NCBI GenBank assembly: GCA_017450435.1
Contig: JAFSTO010000074.1
Span: forward strand, 1 to 39,223
DNA length: 39,223 nt
Origin: Paludibacteraceae bacterium
GTDB lineage: Bacteria > Bacteroidota > Bacteroidia > Bacteroidales > Paludibacteraceae
Direction: 5' to 3'
Part shown: positions 1 to 39,223 of the stretch, in pieces
How positions within the stretch are numbered: position 1 is the stretch's first letter
Layout of the letters: each line of letters starts with the position of its first letter
Made by a program: the position numbers and the translations under genes
The notes under the pieces: generated by a model
What the model was told of the DNA's origin: nothing
Seen by the model: the letters and a program-made list of their open reading frames with translations, nothing else
Databases searched by the model: none

Positions 1-211
1 AATAGTTATATCGTTAAATATCAATAAAATAACAACTATTCTGGCGGTCTTTTAGCGAAGTAGTAATAGTATCCTTTAATGTGGCCGTTCGCGACATTCG
101 CCAGCCCACAAATAATCTTTTTTGATGCGTTTGCCGTGTGAAAAAGTAAAATAATCTTGCATATTTCGCAAAATTGTTATAACTTTATAGTCGATTTTGA
201 ATACATTCCTT

Positions 212-964
212 ATGAAGCGCATTCTATACATATTTTGCTTTGAGAGCATAGTGATTCTGGCATTATCTTCGTGCTGTAATTCTAGTTCGCTTGAAAATGC
301 AAATTGGAACGATTCTGTAATAATTGATGAATTGCGACAAATAAATGCATCTATTTCAAATGATACGCTTGTTTTTCCATTGAAGGCTAATTTCTTTAGT
401 GAGTGGCAGGAACAATCGGAAAAGTATGGCTCATTGCATAAAAATGCAGTTATTGACAGCCTTTATCAAATAGTCTTTTTGCATTATTACTATCCGGATA
501 CGAATAAATATACCTATTTCGTCCTTCCGATGAGTGTGGAGATAAATATTTACAATAGAAATTTCAATGATACAACAGGAAGGTATAGCTTATCTGATTT
601 AAAATATAAATTAATGTTAGCATCAAAGGGTAATTATATCCCGCATTTAGATACTCATAAACCCGTTCTGTATCTTTTTGATAATAAGTACAAAACGCTT
701 TCCGAATATCTGGGTGGAATATCTTCTGATGTGGGCGATGATATTATATACGATAATGTGCATGATTTGGAGCAACATATTGAAGTCAACTATGGTCATT
801 GGGGAGGATATTGGCATTTTGAATCTATGCCTATCATAGAAGCGCTATGCATATTTAACAATGGTGTATTGGTCTTTTTGCGTGATACATGGAATTCTGG
901 TATAGATGTTTTTATTCCTCATGGAACCAATGAGTTTATTGAAGTTAGTAACTGGATAGAATAA
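212..964 (+). CDS. Putative secreted lipoprotein, function unknown
   Basis: About 250 residues. I prefer the ATG at 212 over the in-frame ATG at 197 because it puts a Lys-Arg pair directly before the hydrophobic segment. The N-terminus is a lipoprotein signal with a Leu-Ser-Ser-Cys lipobox, so the protein is probably exported and lipid-anchored. The mature part is rich in Tyr, Asn and Asp, with a Trp-Gly-Gly-Tyr-Trp patch near residue 205, and shows no motif I recognise. The gene is AT-richer than the large operon that follows and stands alone. It is followed by the hairpin at 1006-1046, which could end its transcript. I assign no function. Confidence 0.6.
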   Translation: MKRILYIFCFESIVILALSSCCNSSSLENANWNDSVIIDELRQINASISNDTLVFPLKANFFSEWQEQSEKYGSLHKNAVIDSLYQIVFLHYYYPDTNKYTYFVLPMSVEINIYNRNFNDTTGRYSLSDLKYKLMLASKGNYIPHLDTHKPVLYLFDNKYKTLSEYLGGISSDVGDDIIYDNVHDLEQHIEVNYGHWGGYWHFESMPIIEALCIFNNGVLVFLRDTWNSGIDVFIPHGTNEFIEVSNWIE

Positions 965-1005
965 ATATTTCAGGACTAGACAACTTACTTCATAACTCTT
1001 TCACA

Positions 1006-1046
1006 CAAAAAAACAGCGGAGATACTATCTGGTATTCCGCTGTTTT
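1006..1046. terminator. Hairpin terminator, possibly bidirectional
   Basis: An 11-bp perfect stem (1010-1020 with 1036-1046) is flanked by seven A on the left and four T on the right. It could stop the plus-strand lipoprotein transcript. Read on the minus strand it is followed by a seven-T run, like the terminator behind the intact tRNA-His at 1265-1292. Confidence 0.6.
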
Positions 1047-1047
1047 C

Positions 1048-1069
1048 GGGTGGAATGTGGGGCTCGCAC
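1048..1069 (-). other. Partial copy of the tRNA-His 3' end
   Basis: Twenty of 22 bases match the 3' end of the intact tRNA-His (1296-1317), covering one side of the T arm and the acceptor strand. The rest of the tRNA is absent. Like the intact gene it is followed on the minus strand by a hairpin and T run. The copies are 248 bp apart in direct orientation, as expected for a scar of tRNA-targeted integration or for a local duplication. Confidence 0.55.
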
Positions 1070-1143
1070 GGCGAACAAGGTGAGCAGATTGCAGCGACTG
1101 AAACGAGCAAGAACCTGGGTATAAGAGCCCTCACATCCACCGA

Positions 1144-1271
1144 TTTTTTGTATAGTGGCTCATCTGCCAAGATTTTTAGCGGATAGTATAGGCGTATAGG
1201 AAGCTTGCTTACTGATACGGATGGACTAACCGATAAAGAGTGCCGCAAGGAACAAGCCACTATACAAAAAA
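1144..1271. repeat. 17-bp perfect inverted repeat, 94-bp spacer
   Basis: The left arm at 1144-1160 (ttttttgtatagtggct) is the exact reverse complement of 1255-1271. The right arm runs into the A run of the tRNA-His terminator. The enclosed 94 bp carry no ORF I trust. The pair could be the termini of a tiny non-autonomous element (about 128 bp) or arms of a long hairpin. No flanking target duplication is evident. Confidence 0.55.
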
Positions 1272-1292
1272 AGACATCCCGTTAGGATGTCT
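1265..1292 (-). terminator. Terminator of tRNA-His
   Basis: An 8-bp perfect stem (1272-1279 with 1285-1292) with a 5-nt loop is followed on the minus strand by a seven-T run, directly after the encoded CCA of the tRNA. Confidence 0.75.
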
Positions 1293-1293
1293 G

Positions 1294-1370
1294 TGGGGTG
1301 GAGTGTGGGGCTCGAACCCACGACACTCGGAACCACAATCCGATGCTCTACCAACTGAGCTAAAACCACC
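1294..1370 (-). tRNA. tRNA-His (GTG)
   Basis: On the minus strand the D arm, anticodon stem TCGGA/TCCGA with loop TTGTGGT (anticodon GTG), and T arm GTGGG-TTCGAGC-CCCAC are all present. The extra 5' G typical of tRNA-His is encoded, as is the 3' CCA (1294-1296). The acceptor stem shows apparent T-T and T-C mismatches at pairs 5-68 and 6-67, which is odd. With the partial 3'-end copy at 1048 this could mean that the 3' end was replaced by recombination. Transcription starts from the promoter at 1436-1467. Confidence 0.92.
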
Positions 1371-1435
1371 ATGTTCAATTGAAAAAAACGTTATTGCAAT
1401 TCGCAATTATCTGTGTCCTTTTTCAATTGCGGGTG

Positions 1436-1467
1436 CAAAGGTACTGCTTTTTTTTGAATTGTACAAA
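1436..1467 (-). promoter_or_regulatory. Bacteroidetes-type promoter of tRNA-His
   Basis: On the minus strand, TTTG (1464-1467) and TACCTTTG (1436-1443) are separated by exactly 20 nt, matching the phylum's -33/-7 housekeeping promoter. The same arrangement, including the preceding AAAAAAGCAG, precedes tRNA-Asp at 35775-35806. Confidence 0.8.
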
Positions 1468-1584
1468 TGTTTTTGATTTTTTTTATCGGATTTTATCAAA
1501 TTAATTAGCTTTTCAACTAACTACTGGTATTTTCAGTTTGTATTTGACAGTTTATATTTGACAATTGACGGCAGTCCTCGTATT

Positions 1585-4209
1585 TCAGTCTTGTACCAAA
1601 TGTACATCACACTGTGGGAACGGAATGGATATACCGGCCTCGTTGAGTGCATTGTAGATTATTTCTTTGGCTTTGTAAACGTATGGTATCTGTTCTGCAA
1701 CCAAAACCTTTTGTCTAACAACCAAATCTACAGAGCTTTCGCTCATTTCTCCCATTACCACGTATATACCCTTATCCGGATTAACAACTTCTCGCCCGTA
1801 ACTGTCTTTGGTTCTCAGTACCTGCATGGCATCTACAATCACTTCACGAACCTTCTGAACGTCTGTGCCGTAAGCTACGCTAACAGTTATCTTGGTCAGT
1901 TCGTATGAGTTATTACGGGTGAGGTTGTTAAAGTTCTTGCCGAACAGCGACTCATTAAGGAAAGACATCTCTGTGCTGTCAAGTGTCTCCATCTGTACGC
2001 ATTGGTAGTTGATGGCAGTCACTTTTCCTCTCACACCGTCACATTCTATCCAGTCACCAACACGCAGACGCCCCCCCATGAGTTGGATACCGTAGATGAA
2101 GTTGTTGATGATGTCTTTTAGCGCAATACCGATACCTGCAGACAGACCGCCGGCTATCAAGCCTAAAGAGCCGGTTGGAATGTTCCATACTTGTATAATA
2201 ACTATAGCGTATAAAGCCCACACTAAAACGCTAATCAAACTGTTGCCTAACGAGAGGTTGATTTCATTTGTCCGTATATTTGTCCGTTTGTGCTTGTGCA
2301 TAAAGGAGGTGAAGCTGACATAATGGTATAGAGCATGCAATGCGCGGTTTATGTAGCGCATTACAAAGAATAAGATGATTAACGATACTATACTTATCGC
2401 TGAGATGCTAAACGTTGTAACACTTGTTGACTCGTCTGTGAAAGATATGAACGGCTCGTAGAAATAACGGGTGTACAGGTCGGTAAAGTCGAACATCTTC
2501 AGCGACATCATAGAACTCCATGGCAGCGAAAGTACGGCTATTGTAGGAATAATCACCTCCTTAATCAAATCATAGAACCATGTGGCTCCGAATAGCAATG
2601 TTTCGCCATCATTGCCGGGAGCATAGGTGATGCGCTGGCGCATGTCATTAACACGCTTGTCCAAATATTTGGCTTTGAAGCGACTCAATAAATCCGAAAT
2701 ACAGAATATGGTGAGCAGAGCGGTTAATAGGAAGTACCAACATACCAAATACTGCAGTGCAGCAAAACAGTAGCCGAAGAAGGATATAAAGAAAGCAAAT
2801 GTATAGATTGACAGTGATATCCAGCCGAGAATACTATCTGTGCGAGTAACGTGCTTTCGGGTGCGCAAACATACATATAGCTGCCATAGGACGGCAATTA
2901 ACAAAACAGGTGGAAGTACTATATTCAGTACAATATCGGGAACAAAAGTGTTGCGAAGAATTATAATTGCAAAAGAGGTAAGCAGGGTAGGCACGTATAT
3001 TTTGCCGCCCATCTTTAGTTGGTCAGAACCGAGACGGAGTAATAGTGAACCGGAGGTGGCTATTAGCAACCATAGGAAAGTGTTGATATTCTTTACACCC
3101 ATTCGCGCGTATTCGCTGTCGGAGGTGAAACTGTCAAATACGATGAAATAAAATATTGTACCTATCAATACAGATAGTAGTAGAAGTGATTTCTTAGATA
3201 AATATTTTCTGAAACGAGTAAAACGTTTCAGTAGCCACAGAATAAGAAATATGGGAAGCCATACTAACGATAACGCAACTAATTGGACACCGCAAAGGAT
3301 AACTAAATAGGCTTTTTCTGAACGACCTGATATGTTTTCGCCGGCAAGGTTTGCCCTTAGCATCTCGTCAAAATCATACTGGTCGTACATCTCTCTTTTC
3401 ATCTTGTTCCAATAGTACCCGAACTCGGATAGAATTTCAAGATAAGGTGCTTGACCGTCATCGTAGATATACTTGTCGAGGTCGGTGTAACGTGCCTCCG
3501 CATAGTCGTATGCTTCTTTTACGCGTAGGTATGCTTCTTGATAATAAGTGCTGTCTGCAATCACTACTACGCGGTTCCCGGCATACATCTTTAGAAGTTC
3601 AGAAGCATACATAATACAACTGTCGCGATACATATTACCCATATCGTCTAATACGTATGGTGCTGCATCATTGTCACTGCCGGCAAATTCGATTATCTCC
3701 TTCTCCAATGAGGTCATTGTGCCGGCTAAGTACATCTCTAACGAATCGTTATGATATAGCAGACTATCAGGAATTATATTGTCTGCAATGTCATTCATTT
3801 CAGGCGGGAGTCGCCGAAGCGCTTCTATAAGGCGGGCATAACGCTCTATCTCATAATCCAGACCAAAGATTATCTGGTCATAAGGGCGTTTGTCCTTGTT
3901 GAAATCGTGATAGCCTGCCGTTACTTTATGCAGAGCAAATGCCATATCCATCGTACGCTTCTGCTCCTGTGTATATAGAAGAAGTGATAACTCGTTGGTG
4001 CTCTTTATTACGCTAAGCATTCGCTGATGCTGACGTTCATAGTCTTCGTTTAATGCCTTTTGTGCCTCACTACGCTGAATATATGAGGTCTGAAGCTCTA
4101 TACGAAGTTCTTGAAGGATCTTCGTCAACGAACGTTCCTGAGATGCCGAACATATAACGAACGGCAAGAGCAATAATGCTATCGAACATAGGAGTTGCTT
4201 TGTTTTCAT
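1585..4209 (-). CDS. Large MscS-family mechanosensitive channel
   Basis: 874 residues, far longer than minimal MscS (about 290), resembling the large MscK/MscM-type channels. A signal peptide (MKTKQLLCSIALLLLPFV) is followed by a periplasmic, partly helical region to about residue 300, then a run of membrane segments between about 300 and 680. The MscS core follows at about 680-870. Its pore helix is rich in Gly and Ala (GLIAGGLSAGIGIALKD), then comes the cytoplasmic beta domain with GGRLRVGDWIECDGVRGKV. The expected role is to gate ion and solute release on hypo-osmotic shock, from the inner membrane. It is the last gene of the minus-strand envelope locus, 100 bp after the TamB-Omp85 gene; that gap holds only a 5-bp GCCGG/CCGGC hairpin, so co-transcription is possible but unproven. 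Confidence 0.9.
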   Translation of the reverse strand: MKTKQLLCSIALLLLPFVICSASQERSLTKILQELRIELQTSYIQRSEAQKALNEDYERQHQRMLSVIKSTNELSLLLYTQEQKRTMDMAFALHKVTAGYHDFNKDKRPYDQIIFGLDYEIERYARLIEALRRLPPEMNDIADNIIPDSLLYHNDSLEMYLAGTMTSLEKEIIEFAGSDNDAAPYVLDDMGNMYRDSCIMYASELLKMYAGNRVVVIADSTYYQEAYLRVKEAYDYAEARYTDLDKYIYDDGQAPYLEILSEFGYYWNKMKREMYDQYDFDEMLRANLAGENISGRSEKAYLVILCGVQLVALSLVWLPIFLILWLLKRFTRFRKYLSKKSLLLLSVLIGTIFYFIVFDSFTSDSEYARMGVKNINTFLWLLIATSGSLLLRLGSDQLKMGGKIYVPTLLTSFAIIILRNTFVPDIVLNIVLPPVLLIAVLWQLYVCLRTRKHVTRTDSILGWISLSIYTFAFFISFFGYCFAALQYLVCWYFLLTALLTIFCISDLLSRFKAKYLDKRVNDMRQRITYAPGNDGETLLFGATWFYDLIKEVIIPTIAVLSLPWSSMMSLKMFDFTDLYTRYFYEPFISFTDESTSVTTFSISAISIVSLIILFFVMRYINRALHALYHYVSFTSFMHKHKRTNIRTNEINLSLGNSLISVLVWALYAIVIIQVWNIPTGSLGLIAGGLSAGIGIALKDIINNFIYGIQLMGGRLRVGDWIECDGVRGKVTAINYQCVQMETLDSTEMSFLNESLFGKNFNNLTRNNSYELTKITVSVAYGTDVQKVREVIVDAMQVLRTKDSYGREVVNPDKGIYVVMGEMSESSVDLVVRQKVLVAEQIPYVYKAKEIIYNALNEAGISIPFPQCDVHLVQD

Positions 4210-4309
4210 AGAATAGAAATGTGTTTATTTTGTCAGTGTAAATGCCGGAGTTTGTTGTGTTATGTCGGCCGGGTTTTCCGGCAACAGACAACTTACTGCA
4301 GGCTGCCGC

Positions 4310-7300
4310 TTAGAACGGATAGCCTATGCCGAAATTGACGCGCAAGGCATCCAGAGCTGAGGGGATATTGAAGTAGTTGGTGATAGGCTGTGTCTTGTCA
4401 ACTTTGCCGTCCTTGTCGTATTTGTATGTCTGATACGGAGCATGTATTCCAATACCAAGGTCAAGCCGGACGACGAGTCCGTCAATATCCAGTCTTAAAC
4501 CGGCACCTGTGCCAAGAGCTATCTGTTTGGCAAAGTCAGGGTTGTTGTATAGACCATCGTGTAGGTCGTCAGGAATTTCTAAACGCGTGAGATAATCTTC
4601 ATATCCTGCGGCTTTGTATAGGTCGGTGGTAGTGTACCAGTTCCATACGTTCCCGGCATCAACGAAGGTGGCACCATACAGCTTCCATACGATAGGAAAA
4701 CGGAGCTCAAAATTGGCCTCTAACTTAACGTCACCGGCGTGGAAGAAACTCTGGTTGTACTTAGCGGAATAGAAGTTACCCGGACCGTATGACGATGGTG
4801 ACGAGGCGCGCAACGAGTTGGGGCCACCTGTGTAGAATGCCTCCGACAACGGAGCGAACGACGAGTTTCCTAACGGTATATTAGCTCCGGCAAAAAGCCG
4901 CGTGGCGATACATACTTTGTCCGTGATGTTGAACTTATTACGTAGCTCGGCTGATAGTTTGACAAACTGGTTGAAGGAAATCTTGCCGAGCGGTTTGTCT
5001 TTGTCGTTCCACTTGTGTCCGAAGGCGCAATAGATGGAGTTGATAAGGTTACCTGATTCCTTCACATCAAGGTCTAACATTGTGTTGACAGCACGTTTGG
5101 CACGATAGTCGTTGTATGTAAATGAGTAGCCTATTGATGGTATAAACTCGTTTCCGGCAAGCACTTTAATCAATTGCGGGTACTCGGCTGCCTTGTCAAG
5201 CAGGTTTTCGGACTCGGCTTTCATCAGCACTACGGAAAGCGAAAACGGCGTAAAGGAGTGAACGACATATTTATTAAAAGGCGAACGTATGAAGTAAGTG
5301 AAAGAGCCGGATAATTTGTGTACGCCGTAGCCGCCGGCAATGTTCTCATATTGGTAACCTAACATATAGCGCGTGTCGCCATCCGGTGTGTTGCCGCCGC
5401 CCCAGTGAAGATATGGGAAGATGAGCGAAGCGTTGACACCGAGTTTGTAGGTATCGGTTTTCTTAGGATCACCGGGATATCTGTCACGCAGCGCCCAATA
5501 GTAAGCACCATTACCTTTGAGCGAGAACGTCTCGCCGTGCCCAAGCAGGTTTTTGATTGATGACTTGAGCGTGAGGTTAGGACCAAGGCTGTTGTTCGAG
5601 CGATACGCAATGCCGGCATCGGCTGTCAAGCCGTAGGTGCGGGATATGGTGTCACCCTTGTATAACTCACGACGGTGCCAGTCTTTGGTGGCTAATATGC
5701 TTAAACCGGATTTCTGCAACTCGCCCTCAAGGACGTTATTATAGTCGCGTTGTGAGAATAATCTTAGTTGTACGCCGCCGTCCTTCGTCAGTTTATAATC
5801 TGCGGTAATGCTGCGGAGCAAACCATTGTTATTGTTTACTTCGGGATTGTCAGAGATAGACGAGCCGATGGTGACGCGCAACTTGTCTTTGAAGAACGAT
5901 TTGCTTATAGCAATGTTCATGTCGTTGGTCTTGCCTACAGCGTGATTCGTTTGGCCGCTGCTGATATCTATATCCACAAGTTTGCCCATTTTTGAGTTCG
6001 CCATAGCAGCGTTTATTCGGCTGTTGATGATTGACGAGAGTGCGTAGCCGTCTCTTTCTGCCGCCACATTGCTCTCACCTACATACATGCCGGTGGCGAG
6101 TAGGGTCGCTGCCAAGCCTTCGCGAGTCTCTTCGTCTAATGAGGTCAACTCTCGTGTAATAGCCTCGTCTTGGGGTGCCTCAAGGAAGAAACTGATGGCT
6201 TTCAAACCTATTGAATCGACCACGCCATTAACGCGTACACCGGTGTTGAAATTTACGCGTCGCGTCTCTTCTTCGCTGGACTCTACGTCTGCTTTTACCT
6301 GTTGTGATGCAGACACATTCAAGAGTGTTTGTCCTATCGGACCGTTGAATGCGATATGACTACCGGAATCAACGCGGAATGGCATAACGGGGTAAATCTT
6401 TGGTGAATAGCGTATGAGACCATCATCCACGTTCACGCGTCCGCCTAATGCCAACTCTCCATCTGCTACACCGTATCTTACGTTCACTTTGCCGTGAGGT
6501 TTGACTTGAGCGAGGTTCTTTTTGTCAATAGGATAAGTGATGTCAGTTGTCGGCAGGATAGTGACATCCACATCCGCAACGATGCTATCCAATGCGCCAG
6601 TTACTGTGCCGTGTATATCGGTGGCAAGGTCTCCGTAAACGGGGATAGGTCCGTCTTTGACTAACTTGACAGGAGCAAAACTATCGGCACTAAGGACAAC
6701 GTTAAGTTGCATGCTGTCCAGGTCAAGTCCGCCGGTAAGGGTCAGAGCTGTGCTGTCAGCGCCGTAGATGGGCAGACCGTTGAGGTCAACGTGGTTGTGC
6801 TCCATGACTATGGGCGTCTCTCCCAAGCTAAGTTCCACTTCGTAAGGTTTGTATTTAGCTGCAACACTGAGCGGAAGCACTTCGGCTGAAAGATCAAGAC
6901 GAGAGGGCAGACCATCTGCGCTTGCCTTTGCTCTGACGGCACCTCGCAGGTCAATGTCGGCAAGGTGGATGATGCTATCCACAAGACTGAGAGGTATATC
7001 GTCCAAGCGAACATCGGCACGCAGTGCGTTAGAATATCGGTCAGAGGGTGATACGTTTATGTCTGCCGTGCGGCTACCGAAGTTCATATCTCCGAGTGAC
7101 AGGCTGTCTAACGTCAGTCGTCCGTTGCCGTTGAGCTTACGTCCGTTGCGTTCCACATCGAAACGCAGTGCGGCGTCAGTGCATAGGTCATGTAGCGTCA
7201 TCGCACCATCCGTCAAACGGCTGTCGGCGCGGAGCGACACGTCCGTTCTGCTTTCGCGCATCTGCACCCGCATAGCTGCTTTAGCTGCAGGCAGACGAAG

Positions 7301-9109
7301 CGCCGTGCTGTCTTCAGGGTGCTCTATTTCCGGAATAGAGGCGTCAAGCGATAAGGCTGTTTGTGTAGTGTCGGACCGGAGTGAGAGTGCCACTTTGTTA
7401 ATATCAAGTCCGGTACGCTCAATGATATGTTGCACCGGACTGCCATTGCTGAGTACAATGTCTGCCGATAGTTCGGGAATGAAACGGCGAAGTGTGTCTA
7501 ACATTGTTAGGTCACGGAGCGTGACAATAGGATTAATCAGTGCTGTATCGCCTACAGCTTTCAATAGTGGCTGCAACTTATTAACAAGTCGTAACACATG
7601 CATCGGAGTAGCAGCTTTCACACTCAAGCCTTCCGTGGCTAAATTAAGTGCGGTGGCACTGTCTGTTGCGAATGTTAATGACAGGTGTTCGGCTTCAAAG
7701 TCTTCGCCTGCTACGTGAGCGCGGATTTTGTGCATGTCTGAGTGATAATCCACAGCCATCTGTTCAGGCTTCATGAAGTCTGATACCATGAACTGATGTT
7801 CCGTCTGAGCGGTTAGTTGCAATGCACTGTCTGACATATTGATTGGTAAATGTAGCGTACCGTCAACAGTTTGGTTGGCTAACTGTGCATTAAGCTGAAT
7901 TCCGGAAACGTTGATGTTGCCGTAGATAGCATCCTTGAGGTGCATTTTCACACGGCTTCTCATTGCTCGTGAGTGTGGGTTGATACCTTTGCCGGCAGCA
8001 TCAATCTCACCGGCCAAAACAATAGGAGTGTTGTCGTTGAGGAATGGAGCAAGGTTAACACGTTCCACATCCACATTCACATCGTAGGCCTCATCATCAA
8101 TGTCGTAGTAACCTCTTGCGCGTGCCTTGCTGCCGCGAAAATCTGCATCGGCTATAACGTCAACGCGCATGGTCTCTAAGTTGAAAGCTGTGGTTTGTAC
8201 ATCAGCTTTGGCACCAATGGAATCGCTGCGTGCGTGAAGGCCGTTGGTCGTAATTAGGGATTTGTTCAGGTCAACGCTTGCATCGCCGTAAATAGTGTCA
8301 ACGGGAATAGACAACTTGCCGAGGGTTAATGCCAGGCCACCGACATTAATCCGGCTTACATCATATAGGTTATTACCGACATCCACTATTCCCTTTACGT
8401 CCAAAGAGGCTGTTTGGATATCCAGTCCGAGTGGGGTAAGCACAAAATGTATGTTTCTCAGTTCTGCATCCGGCACCTCAAACTTCAGCGGTATTGTTGT
8501 CGTGTCGTGAGCGGTGGTATCGGGCGGAGTCTCGCGCAGGTCTATGCCAACATAAGTATCGTCAAGGCGCAAGCTGTGAAGGGGAAATTCGCCTTTTCCT
8601 ATGTTGAGTTGAGGACTGGTGACATCCAAGTATTTGACTATAGCATCAACACCTACTGCGGCAATCAGAGAGTCAGAATGGAAGGTGGTTCGTGCCAATT
8701 GCAGTTTATCTACCACAATCGGGGTGGAAAGGATGTTTTCTGTGCTGTCTGACGTTAGCAGGTTTGCACTGAGGCGAAGTGAATGTACATATACCAGTGT
8801 GTCCAGTCCGCGATGACCTACAAACAAACTGTCAATCTCTACTTGTAGAGGAAGGTCGCTTTCTCCCTTATATGCATGATAGAGTACAAGAGGGGAATGA
8901 TAGAAAGGCGAAAGATATATCCTTCCGAGGTCAATATCCCAATCCGTTTTTTCGTTTGCAATCTCCACCCCCTTTTGTAGTACAGCAGTGCGTGCAGAAG
9001 GGGTATAAACAACTATCACTGCTCCGATAAAAAGCAGTAATACAATACCCGCTACTATTCCTATCAGAGCGAGCGGTATTTTCCACAACAATGAGCGACC
9101 AATGTTCAT
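4310..9109 (-). CDS. TamB (AsmA-like) protein fused to Omp85/TamA-type barrel
   Basis: I start at the ATG at 9109 (1599 residues); the frame opens upstream only through a TTG at 9142. Residues about 7-38 form an N-terminal membrane anchor. A long beta-rich AsmA/TamB-like repeat region follows to about 800, then a TamB C-terminal (DUF490-type) domain at about 800-1137, ending in the characteristic RDYNNVLEGELQKSG. The frame continues without a break into an outer-membrane barrel (about 1145-1599, nt 5677-4310). Its features match the Omp85/TamL family: LGPNLTLKSSIKNLLGHGE at the barrel start, the FYTGGPNSLRA loop-6 motif near residue 1425, and a C-terminal strand ending GIGYPF. No POTRA domains are seen between the parts. 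TamB and TamA/TamL are normally separate proteins that together insert outer-membrane proteins or move lipids. Here one chain could run from inner to outer membrane. Neighbours are a barrel protein upstream and MscS downstream. Confidence 0.85.
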   Translation of the reverse strand: MNIGRSLLWKIPLALIGIVAGIVLLLFIGAVIVVYTPSARTAVLQKGVEIANEKTDWDIDLGRIYLSPFYHSPLVLYHAYKGESDLPLQVEIDSLFVGHRGLDTLVYVHSLRLSANLLTSDSTENILSTPIVVDKLQLARTTFHSDSLIAAVGVDAIVKYLDVTSPQLNIGKGEFPLHSLRLDDTYVGIDLRETPPDTTAHDTTTIPLKFEVPDAELRNIHFVLTPLGLDIQTASLDVKGIVDVGNNLYDVSRINVGGLALTLGKLSIPVDTIYGDASVDLNKSLITTNGLHARSDSIGAKADVQTTAFNLETMRVDVIADADFRGSKARARGYYDIDDEAYDVNVDVERVNLAPFLNDNTPIVLAGEIDAAGKGINPHSRAMRSRVKMHLKDAIYGNINVSGIQLNAQLANQTVDGTLHLPINMSDSALQLTAQTEHQFMVSDFMKPEQMAVDYHSDMHKIRAHVAGEDFEAEHLSLTFATDSATALNLATEGLSVKAATPMHVLRLVNKLQPLLKAVGDTALINPIVTLRDLTMLDTLRRFIPELSADIVLSNGSPVQHIIERTGLDINKVALSLRSDTTQTALSLDASIPEIEHPEDSTALRLPAAKAAMRVQMRESRTDVSLRADSRLTDGAMTLHDLCTDAALRFDVERNGRKLNGNGRLTLDSLSLGDMNFGSRTADINVSPSDRYSNALRADVRLDDIPLSLVDSIIHLADIDLRGAVRAKASADGLPSRLDLSAEVLPLSVAAKYKPYEVELSLGETPIVMEHNHVDLNGLPIYGADSTALTLTGGLDLDSMQLNVVLSADSFAPVKLVKDGPIPVYGDLATDIHGTVTGALDSIVADVDVTILPTTDITYPIDKKNLAQVKPHGKVNVRYGVADGELALGGRVNVDDGLIRYSPKIYPVMPFRVDSGSHIAFNGPIGQTLLNVSASQQVKADVESSEEETRRVNFNTGVRVNGVVDSIGLKAISFFLEAPQDEAITRELTSLDEETREGLAATLLATGMYVGESNVAAERDGYALSSIINSRINAAMANSKMGKLVDIDISSGQTNHAVGKTNDMNIAISKSFFKDKLRVTIGSSISDNPEVNNNNGLLRSITADYKLTKDGGVQLRLFSQRDYNNVLEGELQKSGLSILATKDWHRRELYKGDTISRTYGLTADAGIAYRSNNSLGPNLTLKSSIKNLLGHGETFSLKGNGAYYWALRDRYPGDPKKTDTYKLGVNASLIFPYLHWGGGNTPDGDTRYMLGYQYENIAGGYGVHKLSGSFTYFIRSPFNKYVVHSFTPFSLSVVLMKAESENLLDKAAEYPQLIKVLAGNEFIPSIGYSFTYNDYRAKRAVNTMLDLDVKESGNLINSIYCAFGHKWNDKDKPLGKISFNQFVKLSAELRNKFNITDKVCIATRLFAGANIPLGNSSFAPLSEAFYTGGPNSLRASSPSSYGPGNFYSAKYNQSFFHAGDVKLEANFELRFPIVWKLYGATFVDAGNVWNWYTTTDLYKAAGYEDYLTRLEIPDDLHDGLYNNPDFAKQIALGTGAGLRLDIDGLVVRLDLGIGIHAPYQTYKYDKDGKVDKTQPITNYFNIPSALDALRVNFGIGYPF

Positions 9110-9163
9110 TGAACGATGTCGTTTAGTTAGGCTGCCTAACAATTTTGTCAGACTGTCTCATAT

Positions 9164-9979
9164 TTAAAAACTCTTTTGTACTCCGAATTTCAAACCATAA
9201 AGGCCTGGTGTAAACTGGTTGGATATGAGGTTACTGAGTTTGCCGGAGAAGATGATAACGTCACTACTATGTTCGTTGTGCCCAGCGTAGCAGTAAGTTG
9301 TGCCGCTGTAACCTAAACTGAGGATAGAGAAGAATATTTGGAACGTACTCTTGCGGTTGAACTGGTATGTGATGACGGGTGATACCTGAAAACCGTAGGT
9401 GATAGAGTGACGCAACCCGTCGAAATCGGTGTTTGTTATCTTTCCATTGGTTACACGCGGAAAATCCATTCCCGTGTAGAGGTGTGCTTCAAGCCATATT
9501 CCCACTTTGTCGTTAAAAAGAGTTTTCAATCTGTATCGCACATACGGAGCTACCTCCCATGAGCCTACATGAACGCGCAAATCTGTATAGTAACTCGTGT
9601 CCAGTTCTGTTACCATGAACGAACTTTTATAATTGGCATAACTACCGCCGAGACGCATACCTAAATGTATTTTCTCCGTCAGTCGCCAACCTAATTCAGG
9701 CGTTAATGCGAATGACCAACCGTTCTCTCGGCTGTCTGTTTTGGTGTCGTGATGGAAATAGATGTCGAAATTATAGCCGTAATAGAGTTTCTGTTTCCAA
9801 ACCGGTACGTCATTGAGCGAGGGTAGGGGAGCAATGCTATCCTGTGGTGAGACGGCTGTTTTAGTCTCGCCGGATATGGTGGCTACTGACATAAGCCCAT
9901 CGGCGATATGGTCGTTTTGGGCTATCATGGAAGCACTGTATAGTACTCCGAATACAATAATCCAATAAATCTTTTTCAT
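9164..9979 (-). CDS. Outer-membrane beta-barrel protein, function unknown
   Basis: 271 residues from the ATG at 9979; the longer reading needs a GTG at 10015 inside the upstream gene. A signal peptide (MKKIYWIIVFGVLYSASMIAQ) precedes a short linker, and then alternating aromatic beta strands typical of small outer-membrane barrels (YYGYNFDIYFHHDT, WSFALTPELGWRLTEKIHLG). The C-terminus, GLYGLKFGVQKSF, ends in Phe as barrel proteins usually do. It starts 22 bp after the pump-OMF fusion and ends 54 bp before the TamB-Omp85 start, so it is probably in the same operon. It might be a client or accessory of either machine. I recognise no specific family. Confidence 0.75.
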   Translation of the reverse strand: MKKIYWIIVFGVLYSASMIAQNDHIADGLMSVATISGETKTAVSPQDSIAPLPSLNDVPVWKQKLYYGYNFDIYFHHDTKTDSRENGWSFALTPELGWRLTEKIHLGMRLGGSYANYKSSFMVTELDTSYYTDLRVHVGSWEVAPYVRYRLKTLFNDKVGIWLEAHLYTGMDFPRVTNGKITNTDFDGLRHSITYGFQVSPVITYQFNRKSTFQIFFSILSLGYSGTTYCYAGHNEHSSDVIIFSGKLSNLISNQFTPGLYGLKFGVQKSF

Positions 9980-10001
9980 TATGTGTCTTTTATTTATTCT
10001 G

Positions 10002-13000
10002 TTATTTTGTTCCACCGCCGAGGGCTATATACAGGTCAATAAGGCTTATCATTCCATTATATCGGTTCGTGACATCTGCGAGTTGAGCCTTGAGGTATGC
10101 CTCTTGTGCTGTAAGTACCTCAAGGTAAGTTGCCTTGCCTTTTTTCATCAGTTCGCACGTGCCGTTATAAGCATCGCTCTGCGTGGCGAGCAGTCGTCTG
10201 TAGAGTGCGTCTTGCTCTTGAGCGTTGCGGCAACGGAAGATAGCATCGTTTACTTCGCGTCCGGCACGAAGCATAGTCTCAACATAACGGTTAGCTGCTT
10301 CCTCTTGCTCTAAGCGTGCTACTTGTAAGTTCGCCTTGAGTTTGCCGCCGGCAAAGATTGGTTGTGCCAAGCCGAGTACTGCGTTCATTAGTAGTTGTCC
10401 CGGGTTAACCACTACTCCGCCGTTGTTAGTCCAGCCCAAAAGTCCTGACAGAGAAAGGGCAGGGCAGAACGCTGCTTTTGCCATGTTAGTCTGATAGAAC
10501 GCTGCGGCAACGTTGCGTTCTGCGGCACGCACATCGGCGCGGTTGCTTAGTTGTGTTGCGGGAATAGGCTCAAGGGTCCATTCTGCAAATTCATAACTTG
10601 TCCAAGGTGAACGAACCACGGAGTGGGGCTCTTCGTTCATCAGTTGACACATGGTAAGTTCCAGTGAGTTGATCTGCTCTAATAATTGCTTGCGTTGTAT
10701 TTGTACGTTGATGAGCGAAGCTTCCATCTGCCCGACGGATGGTGAATAGGCTTGGCCGTTCTTTACAAGAACACGTTGCACCTCCAGAACGCGTTGCCAG
10801 ATTAGTTCAGTGCTGTCAATGATGGTGGCTTGATAGTCAAGTAGTTGCAGCTGGGTGTAAACTCTTGCCATCGTTGCCACAAGATTGGCGTGTGCTGCTG
10901 CTAAGTTGTCGTCTGCTTGTTCCCTCAGTACCTGTGCCTGTCGTTTGCGGTTGGTTATGGTACCCAATCCTTCACCTCCCCAGTTAAGCGCAAGCGGTAT
11001 TTGATAGCTGAGTACAGCGCCTGATGTGCCGCTGCCCGGGGTGACAGTACCGGAGACTCCTACGTTGGCCGTGTTGATTGCCAAGGTAGGCAAGAAACCG
11101 AGTTTGGCGGCACGCAGCCGTGCGTCAGCTTCGCGGATGGCCAGCTGCCTCGAACGATAATCAACGTTATTGGCCAAAGCGGTTTTGATATACCCTTGCA
11201 GCACGGGGTCTTCTATGTACGTTTGCCAATCTGCCTCGCTGACCGCCGTTACTATACTGTCTTGCTCCGGCTGTTGAGGTGCCTCATATCGCTTGAAGAC
11301 ACCGCAGGAGGGGAATAGTGTGCAAAGAGTCAATGTACCGAGTACAAGTACCGTTGTTATCTTGTTCTTTTTATCGGAAACCGGTGTCGAGGTATGGGGC
11401 GCATCAGAGGTGTTCTGTGAAGCCGAAGTTTCAGTGTCCTCATTGACCGGCTTTTCTCCTCCTTGGAAGCGTTCGTGTAGCATTTGGAAGATGATATAGA
11501 ACGCAGGTACAACAAATACAAGTGCGAGTGTTCCCACTGCCATACCTCCTGTTACTCCGATCGCGAGTGCTCGGTTGCCGTTAGCGCCGGCGCCGCCTTC
11601 GATGATAAGAGGAATCATTCCGGCAATCATTGTTACGACGGTCATCAATATAGGTCTGAGTCGGTCTTCACATGCGCTTAATGCCGCCTGAAGAATAGGC
11701 ATTCCTTGTTTGCGTTTTTCTACGGCAAACTCGGTAATGAGGATAGCGGTCTTGGCAAGTAGTCCGATTAGCATGATGACACCGGTCTGCAGGTAGATAT
11801 TGTTTTCTTGTCCGCAGAGCCATGAGAATGCGAATGAGCCCATCAGACCGAAAGGAACGGACAAAAGCACTGCCAGCGGAATAAAGAACGACTCGTACAG
11901 AGATGCTAATATCATATAAATAAGCAGGACGCAGACAAGGTAGATAAGTGCTGTGAGGTTGGATTTGCTGTTTGCCTCAAGCTCGCGGCTCATACCGCCA
12001 TACTCGTAAGCATATCCTGTGGGTAGGTGTTCTTTTGCTACCTCGGCAATAACCTTTTGCACATCACCCTCGCTGTAGCCGCTGTTGGGTTGTACGGAGC
12101 AGGCTATTGACTGATAGAGGTTGAAGCGTTTTTGTGTGGCAGAACCGACAGCCGGTATAAGGGTTACGAACTGCGAAATAGGAGCCATCTTACCACTTAC
12201 TATTTGACCATTTACTATTTGGTCATTTAGTTTCACAAAGATGTTATTGAGCGAGTTCGGGTCGAGCCTATACTCAGGTGCGGCTCCTGCCATTACGCGG
12301 TACACCTTTCCATACTGGTTGAAATTGCTTATATAAGCACTGCCGCAATATGCTCCAAGCGTGTTGAGAACAACGTCCGGCGATATGCCTGCACGGTCGC
12401 ATTGTGTGGCATTAACATCCACCTTGTACTTTGGGAACGACTCTGAATAGAGCGACATCGCCATCTGCACTTCCGGGCGTTTCTGCAGTTCGGCGAGGAA
12501 GGTATTGACCACTTCGTTGAAGTGTGTCATATCACCGCCTTGCAGGTCTTCCATCTGCAGGTCAATAGCGTTACTGTTTCCATATCCGGGTATCTGCGGC
12601 ATCTGGAAGGGGATGATTTGCGCATCTTTAATATCTTCGCACGAGAGGTATAGTTTGCCCATCACGTAGTCGATGTAGTGCTCATAGCCTTTACGTTCGT
12701 CCCAAGGCTTGAGTCGGATAACCAGCGTGCCGTAACTGACGCCCGTTCCTGACAATAGTCCGAAGCCGGAAATCTTGGCATAACTCTCCACCTCTTCTAA
12801 TCTCAGCACATGTTCCTCTACCTGAGCCATTATCTTATCCGTCTCCACGAGTGGTGAACCTGCAGGAGCAGTAACATCCACCATTATTACTCCCTGGTCC
12901 TCTTGCGGAACGAGTCCGGCAGGAAGGCTTCTCATGGCAAACACCATTGCTATAACGGCTGCCAACAGCCACAACCATGCTCGACCGGGTTTTTGCAGGA

Positions 13001-14603
13001 AGTGTGTTACTCCGTTTTTATACTTGCCAAGAATAGCATTGTATCCTGCCTCGTAGGCTGACTTGACCCAATAGTTGAGTCCCTTATGCTGCGTCTCTTG
13101 CGCCTCTTTCTTCGGGCGGAATAGAACAGCTGTCAGAGCGGGGCAGAGGGTGAGTGCAGAGATACAACTCAGTCCCACGGAGCTGGCAATGGTTATACCG
13201 AACTGGGTGAAGAACGTGCCGCTGGTGCCCGGCATGAAGGTGACAGGAATAAACACTGCCATGAAAACAAGCGTACAACTGATAACGGCTACCGTCACTT
13301 CGCTCATGGCATCCTTGGTGGCTTTATACGCTGATGTATATCCCGACTCCATTTTTGCCATTACGGCTTCTACCACCACAATGGCATCGTCAACGACGGT
13401 TCCGATTGCCAATACTAATGCAAAGAGTGTGAGAATATTCAGAGAAAAACCAGCAACTTTTACCACAGCAAACGTGCCTAATAAGGAAACTATGATTGAG
13501 ATAGAAGGAATAAGCGTTGCCTTGAAGTTCTGCAGGAAGAAATATACGACAAGAATCACAAGGATAATGGCTATTATCAATGTCTCCACCACGTTGTGGA
13601 TGGCTGCATAGAGAAAGTCATCGCTTGTCTGTAAAATAGTAAACTCCATCCCGGCCGGCATATTCTCTTTTATATCGTCGTATAGTTCATTGATGGCTGC
13701 GTTGACCTGTGTAGCATTAGCTCCGGGGGCTTGATTGATAATAAATGCCACACCTGGTTGGCCGTCCACTTTGGACGAGAAACTATAGCTTAGTGCACCC
13801 AGTTCCACGTCTGCAACATCACGCAGGTGCAATACATTGCCGTCTGACGTACGTAGCACAATAGACTCAAACTCTTCAATTGACTGCAACCTGCCTTTGT
13901 ATTCAAGGTTGTATTGGTAAGTGTTTCCGCTCTGTTCACCGAGTGAGCCGGTGGCTGCCACCATGTTCTGATTGCCGATAGCTGCAAATATATCTTGCGG
14001 TTCAAGATTATATTGAGCCATCACGTCAGGCTTCATCCATATTCGTAGCGAATAGGTGTTACCTAAGTTTTGCACCGCTCCGACACCGGTTACACGTAGC
14101 AGACGAGGCTTGACGTTGATGTCAATATAGTTGGCAATAAAGTCATTGTCGAACTTCCCGTCGCGGCTGACAAGAGCGGCAATCTGCAGGATGTTATTCT
14201 GTCTTTTTTCCACTTTCACTCCCACGCGTGTCACTTCTTGCGGCAATAGTCCCAATGCAGCCGACACACGGTTTTGTACATTGACAGCTGCCATGTCAGG
14301 GTCGGTACCCTGCTTGAAAAACACGTTGATACTCACTTCGCCTGTTGCACTGGCTTCTGAGGTCATGTATGCCATGTTTTCCACACCGTTGACCGCCTCT
14401 TCGATTGGCATGACAACGGACTTCATTACAGTGTTGGCATCTGCGCCTGTGTAGGAGGTGGTAATCATCACCGTTGGCGGAGCTATATCGGGGTACTGCT
14501 CTATAGGCAGAGTCTTGAGGCATATAAAGCCAATCAAAGCGATAAGCAGAGAGATACACACTGCCATCACTTTTCTATCTACAAATATATTTCCTTTGTT
14601 CAT
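10002..14603 (-). CDS. HAE1-type RND efflux pump fused to TolC-like outer-membrane factor
   Basis: 1533 residues in one frame. Residues 1 to about 1045 are a complete AcrB-like RND pump: the proton relay pair Asp405-Asp406 in GTVVDDAIVVVEAV, the partner Lys951 in LIGLLAKTAILITEF, and two large periplasmic porter regions. A hydrophilic linker rich in Ser, Thr, Asp and Glu (about 1048-1081) leads to a hydrophobic segment ending in a lipobox, Leu-Phe-Pro-Ser-Cys1100. After it comes a full-length outer-membrane factor (1100-1533) with the usual OMF helical hairpins and Ala/Gln-rich coiled coils. OMFs of this type are normally separate lipoproteins. The fusion either adds a 13th membrane helix and keeps one chain, or is cut at Cys1100 by signal peptidase II. 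The gene follows the adaptor gene by 40 bp. An in-frame repeat insertion lies at about residues 792-805. Confidence 0.93.
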   Translation of the reverse strand: MNKGNIFVDRKVMAVCISLLIALIGFICLKTLPIEQYPDIAPPTVMITTSYTGADANTVMKSVVMPIEEAVNGVENMAYMTSEASATGEVSINVFFKQGTDPDMAAVNVQNRVSAALGLLPQEVTRVGVKVEKRQNNILQIAALVSRDGKFDNDFIANYIDINVKPRLLRVTGVGAVQNLGNTYSLRIWMKPDVMAQYNLEPQDIFAAIGNQNMVAATGSLGEQSGNTYQYNLEYKGRLQSIEEFESIVLRTSDGNVLHLRDVADVELGALSYSFSSKVDGQPGVAFIINQAPGANATQVNAAINELYDDIKENMPAGMEFTILQTSDDFLYAAIHNVVETLIIAIILVILVVYFFLQNFKATLIPSISIIVSLLGTFAVVKVAGFSLNILTLFALVLAIGTVVDDAIVVVEAVMAKMESGYTSAYKATKDAMSEVTVAVISCTLVFMAVFIPVTFMPGTSGTFFTQFGITIASSVGLSCISALTLCPALTAVLFRPKKEAQETQHKGLNYWVKSAYEAGYNAILGKYKNGVTHFLQKPGRAWLWLLAAVIAMVFAMRSLPAGLVPQEDQGVIMVDVTAPAGSPLVETDKIMAQVEEHVLRLEEVESYAKISGFGLLSGTGVSYGTLVIRLKPWDERKGYEHYIDYVMGKLYLSCEDIKDAQIIPFQMPQIPGYGNSNAIDLQMEDLQGGDMTHFNEVVNTFLAELQKRPEVQMAMSLYSESFPKYKVDVNATQCDRAGISPDVVLNTLGAYCGSAYISNFNQYGKVYRVMAGAAPEYRLDPNSLNNIFVKLNDQIVNGQIVSGKMAPISQFVTLIPAVGSATQKRFNLYQSIACSVQPNSGYSEGDVQKVIAEVAKEHLPTGYAYEYGGMSRELEANSKSNLTALIYLVCVLLIYMILASLYESFFIPLAVLLSVPFGLMGSFAFSWLCGQENNIYLQTGVIMLIGLLAKTAILITEFAVEKRKQGMPILQAALSACEDRLRPILMTVVTMIAGMIPLIIEGGAGANGNRALAIGVTGGMAVGTLALVFVVPAFYIIFQMLHERFQGGEKPVNEDTETSASQNTSDAPHTSTPVSDKKNKITTVLVLGTLTLCTLFPSCGVFKRYEAPQQPEQDSIVTAVSEADWQTYIEDPVLQGYIKTALANNVDYRSRQLAIREADARLRAAKLGFLPTLAINTANVGVSGTVTPGSGTSGAVLSYQIPLALNWGGEGLGTITNRKRQAQVLREQADDNLAAAHANLVATMARVYTQLQLLDYQATIIDSTELIWQRVLEVQRVLVKNGQAYSPSVGQMEASLINVQIQRKQLLEQINSLELTMCQLMNEEPHSVVRSPWTSYEFAEWTLEPIPATQLSNRADVRAAERNVAAAFYQTNMAKAAFCPALSLSGLLGWTNNGGVVVNPGQLLMNAVLGLAQPIFAGGKLKANLQVARLEQEEAANRYVETMLRAGREVNDAIFRCRNAQEQDALYRRLLATQSDAYNGTCELMKKGKATYLEVLTAQEAYLKAQLADVTNRYNGMISLIDLYIALGGGTK
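12189..12228 (-). repeat. 15-nt tandem repeat inserted in-frame in the pump gene
   Basis: On the minus strand, AAATGACCAAATAGT (12214-12228) and AAATGGTCAAATAGT (12199-12213) are followed by a partial unit (12189-12198). They encode the unusual peptide NDQIVNGQIVSGK at about residues 792-805. RND pumps of this family usually have a short turn before the MAPISQFV-like segment, so the repeat appears to lengthen a surface loop by roughly ten residues. Related sequence occurs at 14605-14651 and, more weakly, at 35642-35669. Confidence 0.65.
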
Positions 14604-14604
14604 A

Positions 14605-14651
14605 AAATGATTATATGATTAAATGACCAAATAAATGGTAAATTACCAAAT
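14605..14651. repeat. Second copy of the AAATG(A/G)(C/T)CAAATA repeat family
   Basis: The spacer between the adaptor and the pump-OMF gene carries AAATGACCAAATA (14621-14633, plus strand), an exact 13-nt match to the unit inside the pump gene, followed by AAATGGTAAATTACCAAAT. It fills the 40-bp gap and reaches over the stop codon of the adaptor gene, so it forms that protein's last codons. Confidence 0.55.
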
Positions 14652-15749
14652 CACTCTGTCTTTTTCATGTACGTTAGCCGCCCCTTTGGCTACAATGGTT
14701 TCTCCTTCTTCTGCACCTGAGATGATAGCTGCACGTGTGCCGTCGCCCAATTCTTCTATCTCAACAAGAGCACCGGTGGCAAGGCTGTCAGCGCCAACTT
14801 TGTAAACCAACACTTTGTCTTGTATGCGTACGATAGCAGTCAGCGGTACCAGCATCACGTTTTCCCATTCAATAGGCATCACTACGGAGCCTTGCATGCC
14901 GGAGAATAGCTCGCCTTTCGGGTTGGGGAACGTTGCATAACATGTGATGGAGCCGGTCTGCCGGTCCACCATACCTGAAAGACTGGTGACACGTCCCTTT
15001 TCTTGATACTCGCTGCCGTCCTTGAATTTGAAAGTGAGTGGTGGAGTTACTTTTATTATTTCGTCCAGTGACCCTAATTCGCTCACAATAGCGTGTACCT
15101 GACTTTCTGTGAGGGAGAAACTGGCTTCCATATTGTTAACCCCGGCTACGCGTGTTAGCATGCTGCCCTCGTTTATAACATCACCTACGTGGGGTAGAAT
15201 ATTCCCAACCAATCCGTCCACCGGACTCTTTATCGTGCAGAAGTTAAGTTGCAGTTCTGCATCTCTCACTGCCGCCCGTGCCTGCGTTACTTGTGCTTCG
15301 GCAGATTGCAGTACGTTCAGACTTTTGCGTAACAGGTAATCGCTGATAATACCTTGTTCTGCCAATTCTTTGTTGCTTTCTGCTTCCAATTTGGCATTGT
15401 CGCGATTGGCAATGGCAGTCTGGAGATCAGCCTGTGCATGCGCCATATTGTTTTCTGCATTTCTGCTGTCAAGAACAAACAACACCTCTCCGGCCTTCAC
15501 GCGTTGACCGTCTCTGACTTTGATTTCGTTCAATGTTCCCGTCCTGCGTGAGACGATAGACACATCGCCTGTGCCGCGTACCGCTGCACTCCATGTCAGG
15601 GGAGCGGTAACTGTCTCACGAGTGAGCTTGAGGGTTTCATAACTCGTATGCTGTTCTTCAGGCATCTTGATGCAACTCGGCAGACTAACTAAACCGAATG
15701 CCAATGCCGCATACAACATCTTTGCAACTGCTTGTGATTTCATAACCAT
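14643..15749 (-). CDS. RND efflux periplasmic adaptor (MFP) lipoprotein
   Basis: 368 residues (366 from the second ATG, at 15743). The signal peptide ends in Leu-Pro-Ser-Cys, so it is probably a lipoprotein like AcrA. The biotinyl-lipoyl-like halves flank a helical hairpin (about residues 95-165, rich in Ala, Gln and Glu), with the returning lipoyl half in LNFCTIKSPVDGLVGNILPH. A beta-barrel domain and membrane-proximal domain follow. The protein bridges pump and outer-membrane factor, here supplied by the single fused gene 40 bp downstream, so the usual three-gene tripartite pump is encoded by two genes. The promoter may be that at 16044-16074. The palindrome at 15821-15839 is a possible operator. 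Substrates cannot be predicted. Confidence 0.92.
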   Translation of the reverse strand: MVMKSQAVAKMLYAALAFGLVSLPSCIKMPEEQHTSYETLKLTRETVTAPLTWSAAVRGTGDVSIVSRRTGTLNEIKVRDGQRVKAGEVLFVLDSRNAENNMAHAQADLQTAIANRDNAKLEAESNKELAEQGIISDYLLRKSLNVLQSAEAQVTQARAAVRDAELQLNFCTIKSPVDGLVGNILPHVGDVINEGSMLTRVAGVNNMEASFSLTESQVHAIVSELGSLDEIIKVTPPLTFKFKDGSEYQEKGRVTSLSGMVDRQTGSITCYATFPNPKGELFSGMQGSVVMPIEWENVMLVPLTAIVRIQDKVLVYKVGADSLATGALVEIEELGDGTRAAIISGAEEGETIVAKGAANVHEKDRVIW

Positions 15750-15820
15750 TGTGTTTTGTTTGTTGTTATTATTCTATGCTTATTGTTTTCGAGTAAAAAA
15801 CATTAGTGTTTCCTTGTGCT

Positions 15821-15839
15821 AAGTTTATCGTTTAAACTT
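15821..15839. promoter_or_regulatory. Palindrome upstream of efflux operon, candidate operator
   Basis: AAGTTTA-tcgtt-TAAACTT is a perfect 7-bp inverted repeat 72 bp upstream of the adaptor start, within the presumed leader. Its size fits a dimeric regulator such as a TetR-type repressor, but no regulator gene is adjacent. It could equally be an RNA hairpin. Confidence 0.35.
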
Positions 15840-15884
15840 ATTGGGCATTTTCCAAAAATGCTTTGTGCTAATCCTGAGGTTTTA

Positions 15885-16037
15885 TATACAAAATAAGCGA
15901 TAGGTGCATACTACACTTATCGCTTATTGACTTGCCGCAACTTGCGAATATCTCTTCACTGTATCTGTTAAATTCGTTCGCAGAATCTGTTTCGCACAAA
16001 TATACATTTGCAAAAACTCCGTCTTTGTTACATAATA
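15885..16037 (-). ncRNA. Candidate small RNA or long structured leader of the efflux operon
   Basis: A canonical minus-strand promoter (16044-16074) would start a transcript near 16037, about 290 nt before the adaptor start. About 110 nt in there is an 11-bp perfect stem (15892-15902 with 15918-15928, 15-nt loop), followed by TTTTGTATATAAAA. This could end a small RNA of about 150 nt, or act as a partial terminator in a regulated leader. There is no convincing ORF in the segment and it matches no RNA family I can recognise by eye. Confidence 0.4.
15892..15928 (-). terminator. 11-bp hairpin with short U-rich tail in the leader
   Basis: AATAAGCGATA at 15892-15902 pairs perfectly with 15918-15928. 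The minus-strand tail is TTTTGTATATAAAA rather than a pure T run, so termination may be incomplete. The stem is AT-rich. Confidence 0.45.
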
Positions 16038-16043
16038 TGTGTG

Positions 16044-16074
16044 CAAAGGTACTACTTTTTTTCTATATATCAAA
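16044..16074 (-). promoter_or_regulatory. Bacteroidetes-type promoter reading toward the efflux operon
   Basis: On the minus strand, TTTG (16071-16074) is separated by 19 nt from TACCTTTG (16044-16051). It lies in a strongly AT-rich intergenic region. No other minus-strand gene lies between it and the adaptor gene at 15749, so its product is the efflux operon transcript or a separate small RNA. Confidence 0.65.
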
Positions 16075-16258
16075 TAATATGTTACGTTTTTTTATTGAAA
16101 AAAAGAATTTTTTTTAAAAAAAACACCACTTTGTATCCATTTGTCAATCGGATGTATGTTTTTTTATAAAAAAATCAATTATACTTGCTGTTTGGTATAA
16201 TTTTTGAAAGTTGTTTGTGGAAATTATCATTAATAAATACGTAAAAAATCTTTATCCA

Positions 16259-16471
16259 ATGGTTGATCTTGACTATGTACGTGCCAATGTGCGCGAGGGG
16301 TGGATGCTTAATCCGAATGAGAAAGTTGTTAACGGTATCATTAAGGGGATAAACAGAAACAACGGTGATTGTCCGTGCAAGAATGATGCGGAAGAACTGC
16401 ATTGCCCGTGTAGTAACTATCGTCTGCACGACAAGTGCTGCTGCACGCTCTATGTAAAGATAGAGCAGTAA
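16259..16471 (+). CDS. Mini ferredoxin-thioredoxin reductase-like Fe-S protein
   Basis: 70 residues from the ATG at 16259; an in-frame ATG at 16211 would add an unlikely AT-rich extension. The cysteine pattern is Cys38-Pro-Cys40, Cys49-Pro-Cys51, Cys60-Cys-Cys62. This resembles the CPC...CPC...CxC layout of the ferredoxin:thioredoxin reductase catalytic chain, which holds a 4Fe-4S cluster beside a redox disulfide. The first spacing is 8 residues, where the plant/cyanobacterial enzyme has about 16. The N-terminal helix region (LNPNEKVVNGIIKGINRNNG) also fits that family. A role in thiol/disulfide transfer or cluster handling is likely, in the cytoplasm. No thioredoxin or ferredoxin gene is adjacent. 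The next gene begins 14 bp later. Confidence 0.7.
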   Translation: MVDLDYVRANVREGWMLNPNEKVVNGIIKGINRNNGDCPCKNDAEELHCPCSNYRLHDKCCCTLYVKIEQ

Positions 16472-16484
16472 TAACGTCCTGCAC

Positions 16485-17945
16485 ATGCGTCGGTGCGTCT
16501 TTTTCCTGTTTGTATTCTTCTCTGTGGCTGTTGCGGCAGAGCAGATTGTTGTGGATGTGACGGCGTATAACAATGCGACTGTCAGTGGTGATGTGCCGGC
16601 CGGTGTGGAGGTACAGTATATGCAGTATCAGACGACTCATCACAAGGGGCGCCTTCTTGCCGGTGATTCGGCAGTGCTGACGCTGAGCGGTATGCCGCTC
16701 GGACGACTGCAGGGTGTGACTCTTGAGATGCACTCTAATCTGTCGGGCGGAGCCGGTTCATTACGTTTGTATTGTGCCGAAGCACCGGTGTGGCAGATTG
16801 ATGATGACTCGTTTGCAGCAGAGACATGGAACGGAACTTATACAAATGAGTTTGTGGAGATAAGCAAGACTTTTGCAGATTACACTCCGTTGTCAGATAT
16901 TCGTGTTGTAATCACAGCTTCTGCCAACTCGCTGTATATTCGGTCGTTTACGTTTGAATATGTTGCCATGTCCGACCAAGCCTACACGGTCAGCTTCGAT
17001 ACTCATTGCAACGAGCGTTGTCGTCCGCGTACTGAGCAGGAACCCGGTGCGGGTGTTGTGCTGCCAACGCTGCCGGACTGGTCTGACGAATGGCTTTTTA
17101 GAGGCTGGACAGAGAAGTGGTGCCCGATGACAAACGTTGCACCTGAATATATGCCGGCGGGGGAGATATATTATCCGTCTGCGGATATTACCCTGCATGC
17201 CTTGTATGCTACAAAAAGCTCAGAGAAACCGGTATTGCGGCAGGTAACACAACCGGTCTCAGGGAGATATGCTTTGGGAGTCGTACTATATAGGGGGGAG
17301 GGCGTTGTTACATATACTTGTATCCTTACGGGTGGAGCACCCGGTTCTTCACACAAACTGCAAACGGTGCAGTGCAATATAGAATATGATGATGAGGGAT
17401 ACGCCTTGACAGACTACGATAAGGTGCCGGAGGCGTGCATATACATACTTACCTTTGATGAGGATAGTCTGACTATCAAGCATGAGGCAACTGGAAGAGT
17501 GTTAGGGCATAAAGGTAAAAACTTAACCAATGATTCGTGCCGCTGGGCATGGCAATTGACAGAGACGGGGAGAGTGATGGTGTATTATGACTATAATGCC
17601 GAAACAAATATTGCGTCTGTATTTTCCGTCTATCCCGGAAATTCGATTGATGATATGGATATGCAATATGGCAAAGTGTCAAATATGTATCCGTCAGATA
17701 TGTTAGGTCTGATTCTCTTTCCGGTAGAATGTGATACTCCTACGGATGTGTGGTATGCTTCAGAGCCGGTGTCTAATGGAGTGGAACAGGTGCAGAACGA
17801 TAGAGAATATAACAGTTCGAATATCGGCAAAGTGTATGATGTGAGTGGCAGATATATAGGGGAAGAACATGACTATTCAACATCGGCAGTGCCTTCAGTA
17901 CGAATCATTCGAAGGCAAGGTTGTGCAGAAAAAGTGATGCGATGA
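16485..17945 (+). CDS. Secreted protein with InlB-like repeat and decayed C-terminal sorting-like domain
   Basis: 486 residues. A signal peptide (residues 1-18) is followed by a beta-rich domain to about 160. Residues 167-242 look like a Listeria-Bacteroides (InlB B-type) repeat: YTVSFDTHC..., the LFRGWTEKW core, then ITLHALYA. A second beta domain with lectin-like spacing follows. The last 40 residues (GKVYDVSGRYIG... then VRIIRRQG) resemble the type A C-terminal domain used for type IX secretion, but the key Gly-Ile-Tyr strand is degraded. It may be a surface or extracellular protein. The gene lies 14 bp after the Fe-S protein, but functional linkage is doubtful. No catalytic motif is seen. 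Confidence 0.7.
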   Translation: MRRCVFFLFVFFSVAVAAEQIVVDVTAYNNATVSGDVPAGVEVQYMQYQTTHHKGRLLAGDSAVLTLSGMPLGRLQGVTLEMHSNLSGGAGSLRLYCAEAPVWQIDDDSFAAETWNGTYTNEFVEISKTFADYTPLSDIRVVITASANSLYIRSFTFEYVAMSDQAYTVSFDTHCNERCRPRTEQEPGAGVVLPTLPDWSDEWLFRGWTEKWCPMTNVAPEYMPAGEIYYPSADITLHALYATKSSEKPVLRQVTQPVSGRYALGVVLYRGEGVVTYTCILTGGAPGSSHKLQTVQCNIEYDDEGYALTDYDKVPEACIYILTFDEDSLTIKHEATGRVLGHKGKNLTNDSCRWAWQLTETGRVMVYYDYNAETNIASVFSVYPGNSIDDMDMQYGKVSNMYPSDMLGLILFPVECDTPTDVWYASEPVSNGVEQVQNDREYNSSNIGKVYDVSGRYIGEEHDYSTSAVPSVRIIRRQGCAEKVMR

Positions 17946-18002
17946 CGTTTATGACATGATGTCTTTAAAGCTGACATTTTCTGTTGATATTGAATATTCA
18001 GA

Positions 18003-18057
18003 GAGTTATGTGGAATATTATAAAGAGAGTTACAAGTAGAGTTACAAATTAAAGTTA
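18003..18057 (+). promoter_or_regulatory. Direct GAGTTA repeats at about 12-bp spacing
   Basis: GAGTTA occurs at 18003, 18027 and 18039, and AAGTTA at 18052, spaced 24, 12 and 13 bp, just before the HIT gene start at 18063. Near-helical spacing on one DNA face could suit a regulator binding direct repeats. It may also just be AT-rich low complexity. Confidence 0.25.
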
Positions 18058-18062
18058 TAAAT

Positions 18063-18494
18063 ATGTATTCTGATCCTAAAGAGTGTATCTATTGCACAAA
18101 ACATGAGGCTCGCGAGGCATTGATGTTGCCGATATGCGACCTGAAAGTAAGTAAGGCGTTCCTTTTCAAGGAGCAGACCTACCGTGGCAGGTGTCTTGTC
18201 GCTTATAATGGACATGTTAATGACCTTAACGAGTTATCGGACGACGAGCGTAACGCTTTTATGGCTGACGTGGCGAAGGTGACGCGTGCTATGCAGAAAG
18301 TCTTTCAACCGGAGAAGATTAACTACGGTGCATATAGCGACAAATTGAGCCACTTGCATTTTCATCTTGCTCCTAAGTATGTTGATGGCCCGGACTATGG
18401 CGGAACATTCAGAATGAACCCGGGAGAGGTGTATCTGACGGATGATGAGTATAACAAGATGATAGAAGACATACGTGCAGCTATCGAAAAATAA
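18063..18494 (+). CDS. HIT family hydrolase
   Basis: 143 residues. The histidine triad His97-Leu-His99-Phe-His101-Leu sits near the C-terminus, as in HIT nucleotide hydrolases/transferases that cleave nucleoside phosphoramidates or dinucleoside polyphosphates. An N-terminal Cys8-x-x-Cys11 could bind zinc together with a His of the triad region. It is followed by a membrane-anchored protein (69 bp) and an acyl-CoA synthetase on the same strand. The direct repeats at 18003-18057 lie directly upstream. The physiological substrate cannot be read from sequence. Confidence 0.9.
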   Translation: MYSDPKECIYCTKHEAREALMLPICDLKVSKAFLFKEQTYRGRCLVAYNGHVNDLNELSDDERNAFMADVAKVTRAMQKVFQPEKINYGAYSDKLSHLHFHLAPKYVDGPDYGGTFRMNPGEVYLTDDEYNKMIEDIRAAIEK

Positions 18495-18563
18495 GTGGTT
18501 CGATAGATTGTTTAACAAAGTGTTTTGTGAATTTATTGTTGGATTTTTTTAATATTATACGTT

Positions 18564-18947
18564 ATGAATAAACCAGTGGTTATCACAATCAGCTCTGTTG
18601 TGACGGTAGCATTGCTTGTATTAGCCGGTTGGCTGTATTGGCGGTTCTGGTTCACTTATGCAGAGGGTACCGATAGCGGTGAGCTGAATTATTTTTCTCG
18701 ACAAGGCGTTATCTTCAAGACCTATGAGGGTAAAATTGTTCAGAGCGGTTTGAAACGGACAGCTGCAGCGCAAGGTGGTGTGCAGTCCAATGAGTTTAAG
18801 TTCTCTGTTGAGAACGAGGCAATAGCCGACTCCTTGATGCACTGCACAGGCAGGCAAGTGGAGTTGCATTACAAGAAATACAATGCTTCATTACCTTGGC
18901 GTGGAGAAAGCGTGTTTGTTGTGGACAGCATTTGGTCGGTCAAGTAG
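18564..18947 (+). CDS. Membrane-anchored conserved Bacteroidetes protein
   Basis: 127 residues with one N-terminal membrane segment (about 6-28) and a small soluble domain. The pattern YAEGT..GEL..FSRQGVIFKTYEGK and the closing LPWRGES.FVVDSI match a family common in Bacteroidales. Members of it are often labelled 6-phosphogluconate dehydrogenase in databases; I think that label is wrong, as there is no nucleotide-binding fold and the protein is far too short. It probably faces the periplasm. The acyl-CoA synthetase gene begins 23 bp after it. Confidence 0.75.
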   Translation: MNKPVVITISSVVTVALLVLAGWLYWRFWFTYAEGTDSGELNYFSRQGVIFKTYEGKIVQSGLKRTAAAQGGVQSNEFKFSVENEAIADSLMHCTGRQVELHYKKYNASLPWRGESVFVVDSIWSVK

Positions 18948-18970
18948 TTTAAACAATTGCTCTATAACCT

Positions 18971-20752
18971 ATGGTTAAGGATAATCTAATTCGGTATTTT
19001 GAGGATGCTGTCAGGATGAACTGGACGTGTCCTGCCATGTCTGATTACGGGCATCAACGAGTCTTTACTTATGCCGATGTGGCTGAGCGAATAGAGAAGA
19101 TTCATATCTTGTTGGCTCAGTGTGGTATAAAGAAAGACGACAAAGTGGCGTTGCTCGGCAGGAATAGTTCTTTCTGGGCAATGACGTATGTGGGTGTCGT
19201 TACCTATGGTGCGGTGATTGTGCCCATTCTTCAAGACTTCAAGCCGAGCGATGTAACGCATATTATCAACCACTCAGGTTCGCGTGTCCTCTTTTCGGGA
19301 GACGCATTGTGGGAGGCGCTTGATATCAATAATATGCCTGAGCTGATGGCAGTGCTCTCGTTAACTGATTTTTCTGTTCTTGCCGTACAACATCGTACTC
19401 TCTCTGATAAGGAGTACAAGGATGTGGAGAAAAAAGCTCGGCAGGAGCAGAAGAAGCAAAAAATTGCAGACGAAGACGTTGTTCTGCCACCGCATGAAGT
19501 GCCGATATTGGACGTCAAGGACCTTGAACCGGAAACCATCGACCTACTGTTTAATGATAAATTCGAGGGCGATTTTCATAAGGACAAGGTAAGGTATGAC
19601 TATCGTGACAACAAGGAAGTGGGGTCTATCAACTACACTTCCGGTACAACGGGTTTTTCCAAAGGCGTCATTACTCCGCTGAATGCTTTGGCAGCTATTG
19701 TTCAGTTTGGCATTAGCACAAAGATATGCTATAGAGGCAGTCGTTTCCTCAGTTTCTTGCCGCTTGCACACGCATACGGCTGCGCTTTCGATTTTCTATG
19801 TAACTTCTGCGCGGGTGGCTACACTTGCTATTATGGCCGTCCGCTTGCGGCGCAACTGCTGATGCGTGCGTTCTCGGAGATTAAACCGACAACGATATTC
19901 ACTGTGCCGCTTATCATTGAGAAGATTTATAAGAAGATTATTCTTCCATTATTAACCGACAGCCGCAAGAGTTGGGTGTTTGCCGTGCCAGGTCTGTCGG
20001 ATGCTGTGTTGCTTTCAATAAAGAAGAAACTGGTGGCTGCTTTTGGTGGTGAGTTCACTCAGGTCATCATTGGCGGTGCTCCGCTTAACACTGAGGTTGA
20101 AGCTTTCTTTAGCAAGATTCATTTTCCGCTCACCGTCGGATATGGTATGACCGAGTGTGCTCCGCTTATATCTTTCTCGCCGTACAATGAGTTTATCCCA
20201 TCCTCTTGCGGCAAGGTGTTGCCGCTGATGCAGGTAAGGGTGAATACTCCTAATTCCGAGGGAGTAGGCGAGTTGGAAGTGAGAGGTGAGAATGTGATGT
20301 ACGGGTACTACAAGAACGACTCGGCAACGCGTGACACCTTCTCCGATGACGGGTGGCTAAAGACAGGTGATCTCGGAATGGTTAGCGACGAAGGCGTTAT
20401 TTTTATTAAAGGAAGAAACAAGACGATGTTGCTTGGTCCGTCAGGACAGAATATCTACCCTGAAGAATTGGAGGCCAAGCTTGACAATATGCCGTATATC
20501 ACAGAGTCACTTGTGATGCAGCATAATGATACCCTTGTTGCACTTGTATATCCGGATATGGAGGCGGTGGATACGTCACACCTTACTGACCAGCAACTGC
20601 ATGAAGTGATGGAGCAGAATAGGAAGGAAGTGAACTCACAGGTGGCATCGTATGAGCAGATAAGCACCATTAGAATCTATCCGCATGAGTTTGAAAAGAC
20701 ACCAAAGAAGTCAATAAAGAGGTATTTATACAATCCTTTGATGGGTGTTTAG
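18971..20752 (+). CDS. Long-chain acyl-CoA synthetase (AMP-forming)
   Basis: 593 residues, the usual length for FadD-like long-chain enzymes. The ATP-binding loop begins at Tyr222 (YTSGTTGFSKGV), the A5 motif is GYGMTE at 390-395, and the A7 motif GWLKTGDLG places the ribose-binding Asp at 467. The C-terminal catalytic lysine region is KTPKKSIKRYLY. The enzyme activates fatty acids to acyl-CoA via acyl-AMP at the inner face of the membrane. A lysine/glutamate-rich insertion (about residues 150-170) precedes the ATP loop. It is the last gene of this group; no hairpin terminator is visible after it, only a T-rich stretch near 20788-20815. Confidence 0.93.
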   Translation: MVKDNLIRYFEDAVRMNWTCPAMSDYGHQRVFTYADVAERIEKIHILLAQCGIKKDDKVALLGRNSSFWAMTYVGVVTYGAVIVPILQDFKPSDVTHIINHSGSRVLFSGDALWEALDINNMPELMAVLSLTDFSVLAVQHRTLSDKEYKDVEKKARQEQKKQKIADEDVVLPPHEVPILDVKDLEPETIDLLFNDKFEGDFHKDKVRYDYRDNKEVGSINYTSGTTGFSKGVITPLNALAAIVQFGISTKICYRGSRFLSFLPLAHAYGCAFDFLCNFCAGGYTCYYGRPLAAQLLMRAFSEIKPTTIFTVPLIIEKIYKKIILPLLTDSRKSWVFAVPGLSDAVLLSIKKKLVAAFGGEFTQVIIGGAPLNTEVEAFFSKIHFPLTVGYGMTECAPLISFSPYNEFIPSSCGKVLPLMQVRVNTPNSEGVGELEVRGENVMYGYYKNDSATRDTFSDDGWLKTGDLGMVSDEGVIFIKGRNKTMLLGPSGQNIYPEELEAKLDNMPYITESLVMQHNDTLVALVYPDMEAVDTSHLTDQQLHEVMEQNRKEVNSQVASYEQISTIRIYPHEFEKTPKKSIKRYLYNPLMGV

Positions 20753-20838
20753 CAGAGAAAAATATTACGAAAAATAAGAAAAATGCTTTTTTTGTTATTT
20801 TTTTTATGTGATAATATATGTATATCAAAAAAAAGTAG

Positions 20839-20846
20839 TAACTTTG
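20839..20846 (+). promoter_or_regulatory. -7 element (TAACTTTG) before the small lipoprotein
   Basis: TAACTTTG lies 76 bp upstream of the start at 20923, in a suitable AT-rich region. I find no good TTTG at the -33 position, so the promoter is only half supported. The leader of about 70 nt contains ATGGA and TCCAT arms that may form a weak hairpin. Confidence 0.45.
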
Positions 20847-20922
20847 CCCACGGTTTTCAGATATGGACGCGCGATATTCATATCCATGAAGACTTAATGT
20901 TTAATTAAACAAGTTTACTAAA

Positions 20923-21126
20923 ATGAAAAAAGTACTTATGGTTTTGGCAGTTGCTGCTTGCACTGTAGCATGCTGCAAGAAAGCAGACAACAAGGCTTGC
21001 TGCGAAGAGCAGGCTGCTCCTGCTGTTGAGGAAGTTGTAGCTCCTGCTGAGGAGGCTGTTCCTGCAGAGGAAGCTGCTCCGGTAGAAGAGGCTGCTCCTG
21101 TTGAGGAGGCTCCTGCTGCTGAATAA
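20923..21126 (+). CDS. Small Ala/Glu/Pro-rich lipoprotein
   Basis: 67 residues: a signal segment (MKKVLMVLAVAACTVAC) with Cys at the likely lipidation site, a short Cys-rich stretch (CCKKADNKACCEEQ), then an acidic tail of tandem units such as PAEEA and PVEEA (about residues 33-67). The composition suggests an extended, negatively charged spacer in the periplasm or on the surface. It has its own -7 element and a strong terminator 26 bp after its stop, so it is probably a monocistronic, well expressed gene. I know no function; repetition of PVEEA at DNA level implies recent repeat expansion. Confidence 0.7.
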   Translation: MKKVLMVLAVAACTVACCKKADNKACCEEQAAPAVEEVVAPAEEAVPAEEAAPVEEAAPVEEAPAAE

Positions 21127-21151
21127 GCAACACGCTCAAAACAAAGTGTGT

Positions 21152-21183
21152 GGTCCGCCTAACTATAAGGTGGACCTTTTTTT
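21152..21183 (+). terminator. Rho-independent terminator after the small lipoprotein
   Basis: GGTCCGCC (21152-21159) pairs with GGTGGACC (21169-21176) with one G-T pair, followed by seven T. It sits 20 bp before the coaX start. Confidence 0.9.
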
Positions 21184-21203
21184 ACCAATTACAGAAAGAC
21201 AAC

Positions 21204-21941
21204 ATGAACCTCTGTATCGACCAAGGCAACAGCAGAACCAAAGTGGCAGTGTTTACCGATGATGGTAAGCTGTTCAATCACTTTATTTATAAGTCGTTTT
21301 CATCTGACGACGCGGGGAAAATATGTGATTTGTATAATATAGAAAATAGTATTCTCTCGTCTGTGGTGAATATCGAACCGGCGGTTTTGAACACTTTGCA
21401 GCGGAAGACCAAACGTTTTGTTGTGCTTGACCATAGCACTCCTGTTCCTATACGCAATGCGTACGATACTCCTAACACACTTGGCCAAGACCGTCTTGCC
21501 GCAGCTGTAGGAGCCAACGCTATTAAACCCAATCAGAACCTGCTGATTATTGATTCAGGCTCTGCTATCACCTATGATTTCGTTAGCGAAGACAACACTT
21601 TTGTGGGCGGAAATATAGCCCCCGGAATGAAGATGAGGTTTGTTGCGCTTAAAAACCAAACAAAAAAACTGCCTCTTGTAGAGCTTGGAGAGAAGCAACT
21701 TATTCCTCTTTTCGGCAAGAATACCAACGATGCTATACTTGCCGGTGTTGTGAGGGGGGTTAAGTATGAGGTGGAGGGCTATATGCGGACTTTGCAAAAG
21801 AGAGTTGGGAATTATACAACTTTCTTAACCGGAGGTAATGCGGCGTATATAATGGCTAACGTGAAGCTGCCGATGACATTCGAGAAGAATCTTGTTCTAA
21901 TTGGTCTAAACAGAATATTGGAGTATAATCTTTCGCTGTAA
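21204..21941 (+). CDS. coaX: Type III pantothenate kinase
   Basis: 245 residues from the ATG at 21204; the longer reading from 21150 would begin inside the preceding terminator. The ATP-binding start MNLCIDQGNSRTK is the usual DxGN motif. TLGQDRLAAAVGA and IDSGSAITYDFV...GGNIAPGMKMR are the family's pantothenate- and phosphate-binding segments, and FLTGGNA closes the active site. The enzyme phosphorylates pantothenate in the first step of coenzyme A synthesis. It is followed by a terminator-like hairpin and then a barrel protein, TPR protein and lptC, a gene order familiar from Bacteroidales. Confidence 0.95.
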   Translation: MNLCIDQGNSRTKVAVFTDDGKLFNHFIYKSFSSDDAGKICDLYNIENSILSSVVNIEPAVLNTLQRKTKRFVVLDHSTPVPIRNAYDTPNTLGQDRLAAAVGANAIKPNQNLLIIDSGSAITYDFVSEDNTFVGGNIAPGMKMRFVALKNQTKKLPLVELGEKQLIPLFGKNTNDAILAGVVRGVKYEVEGYMRTLQKRVGNYTTFLTGGNAAYIMANVKLPMTFEKNLVLIGLNRILEYNLSL

Positions 21942-22042
21942 AACGGCGAAAAACAAGAGGATTTCTTCGATGTAACACTCTGAGGGTCGTTGTTATGTGG
22001 TGAAAAAACTCTGACTTTGTTATTGTGTGTATATAATTTGTT

Positions 22043-22084
22043 AAAAAAACGCAAAATACTTGATTGTATTTGGCGTTTTTTTTT
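22043..22084 (+). terminator. Terminator after coaX
   Basis: A stem of up to 17 bp with one mismatch (22043-22059 with 22066-22082) and a run of nine T. The T run overlaps the -33 element of the next promoter. Confidence 0.8.
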
Positions 22085-22112
22085 GTCAAGTCACGAATTT
22101 TTTGTAACTTTG
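22082..22112 (+). promoter_or_regulatory. Bacteroidetes-type promoter of the barrel/TPR/lptC genes
   Basis: TTTG (22082-22085) and TAACTTTG (22105-22112) with a 19-nt spacer, 55 bp upstream of the start at 22167. Confidence 0.7.
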
Positions 22113-22166
22113 CAACTGATAATGTGTTTTTTGCTCGGTGTTAGTGCCGGCGGTTGATTATAGTAG

Positions 22167-23378
22167 ATGAGAAATCGTTGTATATATTTGCTGTTGGCGA
22201 TGTTGTCTGTATCGCTCAATCTTTCAGCACAAAATAATACTCACTCCCCGTTCTCTCGTTATGGTTATGGCGAGATGAATGATAATGTTCCGGGAGCGTA
22301 TCGTGCTTTGGGCGGGGTTGGTATAGGTATGCGTGAGAGTAGAGTCATTAATCCTTCTCAGCCGGCTTCATATACTGTAGTGGATAGTACCACGTTTATG
22401 TTCGACCTTGCTGCCTCGGCGATGTGGAACAATTACAAGGACAATACCGGTACTCGCAACAGAGGCAACGGAAATCTTGAGTATATAACTATGCAATTTC
22501 CTATATGGAAACAGCATATAGGAATGTCTTTGGGCGTTATGCCATATTCTATGGTAGGCTATAACTTCTCAGCCGCTGATTCTATTCACTCTGATTATCA
22601 CTACGTAATGGCATACGAGGGCACAGGAGGTGTCACTGAGGTTTATGGCGGTCTGTCGGCTAATCTGTTTGATTGGTTTGCCTTTGGTGCTAATATTTAT
22701 TACATGTTTGGCAGGATTAACAATAGCAGTGCTATTGCCTTTACGGAAGGTCTGCGTTCGGTGACGGAGATTAAACGCATTCATGTGAATGACATCCGCT
22801 TGCGCTATGGTGCGCAGTTGTTCCACACATTCGAGGGGCATTCGTTCTCACTGGGAGCCGTGTTCGAAAATAAAAGCCGACTCAACGGAGATGTGGCTTT
22901 GTTGGAAACATCATCGTCGGACACGATATCTTCATCAACATTGCCTTCCGACTTCCCTATGACTTGGGGGGTCGGCGCAATGTATAAGTGGAATGGTAGG
23001 CTGTTGCTGAGTGCCGACTATATGCGCTATTGTTGGGCGTCTGCTGATTATTTCGACTCATCGCTCAAATTGCAGGACAGGCAAAAGATTTCTATTGGTG
23101 TGGAATACACTCATCGACCCGGAGGCAGGCGATATATTGATAATATGCCATGGAGGGTCGGTTTCTCAATGGCAGACCCATACGTGTCTGCTGTAAAAGG
23201 AAAAGAATTTACGGTGTCAATAGGAACAGCTTTTCCTTTGCATAATGTTGCAACTGTCTTTAATACTACCCTTGAGTATGGTCGCCGCGGTTCGGCGAAC
23301 ATGTTGGTGGAGAACTATTTAAGGTTTACGTTTAATGTGTCGGTAAGCGAAAATTGGTTCTTCAAACGCAGGCTCTGA
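22167..23378 (+). CDS. Outer-membrane beta-barrel protein
   Basis: 403 residues. A signal peptide ends near SLNLSAQ. The start of the mature part, SPFSRYGYGEM...GAYRALGGVGIGMRES, followed by NPSQPASY, is typical of FadL/PorV-like Bacteroidetes barrels. Alternating aromatic strands run to the C-terminus (YLRFTFNVSVSENWFFKRRL). The homologue usually sits between coaX and a TPR protein in Bacteroidales. The exact cargo or partner is unknown; a role in outer-membrane transport or assembly is inferred from the fold and from lptC two genes later. It has its own promoter at 22082-22112. Confidence 0.8.
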   Translation: MRNRCIYLLLAMLSVSLNLSAQNNTHSPFSRYGYGEMNDNVPGAYRALGGVGIGMRESRVINPSQPASYTVVDSTTFMFDLAASAMWNNYKDNTGTRNRGNGNLEYITMQFPIWKQHIGMSLGVMPYSMVGYNFSAADSIHSDYHYVMAYEGTGGVTEVYGGLSANLFDWFAFGANIYYMFGRINNSSAIAFTEGLRSVTEIKRIHVNDIRLRYGAQLFHTFEGHSFSLGAVFENKSRLNGDVALLETSSSDTISSSTLPSDFPMTWGVGAMYKWNGRLLLSADYMRYCWASADYFDSSLKLQDRQKISIGVEYTHRPGGRRYIDNMPWRVGFSMADPYVSAVKGKEFTVSIGTAFPLHNVATVFNTTLEYGRRGSANMLVENYLRFTFNVSVSENWFFKRRL

Positions 23379-23495
23379 TATAGTTTGGCACGGTCTTTGG
23401 CTCTGTATTTTCGTGCAGAGCACAAGTTGAACTTCTTAGCAATATAATTTCGCTCTGATAGCGTTGGAATATTAAATCTCTAAAACAACAATATT

Positions 23496-24884
23496 ATGAA
23501 AGCAAGAACTTTGATTATTATCGCTCTTTGTGCAGCATTGCCCGCATTGGCATGTGCTCAAAAGAAGAAAAAAGGCAAAGCACCTGAGCCTGTTGTAGAG
23601 GAAGAGGTGTCAATCGTTACAGAAGACTGCATCATGTACACTTCGCTCTTCCACGAGTCGGCAAAGAACAAACAGTATGCTGAGGCGCTTGAACCTTGGT
23701 TGGCAGTTTATAGCACTTGCCCGGGATACTCGAAGAACGTATATGCCGATGGTGTGAAAATTGTTCAATGGAAGATTTCTCAATACCAGCCGGGTACAGC
23801 TGAGTACAATGAGTGGCGCGACAAACTCATGCAACTCTATGACAAGCGAATCAAATATTTCGGCACTGACGCCAAATACCCTAAGGCTTGGATCCTTGGT
23901 CAGAAAGGTGTTGATTATTGTACGTACTATTCGGAAGACGAGCTTGCTCTGACTGCTTATCCTTGGCTGAAAGAGTCGGTTAGCGAACAGGGTGGCAAGG
24001 CTCCTGTTAAGGTAGTTGCACAACTTGCAGAGGTGTCGCTCGGACTTTATAAGTCAGACGTTGCTAAATATGCTGACCAGTATATCTCTGACTATCAGCT
24101 CTGCGCGGATGCATATACGGCAATGATTAACGATCCTGCTAACAAGAACGCTGAGGCAATCAAAGCATATAAGGATAACCTTGACCAAGTGTTCGCAAGC
24201 AGCGGTGCTGCTGATTGCAACAAGCTGGACGAGCTTTATACACCGGTTGTTGCTGCAAACCTTGAGAACCTGGATATGCTTAACCGTATCATGAGACTTT
24301 ACCGTAAGGTGGGATGCACCGAGAGCAACGCATATTTCGCAGCAGCAGAGGCTGCACACCACTTGTCACCTACTGCAGAGTCAGCTGCAGGATGTGCAAG
24401 CATGTGTGAGAAGAAAGAGGAGTGGAAAGATGCTGTCAGTTATTATGACCAGGCTACCGAATTGGCAGAGGAAAACGATGATAAAGCCGAGTATCAGTAT
24501 CGTGCAGCCAGAGTGCTTTACGACAAGGTGAAGAACTACCCGCAATCTCGCCAATACTTGCGCAGGTCGCTTGAACTCAAGCCGGACCAGGGACGTTGTT
24601 ACCTCGTTTGGGGATTGCTGTACGTTTCCTCAACTCCTTATAGCAAAGAAGAGTATGGGGCCAAAGCTGCTATCTTGAACAAAACCGTTTTCTGGGTTGG
24701 TGTTGATAAGTTCGTCAAGGCTAAGCAAGTTGACCCGTCAGTTACTGATGATGTGAATAAGCTTATCGCTACGTACTCGAAATATTTCCCGACCAAAGAG
24801 GAACGTTTCGACTTACCGGCAGAGTTTAGCGGTTCAACATTCACCGTTGGTGGCTGGATAGGTGAGACCACGACTATCAGATAA
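23496..24884 (+). CDS. Exported tetratricopeptide-repeat protein
   Basis: 462 residues with a signal peptide (about 1-21) and a lysine-rich start of the mature protein (QKKKKGKAPEP). Helical repeats follow, with recognisable TPR-like units around residues 290-390: AYFAAAEAAHHLSPTAESA, EWKDAVSYYDQATELAEEN, then YPQSRQYLRRSLELKPDQG. It is probably a periplasmic scaffold. Its stop overlaps the lptC start (TAATG at 24882-24886), which implies translational coupling. In Bacteroidales this gene commonly sits between the barrel protein and lptC, so a function in envelope assembly is plausible but unproven. Confidence 0.85.
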   Translation: MKARTLIIIALCAALPALACAQKKKKGKAPEPVVEEEVSIVTEDCIMYTSLFHESAKNKQYAEALEPWLAVYSTCPGYSKNVYADGVKIVQWKISQYQPGTAEYNEWRDKLMQLYDKRIKYFGTDAKYPKAWILGQKGVDYCTYYSEDELALTAYPWLKESVSEQGGKAPVKVVAQLAEVSLGLYKSDVAKYADQYISDYQLCADAYTAMINDPANKNAEAIKAYKDNLDQVFASSGAADCNKLDELYTPVVAANLENLDMLNRIMRLYRKVGCTESNAYFAAAEAAHHLSPTAESAAGCASMCEKKEEWKDAVSYYDQATELAEENDDKAEYQYRAARVLYDKVKNYPQSRQYLRRSLELKPDQGRCYLVWGLLYVSSTPYSKEEYGAKAAILNKTVFWVGVDKFVKAKQVDPSVTDDVNKLIATYSKYFPTKEERFDLPAEFSGSTFTVGGWIGETTTIR

Positions 24885-25492
24885 TGTTTGTGAATAATAT
24901 TCATACACATATATCTACGGGCAGAGACACCGCTTGTCGGTGTCTCCGCTTTTTCTTTGCTTTGCTGTTGGTATGTGTCCTCTTTTTTAGCTCTTGTGTT
25001 CGGCATGATAAGAAGTTAGCGGCAGATGCCGTTGACAATAGGGCTTCGATGCCTGTGCTTGATGCAAAGAACGTTACATCTCTGATATCTGATTCCGGCA
25101 TTGTTCGATATCGTATAACAACGCCATCTTGGCAGATATACGATAAGGCAACTCCGGCGTATTGGGAGTTCCCTAAAGGAGTTTATTTAGAGAAATTTAA
25201 CCCTGCTGACTTCACGGTTAATGCGTTCTTAGAGGCTGATTATGCCTACTATAATAAAGATGATGAGATGTGGCATCTGGTGGGCAATGTACACGCGTTA
25301 AACCTTGAAGGAGAGCGGTTTGATACACCTGAGCTGTGGTGGAGCCAGAAGGATAAGAAAGTGTTTTCTGACACGATTATTACAATCACTAAGTCTTCGT
25401 CTATAATAAAAGGTATCGGATTTGAGAGCAATCAGGAGATGACCAAATATTCTATTCGCAAACCGACAGGGACTATTCCTATTGAAGAGTAA
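24884..25492 (+). CDS. lptC: LPS export periplasmic protein LptC
   Basis: 202 residues starting within the stop of the TPR gene. A hydrophobic anchor with a Phe-Ser-Ser-Cys lipobox (about residues 24-38) is followed by the LptC beta-jellyroll: SDSGIVRYRITTPSW, YWEFPKGVYLEKF, ADYAYYNKDDEMWHLVGNV and the conserved LWWSQKDKKVFSD segment. LptC passes lipopolysaccharide from the LptBFG ABC transporter to LptA across the periplasm. The other lpt genes are not in the window. A very strong hairpin at 25502-25547 ends the transcript. Confidence 0.9.
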   Translation: MFVNNIHTHISTGRDTACRCLRFFFALLLVCVLFFSSCVRHDKKLAADAVDNRASMPVLDAKNVTSLISDSGIVRYRITTPSWQIYDKATPAYWEFPKGVYLEKFNPADFTVNAFLEADYAYYNKDDEMWHLVGNVHALNLEGERFDTPELWWSQKDKKVFSDTIITITKSSSIIKGIGFESNQEMTKYSIRKPTGTIPIEE

Positions 25493-25501
25493 ACATTAAA
25501 A

Positions 25502-25547
25502 CATAAACAATGATGAGCATCGTTTGTGATGCTCATCATTGTTTATG
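25502..25547. terminator. 20-bp perfect hairpin between convergent lptC and clpB
   Basis: The arms at 25502-25521 and 25528-25547 are exact reverse complements with a 6-nt loop (gtttgt). There is no T run longer than three beyond the stem, yet its position between two convergent genes suits a bidirectional terminator. Both gene ends lie within 10-80 bp. Confidence 0.75.
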
Positions 25548-25625
25548 GCATACCCCATTTATGTAAAGGCTTATATCCTTAATCGGCTGTCGGACCATTT
25601 GCGGTTTATATCCGACACCGGAACA

Positions 25626-27746
25626 TTACCTTTCGTTCTTAAAGACAAGTGCTCCTTCGTGTAGGTCAACAATAACCGCATTGTGGGTGTTAATCTTTCC
25701 TGCAATAATCTGCTTTGACAGTTCATTAAGTACGAGCCTTTGTAGTGCTCGTTTAACGGGTCGTGCACCAAACTGCGGGTCGTAACCCTCATGCGCAATA
25801 AACGAGATGGCATCATCGGTAAAGCGCAGGTCGATATCTTGCTGCATCAGCATCTTATGTATATTACCTATTTGCAGACTTACGATGTCGCGTATCTGGT
25901 CTTCATCAAGCGGTGTGAAGAGAATAGTCTCATCAATTCTGTTGAGGAACTCGGGGCGAATGGTTTGTCGTAGCAGTTCCATGACTTGTTCGCGTGTCGC
26001 GTCAAGACCTACACCTTTTTCTGTATTCTCCCGGATGAGTTGCGAACCGAGGTTGCTGGTGAGAATAATCAGTGTGTTCTTGAAATTAACCGTCCTGCCT
26101 TTGTTATCGGTCAGACGGCCATCATCCAGCACTTGTAGCAATACGTTGAACACGTCAGGGTGAGCTTTTTCTATCTCATCGAAAAGTACCACAGAGTAAG
26201 GTTTGTGTCGAATAGCTTCTGTCAGTTGTCCGCCCTCGTCGTAACCGACATATCCGGGAGGCGCACCAATCAGACGTGTGGCGCTGAACTTCTCTTGGTA
26301 CTCTGACATGTCAATACGTGTTATCATGTTCTCATCGTCGAACAGGTAGTCGGCAAGTGCTTTCGCCAGTTCGGTTTTTCCGACACCGGTTGTTCCGAGG
26401 AAGATGAACGAACCGATAGGTCGTTTAGGATCTTGCAATCCGGCACGTGAACGGCGAATGGCATCACTCACGGCTTGTATAGCTTCGTCCTGCCCGACAA
26501 CACGTTTGTGCAGTTCCTCTTCAAGGTGAAGGAGTTTGTCACGCTCAGACTGTTGCATCTTAGAGACGGGGATACCTGTCCAGCGGCTTACTACTTCTGC
26601 TATATCGTCAGCGTCAACTTCCTCTTTGATAAGGCTTTCTCCACCGAGTTGGTGCAGGGCGTCCTGAGCATGTTGTATCTTCTCTTCACACTCCTTCAGT
26701 TTGCTGTAGCGTATTTCTGCTACCTTGCCGTAGTCGCCTTCTCTTTCTGCAGTATCGGCTTCGTGGCGCAGTTGCTCCATACGCACTTTCTCGTCTTGGA
26801 TGGTCGCCATATAGCCCTTCTCTTTGTTCCACCTCTGTCGCATAGCGTCAGCTTGTTCTTTAAGGCTGCTGAGTTGATTGCTTAGCGAGTTGAGTTTCTC
26901 CTTGTCGCCTTCACGCCTGATAGCTTCGCGCTCAATCTCTATCTGCTTGATTTGTCGGTCAAGATTATCAAGTTCTTCAGGTACGGAGTCCACCTCCAAT
27001 CGCATCTTGGCAGCAGCTTCGTCAACGAGGTCAATAGCTTTGTCAGGAAGGAAGCGGTCAGAAATGTAACGTGTGGAAAGCTCGGCAGCGGCAATCAGGG
27101 CGTTATCCTTAATACGCACGTGGTGGTGGTTCTCGTAGCGCTCTTTCAAACCACGCAGGATGCTGATGGTAGCTGCCTCGTCCGGCTCGTCAACCATTAC
27201 AGTTTGGAACCGACGCTCAAGGGCTTTATCTTTCTCAAAGTATTTTTGATACTCCTGTAGCGTGGTGGCACCTATCGCGCGAAGGTCACCTCGTGCAAGG
27301 GCAGGTTTGAGGATGTTGGCGGCATCCATTGCACCGCTGGTCTGACCGGCACCAACAAGGGTGTGTATCTCATCGATGAACAAGATAATCTCGCCGGCTG
27401 CTTCTGTTACTTCGCTTATTACACCTTTCAAACGCTCTTCAAACTCACCTTGATACTTGGCGCCTGCTATCAAGGCACCCATGTCAAGAGAGTAAATCTG
27501 TTTTTGTTTCAGGTTTTCAGGTACATCGCCACGGATAATACGGTGTGCGAGACCTTCAGCAATGGCGGTCTTGCCGACACCGGGTTCGCCTATCAGCAGC
27601 GGGTTATTCTTCGTGCGCCGACTAAGAATCTGCAGAACACGGCGGATTTCTTCGTCACGACCGATGACGGGGTCTAATTTGCCGTTCTTGGCACGCTCGT
27701 TCAAATTGATGGCGTACTTGTTCAAATTTTCTGTCTTGTTGTTCAT
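25626..27746 (-). CDS. clpB: ClpB disaggregase lacking the N-terminal domain
   Basis: 706 residues against about 860 for full ClpB. The protein begins at the linker before the first ATPase domain ([20 protein letters not shown]). Walker A1 is GEPGVGKT (53-60) with Walker B1 ILFIDEIHT (Asp125-Glu126). The coiled-coil middle domain that binds DnaK is present (about 270-390). A second ATPase domain follows, with GTTGVGKT, the [13 protein letters not shown] pore loop and [11 protein letters not shown]. The missing part is the mobile N domain that helps bind substrate. Upstream there are only about 250 bp before a divergent gene, so the domain is not encoded nearby. It should still form a hexamer that rescues aggregated proteins with DnaK. 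E. coli makes a similar short form from an internal start. Confidence 0.95.
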
Positions 27747-27835
27747 AGCACTATATTTTTAAAATTTATTTCATCTTGTTTCACACTTTCCGCAGTGTGT
27801 TTTGTACTCTCAAAATCACTTTCTGTGCCAAATAA

Positions 27836-27858
27836 CAGTTAACTGACAAAATGTCAGT
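27836..27858. promoter_or_regulatory. Overlapping palindromes between clpB and the porin operon
   Basis: CAGTTAACTG (27836-27845) overlaps ACTGACA-aaa-TGTCAGT (27842-27858, perfect 7-bp arms). They lie about 90 bp upstream of clpB and 39 bp before the -33 element of the porin promoter, so a regulator could act on either gene. I recognise no known binding consensus, and they do not look like a Fur box. Confidence 0.4.
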
Positions 27859-27896
27859 CGAGCATACATATATGTTATTTTACCAAAAAATAGGGA

Positions 27897-27927
27897 TTGT
27901 GTAATTGTTGCTAAATGAGTAACTTTG
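27897..27927 (+). promoter_or_regulatory. Bacteroidetes-type promoter of the porin-imelysin operon
   Basis: TTG (27897-27899) and TAACTTTG (27920-27927) are separated by 20 nt; the start codon follows 72 bp later at 28000. Confidence 0.7.
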
Positions 27928-27999
27928 TAATGAAATAAAAGTGGCAGATATGTGGTATAATTTATCCACTTATTTTAACTAACAGAAAAAAATATTATA

Positions 28000-29514
28000 A
28001 TGAAAAAAATACGGATTAGTTTGTTTTTTGTTTTGATTTTCAGCTATTCATCAGCATTGGCGCAGGATTCTCTTCGTGTCAGTGCTACTGATTGGCAAAA
28101 TCTCCTTCAGCGGATTGAACGTTTAGAGCAGTTGCGTGACTCAGTATCCCCAAATGTTATGATTTCTGATGAAAACAAACGTACACGGCTTGCTGAACCA
28201 CAGAGTGGGGATAGTCGCGAAGATAAGCGTACAAAGGTTTTTCAGAGAGAACAGAGTACAATGGATAATGCAGTTGAGCTCGGGCACGGCAGACATCGTT
28301 TGACCATAGGCGGATACGGGGAAGCTACAATGAAGCGTTGTTTTTACTCCAACAACTATCTTCGCTATACTTCGCCTGACAAGTACAAGAATGACCAATA
28401 CGGCGAGTTTGACTTACCGCATGTTGTCGTATATTTAGGTTATGACTTTGGAAAAGGGTGGAGTATGGGTTCGGAGATTGAGTTCGAGCATGGTGGAACG
28501 GAGTCAGCAGTAGAGATTGAGGAAGAGGAAGGTGGGGAGTACGAGAGTGAGGTTGAGCGTGGCGGAGAAGTGGCGTTAGAGCAGTTCTGGATTCAGAAAC
28601 GTTTTAATCGTTATGCAGTGCTTCGTGCCGGTATGATTATTGTGCCACTTGGCGGCACTAATGCCCACCATGAGCCTAACCGCTTCTTTGGAGTATATAG
28701 GCCTGAAGGTGATAACACTATTCTGCCGTGTACTTGGCACGACATTGGATTACAGTTTTCAGGAAGGTGGAGATGGCTTGCTTACACAGCTCAGTTTCTT
28801 CCAGGGTTGGAAAGTGACTTGTTTGGAGCGAAGAATTGGATACACTATGGCAGTGCATCGCCGTATGAGTTCAAACTTGCAAACACGTATGCAGGCTTAG
28901 GACGACTGGACTTCTTTCCGTTGAGCAACAGCGGGTCGGATGCTTTACGTATTTCGACAAGTCATTATGCCGGAACATCGTTCCATCAGAACCTTACACC
29001 TACAACAAATAGTAAGTATGACGGGGTGTTAGGTCTTATACATCTTCATTCCGTTGACTGGAACTACGCCGACCATCATGTTATTTTCCGCGGTGCGGCT
29101 ACTGTGGGACACCTGCATGATGCCGATATGATAAGCCAATTTAACAAACAGATGTCGAAAAATTCCGTCTCTAAACGCCAGAACGTGGCAGAGTGGGCTT
29201 ATTCTGCCGGCGCTGAGGTCGGGTATGAATTCTTCCATTTTAATAATGTGCTGCAGCAGTTGAACCAGCAGTTCTATCTGTGGGTTAGATATGATATATA
29301 TGACTCGCAGGCGAAGATTTTCGGCAATCGCAATTATTGGGCAGGACGGCAGAAGGTGTCATGCGGCTTTAACTATTTCCCACTACCGGAAATTGTTGTG
29401 AAAGGTGAATTCGGGTATGGCATATTGAACCAAAACCCATATACAGAAACTACGTATAAGAACGAGCCGTATATTGCTCTATCAATCAATTATAGCGGGT
29501 TCTTCAAACTGTAA
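28000..29514 (+). CDS. Outer-membrane porin with an acidic loop
   Basis: 504 residues. A signal peptide ends at about SSALAQD, followed by a short coiled-coil-like segment (LLQRIERLEQLRDS), as in trimeric porins. A barrel follows, starting HRLTIGGYGEATMKR and ending YIALSINYSGFFKL with a terminal aromatic-rich strand. Around residues 165-190 there is a Glu-rich loop (VEIEEEEGG then YESEVERGGE), unusual for a porin and suited to attract cations. It is the first gene of a set with imelysin (58 bp later), di-heme oxidoreductase and CcsBA, which suggests the porin admits a metal such as iron. Phosphate-selective porins are the nearest general type I can name. Confidence 0.8.
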   Translation: MKKIRISLFFVLIFSYSSALAQDSLRVSATDWQNLLQRIERLEQLRDSVSPNVMISDENKRTRLAEPQSGDSREDKRTKVFQREQSTMDNAVELGHGRHRLTIGGYGEATMKRCFYSNNYLRYTSPDKYKNDQYGEFDLPHVVVYLGYDFGKGWSMGSEIEFEHGGTESAVEIEEEEGGEYESEVERGGEVALEQFWIQKRFNRYAVLRAGMIIVPLGGTNAHHEPNRFFGVYRPEGDNTILPCTWHDIGLQFSGRWRWLAYTAQFLPGLESDLFGAKNWIHYGSASPYEFKLANTYAGLGRLDFFPLSNSGSDALRISTSHYAGTSFHQNLTPTTNSKYDGVLGLIHLHSVDWNYADHHVIFRGAATVGHLHDADMISQFNKQMSKNSVSKRQNVAEWAYSAGAEVGYEFFHFNNVLQQLNQQFYLWVRYDIYDSQAKIFGNRNYWAGRQKVSCGFNYFPLPEIVVKGEFGYGILNQNPYTETTYKNEPYIALSINYSGFFKL

Positions 29515-29571
29515 TTTCCGAGTGAAATGGTATATCATAAGTACATTTAATCATAAAAAATATACTACACT

Positions 29572-30750
29572 ATGAAGAAACTTTTTTCTTATGCTTGTGT
29601 GTTGGCAGTAGCCGCACTTGGCATGACCGCCTGCAATGGCGGCAACAACACGCCGGATACACCGGCAGACGCTAATGAAGAGGCGTACAAGAACATTATC
29701 ACCCCTTATGTTGACAACACCGTAATCGCTACCTATCGTTCGCTTGGTGATGCTACTGTGGAGTTGTATGAGGCTGTTGAGACTATGTTCGAACATTTTG
29801 AGAAAGGCTCTCTGACAGAGGCTGACATTAAAGCCGCTGCTGACGAGTGGGTTAAGGCTCGTCGTTATTGGGAGCTATCGGAGGCGTTCCTTTATGGTCC
29901 TGCCGGCGACTATAGTATCGACCCGCATATCGACTCGTGGCCGCTTGCTAAAGATGAGATGGACGCACTGCTCGGTGATGCAACGAGAATGCAGCGTATA
30001 GAGGAAGACGGAGCTGATTATGTGGGCAATTTCCTTGGTTACGGACTGCTCGGCTTCCACGCTATTGAGTATATGCTCTATGCGCCAGACAACGCTGATA
30101 AGAGCAATGTGCGTTACCACAGCACTGCTTATACTCGTCCGGAATTGGTATATACCCTTGCCGTTACAGAAGACCTGATGCTGCAAACGCTTGTGCTGGA
30201 AGCATCGTGGGCAGGAATAGACAACGTTTCGAAAGAGAAGAGAGAGCTGCTTGAGGAAGCGGAACTCGAAAACCGCGATTTTGCAGCCGGCTATGCTTCG
30301 CTAATGAAGAACGCTCAGGCTCCATACAGCACATACAAAGCTGCTGTTGAGGAACTGGTACAAGGCTGTATTGATATTGCAGATGAAGTGGGTAACACTA
30401 AGATAGGTACGCCTGCCAATGCTTCGTCAGAAGAGGACCGTAACTATATTGAGTCTCCGTATGCGTTGAACTCTATTGAGGATTTCCAGGACAATATCCG
30501 TTCTATTCAAAACGCTTATCTCGGAAGCAATGCCGGTGACGCATGTCTCTCAGATATTATCAAGCAGAGAAACGCTGACCTTGACGCTCGTTGCCGTGAG
30601 GCTTTGGAGAATTCCATCAAGGCTATCGCTGCTATTCCGGAGCCTTTTGCTGCTAACGCTAAATCATCGGAAGCACAGAATGCTGTGAAAGTGGTAGGGA
30701 CAGATCTTGTGGATGTATTGGAGGAAATATATACTGAAGTAGGAAAATAA
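29572..30750 (+). CDS. Imelysin family lipoprotein (IrpA-like)
   Basis: 392 residues. A lipoprotein signal ends in Met-Thr-Ala-Cys, followed by a low-complexity Asn/Thr/Pro/Asp linker. The domain has the imelysin signature Gly161-Phe-His163-Ala-Ile-Glu166 (GxHxxE) and two related four-helix halves; the second contains GYASLMKNAQAPYSTYKAAVEELVQG. Family members are linked to iron (and perhaps other metal) uptake; the old protease label is not well supported. It lies between the porin and the di-heme protein. Imelysin and CxxCH di-heme proteins often occur side by side in bacteria, which supports a shared task at the cell surface or in the periplasm. Confidence 0.93.
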   Translation: MKKLFSYACVLAVAALGMTACNGGNNTPDTPADANEEAYKNIITPYVDNTVIATYRSLGDATVELYEAVETMFEHFEKGSLTEADIKAAADEWVKARRYWELSEAFLYGPAGDYSIDPHIDSWPLAKDEMDALLGDATRMQRIEEDGADYVGNFLGYGLLGFHAIEYMLYAPDNADKSNVRYHSTAYTRPELVYTLAVTEDLMLQTLVLEASWAGIDNVSKEKRELLEEAELENRDFAAGYASLMKNAQAPYSTYKAAVEELVQGCIDIADEVGNTKIGTPANASSEEDRNYIESPYALNSIEDFQDNIRSIQNAYLGSNAGDACLSDIIKQRNADLDARCREALENSIKAIAAIPEPFAANAKSSEAQNAVKVVGTDLVDVLEEIYTEVGK

Positions 30751-30829
30751 GTTTTATTTAATAATCCAAAGCAAGGGTGCGGCACAATTATTGTTGCACT
30801 CTTGTGGAGGTTAATAACCATTAACTATT

Positions 30830-32482
30830 ATGTCTAAAAGATATTTGTTCTTATTGCTATCAGTTTTGCCGTTAGTGTTCTTCTCTTGCAAGACTACTGA
30901 ACCTACTGACGAGCCTACTGATGAGACGAAGACTTTACCGGCATGGTATTATGCCGGTGGTGAGTTGGGCACCTCTTATCTTTTTACGGCTAACGCCTTT
31001 GAGCAGCCTACAGCATCTGTTGAAAATGGTCACTGGATGGAGGCATTCAAACGTGGTGAAGCACTTTTTGAGAAACAGTTCGTGGCTAACCCAACGGGAA
31101 CACGTTCCGGTCTCGGGCCTGTATATGTGCGTGCATCGTGTATTCATTGCCACCCGGGTTATGGTCATGGCAAGTCGGTACAAGCCGGCACATATAACAC
31201 CACTGCAATTGGCAATGGTACACTGCTTGTTATCTACGACAAGACTACGGAAAACTATTGCACTTGGGTAGCAGGTATGCCTCAACTACATGCTGTTGCA
31301 CCCTTCAAGGCACCTTTGGACGAGTCGAAGATTCAAGTGGAGTGGATTGTTGCTAATGACGGTGCACTCAAGAGTCCGTTCCCTGCCGATGGTGAGGCAT
31401 TTGAACTTCGTTATCCTGAGGTGACGATGCCGGCAGATGCAGTGTACGGTTATGAGACCATCAACCCGTCCAACTACGGTGTGAAGCTTGAGAACACCAT
31501 CGGAATCTTCGGAACAGGCCTTACGGACGCTATCCCTGACGACTCTATTACAGCACAATGGGCTCGTGAAGAAGAAGCTTATAAGAAAGGATATCTGAAG
31601 AACTGGAAGAGCGAGTGGTTCGAGGGCGGACAATGGAAGACTTTCTACACCAATTCTCGTCAAGGTGACGGCACACCTTACGTGCGTCGATATACTTATG
31701 CCATGTCGCGTGGCCCGCTTCAGGATGCTGCCGGAGCTAATGCTATTTGGAACATTACTAACGTTACACGTTCCGACAGGCGTTATCACTACCTCGACTT
31801 GGCAGGTGTCAACTACGCTACCATCTCTTCAAAGGATCCTGAGGTACAGGCAGGTTTCCCGGATTATATTGAGAAGATTGACCCTGAGCACACACATGCA
31901 GAGTGGTTTACCGATGATGTTGAGGCAAATATCTACGCATATCTTACTTCTACTGATTTGCCTGTTGAGATGACGGATGATGAGTATAAGGACTTTATGG
32001 TGTGGCATCGTGGATTAGCTGTTCCGGCTGTGCGCGATATCCATGACAAAGACGTGCAGCGCGGTCGCGAGCTCTTTAATCAGATTGGTTGTGCACAGTG
32101 CCACCGTCCGTCATGGACCACAGGTCCGGACTACCTGCAAGACCCGAACAAGTTCTTCACTCGCAACAACGACCTGCCGCGTTATCCCTATCAGACCATC
32201 TGGCCTTATACCGACTTTGTTCAGCATAAGCTCTTTATGAAGAACGATATCCGCACCGGTTGGTGTCGTACCACTCCGCTTTGGGGACGCGGACTGCACC
32301 AAAAGTGTACGGGTGACGACAATGAGGCAAGACTGCATGACACTCGAGCTCGAAACGTCATCGAAGCAATCATGTGGCACGGATATAGCGAGGAGAGTGA
32401 TGCCTTCGATGCTACTAAACAATTCTACGAACTGCCGAAGGCGGATAGAGATGCCATCGTCAAGTTCGTGAACGCTATTTGA
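30830..32482 (+). CDS. Di-heme oxidoreductase lipoprotein (DUF1111 family)
   Basis: 550 residues with a lipobox (Phe-Phe-Ser-Cys) and a Thr/Asp/Glu/Pro-rich linker. Two heme c sites are visible: Cys104-Ile-His-Cys107-His108 and Cys421-Ala-Gln-Cys424-His425. The long inter-heme region contains FEFELRYPEV-like and GIFGTGLTDAIP segments typical of the family once called thiol oxidoreductase and now DHOR. Its heme attachment needs a cytochrome c maturation system, and the CcsBA gene starts one base after its stop. A redox step on iron during uptake is plausible from the imelysin neighbour, but the reaction is not established. Confidence 0.93.
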   Translation: MSKRYLFLLLSVLPLVFFSCKTTEPTDEPTDETKTLPAWYYAGGELGTSYLFTANAFEQPTASVENGHWMEAFKRGEALFEKQFVANPTGTRSGLGPVYVRASCIHCHPGYGHGKSVQAGTYNTTAIGNGTLLVIYDKTTENYCTWVAGMPQLHAVAPFKAPLDESKIQVEWIVANDGALKSPFPADGEAFELRYPEVTMPADAVYGYETINPSNYGVKLENTIGIFGTGLTDAIPDDSITAQWAREEEAYKKGYLKNWKSEWFEGGQWKTFYTNSRQGDGTPYVRRYTYAMSRGPLQDAAGANAIWNITNVTRSDRRYHYLDLAGVNYATISSKDPEVQAGFPDYIEKIDPEHTHAEWFTDDVEANIYAYLTSTDLPVEMTDDEYKDFMVWHRGLAVPAVRDIHDKDVQRGRELFNQIGCAQCHRPSWTTGPDYLQDPNKFFTRNNDLPRYPYQTIWPYTDFVQHKLFMKNDIRTGWCRTTPLWGRGLHQKCTGDDNEARLHDTRARNVIEAIMWHGYSEESDAFDATKQFYELPKADRDAIVKFVNAI

Positions 32483-32483
32483 T

Positions 32484-34841
32484 ATGAGAAGTAAATATTA
32501 TCGTATAACGGCTTTTTCAGCGATGGGCAGTATTTTGATACTGCTCATCGCTGCTACGATTGTAGAGAAGATTTTTGGTACTGATTTTGCGGTACGTTGG
32601 TTTTATACTGCTCCGTGGACCATCGCTCTTTGGGCAGTGGCTGTTGTGGCGGGAATGGCGTATATTATCCATGAGCGCAAGTACAAGCAGATTAACGTTT
32701 GGGTGTTTCTGCTACACTGCTCTTTTCCTGTCATCTTGGCGGGTGCAATGTTGACGCACGTCTTCGGACGCGAAGGTGCTTTGCATCTAAGAATAGGGGA
32801 GTATTCGTCGTATTTTTCGGCACGAACAGGAGAAGAAGAGCAGATGCCGTTTGCGGTAATGCTTGAGGACTTTGATGTCATCTGTTATCCGGGAACAAAG
32901 ACGCCGGAGGATTTTGTCAGCAAGATTCAAATCATAAGCCGGTCGGCTTTCACGCAGACGGAGGAAGACGGAGGCGTGAAAAGCTTTGTGTCCTCGTTTG
33001 TGGAGGGGTTCAAAGGTGCTGCCACTTCGAAGGACTTTGGGGCGGAGAGCACAATCGGGTTGTCTGCTTTTACGCCTTCCGCGATGATGCATTTCTCTCA
33101 AGAGGAGATTGTCGCTTCCGGAACGGTGGCTATGAACAAAATCTTTCGTTATAAAGGCTGGCGTTTGTATCAGTCGCAATACGATGAGGACATGCAGGGC
33201 TGTACTTTTCTTGTTAGCTATGACCCTGTCGGCATAGCTGTCACTTATGCCGGCTATTTGTTGTTGCTTGTGTCGGTATGCCTGTATCTTCTTTTTGGTC
33301 ATCGGCATCATTCCCATGAGGCTCATCAGCGACATCATCATCGCCATACGCATGATTATATCGGAAGAACAAAAAACACTTCTCACCTGTCAATGTCGGT
33401 TTTAGCTGTTTTAATCACATTGTCTATCGCTCCTTTTGCGGCTTCTGCGGCTCCGCAGGCTCTGCAACAACCGGTGGCTGAGACATTCGGAGATTTGCTT
33501 GTCGAGTATAACGGTCGTGTGTGTCCTATGTCAACCCTGGCAACGGATGTGACGCTCAAGCTATATGGCAAGCCGTATTGGAAGGCGGAGGACGGCACAC
33601 GCTACACTGCTAATCAGGTGCTGACAGGACTGCTATTCTATTACGATGATTGGGCTGAGGTGCCACTCAAACACTCGCGTAAGCCGGCGGCAAACAAAGA
33701 GCGTGAGATGGTTCGGCTGATGGTGGCCAACGGCTCGCTGTTTAAGATATGGCCCACCGCTGACGGTTGGCTGGATATCAATCTTTACACTAAGGATAGG
33801 CAGACAACAGAGACAGGACTGCCGCAGGAGGAACTGCTCTTCCGCACCTATGCGTTGCAGTATGTGGCGCACGACTTGATGCAAGGCAAGAATGTGGCGG
33901 CAAACGAGACGCTGAAGAAAATCAGAAAATACCAGATAGACTGTCTGACTGCCATAGAACAGCAGTCAATCGCTGCAAATGAGTCGGAAAAGAGGGAAAC
34001 GGTGGCTTTTTCCGAACGTCGTTTCCAAACGGAGCAGCTGTTCCGCCAAATCAATTACACAAAGCCGCTTGCCATAACAATGATGATGCTGGGACTGTTG
34101 TTTTTTGCCGTCTATTGTTTCTTACGTGCGAAAGGCAGGCATGTGCCCCGATGGCTTGGGTATGTGATGGCAATCGGACTGATTGTTGCTTGGCTGTTCC
34201 TTACGGCAATGCTTTCTATGCGCTGGTATGTGAGCGGGCATGTTCCCATGTCTAACGGCCACGAGACGATGCAGACTCTGGCATGGTTTGCAATGCTGTT
34301 ATCAGTGTGCTGGTCGCTTAGAAGTCGTTCGGTACTACCATACGGTTATTTAGTTTCAGCGATGGCACTGATGGTTTCAATGATGACAGCTTCTAATCCG
34401 CAGATAACTCACCTGATGCCTGTGTTGCAGTCGCCGTTGTTGAGCATGCACGTGGGGGTGATAATGCTGGCGTATGCATTTCTTGCTTTTGTGATGTTCA
34501 ATGCTATTGCAGCGCTGTTTATGAACGAGTTGGAACAGCATAGGATGAGGCATGTTAGCGAGAAGCTACTGCGTCCGGGCGTTTGTTTGTTGGCTATCGG
34601 TATCTTCCTTGGAGCTGTGTGGGCCAACATCAGTTGGGGACGTTACTGGGGCTGGGACCCGAAGGAAGTGTGGGCGTTGATTACGCTTTTGGTGTATGCT
34701 GCTCCGCTACACAAGCGTTCTTTGCCCGTGTTTCAAAATGTAAGGTTTTTCCACATTTACACTATTGTGGCGTTCCTTTCGGTGTTGATTACCTATTTTG
34801 GTGTAAACTTCTTTCTCGGCGGCATGCACAGCTACGCTTGA
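32484..34841 (+). CDS. Fused CcsBA cytochrome c synthetase (System II)
   Basis: 785 residues combining a ResB/CcsB half (about 1-270, with early membrane segments and a periplasmic loop) and a CcsA half (after about 560) containing the heme-handling WGRYWGWDPKE (Trp718-Glu728). CcsBA exports heme and attaches it to CxxCH motifs outside the inner membrane. Between the halves, after a membrane segment, lies a His-rich stretch (residues 273-290, 10 His in 18), probably cytoplasmic by topology. A hydrophobic Ala-rich helix and a large periplasmic domain follow. The gene starts one base after the di-heme gene stop, so they are surely co-transcribed, and the di-heme protein is the only CxxCH protein I see in the window. 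Confidence 0.93.
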   Translation: MRSKYYRITAFSAMGSILILLIAATIVEKIFGTDFAVRWFYTAPWTIALWAVAVVAGMAYIIHERKYKQINVWVFLLHCSFPVILAGAMLTHVFGREGALHLRIGEYSSYFSARTGEEEQMPFAVMLEDFDVICYPGTKTPEDFVSKIQIISRSAFTQTEEDGGVKSFVSSFVEGFKGAATSKDFGAESTIGLSAFTPSAMMHFSQEEIVASGTVAMNKIFRYKGWRLYQSQYDEDMQGCTFLVSYDPVGIAVTYAGYLLLLVSVCLYLLFGHRHHSHEAHQRHHHRHTHDYIGRTKNTSHLSMSVLAVLITLSIAPFAASAAPQALQQPVAETFGDLLVEYNGRVCPMSTLATDVTLKLYGKPYWKAEDGTRYTANQVLTGLLFYYDDWAEVPLKHSRKPAANKEREMVRLMVANGSLFKIWPTADGWLDINLYTKDRQTTETGLPQEELLFRTYALQYVAHDLMQGKNVAANETLKKIRKYQIDCLTAIEQQSIAANESEKRETVAFSERRFQTEQLFRQINYTKPLAITMMMLGLLFFAVYCFLRAKGRHVPRWLGYVMAIGLIVAWLFLTAMLSMRWYVSGHVPMSNGHETMQTLAWFAMLLSVCWSLRSRSVLPYGYLVSAMALMVSMMTASNPQITHLMPVLQSPLLSMHVGVIMLAYAFLAFVMFNAIAALFMNELEQHRMRHVSEKLLRPGVCLLAIGIFLGAVWANISWGRYWGWDPKEVWALITLLVYAAPLHKRSLPVFQNVRFFHIYTIVAFLSVLITYFGVNFFLGGMHSYA

Positions 34842-34878
34842 GTGATAATTATTAGAGATTAACAACTTCATCCGTTGA

Positions 34879-35652
34879 CTACCGGTCAATAACTTCAATC
34901 GCTGAAGTGCAGCCTGCGATGAAGTCAGGATTAAGGTAGGATTGTTCTATTATATCAATCTGACGTATATCTGCCTCAGTGAGAGTATAAGTACCTGAAG
35001 ACAGTCGTTCTTTGACGGCTGTCTTTATTTGTTCCAAATCATTGAGTCCGAGGTCTTGCAGATTGGTTACCCGTTGTCTGACAGAGGCAACGGCGTGCCG
35101 CCTGAGTTTCTCCTGTGGCGGCTTGAGTGCGGCTGTCACGTTGTCAAGGTTGCTGCAGAGCAGTAGCGTGCCGTGGACAATAACGGCTGACTCGTTTGTT
35201 GCGCATCTTACTATATAGCAGGCGTTGCCGGATACTTTTTTTCCACCGGCAAGCACGTCGTTATTAGCAGTAGTGACAGCATTAATACCAAGCTCTTGAA
35301 GAACAGATGCAATCTTGTCAATGTATTCGTGAAATATATGTTGCGCTTTGGTAGCATCTCCTTTTCGGATGTAGGATATCATCAGATTCCCTTCGTCGGA
35401 ATAGACGCAACCTCCGCCGGACTTACGTCGGTACATTTCAACACCATGTGCCTCACACCACGGGATATTCACTTCTGCGTGCATATCTTGGTGGAGACCG
35501 AAGATAACTGTAGGTCGGCTCTGCCACAGCATCAGATACTCGCCGGGCTGCGTGGCGAGGTAATTTTCGGCGGCAAGAAACCAAACCAAACGATGTGGCA
35601 GTGCAGGGTAGGTAACTGATAGCATTGTTTTGTTAAAGACTAAATGATACAT
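34879..35652 (-). CDS. Lipoate-protein ligase, short form
   Basis: 257 residues, shorter than E. coli LplA (about 338). The conserved RRKSGGGCVYSDEGNL (Arg75 to about 90) and NNDVLAGGKKVSGNA motifs mark the lipoate/octanoate transferase fold with the catalytic-site lysine in GKKVSG. The C-terminal accessory domain of full LplA is largely absent, so it may be a ligase of the bipartite type needing a partner, or an amidotransferase. It attaches lipoate to E2 or GcvH-type domains in the cytoplasm. It is convergent with CcsBA, 37 bp apart, with its own promoter at 35686-35717. Confidence 0.88.
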   Translation of the reverse strand: MYHLVFNKTMLSVTYPALPHRLVWFLAAENYLATQPGEYLMLWQSRPTVIFGLHQDMHAEVNIPWCEAHGVEMYRRKSGGGCVYSDEGNLMISYIRKGDATKAQHIFHEYIDKIASVLQELGINAVTTANNDVLAGGKKVSGNACYIVRCATNESAVIVHGTLLLCSNLDNVTAALKPPQEKLRRHAVASVRQRVTNLQDLGLNDLEQIKTAVKERLSSGTYTLTEADIRQIDIIEQSYLNPDFIAGCTSAIEVIDR

Positions 35653-35669
35653 GGTAAATGCACAAATGG
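35642..35669. repeat. Possible weak copy of the AAATGGTAAATG repeat family
   Basis: AAATGATACATGGTAAATG followed by CACAAATGG spans the start codon of the lipoate ligase gene. It resembles the repeats at 14605-14651 and 12189-12228 in composition and heptad spacing but shares only short exact words, so membership is uncertain. Confidence 0.25.
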
Positions 35670-35685
35670 TGCATGCTCATACGTG

Positions 35686-35717
35686 CAAAGGTAGCGGAAA
35701 ATGAGTGTTTATACAAG
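35686..35717 (-). promoter_or_regulatory. Promoter of the lipoate ligase gene
   Basis: On the minus strand, CTTG (35714-35717), a 20-nt spacer and TACCTTTG (35686-35693). The predicted start lies about 27 nt before the ATG at 35652. A small palindrome, ATGCAC-aaatg-GTGCAT (35658-35674), lies in the leader. Confidence 0.7.
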
Positions 35718-35774
35718 GTCTGAACGCTAATCTAAATGAAAAATGCATTTTTTTTGCATTTTTTTTTGAAATAA

Positions 35775-35806
35775 TTTGCACATATCAGAAAAAAGCAGTA
35801 CCTTTG
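35775..35806 (+). promoter_or_regulatory. Promoter of tRNA-Asp
   Basis: TTTG (35775-35778), a 20-nt spacer, TACCTTTG (35799-35806), the same architecture as the tRNA-His promoter, 74 bp upstream of the tRNA. Confidence 0.8.
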
Positions 35807-35879
35807 CAACCGCTTTCGAGAAATGGCAGTCGTCTCAGTAATGACCTTGCTGAGTGAGCTGCGAAAAGGGAAAGCGACT

Positions 35880-35953
35880 GGTGCTGTAGTTCAGTTGGTT
35901 AGAATATCGGCCTGTCACGCCGGAGGTCGCGAGTTCGAGTCTCGTCGGCACCG
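35880..35953 (+). tRNA. tRNA-Asp (GTC)
   Basis: Acceptor GGTGCTG pairs with CGGCACC with one T-G pair. The anticodon stem TCGGC/GCCGG holds the loop CTGTCAC with anticodon GTC, and the T arm contains GTTCGAG. The 3' CCA is not encoded, unlike in tRNA-His. An integrase remnant follows 165 bp downstream, as is common for tRNA-targeted elements. Confidence 0.95.
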
Positions 35954-36014
35954 CAGAGGTTGAAAATCAACAAGTTACGCTTGAGACGCGTTGAAATCGA
36001 CCCAAAATCTGCCC

Positions 36015-36044
36015 AAATGACTTTCACGATTGTGGAAGTCATTT
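36015..36044 (+). terminator. Hairpin after tRNA-Asp
   Basis: A 13-bp stem with one G-T pair (36015-36027 with 36032-36044) and a 4-nt loop, followed by GCTGTTTA. The T run is short, so strength is uncertain. Confidence 0.5.
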
Positions 36045-36067
36045 GCTGTTTATAGGACATTATTATC

Positions 36068-36112
36068 TTTTTTTCTTGCCGCAATCAGAAATGGTTCGCG
36101 GTAAGAAAAAAA
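36068..36112. terminator. Bidirectional terminator-like hairpin
   Basis: TTTTTTTCTTGCCGC (36068-36082) pairs with 36098-36112 with one G-T pair. On the minus strand the A run reads as seven T, so it could stop leftward transcription from the integrase remnant region. Confidence 0.45.
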
Positions 36113-36118
36113 ATTATT

Positions 36119-36462
36119 ATGTTACAGCAAAATTTCGGAGCTCTGAGGAAATATGTTCCGGCAGAACTCAAACACAATTCCAAAGGATGGTACATCGAGT
36201 ACTACCGCCTAAACCCCATTCTTGATGAGTACGAACGCATTCGGTTGATGATGAACCGTGAACGCAAACGCTGCAAGACACTCACAGAGTTCAAACTGCA
36301 CTCCGAGATAGTGGTATTAACAACCTCCTGCGTGCAGGTGCCAATGATTTGGATGTTGTACAGATAGTTGGTCACAGTGATTTAAGTATGACGTTCCGTT
36401 ATGCTAATCACATTGACGAGAATCTGATTGAGCGTATCAATAAGATAGCTCCAGAGTTCTAA
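36119..36462 (+). pseudogene. Tyrosine integrase remnant
   Basis: Two pieces of a tyrosine recombinase in different frames. The first (from the ATG at 36119, about 57 residues) contains YVPAELKHNSKGWYIEYY, the N-terminal start of Bacteroidetes phage/ICE integrases. The second (frame of 36301, ending at the stop at 36462) contains SGINNLLRAGANDLDVVQIV, then GHSDLSMTFRYANH with the catalytic His and Tyr of the C-terminal box. The middle (normally about 250-300 residues, including the catalytic Arg) is missing, and a frame shift separates the parts. It is a deleted integrase next to tRNA-Asp, evidence of a former integrated element. Confidence 0.8.
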
Positions 36463-36482
36463 AATCTTGTGCCTGAGCGCAC

Positions 36483-36522
36483 AAAAATCCGTCTGCTTGC
36501 AACCATGAGCGGACGGATTTTT
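36483..36522 (+). terminator. Terminator after the integrase remnant
   Basis: AAAAATCCGTCTGC (36483-36496) pairs with 36509-36522 with one G-T pair. The stem is flanked by A and T runs, so it works in either direction. Confidence 0.75.
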
Positions 36523-36781
36523 TATGTCCATGAGGGCGGTTGGGGGGAACAAAAAATATAAATCCTCACAAATACCTGCAAATCAATCTATTATCTAAAT
36601 TTAGTACGGATTACGCAAATTAGGAACAAAAAGGGTGTTTTTGTTCTATCTTATTGATATACGCTAATTGTAAGAATACGATTTGCAAGAAAAGCGTACA
36701 ATTTTAGAACGCGCAGTTCTACAGTTGTGCGGTTTTTCCGGTGATTAAAATCGTAAGTTATTGAAAAATAAGCCAGATAGC

Positions 36782-36810
36782 AGCGGAAGATAGCAAAATC
36801 TTCCGCTTTT
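36782..36810 (+). terminator. Perfect 10-bp hairpin with T run
   Basis: AGCGGAAGAT (36782-36791) pairs with ATCTTCCGCT (36798-36807), with a 6-nt loop and TTTT at the end. It lies inside the gene-poor region with no obvious gene upstream except the integrase remnant. Confidence 0.6.
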
Positions 36811-36898
36811 AGCCTCTCAGGAACCCCAACCGCCATGCGTAATATGGCTCTAAAACCGCACTTTCGAGCGGAATATGCAGTCAACACGTTCAACAAAA

Positions 36899-37206
36899 AG
36901 CGAAAGTCACGCACATAAATTAGGACGAAAGTCTCACATTTTTCTCGCGAAAAAGTCATCACGCGCACACCGAAATAGGAGGTCTAATAAGGTACACGAA
37001 TAACATCAAAAGTCCATCTATAATTTACACCTCAAACGTCTGCTATTTTCGCTATGAAAAAAGTCTCCTTTCTTCTCACGTTTCAAAGGTCTCCTAACAT
37101 CTTCTCAAAAGCCTAATGAGTCATCCAATTTTTTACGCAACAAAAGTCTCTATTTATCGCGTGCGCTTATAGTTTCTCTTGCGCTCACGCGCTCAATAGT
37201 CTTCTA
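36899..37206 (+). repeat. Degenerate array, about 26-bp period, AAAAGTCTC core
   Basis: The word GTC in an (A)AAAGTC(T)C-like context recurs at 36906, 36931, 36955, 36982, 37012, 37038, 37063, 37089, 37120, 37146 and 37199, with a weaker GTT at 37172. Steps are 24-31 bp, mostly 25-27. The cores are followed by a pyrimidine-rich stretch and often by TCGCG or CACG. The units are diverged, with no invariant repeat, so this is not a CRISPR array. The best explanation is an old tandem repeat or a set of binding sites. Confidence 0.5.
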
Positions 37207-37290
37207 AAGCGCCATGCTTTTATCTATACAAGAACTATCGCACAATCGCGAAATTGAGCGGTAGTTGACAATCTGAAATATCAAGAAGAA

Positions 37291-39223
37291 TTAATACGAT
37301 TTAGATTCCAATAATATAGTAGCGGTATTTAGACCACAGGGCATAACGTCCCAGTTGCCGTAATAGGAAACCTTGCCGCCTTTGAGGTTGGCGATATTGG
37401 CATCTTTAAACTTACGCCAGACGATACCGCGGCGATCCATCTCAGCCAAGTAATTGGCAGCAAGCGAGGTAACCTCTATACGAAGGGAGTTCTTGCCGGG
37501 ACGGAGGTAGGGGGTTATATCTATATCGAAGGGAACTGCAAAGACTACACCGGCGTCTTGCCCGTTGATATAGATATGCGCTGACTCGCGCACATCTCCC
37601 AAACGGAGAATAACACGACTGTCCTTTAGTTGTTTGGTGGAGAGTTTAACCGTCGTCTCATACGCTGCTGTTCCTACAGCGTCTTTCCATAAGTTAGACC
37701 AGTATTGTAATCGTGGTACCGAAACGGATTGTAGGGTTTCAAACGAGCGTAAATCCACCGGTGTGAGAGTCCACTTGTTATTGGTAATATCAAGTCTATG
37801 GGCTGTTTCTGCCACCTCACCGGCAAGTGAGAGACGGGTAATAGAGCAGCCGTCGGTGGTGATATCCATCAGGCACGATTCGCCGCTATGAAGTGAGAGA
37901 AGGATGCTGTCGGTCGTAACCGCCGGATGGACAAAAGCATGGACATCTGCCGGTTGCAGATTGGTAATAAAATAGCGGTAACCGCTGTCCGTGCGTCGGC
38001 GGATAGTCTTGACACCGAGGTTTTTCATCGTCTCCGGACGGATGGAAGTCTGCGCCAGCGCGGCACGGTAATCACCATCGCTGACCCAAATGACAGTAGC
38101 CCCTTTGGCTTCTAACTCGGCGATGCGGTCGCGCGTGGGTTGAGGCATATGTTTGACTTCGGGCAAAACGAGTGCTTGATAGGTAACACCCGAAGGCGTG
38201 ATGAGCCGTCCTTCTGCATCCACACCCTGAATAGCCGCGATCATACGGTCGGAGACATAATCGAGGTCATAACCGGCGTTGTAGATGGCATTGACGGCAT
38301 GGATGAACCGCGGTGCGACCAGGTCCATCTTATGGATATCGAAGAGAAGCAGTCGTCCCGGGTATTCGGACCAGATGTCATAAACCGGCAGATAGACGAG
38401 CAGGTCATTATCGGGTTGTCCTTCTTGCAGGGCCAACTGGACGCGTTGCATATAGGCGGTGAACGCCGGAACGTCCCGCCAGATGGTGTTCAGGGGGTTC
38501 ATCTCCATCGCGGCATAGAAGAGGTATCCTGGCCATGGGGCGGTTTCAGGTGAGTACGCTGTGCCGTGGAAATAACAGCGGTTGACTCCCGCTACCATCA
38601 TCAGGTCGAAATCGGGTTTGCATTGGCTGAGCGAAGTGCGCCAATGCTCGGTGAGCCAAGTAAAAGTCTCCGCTGACACAATAGGTTTGCCGTAGAAATG
38701 CGCCACCGAGGCGGGATACTTGAGCATGGACAGATCAGAGTAATTTGGGCGCGTAAGCGAGTCGGTACGTAATCCCTTGATGCCGAAGTCGGAGAGCCCG
38801 AAACCTTCTATCTCGGGTATATCGACGGCAGCGTACATATCCAGCAGGTTAGCCGGCGAACCGTGGGACTGATTGCGTACAAGTGCGCCATGGCTGTGAC
38901 ACCAGTTCACCCATACCTCGGCGAAATTCTCCATAAGCAGTTCGCCCAATGTCTCGCGGTAGTCGCATATAAGGGCGGCATGTTCTGGTGCGTGCTCATT
39001 CAAGAACGCCGGAAAATGCTCCTCCAGCCGATAGCCACGCCGACGGGAGAACTCCTCCAATAACGCCGGCGTCCAGTCGGCACCATAGACCTCATACGAG
39101 TCGTTGAAGAAGGTATGGGGATACGCCACGCCACTACGGGCAAAAGCGGTATCGAACTTATTGAGGTACCGCTCCACGGCGGCACGATTAAAATGGTCAA
39201 TCACATAGCCTTCTCCACCCGGC
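37291..39223 (-). CDS. GH106-like glycosidase (alpha-L-rhamnosidase type), C-terminal part
   Basis: About 640 residues of a larger protein. The frame runs off the window at 39223; the GTG at 39204 is within the open frame and is not a true start, since the preceding residues PGGEGYVIDHF fit the family. The domain contains FFNDSYEVYGADWTP, GKPIVSAETFTW and GVNRCYFHGTAYSPE...PWPG, typical of GH106-like enzymes that cut rhamnose from plant polysaccharides or related glycans. A C-terminal sugar-binding beta-sandwich follows, with SRVILRLGDVRESAHIYING and VPFDIDITPYLRPGKNSLRI. The start and any signal peptide lie outside. No susC/susD genes are in view, so I cannot call a polysaccharide utilisation locus. 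Confidence 0.85.
   Translation of the reverse strand, partial: PGGEGYVIDHFNRAAVERYLNKFDTAFARSGVAYPHTFFNDSYEVYGADWTPALLEEFSRRRGYRLEEHFPAFLNEHAPEHAALICDYRETLGELLMENFAEVWVNWCHSHGALVRNQSHGSPANLLDMYAAVDIPEIEGFGLSDFGIKGLRTDSLTRPNYSDLSMLKYPASVAHFYGKPIVSAETFTWLTEHWRTSLSQCKPDFDLMMVAGVNRCYFHGTAYSPETAPWPGYLFYAAMEMNPLNTIWRDVPAFTAYMQRVQLALQEGQPDNDLLVYLPVYDIWSEYPGRLLLFDIHKMDLVAPRFIHAVNAIYNAGYDLDYVSDRMIAAIQGVDAEGRLITPSGVTYQALVLPEVKHMPQPTRDRIAELEAKGATVIWVSDGDYRAALAQTSIRPETMKNLGVKTIRRRTDSGYRYFITNLQPADVHAFVHPAVTTDSILLSLHSGESCLMDITTDGCSITRLSLAGEVAETAHRLDITNNKWTLTPVDLRSFETLQSVSVPRLQYWSNLWKDAVGTAAYETTVKLSTKQLKDSRVILRLGDVRESAHIYINGQDAGVVFAVPFDIDITPYLRPGKNSLRIEVTSLAANYLAEMDRRGIVWRKFKDANIANLKGGKVSYYGNWDVMPCGLNTATILLESKSY

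Follow-up and report, generated by a model that had tools for sequence, protein, structure and literature searches.

The window, i.e., the whole stretch of 39,223 nucleotides of contig JAFSTO010000074.1 (assembly GCA_017450435.1, Paludibacteraceae bacterium), harbors on its minus strand a gene whose product joins a TamB2-type region and an Omp85/TamL2-type barrel in one chain (Table 1). TamB, which is anchored in the inner membrane, and its outer-membrane barrel partner are normally two proteins, linked by POTRA domains. The frame of the fusion is open throughout (4310-9142, minus strand) and comprises 1610 codons when counted from the TTG at 9142 (the ORF reading); the ATG at 9109 is likelier to be the start than this TTG.

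Table 1. Features of the fusion gene and of its neighbors, with positions in the window
Feature	Positions	Strand	Remarks
TamB2-TamL2 fusion gene	4310..9109	(-)	1599 aa from the ATG at 9109; stop codon 4310-4312
N-terminal membrane anchor, aa 27-45	9008..9064	(-)	most hydrophobic 19-residue stretch, mean 3.16
TamB2-type region, predicted beta-taco, up to the invariant W1155	5678..9109	(-)	profile match, tree, alignment with TamB2 ends
C-terminal TamB strands (pseudosubstrate region), about aa 1073-1155	5678..5926	(-)	strand limits from sequence reading
Linker, aa 1156-1168	5639..5677	(-)	13 residues; 3-22 residues across 85 distinct fusions
Omp85/TamL2-type barrel without POTRA, aa 1169-1610, GIGYPF end	4313..5638	(-)	NCBIfam, Pfam, tree, profiles
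Loop-6 motif Arg, invariant (SLRAS in the window copy)	4808..4810	(-)	R in 89/89 fusion rows
omp283, predicted secreted outer-membrane barrel protein, 283 aa	9164..10015	(-)	signal-peptide-like start (sequence reading), C-terminal F
RND-TolC fusion	10002..14603	(-)	AcrB-type RND permease aa 5-1039, TolC-type channel about aa 1107-1531, one frame
Adaptor gene	14643..15749		precedes the RND-TolC fusion
MscS-like mechanosensitive channel	1585..4209	(-)	downstream of the TamB2-TamL2 fusion

The barrel was recognized by two collections of models. The NCBIfam model lipo_TamL (NF052279) matched aa 1168-1610 from position 334 through its end (positions 334-747 of 747, E 5.6e-93), and Pfam Omp85 (PF01103) matched aa 1391-1609 (E 1.1e-15, 58.4 bits, cut-off 24 bits). 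The 400-bit cut-off of lipo_TamL, which applies to a whole TamL, is reached neither by the window copy (312.7 bits) nor by nine fusions (301-318 bits). In all nine of these the match starts at model position 333-338, and at position 1-4 in the stand-alone TamL rows that exceed the cut-off (n = 34). No POTRA family was found in the window protein at E<=1, either with Pfam or with NCBIfam. The initial annotation, which had described a single frame leading from a membrane anchor and a TamB-like region straight into an Omp85 barrel with no POTRA in between, is borne out in each of these parts, and an N-terminal hydrophobic stretch of at least 2.0 is found in 83 of the 85 distinct fusions.

As for the TamB-like region, Pfam TamB (PF04357) had no match at E<=1 in the window copy; it matched one of six aligned orthologues (9.2e-13; 59.5 bits for the G021 copy). 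Since this model misses the window copy, the TamB assignment is based on profiles and on one orthologue. The profile of the TamB part matched that of TamB2 with a probability of 100% (E 6.7e-75) over 1105 columns, i.e., nearly the full length. A pooled TamB profile gave a weak match to the solved E. coli TamB (E 0.03), and the fusion C-terminus, used by itself as a query against solved structures, returned just two weak BamA matches (E 0.027). At the junction of the window copy there is no signal peptide, no transmembrane stretch (top hydrophobicity 0.4) and no lipobox, and a free barrel made from an internal start was rejected on these grounds. A lipobox-like pattern occurs in two of 88 fusions, the window copy not being one of them, and at the junction in neither.

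A scan of a genome collection, using a six-sequence alignment as query, matched 272 stretches, 193 of which code for a relative, and the best 80 of these 193 were used. Each of the 80 matched from near the N-terminus through aa 1610, with no stop or frameshift at the junction, so that the window protein is a natural TamB-Omp85 fusion, as had been proposed, consisting of an anchor, a TamB-type region, a linker and a barrel devoid of POTRA domains. The whole match lies in one frame in 77 of the 80 loci, two of which (L096 and L100) hit a contig end at 5'; in two more (L050 and L076) the first 6 and 18 nt of the match precede the frame start, and the frame of L086 opens some 620 nt into the match, far from the junction. 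Together with nine genomes these loci form a set of 89 fusion rows, 85 of which are distinct over the last 1000 aa. A fusion of the same genus (L014 52-5124, 1691 aa) seems to owe its extra length to a tandem repeat, 70-80 residues long, in the TamB arm.

All the 80 named records (best 80 of 193) belong to Bacteroidota; their titles give Bacteroidales or its families in 78 cases and Bacteroidia/Bacteroidetes in two. They all come from uncultured sources, the stated ones being animal rumen, other stomach parts and faeces. Fusions are present in at least six of 120 species genomes drawn from the family and in at least five of 393 drawn from the order, that is, in at least nine of 507 different genomes and under three family codes (f1, f2 and f101). 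The draw from the phylum (E<=1e-60) gave one of 118, the window's own genome. All these searches were queried with the window protein, and fusions of other origin may exist elsewhere. The ratio dN/dS is low at the join and on both sides of it: among eight pairs, where no value is given if synonymous sites were saturated, dN/dS was 0.047-0.123 at the junction (six pairs computable), 0.039-0.071 in the barrel (six pairs) and 0.106-0.163 in the TamB part (four pairs), and pN was lower in the barrel than in the TamB part in all eight.

The fusion is an extra beside intact TamB1 and TamL1. The window genome, where the existence of a stand-alone TamA/TamL had been raised as a question, contains a separate TamB of 1525 aa on contig C15 (PF04357, 6.5e-51) and a separate full-length TamL of 787 aa on contig C33. 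Among 23 chosen genomes, the nine with a fusion have one stand-alone TamB and one stand-alone TamL each, the 11 with an unfused second pair have two of each, and three relatives with neither have one of each. A second tamB is present in many Bacteroidales, and it is followed by tamL on the same strand in 19 of the 20 regions fetched; the two frames overlap or abut in 17 of these regions and are separated by gaps of 82 and about 840 nt in two.

In the barrel tree (62 barrels, including 21 of the 89 fusions), the fusions form one clade (SH-aLRT 100), and this clade together with 16 TamL2 stands apart from 22 TamL1 (SH-aLRT 100). The TamB tree (63 rows) agrees, joining the fusions to TamB2; SH-aLRT is the sole support measure in both trees, and both carry a long-branch warning. 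The same affinity emerges from HHalign comparisons of profiles built from 88 of the 89 fusions (those over 1500 aa): E 3.2e-80 for the barrel versus TamL2 and 3e-50 versus TamL1, and 6.7e-75 for the TamB part versus TamB2 and 1.2e-16 versus TamB1 (represented by its last 950 aa), with swapped-profile controls at 0.1 and 0.2% probability. Directly after the loop-6 Arg, 74 of the 89 fusion rows have A, nine have S and six have G; A also stands there in 15 of 16 TamL2, and G in all 22 TamL1 and in three odd TamL2 of one genus, which fall with TamL1 in the barrel tree. The tamB-tamL pairs of genus g4 (G036, G003 and G080; L153, L154 and L156) fall with TamB1/TamL1 in both trees and are perhaps a separate duplication; G036, G003 and G080 were kept in the trees and excluded from the profiles. 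The names TamB2 and TamL2 are given by gene order and kinship, the Flavobacterium johnsoniae proteins being absent from the trees.

These comparisons indicate that the fusion very probably derived once, from an accessory tamB2-tamL2 pair. An origin from the canonical TamB and TamL was rejected, since both occur as separate proteins and since, in the trees, the fusion groups with the second pair instead. Concerning its spread, three genomes of other families (G219, G402 and G335) share with the window 61-64% identity in the fusion, 37-49% in BamA pieces, 32-34% in TamL1 and 25-30% in TamB1, whereas in G021, of the same genus, the values are 69% for the fusion and 80% for BamA. This inversion of the fusion/BamA order between families and within the genus suggests that the fusion was transferred between families, unequal rates being the alternative.

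The way the two halves are joined can be read from the alignments. The C-terminal strands of TamB2 align through W1155 of the fusion, a residue invariant in all 85 distinct fusions, and TamB2 ends slightly past the strand matching aa 1146-1155. Within the junction region, conservation is lowest in the linker, whose length, counted between columns W1155 and T1169, is 13 residues in 57 of the distinct fusions, 15 in 18, 20 in three, 22 in four, five in two and three in one (L096). The fusion appears to have removed all that lies between the TamB end and barrel strand 1, POTRAs included, leaving a short joining stretch.

In E. coli, according to the available sections of PMC12800296, the last strand of TamB (1251-1259) pairs with strand 1 of TamA, as indicated by the cross-links T267-E1258 and E269-Q1256, and hybrid and non-hybrid particles occur in cryo-EM at about 1:1. 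The E. coli TamB end LLYQFEF(1259) aligns with SILATKDW(1155) of the fusion (HHalign, E 4e-7 overall, column confidence 1-2 of 9), and MAFFT aligns TamA T267 and E269 with T1173 and D1175. HHalign of the barrel against TamA puts E269 at D1175 in one run, with T267 two positions off the MAFFT placing, and misplaces strand 1 in two of three runs. By alignment, the E. coli cross-links map to T1173-D1154 and D1175-T1152 of the fusion. The cross-link numbering is antiparallel, and therefore the TamB end would lie at the start of strand 1. On this basis we lean towards a covalent hybrid barrel made of the TamB last strand and barrel strand 1. A model from Borrelia, where the barrel of BamA is completed by strands of TamB (PMC13382580, in the part available), points in the same direction, while the linkers of 13-22 residues present in 82 of the 85 fusions are long for a tight hairpin and speak against it. 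As to the earlier proposal that TamB itself takes the place of the POTRAs, the POTRAs are indeed absent, but it is rather the TamB last strand that is joined to the barrel first strand.

On the whole, it seems reasonably probable that the accessory TamB2-TamL2 pair gave rise to the window protein as a translocation and assembly module made of a single chain, which is held covalently in the hybrid state. The signal peptide, the lipobox and the POTRA part of TamL2 are absent from the fusion, and the TamB2-type protein is kept almost to its C-terminus. The N-terminus would act as an uncleaved anchor staying in the inner membrane, the TamB part would form a hydrophobic groove crossing the periplasm, and the C-terminal barrel would be seated in the outer membrane, both membranes thereby being spanned by one chain. 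Barrel strand 1, starting near aa 1169, would make a beta-hairpin with the last TamB strand (aa ~1146-1155), and in such a covalent hybrid barrel the POTRAs would be unnecessary for recruiting TamB. The likeliest function, though a somewhat doubtful one, would then be to hand hydrophobic cargo, either phospholipid or client strands such as those of omp283, from the groove to the lateral gate of the barrel. The 1:1 stoichiometry follows from the chain itself and is fixed unless the chain is cleaved after translation.

TamB-type proteins have been implicated in lipid traffic, and the TAM in barrel insertion (available sections of PMC12800296 and PMC10665443). In F. johnsoniae, the depletion of TamL left outer-membrane lipids and the overall levels of barrel proteins without substantial change, as reported in the accessible text of PMC12045153, where the authors declare themselves without insight into the role of TamB2-TamL2. 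Deletion of POTRA2 was lethal in E. coli in the authors' assay (PMC12800296, same sections), hence the loss of POTRAs in the fusion could mean a changed function.

Three other explanations were weighed against the single-chain module. The joining of adjacent genes by misassembly or by a frameshift in a MAG might be suspected, given that the named sources are uncultured, MAG-type assemblies and that tamB2 and tamL2, where unfused, have abutting or overlapping frames in most of the regions fetched. Nevertheless, the 85 distinct records differ in their flanks and each run through the join in a clean frame, dN/dS is far below 1 across the junction, and about 1 kb of POTRA-coding sequence is missing, for which a lost stop would not account; comparison of frames, flanks and dN/dS among these records led to the rejection of this artefact, whose probability is negligible. 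The chain might instead be cleaved in the linker after export, yielding a TamB2-like protein and a barrel without POTRA as two subunits, and the poor conservation and variable length (3-22 residues) of aa 1156-1168 would agree with that. However, the three-residue linker of L096 would give a protease little room, the join is preserved in 85 distinct records, and the window junction has none of the export signals looked for (signal peptide, lipobox, transmembrane stretch), so that the barrel would hardly be exportable alone; such a cleavage is improbable.

Less improbable than cleavage, and still unlikely, is a barrel that serves as a mere outer-membrane anchor for a TamB-type lipid bridge and that has lost both the lateral opening and the hybrid strands. 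It would fit with the alteration of the loop-6 glycine of the Omp85 motif in 83 of the 89 fusions and with the lack of a POTRA to feed substrate proteins. On the other side, the change from Gly to Ala is already present in 15 of the 16 TamL2, the loop-6 Arg is invariant, and the barrel has a pN below that of the TamB part in 8/8 pairs. Returning to the single-chain module, a fuller form of it is put forward tentatively, in which the C-terminal TamB strands belong covalently to the outer-membrane barrel and either widen or plug it, this being a naturally occurring Omp85 barrel in a permanent hybrid state. One polypeptide, with a helix in the inner membrane and a barrel in the outer one, would make an uninterrupted conduit free of POTRAs; horizontal transfer would account for part of its spread, and a dedicated small barrel client would often be inherited along with it.

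The candidate for such a client or partner, a plausible one, is omp283, the gene upstream of the fusion. It has no Pfam family at 1e-3 and a sub-threshold NCBIfam match to an outer-membrane barrel (E 0.021), and the C-terminal F is shared by all 48 distinct homologues with a match of at least 200 aa. A match to omp283 was found in 49 of the 85 distinct fusion loci, and in 46 of the 85 it lies upstream on the same strand, with 5-61 nt between match edges. Thirty distinct loci whose upstream sequence exceeds 1 kb lack it, and an obligatory partnership was rejected as a general rule for this reason. Within a set of 31 chosen genomes, omp283 occurs in three of the nine with a fusion and in none of the 22 without one; a fourth match, in the fusion genome G219 (E 1.4e-4), was set aside from this count. 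In G009 the copy lies about 6 kb from the fusion, and the idea that it is broken was rejected, the stop being located at match residue 6, at the 5' edge, with an open frame after it. A scan for promoters and terminators (24 vs. 17.8 expected and 15 vs. 11.3) was put to no use.

Other genes recur near the fusion. Adjoining omp283 in the window is a second fusion of inner- and outer-membrane components, of the RND-TolC type, preceded by the adaptor gene; matches to it occur in the flanks of 16 of the 85 distinct TamB-TamL loci, window included, and in nine others of these loci it is 85-88% identical over 1403-1533 aa, above the likeness of the TamB-TamL fusions themselves. MscS-like matches were found in the flanks of seven of the 85 distinct loci, two of them in family f101, with 35-77% identity outside the window. 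A Kef-type antiporter-like gene, so named from sequence reading (e.g., L049 5714-7150), lies in the flanks of 35 of the 85.

Among the closest known counterparts is the TamB2-TamL2 pair of F. johnsoniae (Fjoh_1899/Fjoh_1900), described in the accessible text of PMC12045153: an accessory second TAM of Bacteroidota, where the tamL2 start precedes the tamB2 stop, both genes are deletable and the operon occurs in 20 of 30 species. Both parts of the fusion cluster with pairs in which, as here, tamB2 comes before tamL2. In F. johnsoniae, however, there are two genes, and TamL2 is predicted to be a lipoprotein and to have three POTRAs, whereas the fusion is one chain devoid of lipobox and POTRAs. With the hybrid barrel of E. 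coli TamA-TamB it would share, by alignment, the position of the TamB last strand beside barrel strand 1; in E. coli, on the other hand, two proteins are involved, about half of the particles are hybrid and three POTRAs contact TamB (PMC12800296, available sections), while the hybrid of the fusion would be covalent and lacks POTRAs. The elongated MlaD of Veillonella parvula has likewise been proposed to reach, as a single chain, from a lipid-transport domain in the inner membrane to a beta-barrel in the outer membrane, though it belongs to the MCE family rather than to TamB, is hexameric at the MCE domain in the model, and its barrel is not called Omp85 in the sections available (PMC10665443). 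Omp85 barrels without POTRA are also known from the 'noNterm' group, which has no N-terminal extension, unlike the fusion with its TamB-type arm of about 1150 residues (PMC4104836).

The initial annotation knew of no described TamB-Omp85 fusion, and none is reported in the titles and abstract openings of the literature searched, which included few subscription papers and no bioRxiv preprints. The words fusion and fused are absent from the main texts of PMC12045153, PMC4494059 and PMC11014939, the sole fusion mentioned in PMC4104836 is a BamA-BamB-like protein, and the word stands in PMC13067283 once, in the biography of an author.

To our knowledge, it is unsettled in the field whether the TamA-TamB hybrid barrel is a working or a passing state and what purpose the POTRAs serve. 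If the proposed arrangement is true, the joining of the strands together with the discarding of the POTRAs would argue that the TamA-TamB contact is functional and sufficient, and the fusion would offer a molecule in a fixed state to structural studies as well as to assays of lipid transfer and of insertion. It would also represent another route, besides that of the elongated MlaD, to bridging the inner and outer membranes with one chain.
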